From assembly GCF_001517625.2 (NCBI RefSeq), contig NZ_LN999826.1, positions 124,001 to 188,000 of the forward strand: a stretch of DNA of 64,000 nt. Reading direction: 5' to 3'. This DNA comes from Clostridium sp. AT4. Lineage in GTDB: Bacteria; Bacillota; Clostridia; Lachnospirales; Lachnospiraceae. The notes beneath the pieces were generated by a model. It ran no database searches and was not told the DNA's origin. It was given only the letters and a program-made list of their open reading frames with translations. Numbering within the stretch: the stretch's first letter is position 1; every line of letters begins with the position of its first letter. Below are positions 1 through 64,000 of this stretch, in pieces. The translations under genes and the position numbers were made by a program.

Positions 1-1
1 C

Positions 2-307
2 TCTGAGGTGCTTAAATACGGGATGCTCCGTCTGGAGATTATCTGTGGGACCTATTTTATCTGCGGGCTGATGGACTGTATGGTAGGAAGCTTGAGAGGA
101 TTGGGATACTCGGTGATTCCCATGATCGTCTCTCTTACCGGAGCATGTGGTTTTCGTATTCTCTGGATTTTTACAGTATTTGCCGTTTACCGTTCACTGG
201 CAGTTCTTTATCTGTCATATCCGGTATCTTGGCTCATTACGGTAGCGGCTCACATGGTTACCTTTAAACTGATCCGCAGGAAATTCCCCAAAGAAGATAT
301 AAAATAA
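2..307 (+). CDS. MATE family efflux transporter, C-terminal fragment
   Basis: This is the end of a gene that begins before the window: the frame is open from base 2 and stops at 305-307. The visible ~101 residues contain the SLRGLGYSVIPM segment and the following G-A-C-G-F-R-I stretch typical of the last transmembrane helices of MATE (multidrug and toxin extrusion) Na+/H+ antiporters. Two or three hydrophobic helices are visible, ending in a short basic tail (RRKFPKED). Family assignment rests on recognition of this C-terminal sequence; the substrate cannot be told. A second MATE gene lies at 40194-41588 on the other strand. Confidence 0.8.
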   Translation, partial: SEVLKYGMLRLEIICGTYFICGLMDCMVGSLRGLGYSVIPMIVSLTGACGFRILWIFTVFAVYRSLAVLYLSYPVSWLITVAAHMVTFKLIRRKFPKEDIK

Positions 308-428
308 TAAATATTCTGAAAATTAGAAGCAAATACCCAAATATAACAGGTGAATATTATATAAAAATATAAACAATCACAATAAATATACACAATTTAT
401 AAAAAGACAAAAAATAATTAAAAATTAC

Positions 429-460
429 AAAAAGAGTCTTGACAAATCAGGGCTCTTTTT
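429..460 (+). terminator. Terminator-like inverted repeat after the MATE gene
   Basis: AAAAAGAG at 429-436 pairs with CTCTTTTT at 453-460, giving a stem with a T-run on its 3' side. It could end the MATE transcript. It overlaps the consensus promoter at 439-467, so one sequence may serve both roles. Confidence 0.45.
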
Positions 461-467
461 GTATAAT
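439..467 (+). promoter_or_regulatory. Consensus sigma-A promoter (TTGACA-17-TATAAT)
   Basis: TTGACA at 439-444 and TATAAT at 462-467 are separated by exactly 17 bp, a full match to the vegetative promoter consensus. Transcription would start near 474. No protein gene follows on this strand until 3553, so the likely product is the RNA at about 474-1100. Confidence 0.8.
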
Positions 468-473
468 AAAGTC

Positions 474-1100
474 AACAAAAGAGAAGAGAACACGAGATAC
501 AAAAGAGAATAAGGAGTTGTAGACAGTCAACTCAATGTAATAAAATCTAAGCAAAGGAGGTACGGACCACCAGAAAGAGAACGTTCGTTTCATTTATAAG
601 CTAAAGTGATTTAGTTATAGATGAAACAGGAAAAGCACTCTGTGAGAGTAACTGCTCATACATAGTACAGACAGATGAAACGGAAATTGATTTAAGAAAC
701 AAAAGAAAGTCCAATCGATTGGTAAAAGAACTGCAGTCTTAAAGAAACGAAAGAGAATGTCTGTAATAAAAGATGGGAACAAGCAGATGATCGTATTTTC
801 AAAGTGATCCATAAGCGTATCAAAGGCAATAAATGCCCGGTCTGGTGATATGACGAGAAAGTATCATCAGGACGGAGAGAGATACCGGATCAAAGAAAGA
901 AAAGCAAGGTGGAAAATAGATCCGAAGCAAGTGAATATACAAAAGAGAGCAGAAGAAAACCAGAGTGGATACAATTAAATATAGAGTCACAAAAGAAACA
1001 ATTGTTTCGAAAGAGAGGCTTGGTCCAATGGACGAGATAGTTAAAAGACGGATATCGTAATCGAGAACGTGGTTAGTCAAAGATTCGATATCCGTCTTTT
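474..1100 (+). ncRNA. Candidate large structured non-coding RNA (~630 nt)
   Basis: The stretch has a perfect promoter, no convincing ORF on either strand, and a strong terminator at its end. It is GA-rich with many local stems: 514-519/528-533; a long hairpin 587-627 closed by a GTGA (GNRA-type) loop; a long-range helix 666-673/758-765; 825-828/834-837; an 11-bp hairpin 840-850/862-873 with one bulge; 886-891/919-924; and GTCC/GGAC at 1023-1033. A 12-bp palindrome CCAATCGATTGG sits at 711-722. Length and organisation fit the class of large ornate bacterial RNAs found in Firmicutes (ROOL, OLE, GOLLD); ROOL is my first guess from size and host, but I cannot match a covariance model by eye. Overlapping ORFs on the minus strand look like chance reading of AT-rich sequence. 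Confidence 0.6.
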
Positions 1101-1107
1101 GTTGTAT
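1043..1107 (+). terminator. Intrinsic terminator of the candidate large RNA
   Basis: A 15-bp perfect stem (1043-1057 with 1086-1100, AAAAGACGGATATCG and its complement) encloses a 28-nt loop and is followed by a T-containing tail. The loop is longer than usual, so the stem may also be the closing helix of the RNA. Confidence 0.65.
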
Positions 1108-1120
1108 TTAATATAGGGGA

Positions 1121-2065
1121 TCACAGACCTTTTAGATCAAAGGGCGGCGTATATTCTTCTTTTGCGCTGCTTTTTTCCTGTATAAATCCCTCAGTAAGTC
1201 CCAGAGAGAGCGCTGCATCCACTACCTTCTGGTATTCATAGGAGGTGATCCGACGATTGATATCCGGATGGTCGCAGCTATGGTAGAAGGGGGTGTACTG
1301 GCTTAAAAGGCTTAACAGGTACTGGCCTTTTGGAAGCTCTCTGCTGACCCATTCCATCAGGGCGATGGAATCATCCCTGTGTCCGGGGAGAACCATATGG
1401 CGCAGGATTACGCCTTTTTTCATAAGCAGGAAGGAAGGCTGGGAGGGCTCCTCAGGGGCGTGTTCCTCAAATACCGGAGCGCCTGTCTGAAGGATCATCT
1501 GATAGATAGCACGGGAAGCGGCTTCAAAGTAGTTCCCGCAGTTTGACAGACGGGCAGAAAGAGCGCTGTCATGGTACTTTAAATCAGGAAGCCAGATATC
1601 TACATAATCCTTTAAATATTCTACGATCTCAGGACGTTCATAGCCGCCGCAGTTATATACGATCGGGATCGAAAGGCGGGAGCGAACCTGATCCAGAGCA
1701 GGAAGGATTGAGGGGAGAAACTGAGTGGGGGTGACAAGATTGATATTATAGGCCCCCTGATCTTCCAGACGGAGAAAGATATCAGCCAACTCATTAGAAG
1801 TCAGCTCCTTTCCGAATTGTTCGCTGCTGATGGGATAATTCTGGCAGAAGCAGCATTTAAGGGTACATCCGGAAAAAAAGACGGTTCCGCTTCCGCCTCT
1901 GGCCCACTCCGGCCCGCTCAGACAGGGTTCTTCCCATTTGTGGAGTGCTGCCCTGGCAGCCTTTAACTGAACGGTACATCCGCAGTAGCCGGTTTTGCGG
2001 CTGCGGTCAATGCGGCACATTCTGGGGCAGAGGGTACAGGATTCATAAGTGGGAAAACGGATCAT
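1121..2065 (-). CDS. Radical SAM protein, PflA/PflX-like (COG1313)
   Basis: The 314-residue product carries the radical SAM cysteine motif C67-xxx-C71-xx-C74 (CTLKCCFC), which binds the [4Fe-4S] cluster that cleaves S-adenosylmethionine. Extra cysteines sit near the N-terminus (C10, C13, C17, C28, C30). Overall it resembles the PflX group, homologues of pyruvate formate-lyase activating enzyme whose true substrate is generally unknown. It is cytosolic, with no signal or membrane segment. Its ATG overlaps the stop of the upstream phosphofructokinase gene by 4 nt, so the two are probably translationally coupled. A link to glycyl-radical enzyme activation is only inference; no such enzyme is nearby. 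Confidence 0.85.
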   Translation of the reverse strand: MIRFPTYESCTLCPRMCRIDRSRKTGYCGCTVQLKAARAALHKWEEPCLSGPEWARGGSGTVFFSGCTLKCCFCQNYPISSEQFGKELTSNELADIFLRLEDQGAYNINLVTPTQFLPSILPALDQVRSRLSIPIVYNCGGYERPEIVEYLKDYVDIWLPDLKYHDSALSARLSNCGNYFEAASRAIYQMILQTGAPVFEEHAPEEPSQPSFLLMKKGVILRHMVLPGHRDDSIALMEWVSRELPKGQYLLSLLSQYTPFYHSCDHPDINRRITSYEYQKVVDAALSLGLTEGFIQEKSSAKEEYTPPFDLKGL

Positions 2066-3300
2066 GGCAAAAGCCCCTGCTCTTTGCGGTACAGATATCT
2101 TGGAAGTCCGTCCTCCAGAATATGCTGTGGCTGCCCTTGGATGAGCGGAAGAGCATAGGCGGTAAATTCCGGGCCGATATCGTTGTGATTGCCGGTGATC
2201 CAGTGAGGCGGGAAGGTCTTTTCCTTATTGCAGACATTGGAAACATCTGTAAGGCCGAAACGGATGGAATAATCCGCTCCTTCTTCGCGTTCAAAGGTGA
2301 TCATCTTTGCGGTCACGCCCTCAAGTGCGGCACGGACTGCAAAGCGTCCGGCCTCGCTGGCTTCGTTAATGTCCGTAAGAGAGGAGATAAGGCTGCTGCA
2401 GCGCTGGTTTACATTTAATTCTACAGAGCGAACCTTGACTCCGAAACGGCCTCTGACATAGCTTTCGAGCAGCTTTCCGCAGCCTGTAAGCATCTTGTGG
2501 CCAAAGGTATCGACCTGAGCTTCAGTAGAGTATTCACATACCAGACGGCCGGAAGCATCGTGGATGCCTTCAGAAACACAGACAACCACAGCGGTGCTTT
2601 TCTTTAAAGCGCCTTCGATATCATTTAAAAACGCTTCCATATCAAAATCAGATTCCGGCAGATAGATGAGCAGGGGATTGTCGCCGGGAAACTTTCTTGC
2701 CAGGGCGCTGGCAGCAGTGACCCAGCCTGCATGGCGGCCCATGAGTTCAATAATGGTGACAGCCGGCTGCTGATAGACAGAAGCATCCAGAACGATTTCA
2801 CGGACAGTAGACGCTACATATCGGGCAGCGCTGCCGTAGCCGGGGGTGTGGTCGGTTACAGGAAGATCGTTGTCAATGGTTTTTGGAACGCCGATAAAAA
2901 CGATATCCTCTTTTGCCATGGCAGCATATCTGGACAATTTGTCTGCGGTGTCCATGGAATCATTTCCACCGATGTAGAATACAGCTCCGATATTCATGGC
3001 TTTAAATTTTTCAAATAACAAGGGGTATACGGAAGCATCCATATTTTCAGGAAGCTTATAGCGGCAGGAGCCCAGATATGCGGCGGGCGTCAGGCGCAGA
3101 AGTTCCAAATCCTCTTTGGAAAGCTCTGCGGAGAGATTTATGGTATGGCCGGACAGAAAGCCTTCGATGCCGTTTATCATGCCATAGACAGCTCCAATCT
3201 CATCCGGATGGGAAAGTCCTTCCTGGATCACGCCGTATAAGCTGGCGTTGATCACAGCTGTGGGACCGCCGGACTGGCCTACAAGTATATTTTTCTTCAA
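2062..3300 (-). CDS. pfp: 6-phosphofructokinase, probably pyrophosphate-dependent
   Basis: This 412-residue enzyme phosphorylates fructose 6-phosphate in glycolysis. The N-terminal GQSGGPTAVIN loop, GGNDS at 111-115, PKTIDND at 139-145 and MGRHAGW at 187-193 are the family's substrate and phosphate-donor motifs. Aspartate at the fourth position of GGxDS, where ATP-dependent enzymes carry glycine, and the lysine in PKTIDND point to pyrophosphate as donor; asparagine instead of aspartate at the third position is a small departure. The start is TTG (3298-3300), with GGAGGA seven bases upstream. It heads a two-gene unit with the radical SAM gene. Confidence 0.88.
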   Translation of the reverse strand: MKKNILVGQSGGPTAVINASLYGVIQEGLSHPDEIGAVYGMINGIEGFLSGHTINLSAELSKEDLELLRLTPAAYLGSCRYKLPENMDASVYPLLFEKFKAMNIGAVFYIGGNDSMDTADKLSRYAAMAKEDIVFIGVPKTIDNDLPVTDHTPGYGSAARYVASTVREIVLDASVYQQPAVTIIELMGRHAGWVTAASALARKFPGDNPLLIYLPESDFDMEAFLNDIEGALKKSTAVVVCVSEGIHDASGRLVCEYSTEAQVDTFGHKMLTGCGKLLESYVRGRFGVKVRSVELNVNQRCSSLISSLTDINEASEAGRFAVRAALEGVTAKMITFEREEGADYSIRFGLTDVSNVCNKEKTFPPHWITGNHNDIGPEFTAYALPLIQGQPQHILEDGLPRYLYRKEQGLLP

Positions 3301-3479
3301 GGGAAAATCCTCCTCTCATGTATACAGTGATCGTCTGGACAGCTGCAGAAGAAGTCCAGATTCTTTTGTAAGTATATCTGATAAAAATGGGAAATGCAAT
3401 CCGTTTGTGATATTGCATATAAAACCCGTATTTTTTTGTAACATATTTCCTATTGCATTTTAGGTAAAAAAATGATAGT

Positions 3480-3508
3480 CTGTATACAGATAAAAAAGTT
3501 GTATACAA
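3480..3508. promoter_or_regulatory. Tandem GntR/FadR-type operators before kduI
   Basis: Two palindromes, CTGTATACAG (3480-3489) and TTGTATACAA (3499-3508), have centres 19 bp apart, about two helical turns. The second fits the TNGTNNACNA operator form known for FadR-subfamily GntR regulators. They lie 45-70 bp upstream of kduI. The GntR/FCD regulator encoded at 5346 is the natural candidate to bind them. A weak promoter (TTGCAT-17-TAGTCT) overlaps the first site. Confidence 0.6.
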
Positions 3509-3552
3509 ACTCAAAAAGTTAAATACAAATATTTTAAAGGAGGAATCGGAGA

Positions 3553-4395
3553 ATGGATATTCGCTATTCTGCCAACCAGAGGGATGTAAAGCGCTACACA
3601 ACAGAGGAATTAAGAAACGAATTCCTCATCACAGATCTGTACAAGGCTAATGAGGTAGTTGCCGTATACTCTCATGTAGACCGTATGGTTACTCTGGGAT
3701 GTATGCCTACTACAGAGAAGGTTTCTATTGATAAGGGAATCGACTGCTGGAAGAACTTCGGCACCCATTACTTTTTAGAGCGCCGTGAGATCGGTATTTT
3801 TAATATCGGCGGCGAGGGAACCATCACAGCAGACGGCCAGACCTTTAAGATGGGATACAAGGACTGCCTGTACATTACAAAGGGCACAAAGGAAGTTTAT
3901 TTTGAGAGCACCGACGCTGAGAAGCCTGCAAAGTTCTACATGGTCAGCGCACCGGCTCATACTTCCTACACAACTACCTTTATTCCGATTGAGAAGGCTG
4001 CAAAGAGACCCTGCGGCGAGGCAGAGACCTCCAATAAGCGTACCATCAATCAGTTCATCCATCCGGATGTACTTAAGACCTGCCAGCTGTCCATGGGCAT
4101 GACCGTATTAGAGCCAGGCAGCGTATGGAACACCATGCCGTCTCATACACATGAGCGCCGTATGGAGATTTATATGTACTTTGAGGTTCCGGGCGACAAC
4201 GTAGTATTCCATATGATGGGAGAACCCACTGAGACAAGACATATTGTCATGAAGAATGAGGAGGCTGTGATCAGCCCGTCCTGGAGCATCCACAGCGGCG
4301 CCGGCACTTCCAACTATACCTTTATCTGGGCTATGGGTGGAGAGAACATGGAGTTCGACGATATGGATACCATGATGCCAAACGAGATGATGTAA
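3553..4395 (+). CDS. kduI: 5-dehydro-4-deoxy-D-glucuronate isomerase
   Basis: This 280-residue cupin enzyme isomerises 5-dehydro-4-deoxy-D-glucuronate, the product of pectate or glycosaminoglycan cleavage, to 3-deoxy-D-glycero-2,5-hexodiulosonate. The opening (DIRYSANQRDVKRYTTEELR) and the metal-binding stretch SHTHERRMEIYMYF plus a later His in SWSIHSGAG are characteristic of KduI. The length is normal for the family. AAAGGAGGAATCGG precedes the ATG. kduD follows 44 nt after its stop, and the two enzymes act in sequence. The tandem operators upstream suggest induction through the GntR regulator two genes on. Confidence 0.95.
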   Translation: MDIRYSANQRDVKRYTTEELRNEFLITDLYKANEVVAVYSHVDRMVTLGCMPTTEKVSIDKGIDCWKNFGTHYFLERREIGIFNIGGEGTITADGQTFKMGYKDCLYITKGTKEVYFESTDAEKPAKFYMVSAPAHTSYTTTFIPIEKAAKRPCGEAETSNKRTINQFIHPDVLKTCQLSMGMTVLEPGSVWNTMPSHTHERRMEIYMYFEVPGDNVVFHMMGEPTETRHIVMKNEEAVISPSWSIHSGAGTSNYTFIWAMGGENMEFDDMDTMMPNEMM

Positions 4396-4439
4396 GTTCA
4401 TCCGAACGATTCTGTTAAAAATATATGGAGGATAAAGAA

Positions 4440-5246
4440 ATGGCTGATTATTTAAACAACTTTTCACTTGAAGGCAAGGTAGCCCTGGTAACAGGCGCTT
4501 CCTACGGCATCGGCTTTGCAATCGCAAAGGCAATGGCAGGCGCAGGCGCTACCATCGTTTTCAACGATATCAAGCAGGAACTGGTAGATAAGGGAATCGC
4601 AGCGTACAAGGAAGAGGGCATCGAGGCTCACGGCTATGTATGCGACGTAACCAATGAGGACGCAGTAAACGCGATGGTTGCTCAGATCGAGGCAGAGGTA
4701 GGCGTAGTTGATATCCTGGTAAATAACGCAGGAATCATCAAGAGAATCCCAATGTGCGAGATGAGTGCAGCTGAGTTCCGCCAGGTAATCGATGTTGACT
4801 TAAACGCTCCGTTTATTGTTTCCAAGGCTGTTATCCCAAGCATGATCAAGAAGGGCCACGGAAAGATCATCAACATCTGCTCCATGATGAGTGAGCTGGG
4901 CCGTGAGACCGTATCTGCTTATGCAGCAGCTAAGGGCGGCTTAAAGATGCTGACAAAGAACATTGCTTCTGAGTACGGTGAGTACAATATCCAGTGTAAC
5001 GGTATCGGACCTGGCTATATCGCTACTCCCCAGACAGCTCCTCTGCGTGAGATCCAGCCAGACGGCTCCAGACATCCATTTGACCAGTTCATCGTTTCCA
5101 AGACTCCTGCAGGACGATGGGGTGAGGCTGAGGATCTGGGCGGACCTGCAGTATTCCTGGCATCTGATGCTTCCAATTTTGTAAATGGTCTGGTACTGTA
5201 TGTAGACGGCGGTATCCTGGCTTACATCGGCAAGCAGCCTAAGTAA
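4440..5246 (+). CDS. kduD: 2-dehydro-3-deoxy-D-gluconate 5-dehydrogenase
   Basis: This SDR-family oxidoreductase of 268 residues reduces the KduI product to 2-keto-3-deoxygluconate with NAD(P)H. The Rossmann motif TGASYGIG is at 18-25, NNAG near 94 and the catalytic YAAAK near 160. I place the start at 4440: an in-frame ATG at 4425 overlaps the GGAGGA ribosome site (4427-4432), which sits seven bases before 4440. The following steps (KDG kinase and aldolase) are not in this window. Confidence 0.93.
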   Translation: MADYLNNFSLEGKVALVTGASYGIGFAIAKAMAGAGATIVFNDIKQELVDKGIAAYKEEGIEAHGYVCDVTNEDAVNAMVAQIEAEVGVVDILVNNAGIIKRIPMCEMSAAEFRQVIDVDLNAPFIVSKAVIPSMIKKGHGKIINICSMMSELGRETVSAYAAAKGGLKMLTKNIASEYGEYNIQCNGIGPGYIATPQTAPLREIQPDGSRHPFDQFIVSKTPAGRWGEAEDLGGPAVFLASDASNFVNGLVLYVDGGILAYIGKQPK

Positions 5247-5274
5247 TCGATTACGCAATTAAACCAATAAAACC

Positions 5275-5317
5275 AATCAGGGCCCGTCATGCCATGACCG
5301 CATGGCGGGTCCTGATT
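5275..5317 (+). terminator. Long hairpin after kduD
   Basis: An 18-nt arm starting AATCAGG (5275-5292) pairs, with few wobbles, to 5300-5317 around a seven-base loop. There is no clear U-tract, so it may be a weak terminator or an mRNA-stabilising structure that lowers expression of the downstream regulator. Confidence 0.55.
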
Positions 5318-5345
5318 CATCTGAGAAAAGGAACAGGGGTGCTGC

Positions 5346-6053
5346 ATGGGAGAAGTGAATTTTAAAAACAGAGGGGAACTGGTTTTTGAAACCTTAAAGC
5401 GGGAGATACTGGATCTGAAGCTGAAACCAGGCTGCCTGATCAGCGAAAGTGATATCTGTGAGCGGTTTGGCGTGTCGCGGACTCCGGTGCGGGACGCCCT
5501 GCGTCTTTTGCAGGAACAGGGATTTGCGGAGACGATTCCCTATCGGGGAACGTATGTGACTCTTTTGAGCCTGGATAATATCAAGCAGATGATCTATATG
5601 AGGGTAGCGGTGGAAACCATGGTTTTAAGGGATTTTATGGAAATCCAGACGCCCATGGTGATGGAGGAAATCCGTCATGCCATTGCCGTTCAGAAGGCCT
5701 TGATCCAGACGCCGGGGTTTGAACCGGAACAGTTTTACCGCATGGACGCCCAGATGCACTCTCTCTGGTTCACAGCTGTAAAGCGACAGAAGCTCTGGGA
5801 TATGCTCCAGGCCCAGCAGCTTCATTATACCCGGTTTCGTATGCTGGATTTTATTACAGAAACAGATTTTCCAAGGATTATCGGAGAGCATGAGCAGCTG
5901 TTTGAGCTGATCTGCAAAAAAGATCTTTCCGGCCTGGAACAGGTATTAAAAGATCACCTCTACTACAGTATGAAGCGGATGCGTCATTCTATAGAGGTGG
6001 ATTATAAGGACTATTTTGAAGAAGAACCAGAAGAGAATCGGTTTGTCATTTAA
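5346..6053 (+). CDS. GntR family transcriptional regulator (FCD domain)
   Basis: The 235-residue protein has an N-terminal winged helix (about 10-75, with FGVSRTPVRDALRLL as recognition region) and a C-terminal all-helical FCD ligand domain (about 80-220). The FCD histidines (for example in MHSLWF, HEQLF and HLYYSM) probably bind metal and effector. It lies just after kduID and probably represses them through the TGTATACA-type palindromes at 3480-3508, released by a uronate-derived intermediate; this is inference from position and operator form. It resembles UxuR/KdgR-type GntR proteins in role only. Confidence 0.85.
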   Translation: MGEVNFKNRGELVFETLKREILDLKLKPGCLISESDICERFGVSRTPVRDALRLLQEQGFAETIPYRGTYVTLLSLDNIKQMIYMRVAVETMVLRDFMEIQTPMVMEEIRHAIAVQKALIQTPGFEPEQFYRMDAQMHSLWFTAVKRQKLWDMLQAQQLHYTRFRMLDFITETDFPRIIGEHEQLFELICKKDLSGLEQVLKDHLYYSMKRMRHSIEVDYKDYFEEEPEENRFVI

Positions 6054-6072
6054 TGGCAGGCCGTTTTTTGTT

Positions 6073-6273
6073 TTATTTGTGGGGGGGAGTCATAAGATAG
6101 ATCCGCTCTTCCGGATTTTCTTCCAGATATTCTTCCAGTTCCTCCGGTGACAGGCGGGACTGAACCTCTCTGAAAAATTCTTTTCCGCTCATGGAGGCAA
6201 AGCTTAGGAGCCGCTTTCTTACTTCCGGATCATCTGCCAGCAATTCCTTTTCCTTCTGTGTATAAATTCCCAT
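6073..6273 (-). CDS. Small charged hypothetical protein (66 aa)
   Basis: I do not recognise this protein. It is 66 residues, rich in Glu/Lys/Arg, with no membrane segment or cysteine; it begins MGIYTQKEKELL and ends in a proline pair. The start at 6273 is chosen because GGAAAGGAAGGG lies just upstream, whereas the longer reading from 6312 has no ribosome site. It is convergent with the GntR gene and divergent from the small HTH gene at 6449. The composition suggests a helical cytosolic protein. Confidence 0.55.
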   Translation of the reverse strand: MGIYTQKEKELLADDPEVRKRLLSFASMSGKEFFREVQSRLSPEELEEYLEENPEERIYLMTPPHK

Positions 6274-6406
6274 ATCCAATCCCTTCCTTTCCCGTCTCTT
6301 ATTTTGACGCAAAACGGTTAGAATAGTCTGATAATTTCAGAATATGCATCTGTTTACCTATAGTATATTCGCTATTCCGAAGATATTCAATATGCAAATT
6401 CTAACT

Positions 6407-6434
6407 TATGCTTATTTCAGGTAAAATAAGCATA
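6407..6434. promoter_or_regulatory. Inverted repeat before small HTH gene
   Basis: TATGCTTATTT (6407-6417) is perfectly repeated in inverse at 6424-6434 around six bases. It ends next to the AGGAG ribosome site of the HTH gene at 6449, so it may be that protein's own operator or an RNA hairpin masking its start. Confidence 0.5.
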
Positions 6435-6448
6435 GGAGCAATAAAAAT

Positions 6449-6667
6449 ATGATCGACTATTCGCCTTTCTGGGAAACTCTGGAGGCGTCGGAGGAAAGCT
6501 GGTACACACTGACGAAGAAGCATAAAATTTCTGACAGTACTCTGCACCGGCTTAAGCATAATAAAGATGTGACCATGAAAACGATCAATGATCTCTGCAG
6601 GATTTTAAACTGCCGCATTGAGGATATCGCCAGGTATGTGCCCTCAGAGGAGGATCAGATTCTTTAG
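6449..6667 (+). CDS. Small Cro/C1-type HTH DNA-binding protein
   Basis: The 72-residue protein is essentially one XRE helix-turn-helix domain (TLTKKHKISDSTLHRLKHNKD followed by MKTINDLCRILNCRIEDIARY), like the YozG/DUF739-type single-domain regulators common in Firmicutes. AGGAG precedes the ATG. It ends 43 nt before the sensor kinase gene and may be cotranscribed. Autoregulation through the palindrome at 6407-6434 is inferred. Confidence 0.82.
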   Translation: MIDYSPFWETLEASEESWYTLTKKHKISDSTLHRLKHNKDVTMKTINDLCRILNCRIEDIARYVPSEEDQIL

Positions 6668-6710
6668 GAATGTTAAAAAGACATAAAAGGAACGGATCCG
6701 GAGGAAATAT

Positions 6711-8150
6711 ATGGAAAAAAGTGGAGTTTCGCTGGAAGAAAAAGTAAAACGGATCGCTGTCTGTGCCGGGGCAGTGGTCTTTTTTTCGATTGGAGCCAAT
6801 CTGGCAGTAAGCTGGTTCGGCCTTGGGAGCTTCGGAAGCATCCTGGAACAGAACGCCGGCAGTCTGGCCTTCTGGTCTGCGATGGAGGAGGAGCGCCTGG
6901 CCTTTGCGCGTTATGTGGGAACTGCCCTTCCGGAAGAGCGGGAGCGGTTTGAGCAGTCCAGAATGGAAACGCGCCGGCGGCTGGAAGAGCTTCCCGTTGA
7001 TTACAGAGAAACGGGCTCTGAGCGGTATGCCCGTACCTGGTCCATCCGGAATATGTATGAAAATTACGAGACAGAGCTGGAAGTCCTTGAAGAAACAGAC
7101 CGGGAGGATCCGGAATATGTGAACCGGCTGTATCGGATCTACCGGGTTCAAAATTATCTCAAGGATAAGGCCGGACAGCTGGAACAGATGACAATGGAGG
7201 ACGGAAGCGAACGCTACGAGAAGCATCGTTTCCTTTTTTCAGTCCTTCCGGCTGCCAGTATCCTGTGGGGAATCGCTGCGCTGTGGATGGTTAAGCGGCT
7301 GAATGGCTCCGTACGCCGTAACATCGTAGAGCCAGTGGTAATGCTGGCCAGGCAGGCAGACCGTATCCGGAAAAATGATTTTTCAGGGCCTGAACTTACA
7401 GCTGAGGGAGAAGATGAGATCAGCCGTCTTATCCGTTCCTTTAATAAAATGAAGCAGGCGACAAGAGGATATATTGAGGCTTTAAAAGAAAAAAACGAAA
7501 CAGAACGGCAGCTGGAGGCGGTCCGGCTGCAGCTTTTAAAAAATCAGATCAATCCCCATTTTCTTTTCAATACCTTAAATATGATCGCCGGAACGGCTCA
7601 GATCGAAGATGCGGCTGCCACGGAAAAGATGATACAGGCATTAAGCCGCCTGTTCCGCTACAATTTAAAATCAACTGCATCTGTGATGCCTCTGGAACGT
7701 GAGCTTAAGGTTGTTCAGGATTATATGTATCTGCAGCAGATGCGGTTTGGAAAGAGAGTGCAGTATGAGACAGGCTGTGACCCGGAAACAATGGAGATAC
7801 TGGTTCCTTCCTTTATGCTCCAGCCTTTGGTGGAAAACGCAGTAAAGCATGGGATTTCTGCAAGAAGCAAAGGCGGAAGGATTGTGGTGCGGACCTGGAA
7901 ACAGGGGCAGAGGCTGTGGATTTCGGTGGCGGATACGGGAGAAGGGATTGATGAGGACAAACTGGAAAAGATAAAAAGAGCTTTAAAGGAAGGAGATGGA
8001 TCCGGCGTTGGGATTGGTCTGGGAAACATTGCCCGCCGGCTGAAGGCAATGTATGAGGACGGAGAAGTGAGGATCGAGAGCCGAAAGGGCTGCGCGACGG
8101 TGGTACAGCTGGCGTTTACACCGGAAAACTGTAAGGAGGATGAACCGTGA
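6711..8150 (+). CDS. YesM-type sensor histidine kinase
   Basis: This 479-residue membrane kinase has transmembrane segments at about 15-38 and 174-194 bracketing an extracellular sensor region, a HAMP linker (about 195-250), a His_kinase domain with QINPHFLFNTLN (phospho-acceptor H283), and an ATPase domain with LVENAVKHG, DTGEGI and GIGLGN boxes. This is the LytS/YesM class that usually senses extracellular carbohydrates and controls neighbouring transporters. Its stop overlaps the regulator gene by 4 nt. Position next to a TRAP transporter suggests it controls sugar-acid uptake. Confidence 0.92.
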   Translation: MEKSGVSLEEKVKRIAVCAGAVVFFSIGANLAVSWFGLGSFGSILEQNAGSLAFWSAMEEERLAFARYVGTALPEERERFEQSRMETRRRLEELPVDYRETGSERYARTWSIRNMYENYETELEVLEETDREDPEYVNRLYRIYRVQNYLKDKAGQLEQMTMEDGSERYEKHRFLFSVLPAASILWGIAALWMVKRLNGSVRRNIVEPVVMLARQADRIRKNDFSGPELTAEGEDEISRLIRSFNKMKQATRGYIEALKEKNETERQLEAVRLQLLKNQINPHFLFNTLNMIAGTAQIEDAAATEKMIQALSRLFRYNLKSTASVMPLERELKVVQDYMYLQQMRFGKRVQYETGCDPETMEILVPSFMLQPLVENAVKHGISARSKGGRIVVRTWKQGQRLWISVADTGEGIDEDKLEKIKRALKEGDGSGVGIGLGNIARRLKAMYEDGEVRIESRKGCATVVQLAFTPENCKEDEP

Positions 8151-8977
8151 TACAGAATGAGGATAAGAACGAGACGTACAAGGTGCTTTTGGCAGATGAT
8201 GAGCAGATTGAACGTATGGCTCTTGCCAAACGGCTGCATAAGCATTTTGGAGACAGCCTGGTCATCTGGCAGGCAGCAGACGGAAATGAGGCGGTCCGCC
8301 TGTGTTTTAAAGAACGGTGCCAGATCGTGATCATGGATATTTCCATGCCGGAATTAAACGGTGTGGAGGCGGCAGAACAGATCCGAAGGCTGGATGAGGA
8401 CTGCGAGATCATTTTCCTTACCGCATATGACGAATTTTCCTATGCAAAGAGAGCCATTGCCATTCATGCGCTGGACTATCTTTTAAAGCCCTGTGAGGAA
8501 GAGGAGCTTACTGCGGTGATGGAGGAAGCCGTGGGGCGGATCCAAAAGAGGGAGCAGTTTGAAAAGCTGCATATGGAACAGGAGATGCCGGAAGAGACCG
8601 GGGCAGAGATGCCGGAGCCGGACTTAGAGGAGGAGCCTGACCGGCTTGGACAGGCGGCTGAAAAGATACGCCGGTATATACGGAAAAATTATATGAAGGA
8701 TATTTCCATGCAGGATGCGGCCCGGATGATGAACTACTCCGACGCCTATTTCTGCAAGCTGTTTAAACAGTGCTTTGACCAGAATTTTACCGCCTATCTG
8801 GCCCGCTTCAGGATCAATGAGGCCAGACGGCTTTTACAGGATAAAAATGCCAGTGTAAGAGAGGTCAGCATGCTGGTAGGGTATTATGACGCCAATTACT
8901 TTGCAAAGGTATTTAAAAGGATTGCAGGTATGAACCCTTCTGAATACAGAGACAGCTTTCATACAGACAGCGTATGA
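8147..8977 (+). CDS. YesN-type response regulator with AraC DNA-binding domain
   Basis: The 276-residue protein has a receiver domain (acidic pocket D17-D18, phospho-acceptor D64 in VIMDIS, conserved Lys in LLKP) and a C-terminal AraC/XylS double helix-turn-helix (about 175-270). The start is GTG at 8147 with AAGGAGG nine bases upstream; no closer ATG exists. It is the partner of the kinase just before it. The TRAP gene downstream has a TATAAT (9035-9040) but no good -35 box, as expected for an activated promoter. Confidence 0.92.
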   Translation: MIQNEDKNETYKVLLADDEQIERMALAKRLHKHFGDSLVIWQAADGNEAVRLCFKERCQIVIMDISMPELNGVEAAEQIRRLDEDCEIIFLTAYDEFSYAKRAIAIHALDYLLKPCEEEELTAVMEEAVGRIQKREQFEKLHMEQEMPEETGAEMPEPDLEEEPDRLGQAAEKIRRYIRKNYMKDISMQDAARMMNYSDAYFCKLFKQCFDQNFTAYLARFRINEARRLLQDKNASVREVSMLVGYYDANYFAKVFKRIAGMNPSEYRDSFHTDSV

Positions 8978-9078
8978 CAAAATTTTCTCCCTCAATGTCA
9001 AAGATTTACGGTACAAAACAGAAAATCCTTTTTTTATAATTATTTAATAAAATGTGTATAAAGAAAGGAAGCAGTAAA

Positions 9079-10101
9079 GTGAGGAAGATGATGAAAAAGC
9101 TGACAGCGCTTGCTTTTGGGATAGCAGTGGCAGTCAGTCTGACAGGCTGCGGTTCTTTAACCGGCGGCAAGCGTATTATCCGCGTTTCCCATGCACAGTC
9201 AGAGACGCATCCGGAGCATCTGGGGCTTCTGGCATTTAAAGAGTATGTGGAAGAGAAGCTGGGAGACAAATATGAGGTCCAGATATTTCCAAATGAACTT
9301 TTAGGCTCAGCCCAGAAGGCCATTGAGCTGACACAGACGGGAGCCATTGACTTTGTAGTAGCCGGCACAGCGAATCTGGAGACCTTTGCTGACGTATATG
9401 AGATTTTCAGTATGCCGTATCTGTTTGACTCAGAGGAGGTATACAAATCCGTGATGCAGGATACGGAATACATGGAAAATGTCTATGCATCGACGGATGA
9501 AGCCGGTTTCCGCGTAGTAACCTGGTACAATGCAGGTACCCGTAATTTCTACGGAAAATCCCCGATACGGACGCCGGAGGATTTAAAGGGCAAAAAGATC
9601 CGCGTACAGCAGAGTCCTGCCAGCGTAGAGATGGTAAAGGCATTTGGAGCGGCAGCGGCGCCAATGGGATTTGGCGAGGTATATACGGCTATCCAGCAGG
9701 GCGTCATCGACGGTGCAGAGAATAACGAACTGGCTCTTACCAACAACAAGCACGGCGAAGTTGCAAAATATTATTCTTATAACAAGCATCAGATGGTGCC
9801 GGATATGCTGGTAGCCAATCTGAAGTTCTTAAACAGCTTAAGCCCTGAGGATTATCAGGTATTTAAAGAGGCGGCGGCTCTTTCCACGGAAGTAGAGATG
9901 GAAGAGTGGGACAAGAGTATAGAAGAGGCTAAAAAAATCGCCACAGATGAAATGGGCGTAGAGTTTATTGACGTGGATGTGGAAGCGTTTAAAGAAAAGG
10001 TTCTTCCTCTCCATGAGTCTATGCTTCAGGAAAATGAGAAGATCCGCGATCTCTATGACCATATTCAGGCTGCCAATGAAAAAGCAAAAGGAGGACAGTA
10101 G
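9079..10101 (+). CDS. dctP: TRAP transporter substrate-binding lipoprotein
   Basis: The extracytoplasmic binding subunit of a tripartite ATP-independent periplasmic-type transporter. It has a signal peptide with lipobox LTGC (Cys24), then the DctP fold with the RVSHAQSETHPEH start and the helix containing IRVQQSP, whose Arg usually grips a carboxylate. I choose GTG at 9079 (AAAGGAAG seven bases upstream); an ATG at 9052 has no ribosome site. It is first in a dctP-dctQ-dctM operon. Together with kduID this suggests uptake of a hexuronate or similar sugar acid driven by Na+; the substrate is inference. Confidence 0.92.
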   Translation: MRKMMKKLTALAFGIAVAVSLTGCGSLTGGKRIIRVSHAQSETHPEHLGLLAFKEYVEEKLGDKYEVQIFPNELLGSAQKAIELTQTGAIDFVVAGTANLETFADVYEIFSMPYLFDSEEVYKSVMQDTEYMENVYASTDEAGFRVVTWYNAGTRNFYGKSPIRTPEDLKGKKIRVQQSPASVEMVKAFGAAAAPMGFGEVYTAIQQGVIDGAENNELALTNNKHGEVAKYYSYNKHQMVPDMLVANLKFLNSLSPEDYQVFKEAAALSTEVEMEEWDKSIEEAKKIATDEMGVEFIDVDVEAFKEKVLPLHESMLQENEKIRDLYDHIQAANEKAKGGQ

Positions 10102-10102
10102 G

Positions 10103-10606
10103 ATGGAGACCATGCACAAAGTAAAAGCAGGGATCATGCAGGTTCTGGGATTTGTAATCATCGCTCTGTTCGCCTTTATGACCCTGATCGGAACGTATCA
10201 GATCGTAACCCGTTATTTCTTTAACCGTCCAAGTACGGTATCAGAGGAGCTTTTAACCTACGCTTTTACCTGGATGGCCCTTCTGGCTTCCGCCTATGTG
10301 TTCGGAAAGAGAGACCATATGCGTATGGGCTTTCTGGCAGACAAGCTCATCGGAGCGCCCAGAAAATATCTGGAGATTACCATTGACCTTCTTACTTTTT
10401 TGTTAGCAGCGGTTGTGATGGTATACGGCGGTATTTCCATTACAAAGCTGACCATGATCCAAAAAACTGCTTCTTTGCAGGTGCCTATGGCCTATGTTTA
10501 TGTGATCGTGCCTGTTACGGGAGTGCTGATCATGATTTTCAGCCTTATGAATGCCATAGACGTGGCTCATATGGAATTTAAGGAGAAGGGAGAGGTTCGG
10601 TTATGA
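10103..10606 (+). CDS. dctQ: TRAP transporter small permease subunit
   Basis: The 167-residue product has four predicted transmembrane helices and matches the DctQ small membrane subunit, which links the binding protein to the large permease. AAAGGAGG at 10087-10094 sets the start at 10103; a longer open frame upstream runs through dctP and is not real. It overlaps dctM by the ATGA at 10603-10606. Confidence 0.9.
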   Translation: METMHKVKAGIMQVLGFVIIALFAFMTLIGTYQIVTRYFFNRPSTVSEELLTYAFTWMALLASAYVFGKRDHMRMGFLADKLIGAPRKYLEITIDLLTFLLAAVVMVYGGISITKLTMIQKTASLQVPMAYVYVIVPVTGVLIMIFSLMNAIDVAHMEFKEKGEVRL

Positions 10607-11910
10607 CGATCGCAGTTGCCTGCGGGCTGATTATTTTAGTGCTTCTTGTGATTATGCTCTTAGCTGGAGTACCAATCGCAGTAGCTCTGGCTGTTTCTTC
10701 CATCGGAGCGATCCTTCCGGTGCTTGATACCGGCGCATCCGTGCTTACGGGAGCACAGAGGATTTTTTCCGGTATTTCCGTATTCAGCCTTCTTGCCATT
10801 CCGTTTTTTATCCTGGCAGGAAACTTGATGAATAAGGGCGGTATTGCTATCCGTCTGATCAATTTTGCAAAATTATTTACAGGAAGTATTCCGGGAGCTC
10901 TGGCACACACCAACGCCGTTGCCAATATGCTTTTCGGTGCCATCTCAGGTTCCGGTACGGCGGCAGCTTCCGCCATGGGTTCGATCATCGGCCCTATCGA
11001 AGAGGAAGAAGGCTATGACAGGGATTTCTCAGCAGCGGCTAATATCGCTACCGCTCCTACCGGTCTTTTAATCCCTCCGAGCAACGTTATGATCACCTAT
11101 TCACTTGTCAGCGGAGGAACCTCCGTAGCGGCTCTTTTCATGGCGGGCTATATTCCCGGGATCCTCTGGGGACTGGCATGTATGATCGTAATCTATATTT
11201 TTGCTAAAAAGAAGGGCTACCGCAGTACAAAGAAGTTTACAAACAGCGAGAAGCTTAAGGTATTTTTACAGGCCATCCCTTGTCTGTTTATGATCGTTGT
11301 GGTAATCGGCGGGATCATTTCCGGTATCTTTACCGCTACAGAGGGAAGCGTGGTGGCAGTTGTGTACAGCATGGTGTTGTCTGTATTCTTCTATAAGTCC
11401 ATCAAACCCTCTGAGCTGCCGAAAATCTTCCTTGACAGCGCGGAGATGACCGGTATTATCATTTTTCTTATCGGCGTGTCAAGCATCATGAGCTGGGTTA
11501 TGGCATTTACAGGCATTCCCACTGCTGTATCCGAGGCAATGCTGGGAATCAGCGACAACCGGTATGTGATCCTCTTTATCATCAATATCCTCCTTCTGAT
11601 CGTGGGAACCTTTATGGATATGACGCCGGCCTGCCTGATCTTCACTCCTATTTTCCTGCCCATCTGCCAGACTCTGGGTATGAATACCATTCACTTTGGT
11701 ATTATGATGATCTTTAACCTGTGTATCGGAACCATCACCCCGCCTGTGGGAACCACTCTGTTTGTGGGTGTAAAAGTGGGACAGACTAAGATTGAGCAGG
11801 TGATAAAGCCGCTTTTAGCTTACTTTGCGGCAATCTTCATTGTGCTGATGCTGGTATCCTATATTCCCGCCTTGTCCATGTGGCTGCCGGGACTTTTGGG
11901 ATATGTATAA
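10603..11910 (+). CDS. dctM: TRAP transporter large permease subunit
   Basis: The 435-residue DctM subunit forms the ion-coupled channel of the TRAP system, with about 12 hydrophobic helices and family hallmarks such as the FGAISGSGTAAASAMG and TAPTGLLIPPSN segments, and GTITPPVG near the C-terminus. It starts in the 4-nt overlap with dctQ and is followed by a strong terminator, closing the operon. Confidence 0.93.
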   Translation: MTIAVACGLIILVLLVIMLLAGVPIAVALAVSSIGAILPVLDTGASVLTGAQRIFSGISVFSLLAIPFFILAGNLMNKGGIAIRLINFAKLFTGSIPGALAHTNAVANMLFGAISGSGTAAASAMGSIIGPIEEEEGYDRDFSAAANIATAPTGLLIPPSNVMITYSLVSGGTSVAALFMAGYIPGILWGLACMIVIYIFAKKKGYRSTKKFTNSEKLKVFLQAIPCLFMIVVVIGGIISGIFTATEGSVVAVVYSMVLSVFFYKSIKPSELPKIFLDSAEMTGIIIFLIGVSSIMSWVMAFTGIPTAVSEAMLGISDNRYVILFIINILLLIVGTFMDMTPACLIFTPIFLPICQTLGMNTIHFGIMMIFNLCIGTITPPVGTTLFVGVKVGQTKIEQVIKPLLAYFAAIFIVLMLVSYIPALSMWLPGLLGYV

Positions 11911-11918
11911 ATGAAATG

Positions 11919-11951
11919 TGCGCTCCGCCGGGCTGGCGGGGCGTATTTTTT
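11919..11951 (+). terminator. Rho-independent terminator of dctPQM
   Basis: A GC-rich stem (GCTCCGCC / GGCGGGGC) around GGGCT is followed by seven T's. Confidence 0.88.
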
Positions 11952-12026
11952 CGGAAACGGTATTGAAGACAGCGCTGGTTTCTGCTATAGTACACAATGG
12001 AATGAAAAAGTGTAAGGAGAATCATC

Positions 12027-12935
12027 ATGGCTGAAATACTGATGAAGGCGGCTGCCTTCGTTGCGATCATTTTTATGGGATATCTGCTGAGAAAAAAAGG
12101 ATTTTTTAAAGAAGAGGATTTTCATGTGCTTTCAAAGATCGTTTTGAAGATAACTCTTCCGGCTGCGATCGTAGCCAATTTTTCAGGGGTTGATCTTCAG
12201 GCGTCTCTTTTGATCCTGTCGGTGCTTGGTCTGGGGGGAGGCCTGATGCTTATAACCTCAGCCTATCTGGCAGCGGGAAAGAACCGTGAGGAAAAAGCAT
12301 TTTTCATGTTGAACACCTCGGGCTATAATATAGGAAACTTCACTATGCCCTTTGCCCAGAGCTTTCTAGGGCCAGCCGGGGTAATCACAACCAGCCTTTT
12401 TGATACGGGAAATTCCTTTATCTGTCTGGGCGGAGCCTTTAGTGCGGCAAAGATGGTAAAGGAGGGAGAGGGAAAGATATCACTGATCCCTATTATAAAA
12501 ACCCTGGTGCGTTCCATACCCTTTGACGCTTATATAACCATGACAGCGCTGTCCCTGCTCCACATCAGCCTTCCGGCTGCGGTGATCACATTTTCAGAGG
12601 TGGTTTCAGGGGCGAATGCCTTTATCGCCATGCTGATGATGGGAGTAGGCTTTAAAATTTCCGGAGATACCAGCCAGAAGGGAAAAATCGTAAAGATCCT
12701 GGCAGTGCGTTACGGCGTCTCGATCGCAGTGGCGGCGGCCCTCTATTTTTTTATGCCTCTTCCTCTGGAATACCGTCAGGCTCTGGCAATCCTGCCCTTG
12801 AGCCCTATTGCGTCTGCAGCGCCGGCCTTTACGGCAGATTTAAAGGGCGACTTTGGACTTGCCAGTGCAGTCAATTCCATTTCCATTGTAATCAGTATTG
12901 TACTGATCACGGCAACTCTCCTGATAATTCTTTGA
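12027..12935 (+). CDS. Auxin efflux carrier (AEC) family transporter
   Basis: The 302-residue protein has about ten transmembrane helices in the two five-helix repeats of the AEC/BASS-like fold, with the N-terminal KLPAAIVANF-like segment and NTSGYNIGNF in the middle. Bacterial members export or import small carboxylates (malate, lactate) or amino acids. AAGGAG precedes the ATG. It lies between the TRAP operon terminator and its own terminator, so it is a single-gene unit; its role in acid by-product export is only suggested by context. Confidence 0.85.
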   Translation: MAEILMKAAAFVAIIFMGYLLRKKGFFKEEDFHVLSKIVLKITLPAAIVANFSGVDLQASLLILSVLGLGGGLMLITSAYLAAGKNREEKAFFMLNTSGYNIGNFTMPFAQSFLGPAGVITTSLFDTGNSFICLGGAFSAAKMVKEGEGKISLIPIIKTLVRSIPFDAYITMTALSLLHISLPAAVITFSEVVSGANAFIAMLMMGVGFKISGDTSQKGKIVKILAVRYGVSIAVAAALYFFMPLPLEYRQALAILPLSPIASAAPAFTADLKGDFGLASAVNSISIVISIVLITATLLIIL

Positions 12936-13016
12936 TACGGAGTGTATAACTTTGACAGAAGCGGGGATAATGAGATTATCACAAAAGAGAAAATAAATAC
13001 TTATCCTCCCCTTTTT

Positions 13017-13060
13017 AATACCTCGTTTATTGGCCTTGTGCAGTAGACGGGGTATTTTTT
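13017..13060 (+). terminator. Terminator between AEC gene and AraC gene
   Basis: AATACCTCGT (13017-13026) pairs with ACGGGGTATT (13047-13056), followed by a T-run. It touches the stop codon of the convergent AraC gene. Confidence 0.75.
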
Positions 13061-14000
13061 ATGCCTTCTGCAATTTCTTAAACTGCTGGGGCGATATAGA
13101 AAAGGCCTGTTTAAACGCCCTGTAAAAGGTGGAGTAGTCGGAAAACCCTACCTGTTCTCCTATGGTTTCCAGGGAATCTCCATTGATAATCCTGGTTTTT
13201 GCGGCAATCAGCCGGCGCTGGGTTACGTACCGGTAAAAGCTGACGTCCATTTTTTCGCTGAACAGGCGCGATATGGCCCGTTCACTGATGTAAAAATCAG
13301 TAGCCGCTGATTTTAAGGTTATTTTTTCAGCCAGGTGGTCTTCTATATAGCGGATCAGCTCATCCAGCAGCTCTTTTTTCTCAGTTAGCGGTTCCGTAGC
13401 CTTGCTGTGGGTACACGCCCTGGTCAGGTGGATTAAAAGCTGCACCGTTATGGAAGAAATACAGGCTTCATATCCTTCCTGTCTGATTTTAGCCTCCCTG
13501 CAGGCAGATTGAAAATATCTTTCCATGTACTCCCACCCGCTGTCCTGGGTTCTTAACAGAACCGGATCCGATAATGGCATAAAACCTAAAAACTGCTGGA
13601 TATTCTTCATAAATTCCGGGTGGATCCATATCACATAGCGGGAATAGGGTTCTGCAAGCTGATCTAAGTACAGGGGCCTGTGGCTGATCCCGGGCGGTAT
13701 GAAAATAATATCTCCCCTGCGGACCCGATACCGTTCTGCTCCCAGAAGATATTGTACATTTCCGCTGCGGCAATATAACATCTCATAAAACGTATGACTG
13801 TGAAGCTGGATGCTGTCTTTCGTATAATTAACATCATCATGGCAGTCTACAGAATCTGAATCCATTTCCATTTCCTGATAAAGATTGGATAAAATTGCCC
13901 CGTCGGTAATAAACGTTTTCTGAAGTTCTTCATTGCTGATTTCCGATCTTTTATGCGCAGAAACCAGTTCTTTATATTTTTGCATTTCTGATAATTTCAT
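13059..14000 (-). CDS. AraC family transcriptional regulator (cupin sensor)
   Basis: The 313-residue protein has an N-terminal cupin-like ligand domain (HSHTFYEMLYCRSG, then a RRGDIIFIPPGISH turn) and a C-terminal AraC double HTH (about 210-310) ending in the GFSDYSTFYRAFKQAFSISPQQFKK signature. It is transcribed away from the GPH symporter operon, with which it shares a 169-bp intergenic region carrying TTGCAATA repeats. It most likely activates that operon in response to its sugar-like substrate. Confidence 0.9.
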   Translation of the reverse strand: MKLSEMQKYKELVSAHKRSEISNEELQKTFITDGAILSNLYQEMEMDSDSVDCHDDVNYTKDSIQLHSHTFYEMLYCRSGNVQYLLGAERYRVRRGDIIFIPPGISHRPLYLDQLAEPYSRYVIWIHPEFMKNIQQFLGFMPLSDPVLLRTQDSGWEYMERYFQSACREAKIRQEGYEACISSITVQLLIHLTRACTHSKATEPLTEKKELLDELIRYIEDHLAEKITLKSAATDFYISERAISRLFSEKMDVSFYRYVTQRRLIAAKTRIINGDSLETIGEQVGFSDYSTFYRAFKQAFSISPQQFKKLQKA

Positions 14001-14050
14001 TGCTTTTCCTGTTCCTTCCTCCTTCTTATCATAATCTAATTTGGCTTAAT

Positions 14051-14101
14051 TTGCAATATATTATGCGATATTTGCAATAGTAATTGCAATAGCAGTATAG
14101 T
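14051..14101 (+). promoter_or_regulatory. Direct repeats and promoter of the GPH operon
   Basis: TTGCAATA occurs at 14051, 14072 and 14084; the first two are 21 bp apart, two helical turns, as AraC-type sites usually are. TTGCAA (14072-14077) with TATAGT (14096-14101) at 18 bp would form the promoter, so the AraC site overlaps and precedes the -35 box, an activator arrangement. Confidence 0.6.
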
Positions 14102-14169
14102 ATTCTTAAAACACAATAAGTTAATGGTCTGCGGTTATCTGCCGCAGCAAAGACAAGGAGGAACATGAT

Positions 14170-15549
14170 ATGAATGACAAATCTTTACGCCCCTTTGGAG
14201 TAAAGGATCAGATCGGTTATGTCTTCGGGGATATGGCCGGAAGCTTTGTAAACTTGTTCGTAGATGCCTATTTTCTTACATTCTGTACCTATGTTCTGGG
14301 AATTTCGCCAGGATGGATGGCGGGACTGTTTTTAGCCGCCCGACTCTGGGACGCCATCAACGACCCGATCATGGGTTCTTTCCCAGACCGCTGGAGACTT
14401 GGCAAAAGCGGCGACAAGTTCAAACCATGGATAAAACTGTTTATGATTCCTCTGGCCCTTTCCGGTATTTTATGTTTTGCCAACGTTCCATTTGAAGGAA
14501 TTGCCCTTCATGCATGGGTGGCGTTTGCTTATGTATTCTATGGAATGTCCTATACCGGAACCAGTATGCCCTTCGGCGCTATGGCAAGCGTTGTTTCTAC
14601 GGATCCCATTGACCGTTCCAAGCTTTCCAGAGCCAGAAGTATCGGCGGTACGGTAGTCGGGATCGGCGCGCTTTCCGTTGTTCCGATTTTATGTTTTGAC
14701 AAGGATTCCAATATTATTCCGGAGCGTTTTGGCCTGATCGCAGTAATATTCGGCATTCTGTGTGTTATTTCTTACCTTCTGTTATGTAACCTGACCATAG
14801 AGCGTGTCCGCCAGCCAAAACAGAAAGGGGAAAAATTCAACTATGGAAATGTATTAAAAGCAGCTGTCAAGAACCGTCCGTTAATCGGCGTTATGGTTGC
14901 AACCATCGGAAGCATGCTTTACATTACTGGAAGCGGACAGTTAAAAAGTTATATTTACAAAGAATTCTATCAGGATACCAGCCTGATGACCCTGGCAAGT
15001 ATCGGAACCCTTCCGGTTATGATTATCTGCTTTATCCTGGTCCCTAAGATTGTGCAGAAATTTGGAAAGAGAAATGTAATCCTGGTTATGAGTACCTATA
15101 ACCTGCTGCTTTCCACTTATATTTTACTGTTCCCGATTCAGAGCGCGCTGCTTTACACAATTTTAAACCTGTTAGCTACGATCGGACAGACCGCTTTTAC
15201 CATTTTGATCTGGGCTCTGGTTACCGACTGTCTGGACTACAGCGAATGGAAAATGAATTTCCGCGCAGACGGAAGCATGTACAGCCTCTATACGTTCAGC
15301 CGTAAGATTGGTTCTACCATCGCTTCTACCGGCGCTGCATCCGCACTGGCTGCGATCGGCTACGTTTCCGGCGTAGGCGCTGTACAGAGCGCGGCAACGA
15401 TCAATAACATTTACTACCTGGTAAATGCAGTTCCGGTTATTACCTGTATCTTAGAACTCATCGGAATCGGTCTGATCTTCAACCTGAATCAGAAAAAGAC
15501 CGCTGAAATGTATGCAGCCCTGGCGGAACGCCGGAATTCCCAGAACTGA
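14170..15549 (+). CDS. GPH family (MelB-like) sugar:cation symporter
   Basis: The 459-residue MFS-type membrane protein has twelve helices and the glycoside-pentoside-hexuronide symporter pattern: GDMAGSFVNLFVDAYFLTF in helix 1-2, RLWDAINDPIMG with the cation-site Asp residues, and DCLDYSEWK between helices 9 and 10. These transporters import sugars, glycosides or uronides with Na+ or H+. AAGGAGG precedes the start. It is first in an operon with an amidohydrolase and a creatininase-family protein, so its substrate is probably what those two process. Confidence 0.9.
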   Translation: MNDKSLRPFGVKDQIGYVFGDMAGSFVNLFVDAYFLTFCTYVLGISPGWMAGLFLAARLWDAINDPIMGSFPDRWRLGKSGDKFKPWIKLFMIPLALSGILCFANVPFEGIALHAWVAFAYVFYGMSYTGTSMPFGAMASVVSTDPIDRSKLSRARSIGGTVVGIGALSVVPILCFDKDSNIIPERFGLIAVIFGILCVISYLLLCNLTIERVRQPKQKGEKFNYGNVLKAAVKNRPLIGVMVATIGSMLYITGSGQLKSYIYKEFYQDTSLMTLASIGTLPVMIICFILVPKIVQKFGKRNVILVMSTYNLLLSTYILLFPIQSALLYTILNLLATIGQTAFTILIWALVTDCLDYSEWKMNFRADGSMYSLYTFSRKIGSTIASTGAASALAAIGYVSGVGAVQSAATINNIYYLVNAVPVITCILELIGIGLIFNLNQKKTAEMYAALAERRNSQN

Positions 15550-15593
15550 TCAAGAACCATTTGTGCGTACCCGAAACCGGAGGAATAAAATCT

Positions 15594-16463
15594 ATGAAAA
15601 AAATTGATCTGCATCTGCATTTAAGCTTTGATCCTGTTCCCAAAAGCGATACTCTTCTAGTAAGTACCTACAAAGAAATGCTGCCTCATTTAGAAGAACT
15701 GGGGATCGGAAAAGGCGTGCTCATGTCCAGCGGAGAACGGAATTTCTCCATGCCTATGGGGTCCAATGAAGAAAACTGCCGGATTGCTGCAGCGGATCCG
15801 GAGCATTATGCCTGGATGTGCAATCTGGATTATGACGGAGATCCCAAAACTGTTTATGACCGGCTGTCTGTCTGCAAAGAAAAAGGCGCTGTCGGCATCG
15901 GGGAACTGATGATAAACCGAAGGCTGGATGATCCCTTTTTAAACGCCGTATTTGAAGCGGCTGGAAAATTAAATCTTCCGGTTACTTTTCATATGAGTCC
16001 GGAAACTGGCTACAGCTACGGCGTTGTAGACGACCCTGGTCTTCCTCTTTTGGAAGCCTGCCTGAAACGCCACCCTCACACGCAATTTCTTGGTCACAGC
16101 CAGACTTTCTGGATTGAAATGAGCGCAGATGCACCTACGGACAAAGAAAGCCGGAATCAGTGGGGAAAAGGCCCCGTTATCCCAGGCGGACGGGTTCCGG
16201 AACTATTTAAAAAATATCCCAACCTATACGGAGACCTAAGCGCCAACAGCGCCGGATGCGCCATTATGCGGGATCCTGCCTTTGGCCTGGAATTCTTAGA
16301 AACTTATGCAGACCGGCTGTTCTTTGCCACAGATATGGTAAATACCGAAATGGTCTTTCCCCTGGGACAATGGCTGGACGAACAGGCAGCAAACGGCGCC
16401 TTAAGCCGCCGGGCCTATGAAAAAATCTGCTTTAAAAATGCCCAGACAGTCTTTGGACTGTAA
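15594..16463 (+). CDS. Amidohydrolase-related TIM-barrel protein
   Basis: The 289-residue protein belongs to the amidohydrolase-2 (COG2159) type: an opening DLHLHLS metal-binding HxH motif, VTFHMSPETG in the middle, HSQTFW, and FATDM near the end supplying the last metal-binding Asp. Members are hydrolases or decarboxylases with a divalent metal. The start at 15594 has CCGGAGG ten bases before it; a TTG at 15561 would add eleven residues without support. Between a sugar symporter and a creatininase-family gene it probably acts on the imported compound; the reaction is unknown. Confidence 0.8.
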   Translation: MKKIDLHLHLSFDPVPKSDTLLVSTYKEMLPHLEELGIGKGVLMSSGERNFSMPMGSNEENCRIAAADPEHYAWMCNLDYDGDPKTVYDRLSVCKEKGAVGIGELMINRRLDDPFLNAVFEAAGKLNLPVTFHMSPETGYSYGVVDDPGLPLLEACLKRHPHTQFLGHSQTFWIEMSADAPTDKESRNQWGKGPVIPGGRVPELFKKYPNLYGDLSANSAGCAIMRDPAFGLEFLETYADRLFFATDMVNTEMVFPLGQWLDEQAANGALSRRAYEKICFKNAQTVFGL

Positions 16464-16495
16464 GAAAACCTGTTGTTAAATGAAAGGAGAAACAT

Positions 16496-17344
16496 ATGGA
16501 ACTTCGCACACGGATTCTTCCACGTATGTTAAACAGTGAAGTAGAAGCGTATTTAAAAGAAAACGACATTATTATCGTCCCTGTAGGCACTGTTGAAATG
16601 CACGGTGGAATGCCTTTAGACAGTGAAACTGTAATCAGCGAGGCTTATGCCTTAAAAATGGCGGAAGCCTGCAACGGATTAGTTCTGACTGGACTGCCTT
16701 ATTTCTATGCCGGCGCAACTGCTTCCGGCCGCGGCACGGTACAGGTGTCTATCCGTCAGGGTATCGATTATTTAAGCGCAATTGCCCACAGCCTGCTGCG
16801 TCAGGGCTTTAAACGCCAGATTTACATCAGCTTTCATGGCCCTGCCCATATGACCTGCAGTCCTATGGTAAGAGATTTCTTTGATGAAACCGGAGTCCCC
16901 ATTCTTTACATGGATCTGACCATGCAGATGTTAAAGAACGCGAAAGATTTATTTAAAAGCATGGACAGCTTCCACGCCATTACTGTAGGCGCCTACCAGA
17001 TTATGAACCGTCTGGAAGATGTGCCGCTGACCACCGGATATTACCATCAGAATCCTCAGACCTGCAAGCCTTTTGATGATATTTTCGGACTGGCTTATCA
17101 GAGCGCTGCCATCGGCTACTGCTTTGGAACTCCGGAAGACCACATGAGCACCACTGCCATTCCAGATAAGGAAACCCGCAAACGTCTTGCCGACGAAGGC
17201 CAGGAGTTGATCGAGACCCTGGTAAACCGTATGGATCTGCCTCACATTGCAGAGCAGATGCGTTCTCTGGAAACTTATAATCATTCTAACGAGGAAAAAT
17301 ATCCCTGGATGCCCAGTGCATTCCGGAAAAATTTCCGGAAATAA
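16496..17344 (+). CDS. Creatininase-family metal-dependent hydrolase
   Basis: The 282-residue protein shows the creatininase fold: VPVGTVEMHGGMPLDSE near the N-terminus (metal-binding Glu and His, then Asp) and SFHGPAHM in the middle. The family includes creatinine, formamidopyrimidine and other cyclic-amide hydrolases and some peptide-modifying proteins, so the name does not fix the substrate. It is third in the GPH symporter operon, 32 nt after the amidohydrolase. Confidence 0.82.
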   Translation: MELRTRILPRMLNSEVEAYLKENDIIIVPVGTVEMHGGMPLDSETVISEAYALKMAEACNGLVLTGLPYFYAGATASGRGTVQVSIRQGIDYLSAIAHSLLRQGFKRQIYISFHGPAHMTCSPMVRDFFDETGVPILYMDLTMQMLKNAKDLFKSMDSFHAITVGAYQIMNRLEDVPLTTGYYHQNPQTCKPFDDIFGLAYQSAAIGYCFGTPEDHMSTTAIPDKETRKRLADEGQELIETLVNRMDLPHIAEQMRSLETYNHSNEEKYPWMPSAFRKNFRK

Positions 17345-17354
17345 ACCATAACGT

Positions 17355-17404
17355 TATGCCGTCTGCTGAAACTGGCTTCTGCTGTTTTGGCTGGCGGCAT
17401 TTTC
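17355..17404 (+). terminator. Terminator after creatininase-family gene
   Basis: ATGCCG (17356-17361) pairs with CGGCAT (17395-17400), followed by TTTT; the long loop contains CTGCTG/CAGCAG-like inner pairing. Confidence 0.5.
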
Positions 17405-17445
17405 TGTGTCTGTCTATCCTGCACAGCGGACAGGCCTGGATATTC

Positions 17446-17474
17446 TTGACTTTTTATCTGGCGTGATTTAAGAT
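17446..17474 (+). promoter_or_regulatory. Promoter of dus gene
   Basis: TTGACT (17446-17451) and TAAGAT (17469-17474) at 17-bp spacing, about 34 bp before the dus start codon. Confidence 0.6.
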
Positions 17475-17507
17475 ACTGAGAGCATAAAAAGAGAAGGAGA
17501 ACACAGT

Positions 17508-18470
17508 ATGAAATTTTACCTTGCTCCTATGGAAGGCGTGACGGGATATATATACAGAAATGCTTACCATGCCCATTTCCGTCTCATGGATAAATACTTT
17601 ACCCCCTTTCTGGCACCCAAACACAATGGAGGGTTCAGCCATAGAGAGATAAATGATATTTTGCCGGAGCATAATGAGGGAATGGATACGGTGCCTCAGC
17701 TTCTGACTGGAAACAGTGAGGATTTTCTGCGGGCAGCGCGGGAATTGAAGGAATACGGCTATAAGGAAGTGAATTTAAATCTGGGCTGTCCCTCCGGTAC
17801 GGTAGCTGCCAAGGGAAAGGGAGCAGGATTTTTAAGAGACCCTGAGGGACTGGAGCTGTTTTTAGAGCAGATCTGCGAGGGGATGGAGCGTCTGGGGCTG
17901 GAGCTTTCGGTGAAAACAAGACTGGGAATCGAAGAACCGGAGGAATTTGACAGACTTCTTTCTATTTATAATCGGTTCCCCTTAAAAGAGCTGATCATCC
18001 ATCCAAGGGTTTTGAAGGATTTTTATAAATATACGCCCAGAATGGAGGCGTTTAGAAATGCCTTTGCAAACAGTGCGGCTCCAGTGTGTTATAATGGCGA
18101 TATTGTTGACCGGGAGTCCTATGAACGACTTACAGCCGCGTATCCTGCGCTGGATGCAGTAATGATCGGCAGAGGCCTTTTAGCAGATCCATTTCTCATC
18201 GAAACACTGTCGGGGCAGGCAGGCACAGAGAGCAGGAGAACGCAGATAGAACGTCTGAGTGCATTCCATCAGCAGATTTTGGAAGGATACTGCCAAACGA
18301 TGTCAGGGGATAAGAATGTACTCTTTAAAATGAAGGAACTGTGGGCTCATTTGATCCATTTTGATCCGGAATGGGAGCCTTATATAAAGAAAATCCGCAA
18401 GGCACAGCGTCTGGGAGAGTATAAGATCATAACCGGTCAGATGTTCAGAGAAAGGAAAGCAGCACTTTAG
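17508..18470 (+). CDS. dus: tRNA-dihydrouridine synthase
   Basis: The 320-residue flavoenzyme reduces uridines in the tRNA D-loop with NADPH and FMN. Dus hallmarks are LAPMEGVTGY at the start, NLGCPSGTVAAKGKGAGF with the catalytic Cys, and NGDI followed by MIGRGLLADP for the FMN site. AGAAGGAG precedes the ATG. It stands alone, with its own promoter and a hairpin behind it. Confidence 0.92.
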   Translation: MKFYLAPMEGVTGYIYRNAYHAHFRLMDKYFTPFLAPKHNGGFSHREINDILPEHNEGMDTVPQLLTGNSEDFLRAARELKEYGYKEVNLNLGCPSGTVAAKGKGAGFLRDPEGLELFLEQICEGMERLGLELSVKTRLGIEEPEEFDRLLSIYNRFPLKELIIHPRVLKDFYKYTPRMEAFRNAFANSAAPVCYNGDIVDRESYERLTAAYPALDAVMIGRGLLADPFLIETLSGQAGTESRRTQIERLSAFHQQILEGYCQTMSGDKNVLFKMKELWAHLIHFDPEWEPYIKKIRKAQRLGEYKIITGQMFRERKAAL

Positions 18471-18492
18471 GCTTTCCTATAAAATGGAGGGA

Positions 18493-18522
18493 GCCGGCAG
18501 AAAAAGGGGGGAATCTGCCGGC
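18493..18522 (+). terminator. Hairpin after dus
   Basis: GCCGGCAG (18493-18500) pairs perfectly with CTGCCGGC (18515-18522). No U-tract follows, so termination is likely but not certain. Confidence 0.5.
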
Positions 18523-18723
18523 TTAGGTATGAAAAAGTGTCTTCCTGTATGGTAAAAGGTCTCATCAACCTTACAATCATAATATACAGGATAAATGTGG
18601 ACAAAGTTTGATCAGAGGCTAAATAAATCATAAAATTATTAAAGGGAAAATGAAGAGAATCTTAAGCAATTTTGTGGTAGAATAGATATGTCAGCCAAAG
18701 GACATATAAAAGGAGTAAATACC

Positions 18724-19227
18724 ATGTTTGATAATCTTACAAAAAGCGATATAGAAAAGATGCAGGAGGAAATCGAGTACCGTAAGCTGGTTGTCCGCAA
18801 GGAGGCCTTAGAGGCGGTAAAGGAAGCGAGAGCACACGGGGATCTGAGTGAAAATTTTGAATACAAAGCAGCAAAGCAGGATAAGAACCGCAATGAAAGC
18901 CGTATCCGTTATCTGGAAAAGATGATAAAGACGGCCAGGATCATTTCCGATGAATCAAAGGAGGACGAGGTAGGACTGGGAGACCGGGTGGAGCTGTACA
19001 TCCCGGAGGATGATGAAACAGAAACCTACAAGCTGGTTACAACGGTTCGGGGAAATTCCCTAAAGGGACTGATCAGCATTGATTCTCCGCTGGGAAAGGC
19101 CATCCGCGGCCACAGAGTGGGGGAGCGGGTTTATATAAAGGTAAATGCGGATTTTGGATATGAAGCTGAGATACGGGCGATCGATAAGTCGGCAGAGGAT
19201 GAGGAGGATACGCTCCGAAGCTTTTAA
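18724..19227 (+). CDS. greA: Transcription elongation factor GreA/GreB
   Basis: The 167-residue protein rescues backtracked RNA polymerase by stimulating transcript cleavage. The N-terminal coiled-coil (about 10-80) contains GDLSENFEYKAAKQDK, whose acidic tip residues enter the polymerase secondary channel; the C-terminal FKBP-like domain has SPLGKAIRGHRVGE. AAAGGAG at 18708-18714 sets the start at 18724 rather than the in-frame ATG at 18688. It is slightly longer than the usual 158 residues through its acidic tail (EDEEDTLRSF). Confidence 0.92.
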   Translation: MFDNLTKSDIEKMQEEIEYRKLVVRKEALEAVKEARAHGDLSENFEYKAAKQDKNRNESRIRYLEKMIKTARIISDESKEDEVGLGDRVELYIPEDDETETYKLVTTVRGNSLKGLISIDSPLGKAIRGHRVGERVYIKVNADFGYEAEIRAIDKSAEDEEDTLRSF

Positions 19228-19265
19228 ACGAAAGACGGCCGGATTTACAGAGGGGAAAATGAGAA

Positions 19266-20444
19266 ATGAGTGAAGAAGCACAGTTAAAGATACATATGAT
19301 GGGAAAAATTTCCGCAGAGTATCAGGGAAAGCCGCTTCCGGTAGGAACTGCTCTTTCAGGGCGCGTTCTGCAGCTGTTTTTGATTCTGCTGTATTATCAC
19401 GACAGCGGCATCAGCCGGGAGGAGCTTCTTGATATGATGTACGGGAGCGGAGAGTATGCCAATCCGGCAGGGAGTCTCAGAGCGGTGGTATTCCGCCTCC
19501 GCCGCATTATGGGGGAATGTCTTCCGCCCGGAGAGCACATTCAGACAGAGGGAGGAATTTACCGCTGGAGCAGCAAACGCGTGAAGGTCTATGTAGACGC
19601 CAGGGATTTTCAGGCGACAGCCGAGAAAGCGCTGGAAGAGGAAAATGAAGAAGAGCTGTACCGTGCCTGTGCGCTTTATCAGGGAGAATTTCTGTCACAG
19701 CTGGCCGGAGAAAAGTGGGTCACAATTGTCAGCGTCCGGTGTCAGGAACTTTATTTCCGCTGTCTGCGCAGCCTCAGCCGCCAGATGCAGGAGAGCAGAG
19801 AATACCAGTCCCTTTTGAATCTTGTCAATGATGCCTGTGAGCTTTATCCCTATGAAGAATGTCAGATCATGAAAATGGACTGCCTGATCGCCATGAAGCG
19901 TTTCAGGGAGGCGATGCAGGTGTATAAATGGGTGGTGCGGCAGTATTTTGAAGAACAGGGACTGCCCCCTTCAGAAAAGATGCTGGAACGCTTCCGCATT
20001 ATGAGCAGCCAGATCCGTTACACGGCGGATATGCTGAAGGATGTGCGGGAAAGCTTAAAGGAACGGGATGCGGTCAACGGCCCTTACTACTGCTCCTATC
20101 CCTCCTTTATTGACTGCTACCGGCTCTTAACCCGGTTTTTTGAGCGGGTTCCGTTTGAAAAGGTGCTTGTCTGCATATTTTTTGTGGATAAGCGGGGAAA
20201 GGTATTGGATGATGGAAATGATCTCCAGAAAGAAGCGTCCGACCAGCTGAAAAAGGCCGTAGGCATCTCTCTGCGAAAGGGCGATCTGTTTACCTGCTAC
20301 AGCCCCAGCCAGTACCTGATCCTGCTAAACGGGGCCGATCAGGAAGAATGTCAGAATATTTTTGAGCGGATCGAGCAGAATCTGCGCCCCTGGGAAGGAT
20401 GGCGCAGAATCCGCCTGAAATATGAAATTTTAAGTCAGGCCTGA
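19266..20444 (+). CDS. BTAD-type transcriptional regulator with GGDEF-like C-terminus
   Basis: The 392-residue protein has an OmpR-like winged helix (about 1-105, with SLRAVVFRLRRIMG), a bacterial transcriptional activator (BTAD) TPR-like domain (about 110-250), and a C-terminal region (about 270-390) that looks like a degenerate GGDEF/nucleotide-cyclase fold (KAVGISLRKGDLFTCYSPSQYLILL). The GG(D/E)EF signature itself is absent, so it probably binds rather than makes a nucleotide, if that. It lacks the ATPase domain of AfsR. It follows greA by 38 nt, and its 3' end overlaps the convergent AAA15 gene by 10 nt. Targets are unknown. Confidence 0.75.
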   Translation: MSEEAQLKIHMMGKISAEYQGKPLPVGTALSGRVLQLFLILLYYHDSGISREELLDMMYGSGEYANPAGSLRAVVFRLRRIMGECLPPGEHIQTEGGIYRWSSKRVKVYVDARDFQATAEKALEEENEEELYRACALYQGEFLSQLAGEKWVTIVSVRCQELYFRCLRSLSRQMQESREYQSLLNLVNDACELYPYEECQIMKMDCLIAMKRFREAMQVYKWVVRQYFEEQGLPPSEKMLERFRIMSSQIRYTADMLKDVRESLKERDAVNGPYYCSYPSFIDCYRLLTRFFERVPFEKVLVCIFFVDKRGKVLDDGNDLQKEASDQLKKAVGISLRKGDLFTCYSPSQYLILLNGADQEECQNIFERIEQNLRPWEGWRRIRLKYEILSQA

Positions 20445-21619
20445 AGTTCGGCGTCTGCCCCGGTGAGTCTGGGAGCTGCGCCGTAGCGGCCTTCCAGATA
20501 CTGTTTTCCATAGGCCTCGTCATTTCTCGGGATGAGGCCGTTTTCTTTTTTATAAGAAGAAAGAGGGTAGAGGACCGCGTCTTTTCCTTCCGGACGGCAG
20601 CAAAGACAGATCTCATCCCTGCGCATGACCCCGGGAGTGAGGATCGCCGTATTGTGAGCCGTGAAAACAAGCTGCGCATTATGAGGATTTTTCTCGCGAT
20701 TTTTATACAGAGAAATAAGATAACGCAGCAGATGGGGATGAAGCGCCTGATCCAGATCGTCCGCCAGCAAAAGTCCTCCGCAGTCCAGGCTTTTCAGAAC
20801 CAGGGGAAGGAGACAGAGAAGCTTTCTGGTCCCTTCCGATTCCTCTTCGTAAGATACTGCAAAAGCGGGATGTCCGGGACGGCCGTGGGTGAGAAAGAGG
20901 GAAGCCTGAGAAAAGCCCGGTTCCTTACGATAGGAGTAGTCCAGTATATCAAGATCCATTGTTTGCAGAAGACGGCACAGCCGTTCTTTTTTTTCGTCTG
21001 TTTCCGGCAGCTGAGGAAGCATCCGGATCCTGTCTGAACGGAAAAAGTCTGCCTGAGAGAACCAGCCTTCGGCCGCCTGGATGCAGGGAGAACCGGAACG
21101 TCCGGATAAAAGCGGAAGAAGAGGAGCAGAAGAGGGGATTCCCGTAAGGACAAGTCCTTCGGCCGCGGCTCCCAGATGGATATCGTTTCCGGTACGGCTA
21201 AAAAGGACTCCGGCATCCTCCGTACCCGGTTTTCCGTAAAACAGATGCTCCTCTTTGATCGCGCCTTTTAAAATCTGAAGCTGGTAGCGAAACAGGAAAC
21301 TTCCGTTTCTGAAAAGCAGGTCAAAGGAAACCGGCTTTTTGGCCGCTTCCGGATCCAGACGGCAGCTGCTGCGGGAGCCGGAGAGAATGAGAGAGAAGTC
21401 CTTATCCATAAAGCGGCACAGGCCCCACAGCGCGTCCAGGACAGAGGACTTCCCACAGCCATTGGGCCCGTACAGGGCGATCACGGGAAGGAAGGTTTCC
21501 TGATCCCCCGGAGCGGTCAGAAGAGAGCGTTTGTGTTCATTGATGGGGGCAGGGAAAAAATCAAGAAGCGTTTCATTTTGAAAAATACGGTAATTTTGAA
21601 AAATAAACTGATTCAGCAT
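20435..21619 (-). CDS. AAA15-family ATPase (COG1106)
   Basis: The 394-residue protein is an ABC/SMC-like ATPase of the COG1106 type: Walker A GPNGCGKSS at 51-59, signature-like SEGTRKL at 261-267, Walker B LLLADDLDQ at 283-291, and the TAHN switch at 320-323. Asp-Asp in Walker B replaces the more usual Asp-Glu. Relatives work with RloB-like or OLD-type nucleases in phage defence, but no partner nuclease is adjacent, so function is open. It is a solitary gene with its own promoter flanked by paired 15-bp palindromes, suggesting tight repression. Confidence 0.8.
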   Translation of the reverse strand: MLNQFIFQNYRIFQNETLLDFFPAPINEHKRSLLTAPGDQETFLPVIALYGPNGCGKSSVLDALWGLCRFMDKDFSLILSGSRSSCRLDPEAAKKPVSFDLLFRNGSFLFRYQLQILKGAIKEEHLFYGKPGTEDAGVLFSRTGNDIHLGAAAEGLVLTGIPSSAPLLPLLSGRSGSPCIQAAEGWFSQADFFRSDRIRMLPQLPETDEKKERLCRLLQTMDLDILDYSYRKEPGFSQASLFLTHGRPGHPAFAVSYEEESEGTRKLLCLLPLVLKSLDCGGLLLADDLDQALHPHLLRYLISLYKNREKNPHNAQLVFTAHNTAILTPGVMRRDEICLCCRPEGKDAVLYPLSSYKKENGLIPRNDEAYGKQYLEGRYGAAPRLTGADAELQA

Positions 21620-21640
21620 AGCAGTAACCCTCCAAAAACA

Positions 21641-21721
21641 TGAGAAAAAAACTCATAAAATACAGCTGATTTTATATTAACACAGCAGAAAAACAAATGC
21701 AATAAATGAGAAAAAAACTCA
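21641..21721 (-). promoter_or_regulatory. Promoter of AAA15 gene between two identical palindromes
   Basis: TGAGAAAAAAACTCA occurs twice, at 21641-21655 and 21707-21721. Between them, reading toward the AAA15 gene, lie TTGCAT (21702-21697), 17 bp, and TAATAT (21679-21674). One copy sits just upstream of the -35 box and the other downstream of the start site, as for a looping or double-site repressor. A shorter relative, TGAGAAAAAATTCA, is at 21807-21820. Confidence 0.6.
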
Positions 21722-21936
21722 CAAAAATTCCGCCAGGGAGGGAATGAAACGAATGGGTTATTCCTATCTGCAGCGTTGAATATAAGATAAGATAGAGAAA
21801 ATATAATGAGAAAAAATTCAATGGTAAAAAATAGAAATATAACGCCTGGTATAACGCGGTATCTGTTATGATAGGGTTAAGCAAATTTTAGAAGGAAAAT
21901 GGAAATAAATTAATCTTTTTTTAATGAAACCTTAAT

Positions 21937-21970
21937 TTGTAACCAGATTGTAACTCCTGTATGGTATGAT
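21937..21970 (+). promoter_or_regulatory. TTGTAAC direct repeats before the surface-protein gene
   Basis: TTGTAAC at 21937-21943 and 21948-21954 start exactly 11 bp apart, and TATGAT (21965-21970) follows ten bases later as a -10 box with no good -35 box. Direct repeats at 11-bp spacing in the -35 region are typical of OmpR/PhoP-type regulators. The rest of 21722-22024 is AT-rich and shows no gene. Confidence 0.45.
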
Positions 21971-22024
21971 TTGCTTATACGGACCGGGGAGGCCGTAAAA
22001 ATCTTAAGAGAGAGGAGAAAAAGT

Positions 22025-25000
22025 ATGGAAGGACAGAAAAGACCAAGGGTGTTTCTGCAGAAGCGTTATAACACCCAAAAGCGTTTCCTGGCGCTGATGC
22101 TGGCGTTCGCGATGATCTTTACCAGTGTGGGTACAGATCTGAACGTGGCCTATGCGGCAGAAGGAAACAGAGTCGACTTCGAGATCTACGGAGCAGATCT
22201 GGTGGAAGCCATCAATGATGCAGTAGAAACCCAAAGCCCGGTGACAGCGGATGATCTGAACTTTACCAATGGAGCCATTGAAAAGTTCGATGCCCTGTTC
22301 TTTGGCGAGGGCAAGGTCTACGAAGTATTTCCCCCGGTGGAAGGCGGAGATATGGACGCAGAAGTAAGAGTGTTCGTTCGTCTTCCTGAGGATGCCGATG
22401 ATATGTATATGGTCACAGGCGATGAGGAAGTCATCTTCTTATACATAAATAACGGAGAAGACACCATTAGCTGTTCCACAAAGATCATCCGCACGGTAGA
22501 TGGGGAAGAAAAGGTCAAGAGCACCAAGCGGATCACAGTCAAGAGCTATGAAGACAAATTTGGTGAAGAAGAGAGCAATATCATTTCAAAGTCGGAAGAA
22601 ACATTACCGGCTGTGCCTGAAACAAGTGCTCCGGAAAGTCAGCCTGAGGAGACCCCAGCCGAAACGCTGATCCCAGCCGAGACTACAGCTCCTGAGGAAA
22701 CGGAAGCTCCCGATGCAACGGAAGAATCTTCTGAGACAGAAGAAACAACCGAGGCGCCGGAGAGTACAGAGGCTCAGGAAACAGAAACCTCCGAAGAAAC
22801 AAAAGAAGAGACCACTGAGGCTGAAACAGAAGCTACAGAGGCAGAGAAAGAGGAGACAGAGGCTCCTGAGGAAACCGAGGCACCAGAGATAGAAGCTGAT
22901 GAGGAAAAGTCTCAGGATGATTCCGAAGTAACACTTTCCTCTATTTCCCGTCATCAGGTACCGGTAGTAGCTGTGAAGGAAGAGACAGCTCTGACCGAAA
23001 AAGAGGAAGTTTCCGAAACAGAAGCTGAAAAGGAAACTGAGGCTGAGACCGAGGAAAAGGAAACCGAGGCTGAAGAAACTGAGAAGGAAACCACAGCTGC
23101 TCCTGAAAAAGAGACAACGGCCGCTGAGGAAACCACTTCCAAAGAAACAACCGCAGCGCCGGAGGAAAGTACAGAAGCAACAGAGGAAACCTCCACAGAG
23201 GCAGAAAGCAGTGAAGAGACCACAGAGTCTGAGGAAACCACAACGGCTCCTGAAACGCAGGAGACAGAGGAAACCACAGAAGCTGAGACCACAGCACCTG
23301 CTGAAACAGAGACCACAGCGCCTGCCGAGACTGAGACTCAGGCACCCGTTCAGCCTGCAACTCCAGCTGAACCGGAAGAGGGAAACAAGCCCGCAGCCAC
23401 AGATACCGACCTGGTTGGTATGGGATGGTGCAGTACGGCGAAGGCGTATACGACAACAGTAAAAGCGCTGAAGCTCACTCCGGATATGTTTACCAAGGGT
23501 ACATATAGAGTTGAGGTTTTTCATATTCTTGAAGACGGCGAACGTACATATGGAAAAACAAAGCTTCTCACATTCAGAGAAGATGATTTTACAGATGGTC
23601 TTTTAAATCTTGAAGCGTATGAGTATGAAAAAGAAGGCATGGAGCTTCAGGAAGCAGCTATGCCGGTTCTCACTGCGGATGATTTTCAGGAGACAGAAGG
23701 GTGCTACGAATGCGCACTTGAAGTATACTATCAGGTATCGGAAGGATATCATATAGTAGAGCGCATGGAGGGAGATTCTGAATCACAGAATATAGATACA
23801 TTTTCTGCAGTATACGTAGGCGATCTGGATGATATTGATATCGTGCCCGATGAAAATAAACTGATCGTTAAGGTGAATTTCCTGGATAAAGCCAGCGGTA
23901 CACCTCTGATGCAGTCTCATGCATTTGAAGTAACAGCAGATGAGGAAAATAAATTCCCGGTTGAATATGAACTGCCTGTAATTGATGGCTATACACCATG
24001 GGTTGCTCCTGATTCTGATTTTGTGATTGAGGATAATATTCTTAAAAATGTAAATGATATTACAGAGGCAGGAAAGATCATTGTAGATGTACTGTATGAG
24101 GCAGGAGATGTTGAGTATACAGTAAGACATATGGTACAGAATTTGAATGATCCCGAGAAATATGATCTTAAAGAAACCCAGACATTAACCGGTAAGGTGA
24201 ATGGCTTAACCGGTGCACAGCCTCTTTCAATCGATGGATTTACTCCTCAGGAGATCAGCCAGCAGAAGGTTGCAGAAGGTGTTGTAGTTGAGGTTAAGTA
24301 TGATAGAAACGAATATACCCTGTTATACGATACGACAGGAGGCTCTTATGTTCCATCTGTAACAGCAAAGTATGAGGCAGAGATAACTCTGGCTGATGGA
24401 AATGATGTGCCAAAGAGAGAGGGATATACCTTTGACGGCTGGTATCTGGATGCAGACCTGAAGGAAAAGGCAGATTCGACTCTTCGCCTGACAGAAGACC
24501 AGACCGTATATGCCAAATGGAAAGGTACATTGGTCGGTTATAAGGCTGTATATCTGACAGAAAATGCAGATGATGATAATTATTCATATGCAGGAACGGT
24601 TGATTTACGGGCCATTTCAGGTACAACAGTACAGGCAGATGGTGAAACCAAAAAACCACAGGGATTTGATACAGAACATTTTAGCTTTAAAGAGTCTACC
24701 AGTGAGGTTGTTGCCGCAGACGGAAGTACGGTGATTGTTGTAAAGTATACCAGAAAGCAGTATACAATTACGTTTTTAGGAACGGCTACTGGAAGAAAAG
24801 AACTGGTATGTGAATTGCGTGAACATACACATGAGGAACCATCACAGGGATTTTTTAACTGGGATGAAGGATGCTATAAATTAACCTGTACAAATAAGTG
24901 GCACTCTCATACCAGACAATGCTTCAGCGCAGAACCTGTTTGTGGTAAGGTAGAACATACCCACACAAATAACTGCTATGAGTGGAATGGCGGACACGGC

Positions 25001-28000
25001 GATCTCACAATTACAGCCAAGTATGAGCAGTTTATTGGAGATCAGTGGAATGCTTTGGTTGGTCCTGGAACAGAGTGGGAGGGTTCTAACTGGGAGTGGC
25101 TGAATGGTCATTATACTGGTTATCAGTCGACAATGCCAGGACAGAATATGCCAATTTCTACAGGTAATATAGGTGGATATACCAAAATGGTATTAAAGTA
25201 TTACCTGGAAGATCTCGGCGGAACTGTCAAATATAAAGGCAAGACATTTTCAGAAATGACCACGGTTGTTTTAAAGCTGTCAAGTGGAGCTTATCCTACC
25301 TATGAGGAAGAATTTTTCGTAATTGACGGTTATGAGAGATTCGGCAGTAATGTTTCTCCGTGGGAAGATGGTGATAAAAATGGATCTGACAGAGGACATT
25401 GGGCAAAAGGAGACAATGAATTCTACTATACTAAGGCTGATTATCAGCTGGAACTGGTTAACGGAGATCAAACAAATACGCATACCGTTCCATACAAGAA
25501 CGACATCACCCAGTATTTAGAAGAACCGGAATATAATCCATATGGTGACGGAACCTTTGAAGGTTGGTATCTTGATCCGGAGTTCACAGAAGCCTATGAC
25601 GGCGATTACACAATGCCGAAGGGACTGGTTCTCTATGCAAAATGGAATCCAGTTTCCTATGAAGTAAAGTTTGTTGACTCTGAAGATGTAAATACGGTAT
25701 ATGGGACTCAGAATGTTGTACGTAATGGCAAGGTTAAAGCATTTATTCCTGAAAAACCAGGTTATATCTTCAAGGGATGGTATACCGATCAGGAATGCCA
25801 GAGTGCATTTGACTATGCAGCTCAGATTACAGAGAATCGTACTATTTACGCAAAATGGCAGCAGTCCACGACAACTACCTACACCGTCAAACATCAGACA
25901 TCAGATGGAACCGTGATTGAGGAAGAGGCACCAAGAAGCGGAAAGGTAGGAGTAACTGTAATTGCAGAAGCGATCACGCCTACAGGAACATATGCCGGAT
26001 ATGTGCCGGATGCTATCAGTAAAACACATACACTGAAAGCAGATTCTTCTGAAAATGTAATTGTATTTACTTATACAAAAGAAGGAGAACTCAACTATAA
26101 AGTTCACTATAAGTATAAAGATAAAGTTATTGCAGAAGACGGACCTTTTACAAGTGAAGCGCATACGATTAAGGTAAATGCCAATATTAAGCGGATTCTT
26201 CCGCTGGGATATAAGATTGAGAACGATCAGATATTCCAGAATGTAGAGCTTACTGCTGGAGAGAACATTGTAGTATTTAATCTGGTTCCCGCAGAGTATA
26301 AGATTACATATGAGCTCGATGGCGGAACAGAAACAACGAATCCTTTAACTTATAAGCCTATTGAGATTCCAGAAAGTGGATTAAAGCTTAATAATCCGGT
26401 AAGGGATGGATATAAGTTTACTGGTTGGGAGCTTGTGGTAGGAGAAGCAATCAATGGTGAGCATGATCCATTAAACACCGTTATTTTGCCAGGCAGTTAT
26501 GGAAATCTTACATTTAAGGCGAACTGGGAACGTAATGAGGCTGCATTGACGATTGAGTATGTAGATGACAGTGCAGAGCCAAAGACCTTAAAGGACGCAC
26601 ATAACGAGACAGTGACTATTGGCGATTCCTATGATGTGAACGATTTTATTGATTCAAGCATAGAGTACGAGGGTCACAATTATACTTGGTTAAGAACGGA
26701 TGGAGAGACACAGGGAATCGTAGAAGGCGATATTTCAATTACAGCTGTTTATACTCTGGATGATAATGGAAATACGATTCCGGATAAAAATGAAACACCA
26801 TACAGCATTACATATGCGGCAGGTGAGCATGGAACTGGTACTGAAACAGTTGTAGCAGAAAACCAGATGCCTGATCTCCAGGTAACATCACTTCCAACTG
26901 TATCTGAAGATGGAAAGTCTGTAATGTTTGATGGTGCAGCCATTATAACTGCTGAAAACGGATATAAGTTTGGCGGTATGACCGTCAGCTGGAATCCGGA
27001 AGAAGGCGGAAAGTTTGTGGAGTATGAGCCAAAAGATGGATCTGCAGTCACAAGCATCATGGCAAAGAACATTGGAGAGGAACTGAGCAATGTTACAAAC
27101 ATTACTGTAACAGTTAACTTTGTAAAAGATGATGCGGCAGTTAATCAGTTAAGCTATACGGTAGAGCATATTTATGATGATACTGCTGAAGTATTTAGGA
27201 CAGAGACTGTTACACAGGATGTATGGGTAAATGATCCTCAGGTTCTTCAGGTGAAAGACATTACGGTTCAGGCCGAGGATGCCGAATATATCTATGACAG
27301 CAACAGTCATGCTTTTGCAGTGATAACTGACCCAGCTGATCCGAGTATTGTTACTGGATTGACAGGCAGCGGAACCATTGAAAACGATGGAAAGATTCAG
27401 GTAGTATATTCCAAAGATGAAAATGGGGATCATGTACCGGATAAGTATCAGACAGAAGTATACTTTAAGGTAGTAAACGGAAGCTGGAATGATGAAACTA
27501 ACACCCAAAAGGTTCAGGTTGTTACTTTAATGACAGGTGGAACGTGGGATGATAATGGCAGCTATACAGTTACCGGGGATATTGTTCCAGGTGTAGGAGA
27601 CAAGGCCAATAAAGGTTATAAAGCTGGAGATTGGGATAGGACTCCGTTTGATGCTGTTATTACAAAAACAACCAGTGCAGAGGAGCGTACATTTACTTAT
27701 ACCTATACAGAAGATCAATCTGTAACAAAAAAGCTCAGCTATACAGTAGAGCATATTTGCAGAGACACAAATGAATTGATTGGTGAAATTGAAACGGTTA
27801 CAGAAGAGGTATGGATAAATAGCGCAGATACTACACTAGACGTTAAGGATATTACATTAAGGTCAAAAGATGGTTATACCTATGACGGAAATAGTATGGA
27901 TCTGGAGCGTTCTGAAAATACACTGCTTAACGGTGGAAAAACAATTCAGAATGGTGAAACGATCACAGTATATTATGATGTTGATGTAATTGGCCCAGAT

Positions 28001-30004
28001 GAAATTCCGGATAAGTATCAGGTAATCGTTCGCTATGAAGCAGTAAATGGAACTGTAAGCATTACAGAACCTGTTTATGTAACAATTTATAAGCATACGT
28101 CTTCAAATGAAAAAGAGTTGGAATACGCTGAACCTGGAACTGAAGGTGCATATGGAACTCTAAGTAAAGACCAGATTGCTGACGCAGCTCCAATTGAGGG
28201 ATATGATCCATCTACAGAGCAGTGGAAGGCAAATGGAGAACCGGCAGAAAAACCAACCATAGAGACACAGATTACAGAAAATACCGCATATGAAGTTAGC
28301 TTCGGAAAGAATGGATATGTATACGACGTAGTAAAGAGATACCTGGATGCAAACGGAAATGAGGTAGACGCAGTATTTAAGAGCGGAACCGCATTATACG
28401 GCCAGAACATCCTGGAAGCATCTGGTGTGACAGTACTGCAGGAAGAGCTTTACAAGGAAAATCTTTACGAGTTAGTGAAGGTAGAGGGAGCCGATCGTCT
28501 GATTACCAATGACCCGAATGCAAACCATGTAGAGATTATCTACCAGCAGAACGCATATGTATACGACGTAGTAAAGAGATACCTGGATGCAAACGGAAAT
28601 GAGGTAGACGCGGTATTTAAGAGCGGAACCGCATTATACGGCCAGAACATCCTGGAAGCATCTGGTGTGACAGTACTGCAGGAAGAGCTTTACAAGGAAA
28701 ATCTTTACGAGTTAGTGAAGGTAGAGGGAGCCGATCGCCTGATTACCAATGACCCGAATGCAAACCGTGTAGAAATCATTTATCAGCAGAAGAATTATAA
28801 CTATGAAGTAGTGAAACACTATGAAGGTTTAAATGAAACTGCAGTTGAATCTACAAAGGGTACAGCACCATATGGAACAGGAATTCTGGAAATGTCAAAT
28901 GTGGATGTTTTACAACATGAGACATACAAGGATCATACATATGTGCTGGTAAAGGTGGATGGAGCGGATAAACTGGTTACTAACGATGAAACCCAGAACC
29001 GTGTAGATATTTACTATACTTTGGATGAGAAGGGTGGAACAGATCCAACAGACCCAACTAACCCAGACGGACATCCGGACAAGTATCAGACCATTTTCCG
29101 CTATGTAAGTGCGGATGAAACAATGGGAACTGTTAGTGTAGAAGAAGAAGTTCATACCTTTACGGATGAAGCCGGAAATTACATTGATAAGTATCCGATC
29201 AGCCCAGAGGGTGCAACCGCACAGGCCCTTGGAGGATTTGCCTTTGATTACTGGGTAGATACTGAGGGAAGAGATTACACTGCGGATATGCAGATTATGA
29301 AATCTCAGACATACTTACAGGATACCACCTTCACCGCCTACTTCGCAGAAGATAAGATCGGTGAGACAGATCCTGAAAATCCAGATCCAAACCATCCGGA
29401 TAATATCCCAGATTACCGCCAGATCACATTCCGTTATATATCTGAGAATCCAAGCTATGGAACTGTAAACGGAGCTGTAGTGGAAGTTCGTACGATCGTA
29501 ACGGTGACAGAAGGCGAAAACGGATACCAGGTTCTTGAAACCAAATCTGTAAATCCATTTGCAGATGTAACCGTATCCGCAAACGGCAGATACAGCTTTG
29601 AACGCTGGTCTGACGGAACAACTAATTTTGCAAACACAGATGAAATCTCTGCAGCAAGCTTTGATGCGGACACCACGTTTACCGCGTACTTTGATTACAA
29701 TGGCGGCGGAAGCAGCGGTGGCGGCGGAGGCGGTGGAAACGGCGGCGGCCCAAGCGGCAGCGGCGGTGATTCTACCGGAGGCCCTGGCGTGACAGTTACG
29801 ATTGATAACCCAGAGGTTCCATTAGCTTCCGTACCGGGAACAGGCACAGGTGATGTAATCTCCATCAATGATGGTATGGTTCCAATGGCTCCTCTGCCAA
29901 AGACAGGCCAGACCACAATGAAATCTACATTACTGATGGCGTTCTCAGGAATCCTTCTTGCAATTACTGGTTTAAGTAAAAGACGCAAGGACGAAGAAAA
30001 CTGA
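22025..30004 (+). CDS. Giant LPxTG surface protein with InlB/MucBP-like repeats
   Basis: The 2659-residue protein starts at 22025 (AGAGAGGAG upstream). It has a long basic signal peptide cleaved near AYAA (residue 45), a folded N-terminal part, a Glu/Thr/Pro-rich linker (about 190-460) likely to span the wall, then many beta-type repeats. Some match InlB B-repeats (GYTFDGWYLD...VYAKW), others MucBP-like domains (YTVRHMVQNL, YTVEHIYDD, YTVKHQTSDG). A His/Cys segment (nt 24797-24990) carries ELREHTHEE, WHSHTRQC and EHTHTNNCYE. Two near-identical 80-residue repeats lie at nt 28315-28794, then a Gly-rich hinge and the sortase motif LPKTG at residue 2624, a membrane helix and SKRRKDEEN. It is probably a cell-wall adhesin for mucus or host glycans. 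Confidence 0.92.
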   Translation: MEGQKRPRVFLQKRYNTQKRFLALMLAFAMIFTSVGTDLNVAYAAEGNRVDFEIYGADLVEAINDAVETQSPVTADDLNFTNGAIEKFDALFFGEGKVYEVFPPVEGGDMDAEVRVFVRLPEDADDMYMVTGDEEVIFLYINNGEDTISCSTKIIRTVDGEEKVKSTKRITVKSYEDKFGEEESNIISKSEETLPAVPETSAPESQPEETPAETLIPAETTAPEETEAPDATEESSETEETTEAPESTEAQETETSEETKEETTEAETEATEAEKEETEAPEETEAPEIEADEEKSQDDSEVTLSSISRHQVPVVAVKEETALTEKEEVSETEAEKETEAETEEKETEAEETEKETTAAPEKETTAAEETTSKETTAAPEESTEATEETSTEAESSEETTESEETTTAPETQETEETTEAETTAPAETETTAPAETETQAPVQPATPAEPEEGNKPAATDTDLVGMGWCSTAKAYTTTVKALKLTPDMFTKGTYRVEVFHILEDGERTYGKTKLLTFREDDFTDGLLNLEAYEYEKEGMELQEAAMPVLTADDFQETEGCYECALEVYYQVSEGYHIVERMEGDSESQNIDTFSAVYVGDLDDIDIVPDENKLIVKVNFLDKASGTPLMQSHAFEVTADEENKFPVEYELPVIDGYTPWVAPDSDFVIEDNILKNVNDITEAGKIIVDVLYEAGDVEYTVRHMVQNLNDPEKYDLKETQTLTGKVNGLTGAQPLSIDGFTPQEISQQKVAEGVVVEVKYDRNEYTLLYDTTGGSYVPSVTAKYEAEITLADGNDVPKREGYTFDGWYLDADLKEKADSTLRLTEDQTVYAKWKGTLVGYKAVYLTENADDDNYSYAGTVDLRAISGTTVQADGETKKPQGFDTEHFSFKESTSEVVAADGSTVIVVKYTRKQYTITFLGTATGRKELVCELREHTHEEPSQGFFNWDEGCYKLTCTNKWHSHTRQCFSAEPVCGKVEHTHTNNCYEWNGGHGDLTITAKYEQFIGDQWNALVGPGTEWEGSNWEWLNGHYTGYQSTMPGQNMPISTGNIGGYTKMVLKYYLEDLGGTVKYKGKTFSEMTTVVLKLSSGAYPTYEEEFFVIDGYERFGSNVSPWEDGDKNGSDRGHWAKGDNEFYYTKADYQLELVNGDQTNTHTVPYKNDITQYLEEPEYNPYGDGTFEGWYLDPEFTEAYDGDYTMPKGLVLYAKWNPVSYEVKFVDSEDVNTVYGTQNVVRNGKVKAFIPEKPGYIFKGWYTDQECQSAFDYAAQITENRTIYAKWQQSTTTTYTVKHQTSDGTVIEEEAPRSGKVGVTVIAEAITPTGTYAGYVPDAISKTHTLKADSSENVIVFTYTKEGELNYKVHYKYKDKVIAEDGPFTSEAHTIKVNANIKRILPLGYKIENDQIFQNVELTAGENIVVFNLVPAEYKITYELDGGTETTNPLTYKPIEIPESGLKLNNPVRDGYKFTGWELVVGEAINGEHDPLNTVILPGSYGNLTFKANWERNEAALTIEYVDDSAEPKTLKDAHNETVTIGDSYDVNDFIDSSIEYEGHNYTWLRTDGETQGIVEGDISITAVYTLDDNGNTIPDKNETPYSITYAAGEHGTGTETVVAENQMPDLQVTSLPTVSEDGKSVMFDGAAIITAENGYKFGGMTVSWNPEEGGKFVEYEPKDGSAVTSIMAKNIGEELSNVTNITVTVNFVKDDAAVNQLSYTVEHIYDDTAEVFRTETVTQDVWVNDPQVLQVKDITVQAEDAEYIYDSNSHAFAVITDPADPSIVTGLTGSGTIENDGKIQVVYSKDENGDHVPDKYQTEVYFKVVNGSWNDETNTQKVQVVTLMTGGTWDDNGSYTVTGDIVPGVGDKANKGYKAGDWDRTPFDAVITKTTSAEERTFTYTYTEDQSVTKKLSYTVEHICRDTNELIGEIETVTEEVWINSADTTLDVKDITLRSKDGYTYDGNSMDLERSENTLLNGGKTIQNGETITVYYDVDVIGPDEIPDKYQVIVRYEAVNGTVSITEPVYVTIYKHTSSNEKELEYAEPGTEGAYGTLSKDQIADAAPIEGYDPSTEQWKANGEPAEKPTIETQITENTAYEVSFGKNGYVYDVVKRYLDANGNEVDAVFKSGTALYGQNILEASGVTVLQEELYKENLYELVKVEGADRLITNDPNANHVEIIYQQNAYVYDVVKRYLDANGNEVDAVFKSGTALYGQNILEASGVTVLQEELYKENLYELVKVEGADRLITNDPNANRVEIIYQQKNYNYEVVKHYEGLNETAVESTKGTAPYGTGILEMSNVDVLQHETYKDHTYVLVKVDGADKLVTNDETQNRVDIYYTLDEKGGTDPTDPTNPDGHPDKYQTIFRYVSADETMGTVSVEEEVHTFTDEAGNYIDKYPISPEGATAQALGGFAFDYWVDTEGRDYTADMQIMKSQTYLQDTTFTAYFAEDKIGETDPENPDPNHPDNIPDYRQITFRYISENPSYGTVNGAVVEVRTIVTVTEGENGYQVLETKSVNPFADVTVSANGRYSFERWSDGTTNFANTDEISAASFDADTTFTAYFDYNGGGSSGGGGGGGNGGGPSGSGGDSTGGPGVTVTIDNPEVPLASVPGTGTGDVISINDGMVPMAPLPKTGQTTMKSTLLMAFSGILLAITGLSKRRKDEEN
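28315..28794 (+). repeat. Tandem 240-bp duplication inside the surface protein
   Basis: Two copies with a period of exactly 240 bp (80 residues, beginning YVYDVVKRYLDANG) differ at only a few bases over the first ~210 bp (for example at 28372/28612 and 28498/28738). A third, diverged copy (YNYEVVKHYEGLNE) follows from about 28795. The near-identity indicates recent duplication or gene conversion. Confidence 0.92.
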
Positions 30005-30037
30005 TGTTGAGAAATCAGCTGTAAAGCATTAAACCAC

Positions 30038-30069
30038 AAAGCCCCGGCTCTAAAAAGGCCGGGGCTTTT
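30038..30069 (+). terminator. Terminator of the surface-protein gene
   Basis: AAAGCCCCGG pairs with CCGGGGCTTT around an 11-nt loop, with a short T-run. It lies 34 bp after the stop codon. Confidence 0.88.
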
Positions 30070-30134
30070 GTAGTCTGTAAAGAACGTTATTTTGAAGACA
30101 TGAAAGCGTAATTGATGTTCCGGTATTCAGTGTT

Positions 30135-30170
30135 CCTGCCCCAGTCATTCTTTCTGGAGACTGTGGCAGG
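30135..30170. other. Strong hairpin downstream of the 49-aa peptide gene
   Basis: CCTGCCCCAGTC (30135-30146) pairs with GACTGTGGCAGG (30159-30170) with one mismatch. There is no U-tract in either direction; it may terminate or protect the peptide mRNA. Confidence 0.5.
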
Positions 30171-30191
30171 AGCCTGAGCACATGTTATTCG

Positions 30192-30341
30192 TTATTCCCC
30201 TCCGGGGCCGTCGCGTCGCTCTCTGGTGGATTCGGGCAGCGGGTCTACGGGAGTGATGACCTCGCTTCCATTGCGGTATGGCTCATAATCTACTTCCGGG
30301 GTATCTCCGTCTCCATATGGATTTTGACTGTTTTTATGCAT
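30192..30341 (-). CDS. Small peptide (49 aa) ending RRDGPGGE
   Basis: I do not recognise the family. The ORF has a textbook ribosome site (GGAGG seven bases before the ATG at 30341). The 49 residues begin MHKNSQNPYGDGD, are rich in Pro, Asp and Glu, contain DYEPYRNGSEVI, and end ESTRERRDGPGGE. There is no cysteine, signal peptide or membrane segment. It lies downstream of the broken Rpn-type gene on the same strand. A possible frameshifted relative (YEPIV... then PKERRDTPIGD) sits at 31281-31335, which suggests a real family. It could be a peptide substrate or an unstructured spore or cytosolic protein; nothing in the sequence decides. Confidence 0.6.
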   Translation of the reverse strand: MHKNSQNPYGDGDTPEVDYEPYRNGSEVITPVDPLPESTRERRDGPGGE

Positions 30342-30404
30342 TGAATCACCTCCGGAGATAGTATGATACGGTAGAATGGGATTTATAAAGGGAAAATATG
30401 CCTG

Positions 30405-31141
30405 TTATTTTAAATACTTTTCTGCGTCTTCTCTCGTCAAACTAAATTTTTCACATATTTCCATTAAGATAGTTTCTGTAGGTATTTGAAGTTTTTTTAA
30501 AGTAGCTATCATTGCCTGGATGCCCTGTTCCAGCCCTTTCTGGATGCCCTGTTCCTCTACACCTTTGCTTAAATTACACATAAGCGACACCTCACTTTCT
30601 AATGTCTGTGTCATTTTAATTTTGAAGTCGTCTTCCAATATCTGGCACTTGTCCTCTGAGTCGGTTTCTGTCGAAAGAAGAACATTTAACAGCTTTAATA
30701 CATTTGTATCTGTGGATTCGTTTTTTCCAAGACAAATCATAACTGCTGTCATTAAGTCATAATTAGACTTCGTTTCTTTTACATCCCCTATCAGATTTTT
30801 TTCTGAAATCAGATAACTGGTAATACTGTTTTCACGATTCTTTGGAGGATTCATACAGATCCAAATGCTGTATACTTTTTTAATTTTTTCATAATGTACT
30901 TCTGTAAACTCTGTTCCGTACTGTGCAGAAATCATACGGCTGCTTCACCCACTTGCGGCTGTCCTTCGATATAGTTTTCTGCTATCTCATTGACATCACA
31001 AGTTCTGTATTCTTCTACGCAGTTCTTCATAATCCATGCCAGAATAATTTTTTCTGACAAAAGGCGCTTACAGGCTGCATCATAACTTGCCTTTTCATCA
31101 GTTACACGGATATTTTTTGCTATAGTCGTGTCAGTATTCAT
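30405..31141 (-). pseudogene. Rpn/PD-(D/E)XK nuclease-transposase family gene, internal deletion
   Basis: Two frames carry the two ends of one gene. The N-terminal 69 residues (30932-31141, MNTDTTIAKNIRVTDEKASYD...GQPQVGEAAV) and the C-terminal 176 residues (30405-30935, ISAQYGTEFTEVHYEKIKKVYSIWICMNPP...) are joined at a short overlap. In intact relatives roughly 70 residues lie between them, including the PD-(D/E)XK catalytic core, so this copy is dead as a nuclease. The C-terminal end still has the Gln/Gly-rich EQGIQKGLEQGIQAM repeat typical of the family. Comparison is from memory of family members, not an alignment. Confidence 0.8.
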
Positions 31142-31231
31142 GCTGTCACCTCCCGTAATTACCTTTATTGTAACATAATATTCTTTGAGAGACTATAGAA
31201 TATTTGCCAATTAAAATAAATTGAATAAAAA

Positions 31232-31262
31232 GCCTCAGGCATTCTTTTTTGAAGCCTGAGGC
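31232..31262 (-). terminator. Terminator of the BclA-like small gene
   Basis: GCCTCAGGC (31232-31240) pairs with GCCTGAGGC (31254-31262); on the minus strand the stem is followed by TTTTTATT. Confidence 0.8.
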
Positions 31263-31280
31263 AGGATTATAAAGCTGATT

Positions 31281-31335
31281 TTAGTCCCCTATGGGAGTGT
31301 CACGCCGCTCTTTGGGTGTTTACGATAGGCTCATA
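31281..31335 (-). pseudogene. Possible relic of an RRDxPxGx peptide gene
   Basis: On the minus strand one frame reads AYEPIVNT and the next frame reads TPKERRDTPIGD then stop. Together they parallel the end of the 49-aa peptide at 30192-30341 (YEPYRNG...ERRDGPGGE). No start or ribosome site for it is clear. Short, so chance similarity is possible. Confidence 0.3.
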
Positions 31336-31352
31336 GGCAGTACAGTCAATTA

Positions 31353-31643
31353 TCAGATACACTCATTTAAAAACGGAAGGATGGAATCCAGCTTTGCTTT
31401 TAATACGCCTTCCAGCTCGATTACCCGTTCAAGGGTAGCCTGAACAGAAGTGTCGATGGCAATGAGTACTTCGTAGTCGCTGGAAGCGGCAATTACCCGG
31501 TTGATTTTTGCACATTCTGCATTTAAAATGCAGGCCAGAGCGTCTTCCTCATGGGCAATGGAGGATGCGATGCTTAAAAGGATGGGGCAGGGGCAGGCAG
31601 TAGGGCATTGGGTCTGGCAGGTCAGAGAAGTTGTTTCATTCAT
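31353..31643 (-). CDS. Small BclA-C-terminus-like protein, probable spore surface protein
   Basis: The 96-residue protein opens with a Cys-rich stretch (TCQTQCPTACPCP) and continues with LLSIASSIAHEEDALACILNAE and a TSVQATLERVIELEGVLKAKLDSIL segment. This follows the SIAxEExALAxILNAEGEK...VIxLExLLxxKL pattern seen at the C-termini of BclA-like exosporium or spore-coat collagen-like proteins of clostridia, here without a collagen region. The cysteines could crosslink it into the spore coat. A terminator follows. The assignment is by pattern recognition and is tentative. Confidence 0.6.
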   Translation of the reverse strand: MNETTSLTCQTQCPTACPCPILLSIASSIAHEEDALACILNAECAKINRVIAASSDYEVLIAIDTSVQATLERVIELEGVLKAKLDSILPFLNECI

Positions 31644-31732
31644 AGTGATTATCTCCCTTCTTCCCGAAGATGGATCGGGATACTATAATATATGGACAAG
31701 GAGAAAATTTGTGACAGCCTGGCCCAAAACAG

Positions 31733-33199
31733 CTACAGTTCCAGGGTTTTGGTGGCGATTGTTTCACGAAAGGCCCGGTCGTGCTCTACAAAGATCATAG
31801 TAGGGCAAAAATCCAAAATCAGCTGTTCGATCTGCATTCTGGAATAGATATCAATAAAGTTTAAGGGTTCATCCCACAGATACAGATGGGCCTGTTCACA
31901 GAGGCTTTTTGCGATCAGTACCTTCTTTTTCTGTCCGCCCGAAAATTGCGCCATATCCTTTGTAAACTGGATCCGTTCAAAGTCCAGCTTTCGGAGAATC
32001 GATTTAAAGAGACTTTCATCAATCCCGCACTGAACGGTATAGTCGGACAGAGTTCCGCTTAAATGGGAGGTGTCCTGGGAAACATAGGAGATAATAAGGC
32101 CGGAGCCTATAGAAATGGTTCCGGTTTTCTTTATATCTTCTCCAAGGATCAGCTTTAAGAGACTGCTCTTGCCGCTTCCGTTTTTTCCGTTTAAGGCAAG
32201 GCGCTCTCCCTGTTCCAGAGTAAAGGAAAACGGCCCGCAGACGGCACGGTCCCCGTATCGGATGGAGAGGTCACGGCAGGAAATCAGGGTCTGGCTTCGG
32301 TAACGCAGGGGCAGAAGCTTAAGGGCTTCTGCTGTTTCAGTGTTTTTCAGAAGACCGGATTTTTTCTCAATGGCTTTTTGCTGCCTGGACTGAATGGATT
32401 TGGCGCGCTGCATCATTTTCGCAGATTTGTGGCCTACAAATCCCCGGTCTGCGCAGCCGCTTCCGATTTTGGAGGCTTCGATTCGGTCGGACCAGCCGGC
32501 AGTACGGGCAGATGCCTGCTTTAGACGGCCGATTTCCTTTTTGAGCTGTTCATTCTGGGCCAGCTCACAGGCTTGCCTGTATGTAAAATTAGTCATCCAG
32601 GAGGAAAAATTGCCGCTCTGTACCTCGATATCAGCCCGGTTTAACGAAAGAATGTGATCCACGCAGCTGTCCAAAAAGAAGCGGTCATGGGAAACCAGGA
32701 TAAAGCCCTTTTTCTTCTTGAGGTAAGCTGCGACGGTTTCTCTGGCAGCTGCATCCAGGTGGTTGGTAGGCTCGTCGATCAGAAGAAAATGGCCCTGATT
32801 TAAGAAAAGTGCAGCGAGGAGCGCTTTTGTCTGTTCGCCTTTGGACAGAGTGGAAAATGGCCTCCAGAGCAGTTCGCAGTCCGTCTGCAGACAGGAGAGT
32901 TCCTTCATAAATTCCCAGTCCTGAGCATCGGGACAGATTTCATACATGATTTCCAGTGTCATTTTAGAGGGATCTGAAACCTCATAGGGGAAATAGTCAA
33001 AGGAGACAGAAGAATGGATGGTTCCCCGGTATTCATATTTTCCCATGAGCAGATTTAAAAATGTGGTTTTCCCCCTGCCGTTTCTGCCTACAAAGCCCAG
33101 CTTCCAGTCGGTATCGATCTGAAAATTCACATCTTCAAAAATGGGGTCGGAGCTGGATGGGTAGGAAAAGGTAAGATGTTCCGCTTTTATCATTGACAT
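31733..33199 (-). CDS. ABC-F ribosomal protection protein, Lsa/Vga-like
   Basis: The 488-residue protein has two ABC domains without membrane segments: Walker A GRNGRGKTT and NGKNGSGKSS, signatures LSKGEQ and FSGGQKKK, Walker B LLIDEPTNHLD and LWDEPLNFID, joined by a long basic interdomain linker. This is the Lsa-type ABC-F group, which displaces lincosamides, pleuromutilins and streptogramin A from the ribosome. The start is set at 33199 (GGAGG eight bases upstream); an in-frame reading extends to 33370 but crosses the leader region. A leader peptide and attenuator hairpin precede it, so it is probably drug-inducible. Confidence 0.88.
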   Translation of the reverse strand: MSMIKAEHLTFSYPSSSDPIFEDVNFQIDTDWKLGFVGRNGRGKTTFLNLLMGKYEYRGTIHSSVSFDYFPYEVSDPSKMTLEIMYEICPDAQDWEFMKELSCLQTDCELLWRPFSTLSKGEQTKALLAALFLNQGHFLLIDEPTNHLDAAARETVAAYLKKKKGFILVSHDRFFLDSCVDHILSLNRADIEVQSGNFSSWMTNFTYRQACELAQNEQLKKEIGRLKQASARTAGWSDRIEASKIGSGCADRGFVGHKSAKMMQRAKSIQSRQQKAIEKKSGLLKNTETAEALKLLPLRYRSQTLISCRDLSIRYGDRAVCGPFSFTLEQGERLALNGKNGSGKSSLLKLILGEDIKKTGTISIGSGLIISYVSQDTSHLSGTLSDYTVQCGIDESLFKSILRKLDFERIQFTKDMAQFSGGQKKKVLIAKSLCEQAHLYLWDEPLNFIDIYSRMQIEQLILDFCPTMIFVEHDRAFRETIATKTLEL

Positions 33200-33217
33200 A
33201 ATGTGCACCTCCGGTAA

Positions 33218-33254
33218 AAAAATGAGAGCCGCAGGAAAGCAGATCCTGCGGCTC
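33218..33254 (-). terminator. Attenuator hairpin before the ABC-F gene
   Basis: An 11-bp perfect stem (33244-33254 with 33226-33236, GAGCCGCAGGA) is followed on the minus strand by TCATTTTTTT and then the ABC-F ribosome site. A terminator located between a short leader ORF and the gene is the arrangement of ribosome-mediated attenuation. A second hairpin (33341-33364, AATACCGTA / TACGGTAT) upstream may be part of the switch. Confidence 0.8.
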
Positions 33255-33377
33255 ATCATAAAATTACCCCTGAAAGACAGAGGCGTATATTTTAGTGAGT
33301 GGACAGATATACGACTTTCTTGCAGCGGACGCACGGATACCGTAAATAAAATACGGTATTCTGGCGTCATTTTATAG

Positions 33378-33401
33378 TTATCTGCAAGCGTCGATTCTCA
33401 T
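33378..33401 (-). CDS. Leader peptide MRIDACR
   Basis: A seven-codon ORF (MRIDACR, stop) has AGGTG just upstream of its ATG and lies about 35 nt after the predicted transcription start of the ABC-F gene. Drug-stalled ribosomes here would favour readthrough of the attenuator at 33218-33254. Such leader peptides are known for other antibiotic-resistance ABC-F and erm genes; this one is inferred. Confidence 0.65.
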   Translation of the reverse strand: MRIDACR

Positions 33402-33434
33402 CCTTTCACCTCTTTCTGTTCTGGTATAGATTTA

Positions 33435-33463
33435 TGTATATCATAGATCAGGGGAAGATGCAA
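33435..33463 (-). promoter_or_regulatory. Promoter of the ABC-F leader
   Basis: On the minus strand TTGCAT (33463-33458), 17 bp, TATACA (33440-33435). It lies inside the 3' end of the broken toxin gene. Confidence 0.6.
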
Positions 33464-33688
33464 GAGGAATAGGTATCATTTACAAGGCGATCCTTATCAT
33501 TAATTCTGCGGCTGAATTCACCCTGTAAGTCGCCTGTCAGCGGTTCGGGTTTACCGATTCCCTCCATACAACCATTTCGTTCAATATCTTTAATAAGCTG
33601 ATTGATGCGCCGGATGGTTTTTTTTGTCCTGAGATTGCCAGTAAAGGTAATCTTCCCAGGCATCATCAGACCAGATTTTTTCACTCAT
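33448..33688 (-). pseudogene. YoeB/Txe-type toxin, frameshifted and truncated
   Basis: The gene starts with ATG at 33688, overlapping the antitoxin stop by 4 nt, and reads MSEKIWSDDAWEDYLYWQSQD. A run of eight A's then shifts the frame; the family continues in the next frame as TIRRINQLIKDIERNGCMEG...FSRRINDKDRLV. After that the usual YR-V segment is missing and the catalytic C-terminal His/Tyr end is replaced by NDTYSSCIFP. It is therefore unlikely to be an active mRNA interferase. The promoter of the ABC-F gene occupies its damaged 3' end. Confidence 0.8.
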
Positions 33689-33951
33689 TCATCTACCTCG
33701 ATCAGTTCGTGGGCAGTACCTTTTCCTGTGCGTAGTTCCTGAATGGATTTTTTTACATATTCCAGATTAGACTGGGAGAAGAATGGATCCGAACTTTGAG
33801 CGATTTCAAATGGGATTCGGTTTTCACGTAAAACTGCTTTCACAAAAAGATTGATGGCAGTTGAGGTGTTTAAACCTACGTTGGAACAAAAGGCATCGAA
33901 ATTGATTTTATCTTTTTCATCTACCCGCGCGGTTAAAGTTGCCTGTGCCAT
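33685..33951 (-). CDS. RelB/DinJ-type antitoxin
   Basis: The 88-residue antitoxin begins MAQATLTARVDEKDK and has the ribbon-helix-helix domain (FCSNVGLNTSTAINLFVKAVL) followed by an acidic toxin-binding tail. The start at 33951 has an AAAGGAG site; a longer reading to 34029 does not. Such proteins repress their own operon and neutralise a RelE/YoeB toxin. Here the toxin partner is broken while the antitoxin looks intact. Confidence 0.88.
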   Translation of the reverse strand: MAQATLTARVDEKDKINFDAFCSNVGLNTSTAINLFVKAVLRENRIPFEIAQSSDPFFSQSNLEYVKKSIQELRTGKGTAHELIEVDE

Positions 33952-34162
33952 AGATATAACTCCTTTCTGTGTTCTATTTGTTATAATTATAACACTATTG
34001 TATGCAAATAGCAAGTAAATGCAATACAAAATAAAATTGTGTGAAAGGCAGACATGATATTCGCCGGAATTGCCATTGAAAATTGCTTCGGTATCTGTAT
34101 AATATTAGGAAGATAGTACGCAGGATAATACGCAAGTTACTGTTCAACAGGAGGACAAACAC

Positions 34163-34651
34163 ATGGAACGCTCAAAGCTGACGACTCTCTGCTACATGGA
34201 GCGGGAGGGAGAATGGCTGATGCTTCACAGAGTGAGCAAGAAGAATGATGTAAATAAAGACAAATGGATCGGCATTGGAGGCCATTTTGAAGAAAATGAA
34301 AGCCCTGAGGAATGCCTGTTGAGGGAGGTAAAGGAGGAAACGGGCCTGACACTTACTTCCTGGCGGTTCCGGGGGCTTGTTACATTCCGTTCTACCGGAG
34401 GTCCGGTGGAGGATATGGAGTATATGTGTCTGTACACGGCAGACGGTTTTGAGGGTGAGATGGCTGACTGCAATGAGGGTACTCTGGAATGGGTAAAGAA
34501 GGAGGCAGTGTACGGACTGAATATCTGGGAGGGAGATAAGATATTTTTCCGCCTTTTAAATGAAAATGCCCCCTTCTTTTCACTGAAGCTGACCTACGAA
34601 GGCGACCGGCTTATTGAGGCTGTGCTGGATGGGAAAGCGCTTATCGCTTAA
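34163..34651 (+). CDS. Nudix hydrolase (MutT/8-oxo-dGTP type)
   Basis: The 162-residue protein carries a complete Nudix box (G-x5-E-x7-REVKEETGL, starting GGHFEENESPEECLL), which binds Mg2+ and hydrolyses nucleoside diphosphate-linked compounds. The N-terminus (TTLCYMEREGEWLMLHR) resembles the oxidised-purine nucleotide group. AGGAGG precedes the ATG. It overlaps the convergent SulP gene by 4 nt at the stop. Confidence 0.9.
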   Translation: MERSKLTTLCYMEREGEWLMLHRVSKKNDVNKDKWIGIGGHFEENESPEECLLREVKEETGLTLTSWRFRGLVTFRSTGGPVEDMEYMCLYTADGFEGEMADCNEGTLEWVKKEAVYGLNIWEGDKIFFRLLNENAPFFSLKLTYEGDRLIEAVLDGKALIA

Positions 34652-36291
34652 TGCACAAGCTCCTCAGCCCGTTTGATCGCCCTGTCAATATTTTCACAGA
34701 AGTTTTCCTGGCCTACCTTCTGAGCAAAGCCTGCTTTTTCCATTACCTTCATGGGCTGCTGGTTTACATGGGAGAGAATAAGGGTGATTCCCCGTTTCTC
34801 ACAGTTTTTGTACAGATCGGTCATGGCGTTTAATGCAGTGCTGTCCAGAGCCGGAACGCTTCTCATACGCAGGATCAGGCATTTTGCATGATCTTTTACG
34901 GCAATACGTCCAATCACATCGGCGGCTCCGAAGAACAGGGGGCCGCTGATTTCATATACATTGATGTGAGGGGACAGCTTTCTAAGTTTTTCGCGTTCTG
35001 CCTCCTCTTCATCCTCTGCATATTTCCAGCTGTGGACCTCCGTTACATCGCTCATGCGCTTCATAAACAGAAGTACAGCCACTAAGAGGCCGATTTCGAT
35101 AGCGATTACCAGGTCAAAGACAATGGTTAAGAGGAAGGTAAGGATCAGAACGGCGATATCGCTTTTGGGAGCGGTTTTTACCAGCTCTGTGAAGGTTCTC
35201 CACTGGCACATATTGTAGGCGACCATAAAGAGGATAGCGGCAATGGCGGGCATGGGGATCATGGCTGCATATGGCATGAGTATAATCAGGATAAGAACAA
35301 GAACCACAGCGTGGATCATGCCTGCAACGGGAGTACGGCCTCCGTTTTTTACATTGGCCGCGGTACGGGCGATGGCGCCTGTAGCCGGGATGCCGCCAAA
35401 AAGGGCGGAAGCGATATTTCCGGCGCCCTGGGCCGCCAGTTCCATATTAGAACGGTGTTTTCCATTGATCATGCCGTCTGCTACCACACAGGAGAGCAGA
35501 GACTCAATGGCCGCCAGGATAGCGATGGTAAAAGCGTCAGGAAGGGCAGTCTGGATCATTTCAAAGCTTAACTGAGGCATATGGAAGGAAGGAAGCTTAT
35601 TGCTTATGGTGTAGAGATCTCCGATGGTATTGACCTGAAGGGGGAGAAGCTGCACCATGAGAATGCCTCCGATGACGGCAAGAAGAGAGCCGGGGATTTT
35701 TTCCGTAAACCGGGGTGCGATGATAAGAATAGCCAGGCATACGAGGCCCACGATCAGCGAGTCTGTATTGAATGTATGGATGCCTGCTAAGAAGGCTTTC
35801 AGCTTTTCCATGGTTTCAATGGTGGGCATTCCTTCCGGATAGGTTACGCCGAAAAAGTCCTTGAGCTGTCCGATGACGATGGTTACGGCAATACCGGAGG
35901 TAAAGCCGGTTGTGATGGTAAATGGGATGTACTTAATCAGCCCGCCGAACCGGCAGAGTCCCATGATGATTAAAATGATGCCCGCAAGGATGGTAGCGGC
36001 TGCCAGTCCGTCCATGCCGTTTCGGGCTACAATGCCCGCTACGATGGTGGCGAAGGCTGCTGTGGGGCCGGCGATCTGAACCTGGCTTCCGCCCAGGAAT
36101 GAGATGATAAAGCCGGCTACAATGGCAGTGTAGATACCCTGTTCCGGGCCTACGCCGGAGGCGAGCGCCAGGGCGATGGACAGCGGAAGGGCAATGATGG
36201 CAACTACGATGCCTGCGATGAGGTCTTTTAAAAATTGTTCTTTGCTGTAGGTTTTCCATGTTGTAAACAGCATGGGATACATTTTTTCCAT
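34648..36291 (-). CDS. SulP family anion transporter with STAS domain
   Basis: The 547-residue membrane protein has the SulP signature (GIVVAIIALPLSIALALASGVGPEQGIYT), about 12-14 helices to residue ~410, and a C-terminal cytosolic STAS domain (about 440-545) with LRMRSVPALDSTAL. Members carry sulfate, bicarbonate or other anions. AAAGGGG precedes the start. The gene stands alone. Confidence 0.92.
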   Translation of the reverse strand: MEKMYPMLFTTWKTYSKEQFLKDLIAGIVVAIIALPLSIALALASGVGPEQGIYTAIVAGFIISFLGGSQVQIAGPTAAFATIVAGIVARNGMDGLAAATILAGIILIIMGLCRFGGLIKYIPFTITTGFTSGIAVTIVIGQLKDFFGVTYPEGMPTIETMEKLKAFLAGIHTFNTDSLIVGLVCLAILIIAPRFTEKIPGSLLAVIGGILMVQLLPLQVNTIGDLYTISNKLPSFHMPQLSFEMIQTALPDAFTIAILAAIESLLSCVVADGMINGKHRSNMELAAQGAGNIASALFGGIPATGAIARTAANVKNGGRTPVAGMIHAVVLVLILIILMPYAAMIPMPAIAAILFMVAYNMCQWRTFTELVKTAPKSDIAVLILTFLLTIVFDLVIAIEIGLLVAVLLFMKRMSDVTEVHSWKYAEDEEEAEREKLRKLSPHINVYEISGPLFFGAADVIGRIAVKDHAKCLILRMRSVPALDSTALNAMTDLYKNCEKRGITLILSHVNQQPMKVMEKAGFAQKVGQENFCENIDRAIKRAEELVH

Positions 36292-36485
36292 AATCAGTTC
36301 CCCTTTTTCATATTGATAGGCAGGAAAATGCTCCCTGCCCTACCTTATTATACAGGCGCAGGATGGTATGTCCAGCAAAAAGGCAGAAAATATTGTATTT
36401 TTTGAGGAACTGTATATTTCACAGAATCCTGAGGATACTTTATAAGGCAGCTTACAGACACCCATTCATTAAAGGAGGAACTACC

Positions 36486-36659
36486 ATGAAAGTAAACGGA
36501 ACGAACGAATGTATCCAGTGTACCATCAAGAATTGTGCGTATCATGCAGATACCACCGATTACTGTACTCTTGATACGATTAAGATCGGTACCCACGAGA
36601 TGAATCCTACCAAGAAGGAATGTACGGACTGCGAATCTTTTGTAAATAAGATGCAGTAA
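36486..36659 (+). CDS. DUF1540 Cys-rich protein
   Basis: The 57-residue protein has the DUF1540 pattern: NECIQCTIKNCAYH, YCTLDTIKIGTHE and NPTKKECTDCESF, with seven cysteines and two histidines likely to bind zinc. The start is 36486 (AAAGGAGG upstream); earlier in-frame codons have no ribosome site. The family is widespread in clostridia, often linked to sporulation, with no known reaction. Confidence 0.88.
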   Translation: MKVNGTNECIQCTIKNCAYHADTTDYCTLDTIKIGTHEMNPTKKECTDCESFVNKMQ

Positions 36660-36714
36660 AATGGCGTCATCTGTTACGAAAATATTACGTTTTTTTAAGT
36701 TTCCCTGACAGCCA

Positions 36715-36743
36715 TTGATTTTTCGTCCAGTCCATGGTATAGT
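36715..36743 (+). promoter_or_regulatory. Promoter of the 36.75-kb small RNA
   Basis: TTGATT (36715-36720), 17 bp, TATAGT (36738-36743); start predicted near 36749. Confidence 0.7.
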
Positions 36744-36746
36744 GAG

Positions 36747-36828
36747 GACAGTCAGAGATGACGCGGCCCGGCAGTGCCTGCGAAAGCAGAGTACCCCGGG
36801 CCTTCCCCCGTTTTATGGGGAATTTCAT
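36747..36828 (+). ncRNA. Candidate ~80-nt structured small RNA
   Basis: Between its own promoter and a terminator lies a short RNA with no ORF. The main helix GGCCCGG/CCGGGCC (36765-36771 with 36796-36802) encloses an asymmetric internal loop (CAGTGC opposite AGTACC) and an inner stem CTGC-GAAA-GCAG (36778-36789) capped by a GNRA loop. The AGTA in the internal loop recalls loop-E-like motifs. A terminator (TTCCCC 36803-36808 with GGGGAA 36817-36822, then TTTCATT) follows directly. A second promoter (36850-36878) serves the next gene, so this is an independent transcript and not a simple 5' leader. I could not match it to SRP RNA, 6S or a riboswitch I know. Confidence 0.55.
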
Positions 36829-36849
36829 TACAAACTCCAACAAAACCAT

Positions 36850-36878
36850 TTGAAAAATCTCATGTTTTGTTATATACT
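36850..36878 (+). promoter_or_regulatory. Promoter of the SEC-C protein gene
   Basis: TTGAAA (36850-36855), 17 bp, TATACT (36873-36878), 48 bp before the start codon. Confidence 0.7.
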
Positions 36879-36926
36879 ATAGAATACTATAGGCTTCTAT
36901 AAATATACAAAAAGGATGGTTTAACT

Positions 36927-37436
36927 ATGGCATTATTAGAAACATGGAGAAATCTGGCATATGGTGACGGCCTGGATGATAAAAAGAAAGAAGAACTGTG
37001 GGCAGGATATTTCCAGATTGAGAAGGGTATCTACGAGCAGATCCTTTCCGCACCTACAGAGGTGATCACAGGTACTGTAAAGGAGCTGGCTGAGAAGTAC
37101 AACACAGAGCTTCTGATCATGACCGGCTTTTTAGACGGCATCAATGAGAGCTTAAAGGGTTATGAGAACCCGATCGATACCATGGAGGAGGATACAGAGG
37201 TAAAGATCGAGATCGATCCTGAGAAGCTGTACTACAACATGGTAGAGGCAAAGGCAAACTGGCTCTATGAGCTGCCACAGTGGGACAGCATTTTGTCTGA
37301 GGAGAAGCGCAAGGAGCTGTATAAGGCACAGAAGGCTTCAGGCACCATCCGCAAGGAAAAGAAGATCTTCCCAAATGATCCCTGTCCCTGCGGAAGCGGC
37401 AAGAAGTATAAGAAGTGCTGCGGTAAGAACGCGTAA
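36927..37436 (+). CDS. SEC-C motif protein of unknown function
   Basis: The 169-residue protein is mostly helical and acidic, with a C-terminal SEC-C zinc-binding motif ([16 protein letters not shown], about 150-166) like that at the end of SecA. The rest ([15 protein letters not shown]...) is a conserved clostridial family without known role. In SecA the motif binds zinc and SecB or ribosomes; here a ribosome or chaperone link is only a guess. Confidence 0.85.
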
Positions 37437-37512
37437 ATAAGCTGCACAGACTGCCTGCCCGGTATTTCCGGACAGGCAGTTGGCGTTACAGGGGAAAGAT
37501 GGAGGCAGGCAG

Positions 37513-38277
37513 ATGGAAGCATATACGAGCTTTGCACAGGTCTATGACCTGTTTCAGGACAATGTTCCCTATGAGGAATGGGCCGCTTATCTGAAGGAGC
37601 TGTTAAAGGAGTACGGCGCAGAGGATGGCCTGGTGCTGGATTTAGGATGTGGCACCGGAAGCATGACGCAGCTTCTGGCAGAGGCAGGATACGATATGAT
37701 CGGCGCTGACAATTCGGAGGAGATGCTGGAGATCGCCATGGAAAAGCGGGCTGCGGCCGGCCTGGATATCCTTTATCTTTTGCAGGATATGCGGGAATTT
37801 GAGCTTTACGGCACCGTCCGGGCGGTGGTGAGTATCTGCGATTCCATGAATTACATTATGGAGCCGGAGGAGCTGACGCAGGTGTTCCGCCTGGCGAATA
37901 ATTATCTGGATCCCGGTGGCGTATTTATCTTTGATCTGAATACAGAATACAAATATAAAGAGCTTATGGGGGAAAATACCTTTGCGGAGGACCGCACAGA
38001 GAGCAGCTTTATCTGGCAGAATTATTATGATGAGAAGGAGCGGATCAATGAGTACGATCTGACTCTTTTTATCCGGGAGGGGGAGCTGTACCGGAAGTTT
38101 GAGGAAACTCATTTTCAGAGATGTTATTCTTTGGATGAGGTGAAGGCGGCGGCTGAGGCAGCCGGAATGGAATTTGTCACAGCCTACGACGCATTTACAA
38201 AGGATCCGGTAAAAGAGGACAGCGAACGGATCTATGTGATCCTGAGAGAAAAGGGAAAGACAGAGAAAGGAAGATAA
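37513..38277 (+). CDS. Class I SAM-dependent methyltransferase
   Basis: The 254-residue protein has the Rossmann methyltransferase motifs LVLDLGCGTGSMT (motif I, about 45-57), GADNSEEML and VSICDSMNYI. The start is 37513 (GGAGG seven bases upstream). The Hsp33 gene follows after 2 nt, so they are cotranscribed. The substrate is unknown; sequence around the end resembles small-molecule methyltransferases. Confidence 0.88.
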   Translation: MEAYTSFAQVYDLFQDNVPYEEWAAYLKELLKEYGAEDGLVLDLGCGTGSMTQLLAEAGYDMIGADNSEEMLEIAMEKRAAAGLDILYLLQDMREFELYGTVRAVVSICDSMNYIMEPEELTQVFRLANNYLDPGGVFIFDLNTEYKYKELMGENTFAEDRTESSFIWQNYYDEKERINEYDLTLFIREGELYRKFEETHFQRCYSLDEVKAAAEAAGMEFVTAYDAFTKDPVKEDSERIYVILREKGKTEKGR

Positions 38278-38279
38278 AA

Positions 38280-39161
38280 ATGGCAGATTATGTAATCCGG
38301 GCCACGGCGGCTGAGGGACAGATCCGGGCCTTTGCGGCTACGACCAGAGATCTGACCGAGGCAGCCAGACAGGCTCACAATACAAGTCCTGTGGCTACGG
38401 CTGCTCTGGGACGGCTGATGACAGCGGCTGTTATGATGGGATATGACATGAAGGGAGACGCAGACCTTCTCACACTGAAGATCCAGGGAGACGGCCCCAT
38501 CGGCGGTCTTGTGGTGACGGCAGACGCCCACGGCGGAGTAAAGGGCTATGCGTTCCATCCGGAGGTAATGCTTCCTCCCAATGACAAGGGAAAGCTGGAT
38601 GTAGGCGGAGCGCTGGGACTGGGCGTGTTAAGCGTGATCAAGGATATCGGCTTAAAGGATCCCTATGTGGGCCAGACTATCCTTGTGACAGGAGAGATTG
38701 CGGAGGATCTTACCTATTATTACGCAACCTCTGAGCAGACGCCCTCTTCTGTGGCATTAGGCGTTTTGATGAATAAGAACAATACGGTCCGTCAGGCCGG
38801 CGGTTTTATCATCCAGCTCATGCCGGGGGCGTCTGATGCAGTAATTGACGCCTTAGAGAATAAGATTAAGGAGATTCACTCTATTACCACGCTTTTGGAT
38901 GTGGGAAATACGCCGGAGATGATCTTGGAGTACATTTTAGGAGAATTTGGCCTGGAGATCAATGATAAGCTTCCGGCCCGTTTCTACTGCAACTGTACCA
39001 AAGACCGGGTGGCAAAGGCACTGATCAGCGTGGGAAAGAAGGATATTCAGGAAATGATCGACGACGGCAAGCCCATTGAGGTGAACTGCCACTTCTGCAA
39101 TAAGAACTATGTGTTTGATGTGGAAGAATTAAAGGAGCTCCTGGAGCTGGCCAGATCATAG
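38280..39161 (+). CDS. hslO: Redox-regulated chaperone Hsp33
   Basis: The 293-residue cytosolic holdase is activated by oxidation. The zinc site is CNC (FYCNCTKDRV) plus CHFC (VNCHFCNKNYVF) near the C-terminus, the four cysteines that form disulfides under stress. The N-terminal part (RATAAEGQIRAFAATTRDLTEAAR) and GDGPIGG are family-typical. It is the second gene after the methyltransferase. Confidence 0.95.
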   Translation: MADYVIRATAAEGQIRAFAATTRDLTEAARQAHNTSPVATAALGRLMTAAVMMGYDMKGDADLLTLKIQGDGPIGGLVVTADAHGGVKGYAFHPEVMLPPNDKGKLDVGGALGLGVLSVIKDIGLKDPYVGQTILVTGEIAEDLTYYYATSEQTPSSVALGVLMNKNNTVRQAGGFIIQLMPGASDAVIDALENKIKEIHSITTLLDVGNTPEMILEYILGEFGLEINDKLPARFYCNCTKDRVAKALISVGKKDIQEMIDDGKPIEVNCHFCNKNYVFDVEELKELLELARS

Positions 39162-39179
39162 TCCTGTGAATTAAAAACA

Positions 39180-39209
39180 ACAAGAGCCGGTCTTTCGACT
39201 GGCTCTTGT
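39180..39209. terminator. Bidirectional terminator between hslO and cspA
   Basis: ACAAGAGCCGGTC pairs with GACTGGCTCTTGT around TTTC. The U-tract (TTGTTTTTAA) is on the minus strand, so it chiefly ends the cold-shock gene. Confidence 0.75.
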
Positions 39210-39298
39210 CGGTAATCATTTGAAATTCAGATATAACTTACTTCAACTTTCTATCGAACCGATATATGTTTGAAAAAGGTACACTGTTTGTTCATTGA

Positions 39299-39496
39299 TT
39301 ATAATTTGGTTACGTTGGTAGCCTGAGGACCCTTAGCTCCGTTTACTACGTCGAACTCAACCTCTGCGCCCTCGTCTAAGGACTTGAAGCCTTCCATGTT
39401 CAGACCAGAGTAGTGAACGAATACATCGTTGCCCTGCTCGTCGGAGATGAAGCCGTAACCCTTCTGGTTGTTGAACCACTTAACTGTACCTTTCAT
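39299..39496 (-). CDS. cspA: Cold-shock protein (CspA family)
   Basis: The 65-residue protein is a single OB-fold cold-shock domain with RNP1 (KGYGFI) and RNP2 (DVFVHY) motifs, binding single-stranded RNA and DNA as an RNA chaperone. GGAGGT precedes the ATG. It stands alone and ends at the bidirectional hairpin. Confidence 0.95.
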
Positions 39497-39651
39497 TGTG
39501 ATACCTCCAAAAAAATAAAAAAAATGTTAAGCTGCAAGTAATTTCACAGCTTCCATTAGAATATCACAGATCTTACCGGGTGTCAAACATTTTGTGCATA
39601 AACCGGGGTCTATACAGGGCTGTTTTTAAGTAACTTTTAAAGGAGAGCGTA

Positions 39652-40197
39652 ATGAAACTGATCAATATATGGAATCATTTTAAAACCATTACAAAACATC
39701 GGATGCTGGTATGCAGGCACTGCTTTCAGATCGGGCTTTACCGCCAGGGGCTGACCCATGATCTGTCAAAATACAGCCCTGAGGAGTTTTTTACCGGTGT
39801 ACGCTATTATCAGGGAACGCGCAGTCCCAATGCGGCGGAAAGAGAAGATCTGGGCTATTCAAAGGCCTGGCTTCACCACAAGGGCCGCAATAAGCATCAT
39901 TATGAATACTGGATCGATATTTCTGTCCGTAAGGAAGAGGGATTAGTGGGAAATAAGATGCCGCTGCGGTATGTGGCAGAGATGATCTGTGACCGGATTG
40001 CGGCCTGTGAGGTGTATAAGGGAAAGGCTTATACCAGCGCAGCGCCTCTGGAATACTATGAATTTACGAAAAAATACATAACCATTCATCCGGAAACCAG
40101 GGCGCTGCTTGAAAGGCTTTTGATTATGCTGAAGGATCGGGGAGAAAAGGAAACCTTCCGGTATCTGAGGGAACTTTTAAAGCAGGGGGATTATTAA
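39652..40197 (+). CDS. DUF5662 family protein
   Basis: The 181-residue protein is rich in His and Tyr: VCRHCFQIGLYRQGLTHDLSKYS, WLHHKGRNKHHYEYW. The spaced His/Asp residues (HDLSKYS, HHKGRNKHH) suggest a metal-binding helical fold with some HD-like character. It is a known uncharacterised family in clostridia. AAAGGAG is upstream. It overlaps the convergent MATE gene by 4 nt. Confidence 0.75.
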   Translation: MKLINIWNHFKTITKHRMLVCRHCFQIGLYRQGLTHDLSKYSPEEFFTGVRYYQGTRSPNAAEREDLGYSKAWLHHKGRNKHHYEYWIDISVRKEEGLVGNKMPLRYVAEMICDRIAACEVYKGKAYTSAAPLEYYEFTKKYITIHPETRALLERLLIMLKDRGEKETFRYLRELLKQGDY

Positions 40198-41588
40198 ATC
40201 CCGTACTGCTTTTTAATCTGCCGGATGGTGATCCAGCCTACGATGACGGCCAGAACGCCGGTGGCAATATTGCTCACGGCCATGACGATTCCGGCGCTGA
40301 TATCTCCAAGGTCCGTGAACTGCTGCAGACCCCACAGTACAGGTACACGGAAGATAAATACACGGCTGAAATTGATGATAAGGGAAATCCTTGTCTTGCC
40401 AAATCCGTAAAGCAGAGCCATAACAGCCGCATTGATACCAAGGGGAATGGATCCTAAAGCTTCCATCTGGTAGATGGAACAGATCATCTGCTGGAACTGA
40501 GGATCACCGCCGGAAAAGAGACGGCTGATGGACCCTAAAAAGATCAGGGTCAGGCTCATAAGAACGGCCCCGATTGCCATATTGATGATGAGGATGCACC
40601 GGAAGGCCTCTAAGGCACGTTTGGGAAGTCCTGCTCCCAGGCTTTGGCTGATAATGGCAGAGCCGCCCTCCTGAAAGCCGTTCTGGGGATTGGTGGTAAT
40701 GCCGCCCAGATTATTGGAAATACCCAGTGCTCCTACGGTAAGAGGGCTGTAGATGGTGCACATGGAATTTACCACTACTTTTCCAAAGGAAAATGCCATT
40801 TTTTCGATGATTACAGGTACGGATAAGAGCACCATGGGCCGAACCACACGCCGTTTTAAGGAAATGCTCCTTAAAGAGAAGGAAAATGCGTTTCCTTTAC
40901 GGCTTAAGTGGTAGATGGCGGCAGAAAACATCAGAAGCTGGGAAATGATGGTGGCAACGGCGATCATATTGATCCCGCTGTGGAATACATATACAAAGAG
41001 AGCGGTAAGGGCCAGCTTTACCACAATAACGCCCATATTCAGATGAAGGATCCGCTGGGAGTTTCCTCTGGCCCGTTCGATTGCAATGTAGACACTGTTA
41101 AAAAAATTCAGTACAATTCCAAAAAGATCCAGGATAAAATAGGTGGTGCCTTCTGTGATAAATTCCTCCGGCGTTCTTGCAAGGCGCAGAAATTGGGGCG
41201 CAAAGGGGACAAGGATCAGCAAAATGCTGGCTCCCAGGATTCCGCAGAGGGAAAAAAGAGTGCTGACTCTCCGTTTTACCAGTTTGAAATCTCCGGCTCC
41301 GTAGGCTTCGCTGACCTTGATGCTGGCGCCTACAGCCAGTCCGCCGCCCAGAGCGGAAAGCATGAGGTTAAGCTGGGATAGATAGGCTACGGCAGACACA
41401 GAGGAAGCGCCGATGTGGGACGCCATCATGGAATCAAAGATTTTAAAAATCTGATTTAAGCTCTGGTAAAGGGCCAGGGGCGTACATACATAGAAGACCA
41501 CCTTCCACATATTTTCTTCCCGTACAAAGGCTCTGAAGGCCCGGTCCTTTTCTGTGAGGTCCGCGGCTGGTTCATTGTTTGCTGTCAT
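40194..41588 (-). CDS. MATE family efflux transporter
   Basis: The protein of about 464 residues has twelve predicted helices in two bundles, with MATE hallmarks (FKIFDSMMASHIGASSVSAVAY near the start, QNGFQEGGSAIISQSLGAG in the middle). It exports drugs or metabolites in exchange for Na+ or H+. Two ATGs are possible, 41594 and 41588; GGAG is nine bases from the second and only three from the first, so I prefer 41588. Confidence 0.9.
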   Translation of the reverse strand: MTANNEPAADLTEKDRAFRAFVREENMWKVVFYVCTPLALYQSLNQIFKIFDSMMASHIGASSVSAVAYLSQLNLMLSALGGGLAVGASIKVSEAYGAGDFKLVKRRVSTLFSLCGILGASILLILVPFAPQFLRLARTPEEFITEGTTYFILDLFGIVLNFFNSVYIAIERARGNSQRILHLNMGVIVVKLALTALFVYVFHSGINMIAVATIISQLLMFSAAIYHLSRKGNAFSFSLRSISLKRRVVRPMVLLSVPVIIEKMAFSFGKVVVNSMCTIYSPLTVGALGISNNLGGITTNPQNGFQEGGSAIISQSLGAGLPKRALEAFRCILIINMAIGAVLMSLTLIFLGSISRLFSGGDPQFQQMICSIYQMEALGSIPLGINAAVMALLYGFGKTRISLIINFSRVFIFRVPVLWGLQQFTDLGDISAGIVMAVSNIATGVLAVIVGWITIRQIKKQYGI

Positions 41589-41708
41589 GATCATGTTCTC
41601 CGTTTCTTCCCATTTTTTATGTCGGGTTCGGAAAACTCCGGACAGATTCTGTCGGAAACAGGGGATTCCTATGGATTATAACCCAGAGATACAGAGAAAA
41701 CAATCGGA

Positions 41709-41740
41709 TTTGTATACAAAAAATAAAGTCCGTATACAAA
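41709..41740. promoter_or_regulatory. TGTATACA-type operators upstream of ydcZ-like gene
   Basis: TTTGTATACAAA (41709-41720) is a perfect 12-bp palindrome; a second GTATAC core is at 41732-41737, 20 bp centre to centre. The same motif at nearly the same spacing (19 bp) precedes kduI, which suggests shared control by the GntR/FCD regulator or a paralogue. It could act on the transporter gene at 41832 or on the MATE gene on the other strand. Confidence 0.5.
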
Positions 41741-41831
41741 TAATCTGTGTATAGGGAAAGAGAGGATGGGAAAAATGACTGTTAGAACCGTTGGAAACAG
41801 TGGTGTATAAAACAATCAGGAGGAAAAACGG

Positions 41832-42260
41832 ATGACAGGATGGATCATTGCTCTTTTATCGGGAGCTCTTATGAGTGTGCAGGGTGTATTTAACACAGAA
41901 GTAACAAAGCAGACCAGTGTATGGGTGGCAGCAGGATGGGTACAGGCTACGGCTCTGCTGACCTGTGTGGTGATCTGGCTGTTTACCGGACGCCAGCCGG
42001 TATCCTGTCTCATGGGGGTGACGCCAAAGTATGTTCTGGCAGGCGGCGTGATCGGGGCCTTGATCACCTACACGGTGATCCGCAGCATGGCGGCTCTGGG
42101 GCCGGCCCGAACTTCTCTTCTTATCGTGGTGGCTCAGATCATCGTGGCTTATCTGATCGAGCTGTTTGGCCTGTTTGGCGTGGAAAAGGCTCCATTTGCA
42201 TGGAATAAGCTTTTGGGGGCCGCGATCGCTGTAGGGGGGATTATCATTTTTCAGCGATAG
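41832..42260 (+). CDS. YdcZ-like DMT superfamily transporter (DUF606)
   Basis: The 142-residue protein has five hydrophobic helices and the DUF606 opening (GWIIALLSGALMSVQGVFNTEVTK), half the size of EamA transporters, so it probably works as a dimer. AGGAGG precedes the ATG. Substrate unknown; the TGTATACA operators upstream hint at sugar-acid regulation. Confidence 0.82.
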   Translation: MTGWIIALLSGALMSVQGVFNTEVTKQTSVWVAAGWVQATALLTCVVIWLFTGRQPVSCLMGVTPKYVLAGGVIGALITYTVIRSMAALGPARTSLLIVVAQIIVAYLIELFGLFGVEKAPFAWNKLLGAAIAVGGIIIFQR

Positions 42261-42349
42261 GATAAGAAATAACGCTTGTATTTAAACCGGCTTTCCGATA
42301 GAATAGATACAGCAGGCCGGGACGGTATCTCTAAAAGGAGGAGATATCG

Positions 42350-43093
42350 TTGAAGGAATTAAAAAAGCACAAGCAGGGAAGGATTTTTTTACTTTTATTG
42401 GGAATGTTTTTGGCAGGGATTTTATACAGCTGCTCCCAGCCATCGCCGGGGACAGAGGTAAGCCTCGAATACTTAGAAGACGGGGAACGCAGGGAGAAGG
42501 TTTTTTCGGAGCCAGAAGCTGCTTTTTCGGATGAGACTGCCGATTGTCCGGGGAAAGAAACTGCTTTTTCAGAGGCAAAAGTTGCTTCGGAGGCAGAAAA
42601 TTCGGAAGAAGAGCAGATCTGGGTTCATGTCTGTGGTCAGGTGGCGGCTCCGGGAGTGTATTCCCTGAATGCAGGAAGCCGTGTATTTCAGGCTTTGGAA
42701 GCAGCTGGAGGAATCCTTGAGCAGGGAGATGGCAGTATTCTCAATCTGGCCATGGTCTTAGAGGACGGGATGCGGATCGAAGTTCCGGACCGGACAGAGG
42801 CAGAGCGCCTGAAGACTCAGGGGATTCTTTCAGATCAGGCCTTTGTGACGGATCCCGGTGACGATTTTAGCGGAAGCCCTGGGAAAAGCGCTTCAACGGG
42901 CAGAAAAGTGAATCTGAATAAGGCCGGTGCAGAGGAGCTGATGACGCTGACAGGCATTGGAAAATCCAGGGCGGAGGCGATTATCCAGTACCGTCAGGAA
43001 GTGGGGGCTTTTCGCTCGATCGAGGATATTATGAATGTATCCGGGATCAAGGAAAGTGCATTTGAAAAGATACGGGATGATATAACCGTTTAA
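42350..43093 (+). CDS. comEA: ComEA-like helix-hairpin-helix DNA-binding protein
   Basis: The 247-residue protein has an N-terminal membrane or lipid anchor (residues ~10-28), an acidic spacer, an SLBB domain (about 85-140, VHVCGQVAAPGVY), and two C-terminal helix-hairpin-helix motifs (VNLNKAGAEELMTLTGIGKSRA). ComEA captures DNA outside the membrane during transformation. The start is TTG at 42350 behind AAAGGAGGAG. No comEC is adjacent. Confidence 0.88.
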   Translation: MKELKKHKQGRIFLLLLGMFLAGILYSCSQPSPGTEVSLEYLEDGERREKVFSEPEAAFSDETADCPGKETAFSEAKVASEAENSEEEQIWVHVCGQVAAPGVYSLNAGSRVFQALEAAGGILEQGDGSILNLAMVLEDGMRIEVPDRTEAERLKTQGILSDQAFVTDPGDDFSGSPGKSASTGRKVNLNKAGAEELMTLTGIGKSRAEAIIQYRQEVGAFRSIEDIMNVSGIKESAFEKIRDDITV

Positions 43094-43151
43094 AAGAAAA
43101 CTGCGCCCGTCAGGGCATTTTTAAATAGACAGACAGGAAGGGAAATGAAAC

Positions 43152-43862
43152 ATGGCTCGGGTATTGGTAGTAGATGATGAAAAACTGATCGTAAAGGGAA
43201 TCCGGTTCAGTCTGGAGCAGGACGGTTTTGAGGTGGACTGTGCCTATGACGGAGAGGAAGCCATAGAACTGGCAAAAAAGACAGAGTATGATATTGTGCT
43301 GTTAGATGTGATGCTCCCAAAGCATGACGGTTTTGAAGTATGTCAGGCGATTCGGGAATTTTCCGACATGCCCGTGATCATGCTGACGGCCAAGGGCGGC
43401 GATATGGATAAGATCCTGGGATTGGAGTACGGGGCGGACGACTACATCAGCAAGCCCTTTAACATTCTGGAGGTAAAGGCCAGGATCAAGGCCATTATCC
43501 GGCGAAGCCTGAAGGCAAAGCGCCAGAAGCGGGAGGAACCCTCTTCTATGATCGGTTCTGGAGATTTAAAGATGGACACAGAGGGGCGCAGAGTATTTAT
43601 CGGTGAAAAGGAGATCAACCTTACTGCAAAGGAGTTTGATCTCTTAGAGCTTCTGGTACGCAATCCCAACAAGGTATACAGCCGTGAGGCGCTTTTGAAT
43701 TATGTATGGGGAAACAGAGCCATGGACAGCGGGGATGTGCGTACGGTAGACGTTCATGTGCGCCGTCTGAGAGAAAAGATCGAGCCAAGTCCAAGTGACC
43801 CCAGATATGTACATACAAAATGGGGCGTGGGATATTATTTCGGAGTATCAAACAGGGGGTAA
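43152..43862 (+). CDS. OmpR/PhoB-type response regulator
   Basis: The 236-residue protein has a receiver domain (DDE at 9-11, phospho-acceptor Asp in VLLDVMLPKHDGF, Lys in YISKPF) and a C-terminal OmpR winged helix (TAKEFDLLELL ... RTVDVHVRRLREKI ... VGYYF). No histidine kinase follows; a cobalamin riboswitch begins about 40 bp later. It is thus an orphan regulator. OmpR-type proteins bind 11-bp-spaced direct repeats like those at 21937-21954, though a link is speculative. Confidence 0.92.
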   Translation: MARVLVVDDEKLIVKGIRFSLEQDGFEVDCAYDGEEAIELAKKTEYDIVLLDVMLPKHDGFEVCQAIREFSDMPVIMLTAKGGDMDKILGLEYGADDYISKPFNILEVKARIKAIIRRSLKAKRQKREEPSSMIGSGDLKMDTEGRRVFIGEKEINLTAKEFDLLELLVRNPNKVYSREALLNYVWGNRAMDSGDVRTVDVHVRRLREKIEPSPSDPRYVHTKWGVGYYFGVSNRG

Positions 43863-43904
43863 AGCCTCGATCCCTGCCTGCTGAGGGAAAATGGAAAACA
43901 GAAC

Positions 43905-44108
43905 AGAAAAAGGTGCCCGGATTCCATGGGAAGTCCGGGATAATAGGGAAATGGGTGGAAAGCCCATGCGGTCCCGCCGCTGTAAAGGAAGAGTTACCGG
44001 ATGCAGAAAGCTGTTAAAATAGGAACAGGCTTTTGCGAAACGCCACTGCATGAATCTATGTGGGAAGGAGCCGGTGATGAGGATGCCTGAGCCAGAAGAC
44101 CTGCCTTT
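43905..44108 (+). promoter_or_regulatory. Cobalamin riboswitch
   Basis: The stretch shows the AdoCbl riboswitch landmarks in order: AGGTGCC at the start, AATAGGGAA, GGTGGAAAGCCC, GCGGTCCCGCCGCTGTAA, the B12-box GCCACTG, GTGGGAAGGAGCC, and GATGAGGATGCCTGAGCCAGAAGACCTGCC. It lies upstream of cbiMNQO, so cobalamin binding should shut off cobalt uptake. Confidence 0.93.
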
Positions 44109-44200
44109 TTCGGCGTGATTATAAAGGCTGCGGAGCACAGCTTTTTATAATAGATACCCTGAAAAGGGAGGAAGGCGGAGCATCCGCTTTCTTATCATGT

Positions 44201-44249
44201 CTGTTTGGATCACGTAGAAACTATGTGGCAAACAGGCTTTTTTACTTTT
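44201..44249 (+). terminator. Expression-platform terminator of the cobalamin riboswitch
   Basis: An arm starting CTGTTTGGATCACGTAG (44201) pairs with CTATGTGGCAAACAG (ending 44235), followed by GCTTTTTTACTTTT. It ends 20 bp before cbiM, well placed for regulated termination. Confidence 0.8.
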
Positions 44250-44268
44250 AAGAAGGGAGCATACATCA

Positions 44269-45015
44269 ATGAATGTAAGAAAAAAAGGAACTGCCATGCT
44301 GGCCTGGGGAATCCTCTTCAGTTTTGCAGCGGCGTCACCGGCATATGCCATGCACATTATGGAGGGATATCTTCCGATGGGGTACTGTATTGCCTGGGGG
44401 GTAGTCTGCATTCCCTTTGTGGTATTGGGAGTGAAGCGGATCAACCGTCTGATAAAAGAGCACAGAAAGCTGCTTTTGATCTTTGCAATGGCAGGCGCCT
44501 ATGCCTTTGTGCTGTCTGCCCTGAAATTTCCAAGTGTGACCGGATCCTCCAGCCACCCAACGGGAACCGGTCTGGGAGCCATTCTCTTTGGCCCGACTCC
44601 CATGGCAGTGATCGGCTTTCTGGTGCTGATTTTTCAGGCGCTTTTGCTTGCACATGGAGGTTTGACAACGCTGGGAGCCAATACCTTCAGTATGGCGATT
44701 GCAGGTCCTGTTGTCAGCTGGGGCGTTTATAAGCTGGGCAGAAAAATAAAGCTGAATCAGAAGGTGGCTGTTTTTCTGGCAGCAGCCCTTGGAAATCTGT
44801 TTACATATTGTGTGACCAGTGTGCAGCTGGGACTGGCCCATCCTGCGGCAGACGGCGTATGGAGCGCTGTTGTACGGTTTTTGGGAATTTTTGCATTGAC
44901 ACAGATTCCGCTGGCAGTGATTGAAGGACTTCTGACGGTTGTGATATTGATCGGTCTGCAGACTTATGCAGGTCCGGAACTTCGAGAGCTTGGATTTGGG
45001 GAGGAGAATCGATAA
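44269..45015 (+). CDS. cbiM: Cobalt ECF transporter S component CbiM
   Basis: The 248-residue integral membrane protein is the metal-binding subunit of the Co2+ ECF transporter. After a signal-like N-terminus the mature part begins MHIMEGYLP, whose N-terminal Met-His binds cobalt after processing. [14 protein letters not shown] and [15 protein letters not shown] are conserved CbiM segments. It is the first gene after the cobalamin riboswitch. Confidence 0.95.
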
Positions 45016-45344
45016 TGAAGAAACCAATGTGGATCGCAGGTCTTTTGGTGGCTTGCGTAATATTGACAATTGTCCCGTTTATAGCTGCTCCCAAGGATGC
45101 GGGATTTGGAGGAGCCGATGATGCAGCCGGCGAACTGGTAGGTGAGATCGATCCCGAATATGAGCCATGGGCAGAGCCTGTTCTGGAACGGATTTTAGGA
45201 GGAGAACTTCCGGGAGAAACGGAAAGCCTGCTGTTCTGTCTTCAGGCAGCTTTGGGATCTGGCGTGATCTGCTATGGATTTGGATATCTGGTGGCAAGAA
45301 AGAAATACAGTACAAACGATACAGAGGAAAGACAGGAGAACTAA
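45015..45344 (+). CDS. cbiN: Cobalt ECF transporter auxiliary subunit CbiN
   Basis: The 109-residue protein has two transmembrane helices around an extracytoplasmic loop with FGGADDAAGELVGEIDPEYEPW, the CbiN signature. CbiN helps CbiM take up Co2+. It starts in a 1-nt overlap (TAATG) with cbiM. Confidence 0.93.
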   Translation: MKKPMWIAGLLVACVILTIVPFIAAPKDAGFGGADDAAGELVGEIDPEYEPWAEPVLERILGGELPGETESLLFCLQAALGSGVICYGFGYLVARKKYSTNDTEERQEN

Positions 45345-45346
45345 TT

Positions 45347-46108
45347 ATGGCGCTGCATCACAGAAATCATTGTCATGGAAATCAGATTCTTTTGATGGAT
45401 CAATATGCCGTGTGCTCCCAAATGGCGTCATGGAACCCGGACTGGAAGATCATGCTGGGACTTATTTCGCTGTTGGGGTGTATTGGATCCAAAACGGGCC
45501 TGATTTCAGTGGCAGTGGGGCTGTGCATGGCAGTGCTTACCCATAAATGGGGAGGAGTGGAGTGGCCGGTTTACGGGAGAATGCTGACCATTCCTCTTTT
45601 CTTCGTTATCCTCAGCGGAGCTGTAATTGCACTGGATTTTACAAAGGAAGCCGTGATGGAAGCTGTTTTTGTGACGGTGAAAGTATTGACGGGAACGGCC
45701 TGTTTGTATATGATAAGTCTGACAACGCCTGTATATGAAGTGGTTGGAACTTTGAGAAGATGGCATCTGCCGGAAGTGATGCTGGAACTGATGATCTTAA
45801 TGTACCGCTTTTTGTTTGGCCTTTTAGAGCTTTATGAACAGATGAAGCAGAGTGCTCAGGCCAGGCTGGGGGATATCGGGATAAGACAGGGATACCGTTC
45901 ATTTTTTGGAATATGTGCCAATCTTCTGGTTCTGGCCTTTCGGCGGGCATCGGACAGCTTTAATGCCATGGAGGCAAGAAGCTATGACGGAGAACTGCGT
46001 TTTCTGGAAGAGAAAAAGCTGGTGACAGGAAGGCAGAGGCTGGGTATTGTTCTGTATGGAGTGCTTCTGGCAGCAGGGCTTTTGGCAGAGAGGATGTGGA
46101 GCATATGA
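45347..46108 (+). CDS. cbiQ: Cobalt ECF transporter T component CbiQ
   Basis: The 253-residue membrane protein couples the ATPase to the substrate subunit. The coupling helices carry the Ala-Arg-Gly-type motifs seen as QARLGDIG and EARSYDGE. The start at 45347 follows cbiN by 2 nt; a longer open frame upstream runs through cbiN and is false. It overlaps cbiO by ATGA. Confidence 0.9.
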   Translation: MALHHRNHCHGNQILLMDQYAVCSQMASWNPDWKIMLGLISLLGCIGSKTGLISVAVGLCMAVLTHKWGGVEWPVYGRMLTIPLFFVILSGAVIALDFTKEAVMEAVFVTVKVLTGTACLYMISLTTPVYEVVGTLRRWHLPEVMLELMILMYRFLFGLLELYEQMKQSAQARLGDIGIRQGYRSFFGICANLLVLAFRRASDSFNAMEARSYDGELRFLEEKKLVTGRQRLGIVLYGVLLAAGLLAERMWSI

Positions 46109-46938
46109 GGCAGACATCGATAAGCGGCACAGCACGGATGCTGGATCCGATTTTGGAGCTTCGCGGGGGCAGTGTGTATTATCCCGGGGGAAAGCAGGCA
46201 TTAAAACAGGTCAGTGCGGCCTTCTATCCGGGAGAAAAAACGGCTGTGATCGGGAATAACGGAGCAGGAAAATCTACGTTTTTCCAGACTCTTAACCGGC
46301 TTGTACCTCTGGATGAGGGAGAGCTTTACTGTCACGGAAGGCTCTGTACAGGCAGCAGGAAGGATATTTTGGAGCTGAGAAAGTGTGTGGGAATCGTATT
46401 TCAGGATCCGGACCGGCAGATCATCGCTTCGACCGTAGAGGGGGAAATTTCCTTTGGACTCTTTAATCTGGGCTATTCAGAGGATAAAATCCGCTATCTG
46501 ACTGAACAGATCATCCAGCGGATGGGGCTTACTCACCTTGCCCATCGTCCGCCTCATTTTTTAAGCGGAGGGGAAAAGAAACAGGTCAGTATTTCCGGTG
46601 TTGTGGTAATGAAGCCAGAAATCCTGCTGTTTGATGAACCTACTGCCAGTCTTGACTGGAAAAATACGCAGCTTTTTAAGGAACAGCTTAAGAAACTGGA
46701 GCAGGAGCAGATCACACAGGTCATTTCCACCCATGACATGGATTTTGTGTGGGAATGGGCAGACCGTGTTCTGGTGTTTTCAGAGGGAGAACTTTTGGTA
46801 GATGATCGTCCGGAGCATATATTTGGGGATGAGGAGCTGCTTAAAAGGGCTTCTCTCAGGCAGCCTGTTTTATATCAGCTGCCGGGGCATCCAAAGACCA
46901 TAGAGGAATGGAAACAGTTACAGGAAAAGGAAGGATAA
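46105..46938 (+). CDS. cbiO: Cobalt ECF transporter ATPase CbiO
   Basis: The 277-residue ABC ATPase powers cobalt import: Walker A GNNGAGKST, Q-loop FQDPDRQI, signature LSGGEKKQ, Walker B ILLFDEPTASLD and the switch STHDMDF. I place the start at 46105, inside the cbiQ stop overlap, with GAGAGG nine bases ahead; the ATG at 46096 abuts that site. Confidence 0.93.
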   Translation: MRQTSISGTARMLDPILELRGGSVYYPGGKQALKQVSAAFYPGEKTAVIGNNGAGKSTFFQTLNRLVPLDEGELYCHGRLCTGSRKDILELRKCVGIVFQDPDRQIIASTVEGEISFGLFNLGYSEDKIRYLTEQIIQRMGLTHLAHRPPHFLSGGEKKQVSISGVVVMKPEILLFDEPTASLDWKNTQLFKEQLKKLEQEQITQVISTHDMDFVWEWADRVLVFSEGELLVDDRPEHIFGDEELLKRASLRQPVLYQLPGHPKTIEEWKQLQEKEG

Positions 46939-46943
46939 GAGGG

Positions 46944-47441
46944 ATGAAAGAGATACAGATCAGACAGGCAGTGATAGAGGATTTAGAGCAGGTGGCAGCA
47001 GTAGAGGCGCGCTGTTTTCCGGCAGCAGAGGCAGCGGATGAAAAAAGTCTGAAGGAGAGGCTTGAAGCATTTCCCGGCAGTTTTTTAGTGGCAGAGTGTG
47101 AGGGAAGGATCGCAGGGTTTATTAATGGGGCGGCAACAAATGAAAGAACCATTGCGGATGAAATGTTTGAGGATGTATCTCTTCATGATCCCAGGGGAGC
47201 ATACCAGAGTATCTTTGGTCTGGATGTGGATGAAGATTTCCGCCATCAGGGACTGGCAGGCCGTTTGATGAAGGCTTTGATCGAAAAGGCGGAGAGTGAG
47301 GGCAGAAAAGGCCTGATCCTTACCTGTAAGGAGCATTTGATCGGTTTTTATGAACAGTTTGGATACTGCAGCATGGGCGTGTCGAAATCGGTCCATGGCG
47401 GAGCCGTGTGGTACGATATGATATTGGAGTTTAGCCGATGA
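46944..47441 (+). CDS. GNAT family N-acetyltransferase
   Basis: The 165-residue enzyme has the acetyl-CoA-binding GNAT motif (VDEDFRHQGLAGRLMKAL) and FYEQFGY near the end. It resembles arylalkylamine or small-amine acetyltransferases. AAGGAAGGA lies eight bases before 46944. It sits 5 nt after cbiO and overlaps rlmH by ATGA, so it joins the two units, but nothing ties its substrate to cobalt. Confidence 0.87.
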   Translation: MKEIQIRQAVIEDLEQVAAVEARCFPAAEAADEKSLKERLEAFPGSFLVAECEGRIAGFINGAATNERTIADEMFEDVSLHDPRGAYQSIFGLDVDEDFRHQGLAGRLMKALIEKAESEGRKGLILTCKEHLIGFYEQFGYCSMGVSKSVHGGAVWYDMILEFSR

Positions 47442-47917
47442 AGATAACACTGATTACGGTAGGAAAGATAAAGGAACGCTTTTTTGAAGCTGCTATTGAG
47501 GAATACAGCAAGCGCTTAAGCCGTTACTGCAAGCTGGAAATCATCCAGGTGGCAGATGAAAAGACGCCGGACGGCGCCAGTGAAGCTTTAGAGCGGCAGA
47601 TCCGGGAAAAGGAAGGAGAGAGGATCCTTTCTCATATCCGGGATGGGGCATACGTTATAGCTCTTGCCATCCGGGGAAAGGAGCTTTCCAGTGAGGAGCT
47701 GGCTGCAAAGATTGCCAGGCTGGCAGTGGAGGGAAAAGGACAGCTGGTGTTTATCATCGGCGGTTCTCTGGGGCTTTCAGAGGCTGTGATGAAACGCTCA
47801 GACTATCATTTGAGCTTTTCGCCCATGACATTTCCTCACCAGCTGATGCGGGTGATCTTGTTGGAGCAGATTTACAGAAGCTTTCGGATCAACGCGGGGG
47901 AGCCTTATCACAAATAA
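47438..47917 (+). CDS. rlmH: 23S rRNA (pseudouridine-1915-N3)-methyltransferase
   Basis: The 159-residue SPOUT enzyme methylates pseudouridine 1915 in helix 69 of 23S rRNA. Family marks are ITVGKIKERFFEAAIEEYSKRLSRY at the start, the knot glycine loop FIIGGSLGLS and the end segment MTFPHQLMRVILLEQIYRSFRI with the usual PYHK terminus. It ends at a strong hairpin. Confidence 0.95.
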   Translation: MKITLITVGKIKERFFEAAIEEYSKRLSRYCKLEIIQVADEKTPDGASEALERQIREKEGERILSHIRDGAYVIALAIRGKELSSEELAAKIARLAVEGKGQLVFIIGGSLGLSEAVMKRSDYHLSFSPMTFPHQLMRVILLEQIYRSFRINAGEPYHK

Positions 47918-47928
47918 AGATTTGTCTG

Positions 47929-47975
47929 CAGGCCTGTTTTTACGGCAGAGTGATTCTGTCATAAAAACAGGCCTG
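47929..47975 (+). terminator. Terminator after rlmH
   Basis: CAGGCCTGTTTTTA pairs perfectly with TAAAAACAGGCCTG, followed by TTTCATATATTT. Confidence 0.8.
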
Positions 47976-48007
47976 TTTCATATATTTGAGATAAAGGGAG
48001 AGATGGT

Positions 48008-48979
48008 ATGGGAAAGAGAGAAGAAATCGCGGTTTTATTTCCGGGAACCTTGCGGGAGTTTATTGAGAGCTGTTCTCTGGATTTTGAATCCATGAGGGAG
48101 ATACGGCTGCGGGCGGGCCGTCCGGTGCTTTTGATGTATGGAAACAGGGAATATGGATTTACAGAAAAAGGAGAGCCGGTGGAACTGGAGCCGGACAATC
48201 AGAAGGGCCTTTTTACGCTTACAGAGCGACAGATCCGGGAGACTGCAGAGATCATGGGAGGTTTTTCCCTGTATGCGGCTCAGGAGGAGCTGCGCCAGGG
48301 ATTTTTTACCGTCCGTGGCGGACACCGGATCGGTGTGGCAGGAAGAACGGTGCTGAACCAGAGAGAGGTGGGAGTCTTAAAATCTATCTCCTCTTTAAAT
48401 GTCCGCGTCGCTCATGAGGTAAAGGGATGCGCGGATCAGATCATGCCTCTTTTATGTGAAAATGGGCTTTTTTTAAATACGGTAATCGTATCGCCGCCGG
48501 GATGCGGAAAAACGACCCTTCTTCGGGACATCATCCGTCAGCTGTCCAACGGCTGTCGGGAGAAAAGCACGGGAAGGCGTCTCTTTGGAATCACAGTCGG
48601 CGTGGTGGATGAGCGCTCGGAACTGGGGGCCTGCTTTCAGGGAGTCCCCCAAAATGATCTTGGAATGAGAACGGACATTCTGGATGGCTGTCCCAAGAGC
48701 CAGGGGATGATGATGCTGATCCGCTCCATGGCTCCGGCAGTAATAGCAGTGGATGAGATTGGCGGAAAAGAGGATATACGGGCTGTGGAATATATCCGAA
48801 GCTGCGGCTGCGGGTTAGCAGCTGCGGTTCACGGTGTATCCCTGAAAGAAGTAGAAAAACGGCCGGGGGTAGGGGAACTGTTTAAGGAAGGAACCTTTAA
48901 ACGCCTGATTTTTCTGGATCAGGCCGGGGGAGCAGGTCATATCTGTGCTGTGTACGATGGGGCAGGAAGGCTCCTGTAA
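48008..48979 (+). CDS. spoIIIAA: Stage III sporulation protein AA (ATPase)
   Basis: The 323-residue protein is a secretion-type ATPase of the mother-cell side of the feeding-tube (SpoIIIA-SpoIIQ) channel. Walker A is SPPGCGKTTLLRD; the Walker B region AVDEIGG follows, with GVVDERSELGACFQG typical of SpoIIIAA. AAAGGGAG precedes the ATG. It opens the eight-gene spoIIIA operon, transcribed in the mother cell under sigma-E in model species. Confidence 0.95.
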   Translation: MGKREEIAVLFPGTLREFIESCSLDFESMREIRLRAGRPVLLMYGNREYGFTEKGEPVELEPDNQKGLFTLTERQIRETAEIMGGFSLYAAQEELRQGFFTVRGGHRIGVAGRTVLNQREVGVLKSISSLNVRVAHEVKGCADQIMPLLCENGLFLNTVIVSPPGCGKTTLLRDIIRQLSNGCREKSTGRRLFGITVGVVDERSELGACFQGVPQNDLGMRTDILDGCPKSQGMMMLIRSMAPAVIAVDEIGGKEDIRAVEYIRSCGCGLAAAVHGVSLKEVEKRPGVGELFKEGTFKRLIFLDQAGGAGHICAVYDGAGRLL

Positions 48980-48992
48980 AGGAGGAGGGAGC

Positions 48993-49523
48993 ATGGTTAT
49001 AAAATGGGCCGGAATTGGGCTGGTACTGTTTTCCGGTACTGGCTGGGGAATGTGGATGGCCTGGAGATGGAGGGCCAGACTGGAGGCTCTGGAAACGCTT
49101 AGACAGATGATTTTTGGCTTAAAGGGTGAGATCACATACAGCAGAGCTCCGCTGGGGGAGGCTCTGGAGCGGGTAGGACGGCGGGAAAATGGATTCTTGG
49201 GCCGTTTATTTACAGGAGCGGCCAGGGAGATTGCCGCAAGCCGGGAGGAAACATTTTCTAAAATATGGGAGAAACAGGTGGAGCTTATAAAAAAGGGGCC
49301 TCAAGGGGAAATTCTGGACGAAAAAGATATAAAGCAGCTTGCCGGTCTGGGTGGACGTTTGGGATACTTGGATGTGGACATGCAGGAACGGACGCTGCTT
49401 CTTTATCTGGAGCAGCTGGAGCTTTCTATCAGCCGTCTGCGGGGGGAGATGAGGGAAAGATGCCGTCTGAGCACAGCTCTGGGAATGATGGGAAGCCTGC
49501 TTTTAGTGATTCTGATGTATTAG
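48993..49523 (+). CDS. spoIIIAB: Stage III sporulation protein AB
   Basis: The 176-residue membrane protein has an N-terminal helix (about 3-20) and a helical soluble part like GspF, then a C-terminal helix (MMGSLLLVILMY). AAAGGAGGAGGG sets the start at 48993; the longer frame overlaps spoIIIAA. Confidence 0.92.
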   Translation: MVIKWAGIGLVLFSGTGWGMWMAWRWRARLEALETLRQMIFGLKGEITYSRAPLGEALERVGRRENGFLGRLFTGAAREIAASREETFSKIWEKQVELIKKGPQGEILDEKDIKQLAGLGGRLGYLDVDMQERTLLLYLEQLELSISRLRGEMRERCRLSTALGMMGSLLLVILMY

Positions 49524-49549
49524 CTGCGACGGAGGAAAGGGGAGAAACG

Positions 49550-49744
49550 ATGGATGTAAATCTGATTTTCCGCATTGCGGCTGTGGGAATCCTGGTGTCT
49601 GTAATCTGCCAGGTACTAAAGCACAGCGGCCGGGATGAGCAGGCATTTCTCACCAGTCTGGCAGGTCTGGTTCTGGTACTGTTCTGGATGGTTCCCTACA
49701 TATATGATCTGTTTGAAACCATGAAACGTTTGTTTTTGCTGTAG
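49550..49744 (+). CDS. spoIIIAC: Stage III sporulation protein AC
   Basis: The 64-residue protein has two transmembrane helices and the family sequence IFRIAAVGILVSVICQVLKHSGRDEQ. The start at 49550 follows GGAGGAAAGGGG; the long upstream open frame is a shadow of spoIIIAB. Confidence 0.93.
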   Translation: MDVNLIFRIAAVGILVSVICQVLKHSGRDEQAFLTSLAGLVLVLFWMVPYIYDLFETMKRLFLL

Positions 49745-49752
49745 GAGGAGCC

Positions 49753-50139
49753 ATGAGTATTCTTACCATAGGGGCCGCCGGTATAACGGCAGTCCTTCTT
49801 GCCGTATGGCTGAAGGGAGTCCGGGCAGAGTATGCCCTTTATATGGTGCTGGGAGCACAGATACTCTTTATGATCTGCGGTACCGGACGTCTGGAGGTGA
49901 TTTTAGATGCCATGAGACGTCTGGAAGGATATATCAAAATTGATCCGGCCTATCTGGGTGCTCTTCTGAAAATGGTTGGGATCACATATGTGGCTGAGTT
50001 TGCCTCCGGAATCTGTAAGGATGCGGGCTACAGCGCTTTGGGAAATCAGATCGAGATTTTCGGAAAGCTGTCTATTCTTGGGGTAAGTATGCCTGTTTTT
50101 TTGGCTCTCTTTGAAATACTGGATCAGTTTATGGGATAG
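49753..50139 (+). CDS. spoIIIAD: Stage III sporulation protein AD
   Basis: The 128-residue membrane protein has four hydrophobic segments and the conserved GITYVAEFASGICKDAGYSALGNQIEIFGK stretch of SpoIIIAD. AGGAG precedes the ATG. It follows spoIIIAC by 8 nt. Confidence 0.93.
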   Translation: MSILTIGAAGITAVLLAVWLKGVRAEYALYMVLGAQILFMICGTGRLEVILDAMRRLEGYIKIDPAYLGALLKMVGITYVAEFASGICKDAGYSALGNQIEIFGKLSILGVSMPVFLALFEILDQFMG

Positions 50140-50186
50140 TATGGCAGAATACTGTGATTTTGCTGGATCGGGGAGGGAGAGCTGCT

Positions 50187-51437
50187 ATGGCACAGGGAAG
50201 AAAGGCAGTAAAATATGGACGAATCGGTATAAAACTGATAGTTTTTTTGATGGCTCTGTGGATAAGCGGCAGAGGGAGCACGATAACGGCGAGCGCTTTT
50301 TATGAAAAGGAAAATTTTGAAAATAATAAAGAGACAAGTGAAGAAATGGAGATTGGACAGGCTGCTCATGATATGGGGATTTCAGAGGAGCTGGAGCAGC
50401 TGCAGAAGTATCTTGATCGATCGTTGGGAGGAAAAAGCGGAACAGTGGATCTTTTATTTACGGATCTGATGAAGGCTTTTGCGTCAGGGAATCTGGGAGC
50501 GCTGGGAACAGCCATAAAAGAGGGATTCGGACAGCTTTTATTTTCACAGGTAAGGGAAGGAGCCGGGCTTTTGACTCAGGCAGCGGCTATTGGTCTTCTT
50601 GGAGCCATGTTTTCCGGGGCGGCTTCTGTTTTTAAAAACGGGCAGATCTCAGATACCGGATTTTATGTGGCATACCTTTTGCTGTTTGCCTGTCTGGCAG
50701 GCAGTTTTCTGACAAGTCTTTCCATTGCGGCAGAGGTTTTGGACCGGATTCTGGAGTTTATGGGTGTGCTGATACCGGCTTACTTTATGGCAGTGTCATT
50801 TTCAGGGGGGAGCATAACGGGAATCTGTATGTATGAGGCTATGATGGCGGCTGTCTTTTGTGTTCAGTGGCTGTCAAAGAGCGTATTTCTTACCGGAGTC
50901 AGAGTTTATGTGCTTCTGGTTTTGGGAAGCCATGTGATGAAGGAGCCGCTGCTGTCGAAAATGACCTCTTTGACAGAGCAGGCAGTGGAATGGGGCATAA
51001 AAACCATGTTTGGTCTGATCTTGGGCCTCCATGTGCTGGAAGCCATGGTTCTGCCCTATGCAGACAGTGTAGGACGTTCCGGCCTTTTAAAGCTGGCAGA
51101 GGCCGTTCCGGGGCTGGGAGCCGGTGCAGGAGCGGCGGCCCGGATGGTATTAGGTTCAGGTGTATTGATCAAAAATACCATGGGAGCCGCAGGTGTGACA
51201 GTTTTGGCACTCATTGCTTTTCTTCCGGCGGCAAAGCTTCTTACACTTGCACTGTTCTATCAGGCGGCAGGAGCCATCATGCAGCCGGTGTGTGATAAGA
51301 GAATGGTTTCCTGTGTGATCGGTGTTTCCAGGGGACACAGGCTGCTGCTGAAGATTGTTTTATATTCTCTGCTTCTGTTTGTGATCGCCATTGCTGTTAC
51401 CTGCAAGGCAGCGGATGTGGCCTATCTGTCTGCCTGA
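50187..51437 (+). CDS. spoIIIAE: Stage III sporulation protein AE
   Basis: The 416-residue polytopic membrane protein has a signal-like N-terminus (LIVFLMALWISG), an outside segment with EELEQLQKYL, and seven or more helices; AVPGLGAGAGAAARMVLGSG is family-typical. The start at 50187 has GGGAGGGAGA upstream. An in-frame GTG at 50154 lacks a site. Confidence 0.93.
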   Translation: MAQGRKAVKYGRIGIKLIVFLMALWISGRGSTITASAFYEKENFENNKETSEEMEIGQAAHDMGISEELEQLQKYLDRSLGGKSGTVDLLFTDLMKAFASGNLGALGTAIKEGFGQLLFSQVREGAGLLTQAAAIGLLGAMFSGAASVFKNGQISDTGFYVAYLLLFACLAGSFLTSLSIAAEVLDRILEFMGVLIPAYFMAVSFSGGSITGICMYEAMMAAVFCVQWLSKSVFLTGVRVYVLLVLGSHVMKEPLLSKMTSLTEQAVEWGIKTMFGLILGLHVLEAMVLPYADSVGRSGLLKLAEAVPGLGAGAGAAARMVLGSGVLIKNTMGAAGVTVLALIAFLPAAKLLTLALFYQAAGAIMQPVCDKRMVSCVIGVSRGHRLLLKIVLYSLLLFVIAIAVTCKAADVAYLSA

Positions 51438-51483
51438 CAGGACGGCATAGAAGGAGGGGAAGCAGAGATAAAAGGGAGGGGTT

Positions 51484-52206
51484 ATGGCGGAGGCTCTTTT
51501 AGGCTGGGCCAGAAATATTATTTACTATATGGTCTTTCTTTCACTGGCAGAGCACCTTTTGGCCGGAAGCTCCTATGGACGATATCTGCGTTTATTTGGA
51601 GGGCTGGTTCTTGTGCTTGTTGTATTGGGGCCTTTTGGCTCATTGGGGGATTGGGAAAAACAGGTAAGCAGTCTGTTTGATCAGTTTACGTTCAGACAGG
51701 AGTCACGGGAGCTTAAAAAAGAAATTTTTGGAATGGAAGAAAAGCGTCTGGCGGGCATAACGGGGCAGTACAGGGAAAATGTGGAAAAGGAGATAACAGC
51801 ATTGGTCAAGGCACAGGGAATTGTCTGCTCTCAGGTAAGCGTACAGATGGAGGAAAATAAGGAAAGTTCCTCCTACGGGAAGATTTTGGCAATTGAGATT
51901 GAAGTATCGGGGGAAGATTTTTTTGAACAGGAAGGTTTCGCACAAGAGGGGGCCGGACAGGAAGGTTCTGGACGGGAAAATATCCGGGCAGCCGGGCAGA
52001 TGCTTTTATCCCCTATATCAGAAGAACGTCCGGTGAGTATCGGCCGCATTGAAATCGGGGCGGGGGAGAAAAGAGAGGATAAGGAGGGTGTGAAGCAGGA
52101 GCTTTCAGAAAGGGAGAAGCAGGCGGCAGAGACGCTAAAAGGAAAGGTAGAAACGTATTATGGGCTGGAAGGAGAAGCTGTTAAAATTAAATGGAAAAAT
52201 GACTAG
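51484..52206 (+). CDS. spoIIIAF: Stage III sporulation protein AF
   Basis: The 240-residue protein has two N-terminal helices (about 12-55) and a soluble, Glu-rich C-terminal domain (about 100-240) ending VETYYGLEGEAVKIKW. GGGAGGGG precedes the ATG. It overlaps spoIIIAG by 47 nt. Confidence 0.9.
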   Translation: MAEALLGWARNIIYYMVFLSLAEHLLAGSSYGRYLRLFGGLVLVLVVLGPFGSLGDWEKQVSSLFDQFTFRQESRELKKEIFGMEEKRLAGITGQYRENVEKEITALVKAQGIVCSQVSVQMEENKESSSYGKILAIEIEVSGEDFFEQEGFAQEGAGQEGSGRENIRAAGQMLLSPISEERPVSIGRIEIGAGEKREDKEGVKQELSEREKQAAETLKGKVETYYGLEGEAVKIKWKND

Positions 52207-52777
52207 GGAAAAATGGCTGCTGTTTCTGCTTGCAGGTGTATTTCTCATGCTTTTATCCGTTCCGGGAGGAGAGAAAAAGACTGTAAAAGAAGATCGGCCG
52301 AAGAGCGGAGAACAGGCAGCGGGGACGGAAGAACACAGTTTGGTTTCATGGGATATCAGCAGCTCTTTTTCTTCACGCTCTTATGAAGAACGTTTGGAAA
52401 AGCGGATACGGGAACTGTTACGGTCTGTAGAGGGGGTTGGACAGGTGGATGTAATGGTAGTGTTAAAATCCACAGGCCAGAAGGTACTCAGGGTGGATCG
52501 TTCCGGCAGCAGCACGGTGACAAAGGAAACGGACTCTGCAGGCGGAAGCCGTGAAATTACAGAGAGCCAGTCGGAGGAAAGCACAGTCCTGCCTCAGTCC
52601 GGAGGCGGGTCAAACGGACCAGTGGTGGAAAAGGAATTATGTCCTGAAATTTCAGGAATCGTCATCAGCGCCGACGGAGGAGGGAGTCCGGAGGTCTGTT
52701 CGGAAATTTCCCAGGCAATGGAAGCATTATTGGGGCTTCCGGCACATAAGATTAAAGTATTAAAGAGGGTGGAATAA
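52160..52777 (+). CDS. spoIIIAG: Stage III sporulation protein AG
   Basis: The 205-residue protein has one N-terminal helix (LFLLAGVFLMLLSV) and a ring-building domain; SVEGVGQVDVMVVL and ISGIVISADGG are the conserved SpoIIIAG pieces. It forms a ring in the intermembrane channel. The start at 52160 gives the usual basic N-terminus; its ribosome site is spaced rather far, and ATG at 52199 is an alternative without a better site. Confidence 0.9.
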   Translation: MGWKEKLLKLNGKMTREKWLLFLLAGVFLMLLSVPGGEKKTVKEDRPKSGEQAAGTEEHSLVSWDISSSFSSRSYEERLEKRIRELLRSVEGVGQVDVMVVLKSTGQKVLRVDRSGSSTVTKETDSAGGSREITESQSEESTVLPQSGGGSNGPVVEKELCPEISGIVISADGGGSPEVCSEISQAMEALLGLPAHKIKVLKRVE

Positions 52778-52793
52778 AAAAGGAGTGCAGGAC

Positions 52794-53663
52794 ATGAAGA
52801 TCAGGAACATGAAACAGGTAAAACAGGTCACAGCACATATGAAGGATGTAAAAATGAAACGGCTGTTCCGCAGAAACCAGATTATTATCACCACACTGGC
52901 TGTAATGATTGCTGCGGCAGGATATCTCAATTATGCAGGAAAACGCGATCTTGCCGCAGCAGGCAATATCTATGAAGCCGGGATGATGGATATTTCCGAT
53001 GAAGATCTGCTGGCGGAAAATAAGGCCGCCGGTGATGATCTTTTGGAGATCGGAAGTCTGGACCAGGACCCGGATCAGGTGGAGGAAGCACTCCCCAGTG
53101 AAGGCCTGGCTCAGAAAGAAGAAGTCGGGGCAGAAGCGGCAGAGCAGCTGGCCGAGGCCGGAGAGAACATGGAAGCGGAGACAGAGCAGCTGGCTCTGGC
53201 AGAGAAAGGCGGACAGGATGCTGTTTCAGAAGCCGGAGATGCACAGGATGCCCCCGCAGGGATTGAAAATCCCGGAGAGGCAGTGCTTACCAGCGGCATG
53301 AGCGTGGCGGATTACATAGCAGGAGTTCAGTTAAGCAGGGAGCAGGTTCGAGCCAGAAATAAGGAAACCCTGATGAGCCTGATCAACAGTACCTCCATTG
53401 ATGAAGCAGCCAAGCAGCAGGCCATTCAGGATATGATCCGCCTGACAGAGATTTCAGAAAAGGAAAATGCTGCGGAGACCCTTCTCATGGCAAAAGGCTT
53501 CTCCGATCCGGTAGTAAGCATTGCAGATGAAAAAGTAGATGTAGTGATCAATGCCCCCTCGATCACAGATCCGCAGAGGGCTCAGATTGAGGATATTGTG
53601 AAACGGAAAACAGAGGTGGGAGCCGACCAGATCATTATTACGCTTTTGAATATGGAGGAGTAG
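52794..53663 (+). CDS. spoIIIAH: Stage III sporulation protein AH
   Basis: The 289-residue protein has one membrane helix (about 24-45), a long Glu/Ala-rich linker and a C-terminal YscJ/FliF-like domain (about 180-289, with NKETLMSLINST and AKGFSDPVVSIADEKVDVVI). It binds SpoIIQ across the intermembrane space. The start at 52794 has AAGGAG eight bases before it. It is the last gene of the operon. Confidence 0.92.
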   Translation: MKIRNMKQVKQVTAHMKDVKMKRLFRRNQIIITTLAVMIAAAGYLNYAGKRDLAAAGNIYEAGMMDISDEDLLAENKAAGDDLLEIGSLDQDPDQVEEALPSEGLAQKEEVGAEAAEQLAEAGENMEAETEQLALAEKGGQDAVSEAGDAQDAPAGIENPGEAVLTSGMSVADYIAGVQLSREQVRARNKETLMSLINSTSIDEAAKQQAIQDMIRLTEISEKENAAETLLMAKGFSDPVVSIADEKVDVVINAPSITDPQRAQIEDIVKRKTEVGADQIIITLLNMEE

Positions 53664-53714
53664 GAGAAAAAGAGGTTGACAGCAGTATGATCAAATAGAT
53701 GTGTATAGGAAAGA

Positions 53715-53752
53715 CAGCCTGACGGAAAGGAATTTCTGTTGGGCTTTTTTTG
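53715..53752 (+). terminator. Terminator of the spoIIIA operon
   Basis: CAGCCTGAC pairs with GTTGGGCT around a loop and is followed by a run of seven T's. Confidence 0.75.
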
Positions 53753-53803
53753 TGTAGATATTCGGTGCGGATGGAGAGTTATCGTTTTTTTTGAAAAGAA
53801 ATA

Positions 53804-53883
53804 TTGACAGTAACTTCAAAAACTGTATGTTAAACTTAACAGAACCCACCACGCCTCTGATTTTCATGCGCAACCCGGTGGGT
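53804..53883 (+). other. Promoter-like element and hairpin in a gene-free stretch
   Basis: TTGACA (53804-53809), 16 bp, TATGTT (53826-53831), then a hairpin ACCCACC/GGTGGGT (53844-53850 with 53877-53883) followed by CTTTCCT. It might be a very short transcript or remnant. The rest of 53664-54106 is AT-rich with no gene seen. Confidence 0.35.
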
Positions 53884-54106
53884 CTTTCCTATTTATAGGA
53901 TATTTTATTTACCAACATCTGATGGTGAAGTGTTGTCGATAAGAACTTTGCCATTTTTGCGTTAAGAGGAAAAAGAACTATTAAATGCGGCAAAATAAAA
54001 GTAAGATATTTTATAATAAAATAGATTTATTGCCGATATTATGGTATACTTATAAAGATAGATTCGTGACTGGAAAAGTGATCGCATGAAGAATGTGAGG
54101 TAAACT

Positions 54107-54518
54107 ATGCTTGAAAATAAATTAGGTATTACAGATTCTACAGAATTAGCAAGAATGGAAGAAAAAATCAGTAAGCAAAAAGCGCTTGAAATGTTTAATT
54201 GTCGAAAAATATGTTGAAATGAACGTGGCTCATCCGTTCCGAGAGGGAAATGGGAGAAGTACGAGAATATGGCTTGACCTGATGTTGAAAAAAAAAATCG
54301 GCTATGTGGTTGACTGGAGCAAGGTGGATAAAGTGGATTATCTGCTTGCCATGGAGCGAAGTCCTATCAAAGATATTGAAATAAAGTTTCTTCTGAAAAA
54401 TGCACTTACGAATAATGTAAATGATCGAGAAATTTATATGAAGGGCATCGATCACAGTTATTACTATGAAGGGTATTATGTGTTTAAGATGGAAAATTTG
54501 ACGGACATAAAGGATTAA
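54107..54518 (+). pseudogene. Fic family protein gene, internal deletion
   Basis: The start at 54107 reads [30 protein letters not shown], then the frame is lost. The second frame (54186-54518) carries [27 protein letters not shown], the Fic active-site motif, and the usual C-terminal end [10 protein letters not shown]. Intact relatives have a large segment between, with the flap and helices that hold the nucleotide; it is missing here. Fic enzymes AMPylate target proteins; this one is probably inactive. Confidence 0.8.
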
Positions 54519-54552
54519 CTTGATTAAGCGTTAGAAAAGTGGAGGAATATGG

Positions 54553-55368
54553 ATGCAATATCGTTCAGTTAATGAAATAGCGAAAAAATGGAATGTGTCG
54601 GAACGAAGCGTTCGAAATTACTGCGCTCATGGGCGAGTAGACGGTGCGTTTCTTACCGGCAAGACCTGGAATATTCCTGAAAATGCAGAAAAGCCGGAGC
54701 GTTCCAATAAAAAGAAAGAGCAGCCGATTACCTTACTGGATATTCTGAAGGAGCAGAAGGTAAGCAAGTATTCCGGAGGCATTTACCATAAAACACAGAT
54801 TGATTTAACATATAATTCCAATCATATCGAAGGCAGCAGTCTGACCCATGACCAGACCAGATATATCTTTGAAACCAACACCATCGGTGTAGAAAAAGAA
54901 GTGCTGAATGTGGATGATGTGATTGAAACAGCAAATCACTTCCGTTGCATTGATATGATTATTGATAATGCAAAAGGTGCACTTACCGAAAAGTTTATTA
55001 AAGAATTGCACAACACACTTAAAACAGGCACAAGTGATTCCAGAAAAGATTGGTTTGCTGTAGGCGATTATAAAAAGATGCCGAACGAAGTTGGCGGAAT
55101 GGAAACAGCACTTCCGGAAGAAGTTGCCGATAAAATGAAAGCTCTGTTGACTGAGTACAACGGAAAAGAAGAAAAGACATTTGAGGATATTCTGGATTTT
55201 CATGTGAAGTTTGAACGAATCCATCCGTTCCAGGATGGCAATGGCCGTGTGGGCAGATTGATTATGTTTAAGGAATGCCTGAAATATAATATCGTTCCGT
55301 TCATTATCGAAGATAATCTGAAAATGTTCTATTATCGTGGATTGAAAGAATGGAACAATGAGAAATGG
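54553..55368 (+). pseudogene. Fic/DOC family protein gene, 3' end cut by IS3-type element
   Basis: The protein starts MQYRSVNEIAKKWNVSERSVRNYC (a small HTH-like DNA-binding part, 1-45), then has the Fic domain with the NSNHIEGSSLT inhibitory-helix-like stretch and the motif HPFQDGNGRVGRLIMFKE. It is complete through RGLKEWNNEK; the usual last ~25 residues are replaced by insertion-element sequence (the open frame runs on to 55476 by chance). The active-site motif is intact, so partial function cannot be excluded. Confidence 0.82.
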
Positions 55369-55450
55369 TGTTGTATCATAAAAGTTGACACCCTATTCTC
55401 AAGGATTTTGATATATAATCATAATCAATACGAGAACGGGAGAAAAACCT

Positions 55451-55792
55451 ATGGCACAGAATCAAAAATCTTATGACAATGAATTTAAAGCACAGGCGGT
55501 AAAGCTTGCCCAGGAAATCGGCGGTCATAAAGCTGCTCAGGAATTAGGGATTCCAAAGGGTACTATGTACACTTGGATAAAAGCCTTCAAAGAGGGGCGT
55601 CTCAGTGCAAATGAAGCAGTTCATACGCCCAAGAATGCTTTATCCCTCAACGATGAGCTTATTGAACTCAGAAAGCGTGTAAAAGAGCAGGATAAGGAAA
55701 TTCGTCGCTTAAAAGAAGAAAACGAATTCCTTGAGGAAGCAAGTGCTTTTTTCGCAGCCAGCCGTCGGAAGTCAGCAAAAAACAGAGATTAA
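55451..55792 (+). CDS. IS3-family transposase OrfA
   Basis: The 113-residue protein has the HTH_Tnp_1 domain (YDNEFKAQAVKLAQEIGGHKAAQELGIPKGTMYTWIK) and a leucine-zipper-like coiled-coil (LNDELIELRKRVKEQDKEIRRLKEENEFL). Near its end lies A-AAA-AAC (55777-55783) in the correct phase for -1 frameshifting into OrfB. Confidence 0.9.
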   Translation: MAQNQKSYDNEFKAQAVKLAQEIGGHKAAQELGIPKGTMYTWIKAFKEGRLSANEAVHTPKNALSLNDELIELRKRVKEQDKEIRRLKEENEFLEEASAFFAASRRKSAKNRD

Positions 55793-56697
55793 TGTTTATT
55801 GCAATCAAAACGGATGACGGCCGGATTAAGGGTAAAATTTCTTTTTATTGCAAAGTGCTTCATGTTTCAAGGCAGGCATTCAACAAATTCCTAAAAGCAA
55901 AAGATACCCCTTGGAAATATCAGGCACTGGCAGATGCAATGCTTGATATTTGCAGCGAAGATGAATGCAATGACACTTATGGAAGAATCCGTATGTATCA
56001 GGCCTTACAGCTCAAACAGCCTGAGGGAGTACATATTCCCGGTGAGAGAACTGTTTATCGTGTCATGGCAGAAATTGGTCTTAATCATAAACCAAAACGT
56101 AAGCCGAATGCTATTACCAAAGCTGATAGAGAAGCCAGTAAATCCGACGATTTAATCAAGCGTGACTTCGCTGCTGAAAAGCCTCTTGAAAAGTGCATGA
56201 CCGATATGACTGAAATAAAGGCTTCTGACGGGAAGCTCTATGTTTCAGCTATCTTTGACTGCTATGATTTAGCAGTATTGGGACTTGCTATGGATACAAA
56301 TATGAGAGCTACCCGATGCGAACAAACCTTAGAGAATGCTTGCAAAGCTTACCCGATGCTCCGTGGAGCTATTCTTCACAGTGACAGGGGAACCCAGTAT
56401 ACCAGTGAGCTATATCGTAAAGCTATCAACAGATATGGCATTGTTCAAAGCATGAACAGTGCCGGTGGCAGATGCCATGATAATGCCAGATGCGAAAGCA
56501 TGTGGGCACGCTTCAAAGAGGAATTACTTTATGGTCGTTACGATCCTACCTCAATGACCGTAGAGCAGTTAAAGACGCTCATCTGGAGATACTTCATCAG
56601 CTACTGGAATAATCGGAGGATCTGCTCTGCTAATGGTGGACTACCTCCAATGGTTAAGCGACAACAATACTATGCTTCGCTACAGGAGGCAGCATAA
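55792..56697 (+). CDS. IS3-family transposase OrfB (DDE integrase)
   Basis: The 301-residue protein has an HTH_21 region and the rve DDE core: CMTDMTEI, LHSDRGTQY and CESMWARFKEE give the three catalytic acids. Its ATG overlaps the OrfA stop by one base (TAATG), but the frame is -1 to OrfA and open through the A-AAA-AAC site, so the working transposase is probably an OrfAB fusion. Confidence 0.92.
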   Translation: MFIAIKTDDGRIKGKISFYCKVLHVSRQAFNKFLKAKDTPWKYQALADAMLDICSEDECNDTYGRIRMYQALQLKQPEGVHIPGERTVYRVMAEIGLNHKPKRKPNAITKADREASKSDDLIKRDFAAEKPLEKCMTDMTEIKASDGKLYVSAIFDCYDLAVLGLAMDTNMRATRCEQTLENACKAYPMLRGAILHSDRGTQYTSELYRKAINRYGIVQSMNSAGGRCHDNARCESMWARFKEELLYGRYDPTSMTVEQLKTLIWRYFISYWNNRRICSANGGLPPMVKRQQYYASLQEAA

Positions 56698-56739
56698 GGT
56701 CGAACATTCTTGAGAAAAAAGTGTAAACCAATATTGACA

Positions 56740-57867
56740 ATATCACTTGATAGAAATATCAAGGAACTGGTACAGAGGTTGAAAAACAAATCCTTTAAGC
56801 CACTTCCGTCACTGAGGGTATATATACCTAAAGGAAATGGAAAGAAACGACCATTAGGGATTGCTTCCTATGAAGATAAGATTGTATAAATGGCAGTGAA
56901 GAAAATACTGGGAGCTATTTATGAACCGAGATTCCTAAACTGCATGTATGGATTCAGACCGAATAGGGGGTGTCACGAAGCAATAAAAGAAGTATATCAA
57001 CGGATAAGCTATGGAAAAATCAGCTATATCGTAGATGCCGATATCAAAGGTTTCTTTGACCATATCGACCATGATTGGATGATGAAGTTCCTTGAATGGA
57101 ATATACAGGATAGGAACTTATTGTGGCTAATACGTAAATACCTTAAAGCAGGAATAATGGAGCAAGGAAAATTCGAGCCAACAGAGGAAGGTTCGGCACA
57201 AGGCTCAGTAATGAGTCCGATGCTTGCAAATATATACATGCATCATGTGCTGACGCTGTGGTTTAAGCTGGTGGTGCAAAGGGAAATGCAGGGAGAGTGT
57301 TTTCTCGTCAACTTTGCGGATGATTTTGTTGCAGGATTTCAATATAAGTCAGAAGCTGAAAGATACTATAAAGAATTAAAGGAACGAATGGAAAAGTTTG
57401 GACTGGAGCTGGAAAGTAGTAAAAGCAGACTGATTGAATTTGGGAGATTTGCAGAGCAGAATCGTAGAGCAAGAGGAGAATGTAAGCCTGAAACATTTGA
57501 TTTTCTGGGATTTACCTTCTACTGTAGCAAAACTCGAAAGGGAGGTTTCGTGCCAAAGGTACAGACTTCAAGAAAGAAGTTTGAGCAAAAGGTTAGAGCA
57601 TACAAGAACTGGATTTACGATAATCGAAATCGACCAATGCGAGAAATAATTAAAGAGTTGAATGTAAAACTAATTGGACACTATCGGTATTATGGTGTTA
57701 CATGGAATTTTCGGAAGATAACAACATTCCTGCATAGAGTACAACAGTTTCTATTCAAAGCCATGAATCGGAGAGGTTGTAGACGGGCATACACATGGAA
57801 TGGATTTGTGGAAATGCTCAAGTATTACCCGTTAGCAAAACCTAAAACGTACTATTGTTTATATTGA
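56740..57867 (+). pseudogene. ltrA: Group II intron reverse transcriptase/maturase, truncated with a nonsense codon
   Basis: The frame enters from the IS edge as NIKELVQRLKNKSFKPLP...RPLGIASYEDKIV, then a TAA at 56887 replaces the usual Gln codon, and the reading continues MAVKKILGAIYEPRFLNCMYGFRPNRGCHEAI to 57867. Motifs FADDF (RT active site), QGSVMSPMLANIYMH and the thumb/X region (HYRYYGVTWNFRKI) are present. About 100 N-terminal residues are missing. It is not functional as it stands. Confidence 0.85.
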
Positions 57868-57885
57868 AGCGAATGTTACTATGAG

Positions 57886-57957
57886 GAGCCGTATGCGGGA
57901 AAGCCGCACGTACGGATCTGTGAGGGGCTAAGATTGAGAGGTCTTAGTCTACTCGAC
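57886..57957 (+). ncRNA. Group II intron domains V and VI
   Basis: Domain V (57886-57918) has the expected GAGCCGTATGCGG ... CCGCACGTACGGATC hairpin. Domain VI follows with CTAAGA/TCTTAG pairing and ends CTACTCGAC near the 3' splice site. Confidence 0.8.
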
Positions 57958-57993
57958 TGCCGTTCTGATTTTCAACTGAATAACCACAGCACA

Positions 57994-58042
57994 AACCGCT
58001 GCTACATGGAAGCCAACACAACCATGCAACAGCGGTTTTTCT
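57994..58042 (+). terminator. Terminator-like hairpin at the intron/ICE border
   Basis: AACCGCTG (57994-58001) pairs with CAGCGGTT (58030-58037), with an inner CATGG/CCATG pairing and TTTTTCTTT after it. Confidence 0.65.
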
Positions 58043-58849
58043 TTACCGTTTTTTCCTCTGGCTGATAGGTGTTCCCATTTTCTTTGATTTTTGGAGAATC
58101 CGAATCAGCCAGCGAAATTCTTCTTCCGATAAATTTTTGTAGTTGATACCGAGTTGCTTGCAGTAAAGAACAACCAGCTTTTCATCCCGGCTGCCCTTGA
58201 AATTTTCGACCGCTTCCAGATTTTCTTTCAGTTCATCGGCAACGGTGGTCTGGGGAGCACTTTCGCTGTCTTTTTTGTGAGCTTCCCGAATATCCCGGAT
58301 AATGAGGTTGAGGTCATCCAGAACCATGTGACTGAAATATTCATCATCGCTGATATGGGCGGCTTGCAGCACTTTCAAATGCGGGTCATCTTCGCCGGGG
58401 CGATACCGTTCAATGATTTCATGCCGGACGGTATCGACAAGAGCGTTGAGATTTTGAATCTGCATGGTGGCAATCCCATCCACATAAATCTCAATGTCCG
58501 CAAGAAACTTGATAAAGTCCTTATGGGTGGCAAGTTCGCAGAGCAGGCGGTTGTTAATCCGACCGCTTTTCAGAAGTGCCACCATTTCATCATTCAAATG
58601 CAGCTCCGTTAGTGGCGTGTTGATCTGCTCCCGGTTCTCTGTCCGGCACAGTAGATAATCAACGGAAACCCCATAGAAGTCTGCCAGCGTGATAAGGTTG
58701 CCATGATTGATTTCCTTATAATCTTCTTTTTCATAATTTCCAAGAGCTGATTTGGAAATGCCCGTCAGCTTTGATAATTCTTCCAGATTTAAGCCTTTGT
58801 CCTTGCGGAGTTCCCAAAGGCGTTCCTGTATGCTTGTTGCTCCTTTCAT
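58043..58849 (-). CDS. XRE family transcriptional regulator of the mobile element
   Basis: The 268-residue protein has an N-terminal Cro/C1 HTH (about 6-65, RLWELRKDKGLNLEELSKLTGISKSALGNYEKED) and a long helical C-terminal part of unknown function. It is read away from the mobilisation genes and probably represses them. It is typical of the regulators at this position in clostridial integrative conjugative elements. Confidence 0.87.
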   Translation of the reverse strand: MKGATSIQERLWELRKDKGLNLEELSKLTGISKSALGNYEKEDYKEINHGNLITLADFYGVSVDYLLCRTENREQINTPLTELHLNDEMVALLKSGRINNRLLCELATHKDFIKFLADIEIYVDGIATMQIQNLNALVDTVRHEIIERYRPGEDDPHLKVLQAAHISDDEYFSHMVLDDLNLIIRDIREAHKKDSESAPQTTVADELKENLEAVENFKGSRDEKLVVLYCKQLGINYKNLSEEEFRWLIRILQKSKKMGTPISQRKKR

Positions 58850-59332
58850 GGGCGCACGCTCCTTTCCGGCGGTTTGATTGTTGCCGCTTATCTGGATTAT
58901 ATCACACTTTCCGCAATCGTGGAAATTTCCGCTTTTTACCCCTAATTCCTACTTTGTGGACATACGGCACAGGGCACAAAAATGTTCTATGATACAGGTA
59001 GTTCATCGATGGATTATTCCAATCGAATGACCAGCCTGTGTGGGATATGCTTCCCCGGCGATGTAGTGCCATGACTTTTGGCAGGGATGTGGAGGAACCC
59101 TGACCAAAACGAGCGTACCAAAGGGAGCGATACGCCGCTGTGAGATTCAGGGGAGGAACGGCACCGGGGAGAACTGGCGAACTGACACCGAAATGATACC
59201 GAAACACGACAATCTGATAGGGGGATAGTCTACCCTATCGCTGATACTTTAGGAGATTTTAGGCGGTTCTATGACTGTAATTTTGCCGAAAATCGCCCCG
59301 AAACCATACACTAAAACGGGAGGAAGCGCAAT
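58850..59332. other. Gene-free stretch upstream of the ICE operon
   Basis: No convincing gene was found; an ORF on the minus strand (58902-59207) lacks family resemblance. A hairpin GATAGGG/CCCTATC lies at 59216-59239. The stretch presumably holds divergent promoters for the XRE regulator and the operon. Confidence 0.5.
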
Positions 59333-59521
59333 ATGCCGAGAATGAGCAAAAAGAGGAAGCATGAGCTTTCCTTTTACCTCAATGACCGGGGGCGTGTCAC
59401 TTACAACGAATTATGCCGGAAATGCCAGCATGGGTGCAAGCAGAGCTTCCGGGCGGTTGTGGTTGACTGTCCCCGTTATTTATCCAAACGAGCAAAGAAA
59501 AAGGAGGAACACACCGAATGA
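59333..59521 (+). CDS. Small basic Cys protein of ICE type
   Basis: The 62-residue protein (MPRMSKKRKHELSFYLNDRGRVTYNELCRKCQHGCKQSF...) is strongly basic and has CRKCQHGC plus a later Cys, possibly a zinc site. Similar small proteins sit at the head of the mobilisation operon in Tn1549-like elements. It has GGGAGGAAG upstream and overlaps the next gene by 4 nt. Function unknown. Confidence 0.7.
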   Translation: MPRMSKKRKHELSFYLNDRGRVTYNELCRKCQHGCKQSFRAVVVDCPRYLSKRAKKKEEHTE

Positions 59522-59859
59522 ATTTTGAATTTATGACGATAGACACACCCTTGCCGCCCTGTATGCCATTTCCCAGAGCATTGACAGGATTTCCGGTCAG
59601 CAGCACCGCAAAGGTCATGTACTGCCGGATGCTGGACGCTATGCTATCCAAAGGGCAGGAGGACGAGAACGGAATCCTGTTTATCTGCTTCCCTGTCACA
59701 GCCATTGCCGCAGTCCTCTCCCGCAGCCCCATGACGGTCAAGCGTTCTCTGAATGAACTGGAAACCGCCGGACTTATCATGCGGGTGCGTCAGGGTGTTG
59801 GAGAACCAAACTGGATTTATGTGCTGATACCGGGAAAGGAGGACGCTGCCCTTGCCTGA
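59518..59859 (+). CDS. RepA N-terminus-like winged-helix protein
   Basis: The 113-residue protein (MNFEFMTIDTPLPPCMPFPRALTGFPVSSTAKVMYCRMLDA...) matches the winged-helix found at the N-terminus of replication initiator protein A; AAVLSRSPMTVKRSLNELETAGLI is the recognition region. It may bind DNA for replication or regulation of the element. It overlaps genes on both sides. Confidence 0.8.
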   Translation: MNFEFMTIDTPLPPCMPFPRALTGFPVSSTAKVMYCRMLDAMLSKGQEDENGILFICFPVTAIAAVLSRSPMTVKRSLNELETAGLIMRVRQGVGEPNWIYVLIPGKEDAALA

Positions 59860-60148
59860 TGCCTCAAAGCTGGAAAAGCTCAACCGGGAGCTGGAGAAAA
59901 GCGAAAAGAAACTGCGGAAAGCTATCAATGATGAAAAGGCATTGCAGCACCAGTTGAAGCAGCTTACCCGAAAGGAACGGACGCACCGGCTCTGCACTCG
60001 TGGCGGTATGCTGGAAAGTTTTCTGCAAGAGCCGGAACACCTGACCGATGATGATGTCATGCTGTTGTTGAAACTCATTTTTCACAGACAGGACACGCAG
60101 GAACTATTGAAAAAACTGCTGGAACGGGAGAAGCCGGAAACCCCTTAG
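59852..60148 (+). CDS. DUF3847 family protein
   Basis: The 98-residue protein is a charged coiled-coil (KLEKLNRELEKSEKKLRKAIND) followed by THRLCTRGGMLESFLQEPEHLTDDDVMLLLKLIF. It is DUF3847, seen beside relaxases and possibly an accessory mobilisation (MobC-like) protein. The start is TTG at 59852 with AAAGGAGG about nine bases before it. Confidence 0.78.
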   Translation: MPDASKLEKLNRELEKSEKKLRKAINDEKALQHQLKQLTRKERTHRLCTRGGMLESFLQEPEHLTDDDVMLLLKLIFHRQDTQELLKKLLEREKPETP

Positions 60149-60631
60149 TTTACTAAGGGCGCAATTATACACCACCCAAAGGTTGGTGCATTGCGTTCTC
60201 CGAAGGCTCCTCGCCGGAGGGCTGTGATTTGTGCGAGCAATGAGCCGAACGAATATGCTTGCATATTCACTCGGCGAATGCCGCAGCAGCCGACAGAATG
60301 TTGGCTTCCGCAGTCATGGTCTGCTCCAAATCAAACAGGGGACGCTACGCCGTCTCCGCTCCGCTTCGGTCGGTGCAGGGCAAACGTCCACCGGACGTTT
60401 TGCACCCCTGCGCTGGCTGCCGCCAGCTACCCTTTTGTGGACTTGCCATCTGGGGATACCTTGCGTTGCAAGCTGTTCCCAGCCGACAAGTTTCATAAAA
60501 TATGCTATCTTTTCAGGAGGTAATGAAGTATAATGAAAGCAGTAATAAAGATGAACTGGTAGAGGGAATCTTATGGAGAAATTACAATGGTTGACAGATA
60601 AAAACAAGTTCAGTTTCGGAGGATATTAGAT
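60149..60631. other. Hairpin-rich non-coding region, candidate oriT
   Basis: No gene was found. Strong inverted repeats are present: GCCGA-ac-GAATATGC pairing with GCATATTC-ac-TCGGC (60244-60275), CTCCG/CGGAG (60198-60219), and AAACGTCC/GGACGTTT extended on both sides (about 60373-60415). Such a block between the DUF3847 gene and the relaxase is a plausible transfer origin, but no nick site is recognised. AT-rich sequence from about 60490 belongs to the methyltransferase insert. Confidence 0.45.
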
Positions 60632-61384
60632 ATGAATAATGAATATGACAATCAGAACTTTTTCGACGAATATGCAAAAATGCCCCGTAGTCGAGAAGGG
60701 CTAAGTGCTGCGGGAGAATGGCACCAATTGAAACCGTTATTTCCTTCGGTCAAAGGAAAAAAGATTCTTGATTTAGGTTGTGGTTATGGATGGCATTGCA
60801 AATTTGCGGCTGAACAGGGAGCTGCGCATGTATTGGGAATAGATTTAAGCAGTAAGATGATTGAAGAAGCAAAAAAGCGTAATGCAGGAGAACAAATAGA
60901 GTATCGTGTTTGTGGAATAGATGAATACGAATACCCAGAGAATACATGGGATTGTGTTATCTCAAATCTGGCATTGCACTATATTGAAGATATAGAACTT
61001 ATCTTCCAAAAAATTCATAGAACATTGAAACCAGATGGAATATTTCTCTTTAATATTGAACATCCCGTTTTTACTGCCGGAGTTGGACAAGACTGGATTT
61101 ATACAGATGTAGGAACTCCAAAGCACTGGCCCATTGACAATTACTTTTTCTCAGGGGAGCGAAAAACACATTTTTTAGGATGTGATGTAGTAAAGCAACA
61201 TCACACACTTACGCAAATTATGATGGGGTTATTGAATAACAGTTTTGAACTTAAAGTGGTAGAAGAAGCAGAACCGCCGCAAGAAATGATGGATATTCCA
61301 GGCTTTCAAGATGAATTACGCCGTCCTATGATGTTGTTGGTAAAGTCAATCGCAAGAAAACCTATTATAAAAGAAAAATTATAA
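60632..61384 (+). CDS. Class I SAM-dependent methyltransferase (ICE cargo)
   Basis: The 250-residue protein has motif I ILDLGCGYGWHCKFA (about 46-60), GIDLSSKMIEEA and DCVISNLALHYI. It looks like a small-molecule methyltransferase; the target is unknown. GGAGGATATT precedes the ATG. The gene is clearly more AT-rich than the genes around it, and it separates the hairpin region from the relaxase, so it looks like a later insertion of cargo. Confidence 0.85.
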   Translation: MNNEYDNQNFFDEYAKMPRSREGLSAAGEWHQLKPLFPSVKGKKILDLGCGYGWHCKFAAEQGAAHVLGIDLSSKMIEEAKKRNAGEQIEYRVCGIDEYEYPENTWDCVISNLALHYIEDIELIFQKIHRTLKPDGIFLFNIEHPVFTAGVGQDWIYTDVGTPKHWPIDNYFFSGERKTHFLGCDVVKQHHTLTQIMMGLLNNSFELKVVEEAEPPQEMMDIPGFQDELRRPMMLLVKSIARKPIIKEKL

Positions 61385-61471
61385 TAAACTTAAGATTGTC
61401 ATTAACACATCGGGTCAACTTGCCCCGAACTTTTACAACTAAATACCCGCCGCCCACACAGCGGCACACCG

Positions 61472-61507
61472 AGCAGGAAATCTGAAAAGGTCTCCTGCTT
61501 TTTTTCT
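61472..61507 (+). terminator. Terminator before the relaxase gene
   Basis: AGCAGGA pairs with TCCTGCT, followed by a run of T's. It ends the methyltransferase transcript or an upstream leader. A small repeat GGTGG/CCACC lies just after it (61519-61535). Confidence 0.75.
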
Positions 61508-61568
61508 GCCCCAAATGAGGTGGTAAAACGCCACCCCATCCACCAATTACCGAAAGGAGGGACACGAA

Positions 61569-63149
61569 ATGCCCTGTCCACACAACGAAATCACGATTGT
61601 TCAGCGCAGCCAGCGGCAGTCTGCGGTTGCCGCCGCTGCTTACCAGAGTGGCGAAAAGCTGTTCTGTGAATACGACCAGCAAGTGAAGCACTACCCAGAA
61701 AAGCGTGGTATCGTCCACAATGAAATCCTGCTCCCGGCAAATGCCCCGCCGGAGTATGCAGACCGCAATACCTTATGGAACGCCGCCGAAGCGGTGGAAA
61801 AACAATGGAATTCCCAGCTTGCAAGGCGGTGGGTGCTTGCCATTCCCAGAGAGATACCACCCGACCTGTATGCTGTCCTTGTCCGGGAGTTTTGTGAACA
61901 GCAGTTTGTTTCCAAAGGCATGATTGCTGATTTTGCAATTCATGACCCCAATCCGCCGGGACACAATCCCCACGCCCATGTCCTGCTGACTATGCGGGCA
62001 ATGGATGAGCATGGGAAATGGCTTCCCAAGAGCCGCAAGGTTTATGACCTTGACGAGAATGGGGAACGGATAAAGCTGCCATCCGGCAGGTGGAAAAGCC
62101 ACAAGGAGGATACGGTTGACTGGAACGACCAGAAGTATTGTGAAATCTGGCGGCATGAATGGGAGGTCATCCAGAACCGCTATCTGGAAGCCAATGACCG
62201 CCCGGAGCGTGTGGACTTGCGTTCCTATGCCAGACAGGGGCTTGATATAGTCCCCACTGTCCATGAGGGAGTTGCTGTCCGGCAGATGGAAAAGCGAGGT
62301 ATCCAGACGAATATCGGCAACCTGAACCGGGAAATCAGAGCTGCCAACAATCTGATGAAGTCCATCCGGCAGCTTATCCAAAACCTTAAAGGCTGGATTA
62401 CCGAGCTGGGCGAAAAACGGAAAGAGCTGCTTGCACAAAAGGCGGCGGAGGAAGCAACACTTCTTCCCAATCTGCTGATGAAGTATATGGAGATACGAAA
62501 GGAAGAACGGAAGGACTGGACAAGGGCTGGACAGAACCGGGGGACTTCACAGGACTTAAAGGCAGTCAGCGAAGCCCTGTCCTATCTCCGGCAAAAGGGG
62601 CTTTCCACTGTGAAGGACTTAGAAGCATTTCTGGAATCTTCCGGGAAATCAGCCGCAGATTACCGCAATCAGATGAAGCCAAAGGAAGCCCGCAGCAAAG
62701 TGATTGACGGGATTCTTGCCAGCCGGACAGACTGCAAGGAATGTAAGCCTGTCTATGAGAAGTACCAGAAGATATTTTTTAAGAAAACAAAGGAGAAATT
62801 CAAACAGGAACACCCGGAGGTTGCCCGGTATGCGAAAGCCGCCGCCTACCTTGCCAAGCACCCGGACGATAAGGACAGTACCCAAAATGAGCTGCAAGAG
62901 GAGCAGGAAAAACTTCTCAGCGAAATCGCAGAGCTGAAAACACCGCTGACCGAGGTACAGGCTGATTTGAAGAAACTGCGGGACATCCGCTACTGGGCAC
63001 GGAAAGCCACCCCCGGCACAGAGGAAAGCAAAGAGCCGCCCAAGAAACAGCCTATCAAAGAAGTCTTGCAGGATAAGGCTGACGAGAAAAAAGCACAAAG
63101 AACTGTCCCGGCACAGACGAAACACAAACAACAGGATATGGAACTTTAA
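61569..63149 (+). CDS. mobA: MobA/MobL (MobQ-type) relaxase
   Basis: The 526-residue protein nicks oriT and pilots the strand in transfer. The N-terminal relaxase domain (about 1-240) has the early catalytic region QRSQRQSAVAAAAYQSGEKL and the HUH metal motif HNPHAHVLLTMR. The C-terminal half is a charged coiled-coil. GAAAGGAGGGA precedes the ATG. The family is shared by mobilisable plasmids and ICEs of Firmicutes. Confidence 0.92.
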   Translation: MPCPHNEITIVQRSQRQSAVAAAAYQSGEKLFCEYDQQVKHYPEKRGIVHNEILLPANAPPEYADRNTLWNAAEAVEKQWNSQLARRWVLAIPREIPPDLYAVLVREFCEQQFVSKGMIADFAIHDPNPPGHNPHAHVLLTMRAMDEHGKWLPKSRKVYDLDENGERIKLPSGRWKSHKEDTVDWNDQKYCEIWRHEWEVIQNRYLEANDRPERVDLRSYARQGLDIVPTVHEGVAVRQMEKRGIQTNIGNLNREIRAANNLMKSIRQLIQNLKGWITELGEKRKELLAQKAAEEATLLPNLLMKYMEIRKEERKDWTRAGQNRGTSQDLKAVSEALSYLRQKGLSTVKDLEAFLESSGKSAADYRNQMKPKEARSKVIDGILASRTDCKECKPVYEKYQKIFFKKTKEKFKQEHPEVARYAKAAAYLAKHPDDKDSTQNELQEEQEKLLSEIAELKTPLTEVQADLKKLRDIRYWARKATPGTEESKEPPKKQPIKEVLQDKADEKKAQRTVPAQTKHKQQDMEL

Positions 63150-63150
63150 C

Positions 63151-63191
63151 AGGCACTTGCCATTTTCAATCAGAGAATGTCAGGTGCTTTT
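63151..63191 (+). terminator. Hairpin between relaxase and primase genes
   Basis: GGCACTTG pairs with CAGGTGC, followed by TTTTCTTATTTTC. It lies just after the relaxase stop; some readthrough into the primase gene is likely. Confidence 0.45.
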
Positions 63192-63214
63192 CTTATTTTC
63201 AAGGAGGGATAGAT

Positions 63215-63859
63215 TTGAATGTATTTGAAGCTGTGAAGCAGTCCGTTACAACCAGACAGGCTGCGGAGCATTATGGAATCCATATAGGTCGGAACGGGAT
63301 GGCTTGCTGCCCGTTCCATCACGATAAAACCCCAAGCATGAAGCTGGATCGGCGTTACCACTGCTTCGGCTGCGGTGCGGATGGGGATGTGATTGATTTT
63401 GCCGCCGCCCTGTATGGGCTGGGAAAGAAAGAAGCCGCCGTACAACTGGCACAGGACTTCGGGCTTTCCTATGAGGACTGGAAACCGCCGGGAAAGGCAA
63501 AAAAGCCCAAGCCCCGGCAGAAATCCCCGGAGGAACAGTTTCAGGAAGCAAAAAACCGCTGCTTCCGTACCCTTACCGATTATCTTCACTTGCTGATGGC
63601 ATGGAGAATGGACTACGCCCCGCACTCCCCGGAGGAAGCCTTTCATCCCCGGTTTGTGGAAGCCTTACAGAAGCAAGCCCATGTGGAATATCTGCTGGAT
63701 GTGCTGCTGTTTGGGGAGACGGAGGAAAAAGCGGCTTTGATTACGGACTACGGAAAGGATGTGATACAGCTTGAACAGCGAATGGCAGAGCTTGCAGCCA
63801 CAGACGCAGCAAGAACTAAAAAACACCATGAACGCCATGCAGCCGCCCCAGAGCGTTGA
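63215..63859 (+). CDS. CHC2 zinc-finger primase-like protein
   Basis: The 214-residue protein has a CHC2 zinc finger near the start (CCPFHHDKTPSMKLDRRYHCFGCGADGDVIDF), the DNA-binding part of DnaG-type primases, then a helical domain; the TOPRIM catalytic part is absent. The start is TTG at 63215 with AAGGAGGG six bases before it. It probably helps replicate the element. It overlaps the next gene. Confidence 0.87.
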   Translation: MNVFEAVKQSVTTRQAAEHYGIHIGRNGMACCPFHHDKTPSMKLDRRYHCFGCGADGDVIDFAAALYGLGKKEAAVQLAQDFGLSYEDWKPPGKAKKPKPRQKSPEEQFQEAKNRCFRTLTDYLHLLMAWRMDYAPHSPEEAFHPRFVEALQKQAHVEYLLDVLLFGETEEKAALITDYGKDVIQLEQRMAELAATDAARTKKHHERHAAAPER

Positions 63860-64000
63860 GGAAATCAAGGCGGGGCTGGAAACTACCGAGAAAGGCGGTG
63901 TCCGTCAGAGCATACGGAACTGCCTGACCGTATTCCAGCGTGACCCGCTGCTTTCCGGGGCTATCGCATACAACATCCTGACCGACCGCAAGGATATCAT
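63771..64000 (+). CDS. VirE/VapE-like replication protein, N-terminal fragment
   Basis: The frame is open from TTG at 63771 (NSEWQSLQPQTQQELKNTMNAMQPPQSVEEIKAG...) to the window's end and resembles the start of VirE/VapE-like primase-helicase proteins of ICEs (QSIRNCLTVFQRDPLLSGAIAYN). ATG at 63828 is the alternative start. It overlaps the CHC2 primase in another frame, which suggests coupling. Confidence 0.7.
   Translation, partial: MNSEWQSLQPQTQQELKNTMNAMQPPQSVEEIKAGLETTEKGGVRQSIRNCLTVFQRDPLLSGAIAYNILTDRKDI

What the first reader, a model, noticed from the sequence alone, without database searches (positions are those of the whole stretch)
439..1107. Large structured non-coding RNA in an 810-bp gene-free region
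A full-consensus promoter (TTGACA-17-TATAAT), ~630 nt without a credible ORF, multiple stems including a GNRA-capped long hairpin (587-627) and an 8-bp long-range helix (666-673/758-765), and a 15-bp terminator. Size and style match rare ornate RNAs (ROOL, OLE, GOLLD), which have few known functions; a new class is also possible.
Basis: partly seen in the sequence, partly recalled or inferred. Interest (0 to 1): 0.78.

Follow-up and report, generated by a model that had tools for sequence, protein, structure and literature searches.

The report
Structured RNA carrying ribosome-binding modules
Between two genes of a gut bacterium (Enterocloster or a close relative) lies the gene of a long folded RNA, shared by many Lachnospiraceae and absent from the RNA-family library searched, that carries ribosome-binding sites most of which lack a start codon, so it looks like an RNA made to engage ribosomes rather than to encode a protein.

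Summary
In detail: consensus promoter (439-467), an 813-bp gap without an ordinary gene, folding well below shuffles, a 15-bp terminator. Homologues occur in all 16 sampled congeners and 186 of 397 sampled genomes of its family (Lachnospiraceae), with compensatory base changes. No Rfam family matches this region. The most conserved part is a module: Shine-Dalgarno AAAGGAGGU (full complement of the 16S 3' end), a spacer ACRGWCC and a 'start slot'. In units whose slot played no part in retrieval, 57 of 57 slots are a start codon (NUG) or CCN/ACM; counting one unusual locus, 205 of 208 are. Non-start units mostly have an in-frame stop three codons on. Close units lie 49-57 nt apart in 32 of 44 cases. 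The last unit is mostly live: a micro-ORF of usually 5-9 codons (MDEIV*, MDSIV*, MIEISV*) ending at the terminator. Best explanation: a stand-alone RNA that docks ribosomes on largely start-less binding sites, perhaps a ribosomal counterpart of 6S RNA. Docking is inferred from sequence, its effect only weakly; no expression data were available.

The parts
439..467 (+). sigma-70 type promoter, TTGACA-17-TATAAT
   Evidence: 12 of 12 consensus; in homologues a promoter (at most one change per hexamer) was found in 116 of 133 RNAs, both hexamers perfect in 76
474..1107 (+). transcribed RNA (start inferred 7 nt after the -10 box; end inferred at the U-rich tail)
   Evidence: promoter and terminator positions; z -6.1; 17-member alignment A1
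514..533 (+). 5' hairpin GAGUUG...CAACUC, missing in 4 of the 17 aligned RNAs
   Evidence: helix 1 (2 of 6 pairs changed on both sides)
553..571 (+). module A: Shine-Dalgarno AAAGGAGGU + spacer ACGGACC + A, slot begins at 570 (CCA) in place of a start codon; can also close as weak hairpin GGxGGU/ACCxCC
   Evidence: 9-nt complement of the 16S 3' end of this genome; the 9-mer occurs once in the window; conserved across the family
587..627 (+). long hairpin with GNRA cap GUGA (606-609)
   Evidence: helix 4, 4 of 13 pairs changed on both sides; GNRA cap in 11 of 17
711..722 (+). self-complementary CCAAUCGAUUGG hairpin
   Evidence: helix 6: letters in 15 of 17 rows, no both-side changes, pairs broken in one row (L017)
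836..876 (+). module B: hairpin with conserved 11-nt loop UGACGAGAAAG (851-861)
   Evidence: helix 7, 6 of 14 pairs changed on both sides; the exact loop occurs in 53 of 133 RNAs, closed by at least 4 pairs in 53 of 53, with 12 different stems
1011..1018 (+). Shine-Dalgarno-like AAGAGAGG of the last module (motif C)
   Evidence: alignment and homologues
1028..1060 (+). micro-ORF MDEIVKRRIS* (10 codons here; 5-9 codons in most homologues)
   Evidence: start codon varies A/G/U, stops of all three kinds; rule-based test 82 of 101 RNAs against 9.2 expected and 7 of 9 later, unseen loci against 0.9. The window's own copy fails the strict rule because its SD reads GAGGC
1043..1107 (+). intrinsic terminator, 15-bp stem, 28-nt loop, U-rich tail; overlaps the end of the micro-ORF
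   Evidence: helix 9, 7 of 14 pairs changed on both sides

Best explanation
A stand-alone chromosomal gene makes a structured RNA (from about 200 nt, L024, to about 1,050 nt, L111, judged by promoter and terminator positions) that engages ribosomes. Its recurring module is a ribosome-binding site: a Shine-Dalgarno sequence, 9 nt, and a start slot. In most modules the slot holds CCN (or ACA/ACC) instead of a start codon, so a 30S subunit could bind by base pairing but not form a normal initiation complex; an in-frame stop three codons later would cut short leaky initiation. The last module usually keeps a start codon and encodes 5-9 codons that end at the terminator. I infer that the RNA acts in trans by occupying 30S subunits or initiating ribosomes, much as 6S RNA occupies RNA polymerase, and that the micro-ORF is translated for ribosome engagement and release rather than for its peptide. 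Shown by sequence: conservation, structure, module anatomy, slot bias, module spacing, micro-ORF signature, stand-alone position. Inferred: expression, ribosome binding, any effect on translation.
For: AAAGGAGGU is the full complement of ACCUCCUUU at the 16S 3' end of this genome, occurs once in 64 kb, and computed pairing with that tail (-13.2 kcal/mol) beats its own hairpin (-4.3). Slots: in pattern-fetched loci, units other than the fetched one are NUG 42, CCN 9, ACM 6 of 57; in loci fetched by blastn or model R1 (which themselves favour CCRCC) 56 of 56 fall in the same classes; at 851 SD-like sites outside the RNA only 14.6% do. Non-NUG units have their first in-frame stop at codon 3 in 120 of 169, frames +1 and +2 18 and 3; 87 of 128 exact units against 9.2 by shuffling. 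Of 44 neighbour distances up to 90 nt, 32 are 49-57 nt, about one initiating ribosome (footprint size recalled). Micro-ORF before the terminator by a strict rule: 82 of 101 RNAs, 9.2 expected; unseen loci 7 of 9, 0.9 expected; first base of the start codon, left free, A 45, T 33, G 4, C 2 of 84, both C sites outside the RNA. Downstream gene on the same strand in 55, opposite in 45 loci. Covariation: 58 both-side-changed cells against 14.2 in shuffles. Strong promoters.
Against: No transcript, ribosome footprint or phenotype was available. L190 has three units with AAG or AAA in the slot, so the two-class rule is not absolute (205 of 208 units with at most one mismatch; 224 of 234 with at most two, the rest partly chance matches). 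A second, shorter Enterocloster paralogue (L182-L185) has module A, loop B and a terminator but no micro-ORF that I could see. The invariant spacer and loop UGACGAGAAAG are not explained by anti-SD pairing and suggest a further partner; no convincing rRNA complement was found. Most RNAs show only one or two recognisable modules (74 and 51 of 143), a small capacity for a sponge. The in-frame stop at codon 3 is weak within Enterocloster, and absent in the window's module A. For the micro-ORF the plain frame control is modest: stops within 10 codons 70, 53 and 29 of 84 in frames 0, +1, +2.
Confidence: 0.45

Rival explanations
1. Module A is a binding site for a regulatory protein and its likeness to a ribosome-binding site is secondary; the RNA is a protein sponge. 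CsrA is the obvious candidate because ACGGAC and AUGGAC carry GGA.
For: The near-invariant spacer ACRGWCC and CCRCC, and the hairpin GGxGGU/ACCxCC, are more than a Shine-Dalgarno sequence needs. CsrA is present in this genome.
Against: CsrA passes the cut-off in only 19 of 38 RNA-bearing genomes, and single-contig ones lack it; A-module variants ACAGUCC and ACAGACC lose GGA. An unknown protein is not excluded, but would not explain start-codon-or-CCN slots and in-frame stops.
Confidence: 0.2
2. Leader-like RNA: translation of the micro-ORF next to the terminator governs whether transcription stops (attenuation), controlling RNA length or a neighbour.
For: In 79 of the 82 RNAs that pass the micro-ORF rule the stop codon ends between 2 nt before and 7 nt inside the terminator stem; in the window the ORF runs through the whole 5' arm.
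Against: Downstream genes differ and are on the opposite strand in 45 of 100 loci; here the next gene is convergent, so there is no common target.
Confidence: 0.15
3. The RNA is an mRNA for a tiny signalling or regulatory peptide (fMDEIV, fMDSIV, fMIEISV and the like).
For: Micro-ORF with a conserved second residue (mostly D, or I in another clade) and start-codon and synonymous variation.
Against: Residues 3-5 and the length vary freely, also inside Enterocloster (DEIV, DKAV, DGIV, DTVH, DDET, DDVV), and nothing in it needs hundreds of nucleotides of conserved structure.
Confidence: 0.1
4. A large ornate RNA whose folded body (GNRA hairpin, loop B, palindromic hairpins) is the functional part, perhaps an RNA-only assembly or ribozyme; modules A and C serve processing or stability.
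For: Strong structure and covariation; conserved loops; several self-complementary hairpins.
Against: Outside Enterocloster the body is highly variable and some members are little more than promoter, modules, micro-ORF and terminator (L024, L044, L050), so modules are the common denominator.
Confidence: 0.1

Closest known systems
6S RNA (RF00013)
   Same: By analogy only: a stand-alone RNA that would imitate the template of a core machine and occupy it
   Different: 6S imitates an open promoter for RNA polymerase (recalled); this RNA imitates ribosome-binding sites. This genome has an ordinary 6S RNA elsewhere.
Bacterial minigenes (for example lambda bar, recalled; mg2 of axe-txe, PMC8708949)
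   Same: SD with ORFs of a few codons; internal live modules here encode MRT, MKS, MKT, MDR and the like
   Different: Here many modules have no start codon, and they are built into a conserved structured RNA with its own promoter and terminator. Of PMC8708949 I saw the start of the abstract and three passages.
ROOL, GOLLD, OLE
   Same: Large structured intergenic bacterial RNA of unknown function
   Different: No Rfam match; a micro-ORF and RBS-like modules; no hit in the phage, plasmid or viral collections at the sensitivity used
tmRNA (RF00023)
   Same: Structured RNA with a short ORF
   Different: No tRNA or tmRNA found in the window; the ORF has its own SD and start codon; ordinary tmRNA elsewhere in the genome
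uORF attenuators (for example the ilvB motif of PMC11109978, passage seen)
   Same: SD, very short ORF and an intrinsic terminator
   Different: No consistent downstream gene
Type III antitoxin RNAs (ToxI, recalled)
   Same: Tandem short repeats between a promoter and a terminator
   Different: No constant downstream gene; repeats are RBS-like

Membership tests
ROOL / GOLLD / OLE / raiA | match to the Rfam covariance model at gathering score | tested here: not met
   window and 17 homologous loci at gathering score; region 400-1180 up to E=5
6S RNA | match to RF00013 | tested here: not met
   not in the region; canonical 6S at G000:C7:1747692-1747868
6S RNA | binds RNA polymerase and templates pRNA | not testable with these tools
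   needs biochemistry; only an analogy is claimed
tmRNA | tRNA-like domain and match to RF00023 | tested here: not met
   canonical tmRNA at G000:C7:560431-560770
CsrA-sequestering RNA | CsrA encoded in the genomes that carry the RNA | tested here: not met
   19 of 38 RNA-bearing genomes over the cut-off
uORF transcription attenuator | same-strand downstream gene of consistent identity | tested here: not met
   55 same strand, 45 opposite, many gene families
Type III toxin-antitoxin RNA | a constant gene (the toxin) directly downstream of the terminator | tested here: not met
   varied neighbours; in the window a convergent radical-SAM gene. ToxN models themselves were not searched
Minigene | SD plus start codon and a stop within a few codons | tested here: met
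   last module: 82 of 101 RNAs by the strict rule; most internal modules lack the start codon
Minigene | translation in vivo | not testable with these tools
   needs Ribo-seq or a reporter

The most novel reading that the evidence does not exclude
A ribosomal counterpart of 6S RNA: an RNA widespread in Lachnospiraceae that traps 30S subunits on ribosome-binding sites whose start codon is replaced by CCN or ACM, close sites spaced to hold one initiating ribosome each, with one live micro-ORF at the end; the first natural arrays of start-less ribosome-binding sites that I know of.
Probability: 0.3. Interest if true: 0.95.

Novelty: categorically new. Interest (0 to 1): 0.8.

Why it matters
Lachnospiraceae are prominent gut bacteria (recalled). 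Nearly half of the sampled family genomes (186 of 397, a lower bound) carry this strongly promoted RNA gene, which has no Rfam 15 match and which I found described in none of the papers searched. If it holds ribosomes on start-less binding sites it would be a new way to set translation capacity, directly testable by toeprinting and ribosome profiling. Even if the mechanism is wrong, it adds an unexplained conserved RNA class and a set of ORFs of 5-9 codons, well below the usual length limits of gene finders.

Tried and rejected
Rfam membership: none for this RNA. CsrA sponge as the conserved role: CsrA absent from half of the bearers examined. Phage, plasmid or viral origin: no match. Leader or attenuator of a neighbour: no consistent neighbour; that count covers the 119 pattern-fetched loci, 100 with a downstream and 103 with an upstream ORF in view, the few chance loci included. 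Long ORFs: minus-strand ORFs of up to 106 codons exist but lie at differing places. Extra complementarity of the spacer or loop B to rRNA: one 8-nt match in 16S, about 0.3 expected by my estimate. Presence outside the family: weak hits only, 7 of about 375 genomes in the class sample and 2 of about 174 in the order sample, E 8e-5 to 1e-2, close to what chance gives at that limit. Papers: searches (no paper; listings with the beginnings of abstracts) and passages of PMC11109978, PMC2864571, PMC8040213, PMC6429828, PMC4782308, PMC8708949; none describes this RNA. Supplementary tables (for example the 3161 intergenic candidates of PMC8040213) could not be read, so an unnamed candidate there may overlap it.

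Rows dropped before counts: L022, L029, L037, L038, L072, L094, L109, L133, L142, as chance matches or without sign of the RNA; all of these but L022, L029 and L133. In one search nothing was dropped; seven of its 84 sites are, by eye, outside the RNA (L037, L047 at 799, L064 at 752, L066 at 817, L096 at 598, L101 at 445, L137 at 447), both C sites among them. The pattern fixes CCRCC in one unit per locus, so the slot count that matters leaves those units out (57 units). Searches did not include L190, whose units differ in the core; one search does. In one search, 19 of 120 RNAs had no terminator under my rule and were not tested; of the 19 that failed the micro-ORF rule most have a visible ORF whose SD is spelled GAGGC or GAGGA, the window's among them; L042, L049, L111 and L131 do not show one at the terminator chosen. 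In one search, 12 of 30 loci could not be tested (7 no motif by my pattern, 5 no terminator).

Full report
Observation. The region between the end of an ORF at 307 and the convergent radical-SAM ORF at 1121 is 813 bp. It holds a full-consensus promoter at 439-467 and a perfect 15-bp terminator stem at 1043-1100. The RNA between them folds to -146.7 kcal/mol, z -6.4 against 20 shuffles, and stays at z -5.0 without the terminator. Five other members without their terminators gave z -2.7 to -5.0, none of 60 shuffles folding as well.

Family. blastn with the RNA found it in all 16 other sampled genomes of the genus and, with short matches, elsewhere (51 of 145 genomes at E 0.01, many of the weakest possibly chance). 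No viral contig matched. A sequence model of that part (R1) hits 186 of 397 family genomes, a lower bound; outside the family hits are few and weak. That the family is Lachnospiraceae is inferred from the titles. Rfam has no match for this region or for the RNA in 17 homologous loci; a TwoAYGGAY RNA lies near one of them.

Structure. On the 17-member Enterocloster alignment the RNAalifold structure has 66 pairs. 97.7% of cells pair; 20 pairs change on both sides (shuffles 9.0), in 58 cells (shuffles 14.2; none of 500 as high); slides of the partner give at most 10 such cells. The support lies mainly in the long hairpin 587-627, hairpin B (about 836-876) and the terminator; the A-module hairpin never varies there and so is not tested. 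The cap of the long hairpin is GNRA in 11 of 17. The exact loop UGACGAGAAAG occurs in 53 of 133 RNAs and is closed by at least four pairs in 53 of 53, with 12 different stems.

Modules. The best conserved element is AAAGGAGGU-ACRGWCC-R followed by a slot. AAAGGAGGU is complementary over nine bases to the 16S 3' end of this genome and is unique in the window. Several members carry tandem units (L187, L190; L044, L050, L071; strict count: 74 of 143 RNAs one unit, 51 two, 18 three or more). Of 44 neighbouring distances up to 90 nt, 32 are 49-57 nt; this fits one initiating ribosome, whose footprint of roughly -35 to +22 I recall and did not look up. The slot falls into two classes. In 57 units of pattern-fetched loci other than the fetched one, all are NUG (42), CCN (9) or ACM (6); in loci fetched by blastn or R1, whose retrieval itself favours CCRCC, 56 of 56; these classes make up 14.6% of 851 SD-like control sites outside the RNA. 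The exception is L190, left out of those counts, with three AAG or AAA slots: 205 of 208 with it. Non-NUG units have their first in-frame stop at the third codon after the slot in 120 of 169, against 18 and 3 in the other frames, and 87 of 128 against 9.2 by shuffling; the L190 exceptions keep this stop too, the window's own module does not. Internal live units encode MRT, MRS, MKS, MKT, MKK, MDR, MGT, MGH and MG. I read the A modules as ribosome-binding sites with an erased start codon.

Micro-ORF. Directly before, or running into, the terminator most members have an SD, roughly 7-12 nt, NUG, a few codons and a stop. One clade reads M(D/E)xxx*, another MIExSx* or MTEGFK*, with synonymous Ile codons and all three stops. 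By a strict rule 82 of 101 testable RNAs have it (9.2 expected from mononucleotide shuffles), the stop ending between 2 nt before and 7 nt inside the stem in 79 of the 82. With an anchor that leaves the first base free, 84 sites split A 45, T 33, G 4, C 2; both C sites lie outside the RNA. In loci fetched afterwards the rule held in 13 of 18 testable (1.5 expected), or 7 of 9 not seen before (0.9 expected). In the window the ORF is MDEIVKRRIS*, 1028-1060. Residues after the second vary freely, so translation rather than the peptide seems conserved. A second Enterocloster paralogue lacks the micro-ORF.

Stand-alone gene. The next gene is on the same strand in 55 and opposite in 45 loci, the previous one same in 62 and opposite in 41, and gene families differ between groups. 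This speaks against a leader of one gene. Promoters are strong: both hexamers perfect in 76 of 116 found.

Mechanism. Shown: a conserved, structured, independently placed RNA gene with RBS-like modules and a micro-ORF. Inferred with fair support: ribosomes bind it. Inferred weakly: it limits or buffers ribosomes in trans, as 6S RNA does for RNA polymerase. Alternatives are a protein sponge (CsrA present in only 19 of 38 bearers examined), attenuation, a peptide, or an ornate RNA body. The unexplained spacer and loop B keep an extra partner likely.

Known systems. It is no member of ROOL, GOLLD, OLE, raiA, tmRNA or 6S by the tests listed; tmRNA and 6S exist elsewhere in the genome. It works most like a minigene array joined to a structured RNA. 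I found no description in the papers searched (calls listed under Tried and rejected); supplementary tables were out of reach.

Noticed in passing
window 57884-57957 and 56890-57867: Group II intron domain (RF00029) just after a reverse-transcriptase ORF, with a MobA/MobL relaxase gene further on at 61569-63149, so the right end of the window looks like a mobile element.
   Followed up: partly
window 43894-44122: Cobalamin riboswitch ahead of CbiM and CbiQ cobalt-transport genes.
   Followed up: partly
window 21971-30004: ORF of 2677 codons with Listeria-Bacteroides repeats (Flg_new), probably a giant surface protein.
   Followed up: partly
L182-L185: Second, shorter paralogue in four large Enterocloster genomes: promoter, one A module, long hairpin, loop B and terminator, but no micro-ORF that I could see.
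   Followed up: partly
L190 about 684-1017: At least six tandem units about 54-57 nt apart with slots AAG, AAA, CCG, AAA, AUG, AUG in a row, all but the last with a stop at the third codon; may show how start codons are lost or gained.
   Followed up: partly
L067, reverse strand, 2952 and 3804: Two copies of the RNA 852 bp apart in one genome.
   Followed up: no
L026 1162-1327: A TwoAYGGAY RNA lies about 500 bp from a member of this family, on the other strand.
   Followed up: no
window 1058-1085: The terminator loop with GAACGUGGUUAGU is nearly invariant in 12 of the 17 aligned RNAs, far more than a terminator needs; GUGGU could pair with ACCAC of module A.
   Followed up: no
window 974-985 and homologues: A further conserved stretch, AUUAAAUAUAGA here, UUAAUAUAGA or UUCAUAUAGA elsewhere, precedes the last module in many members; meaning unknown.
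   Followed up: no
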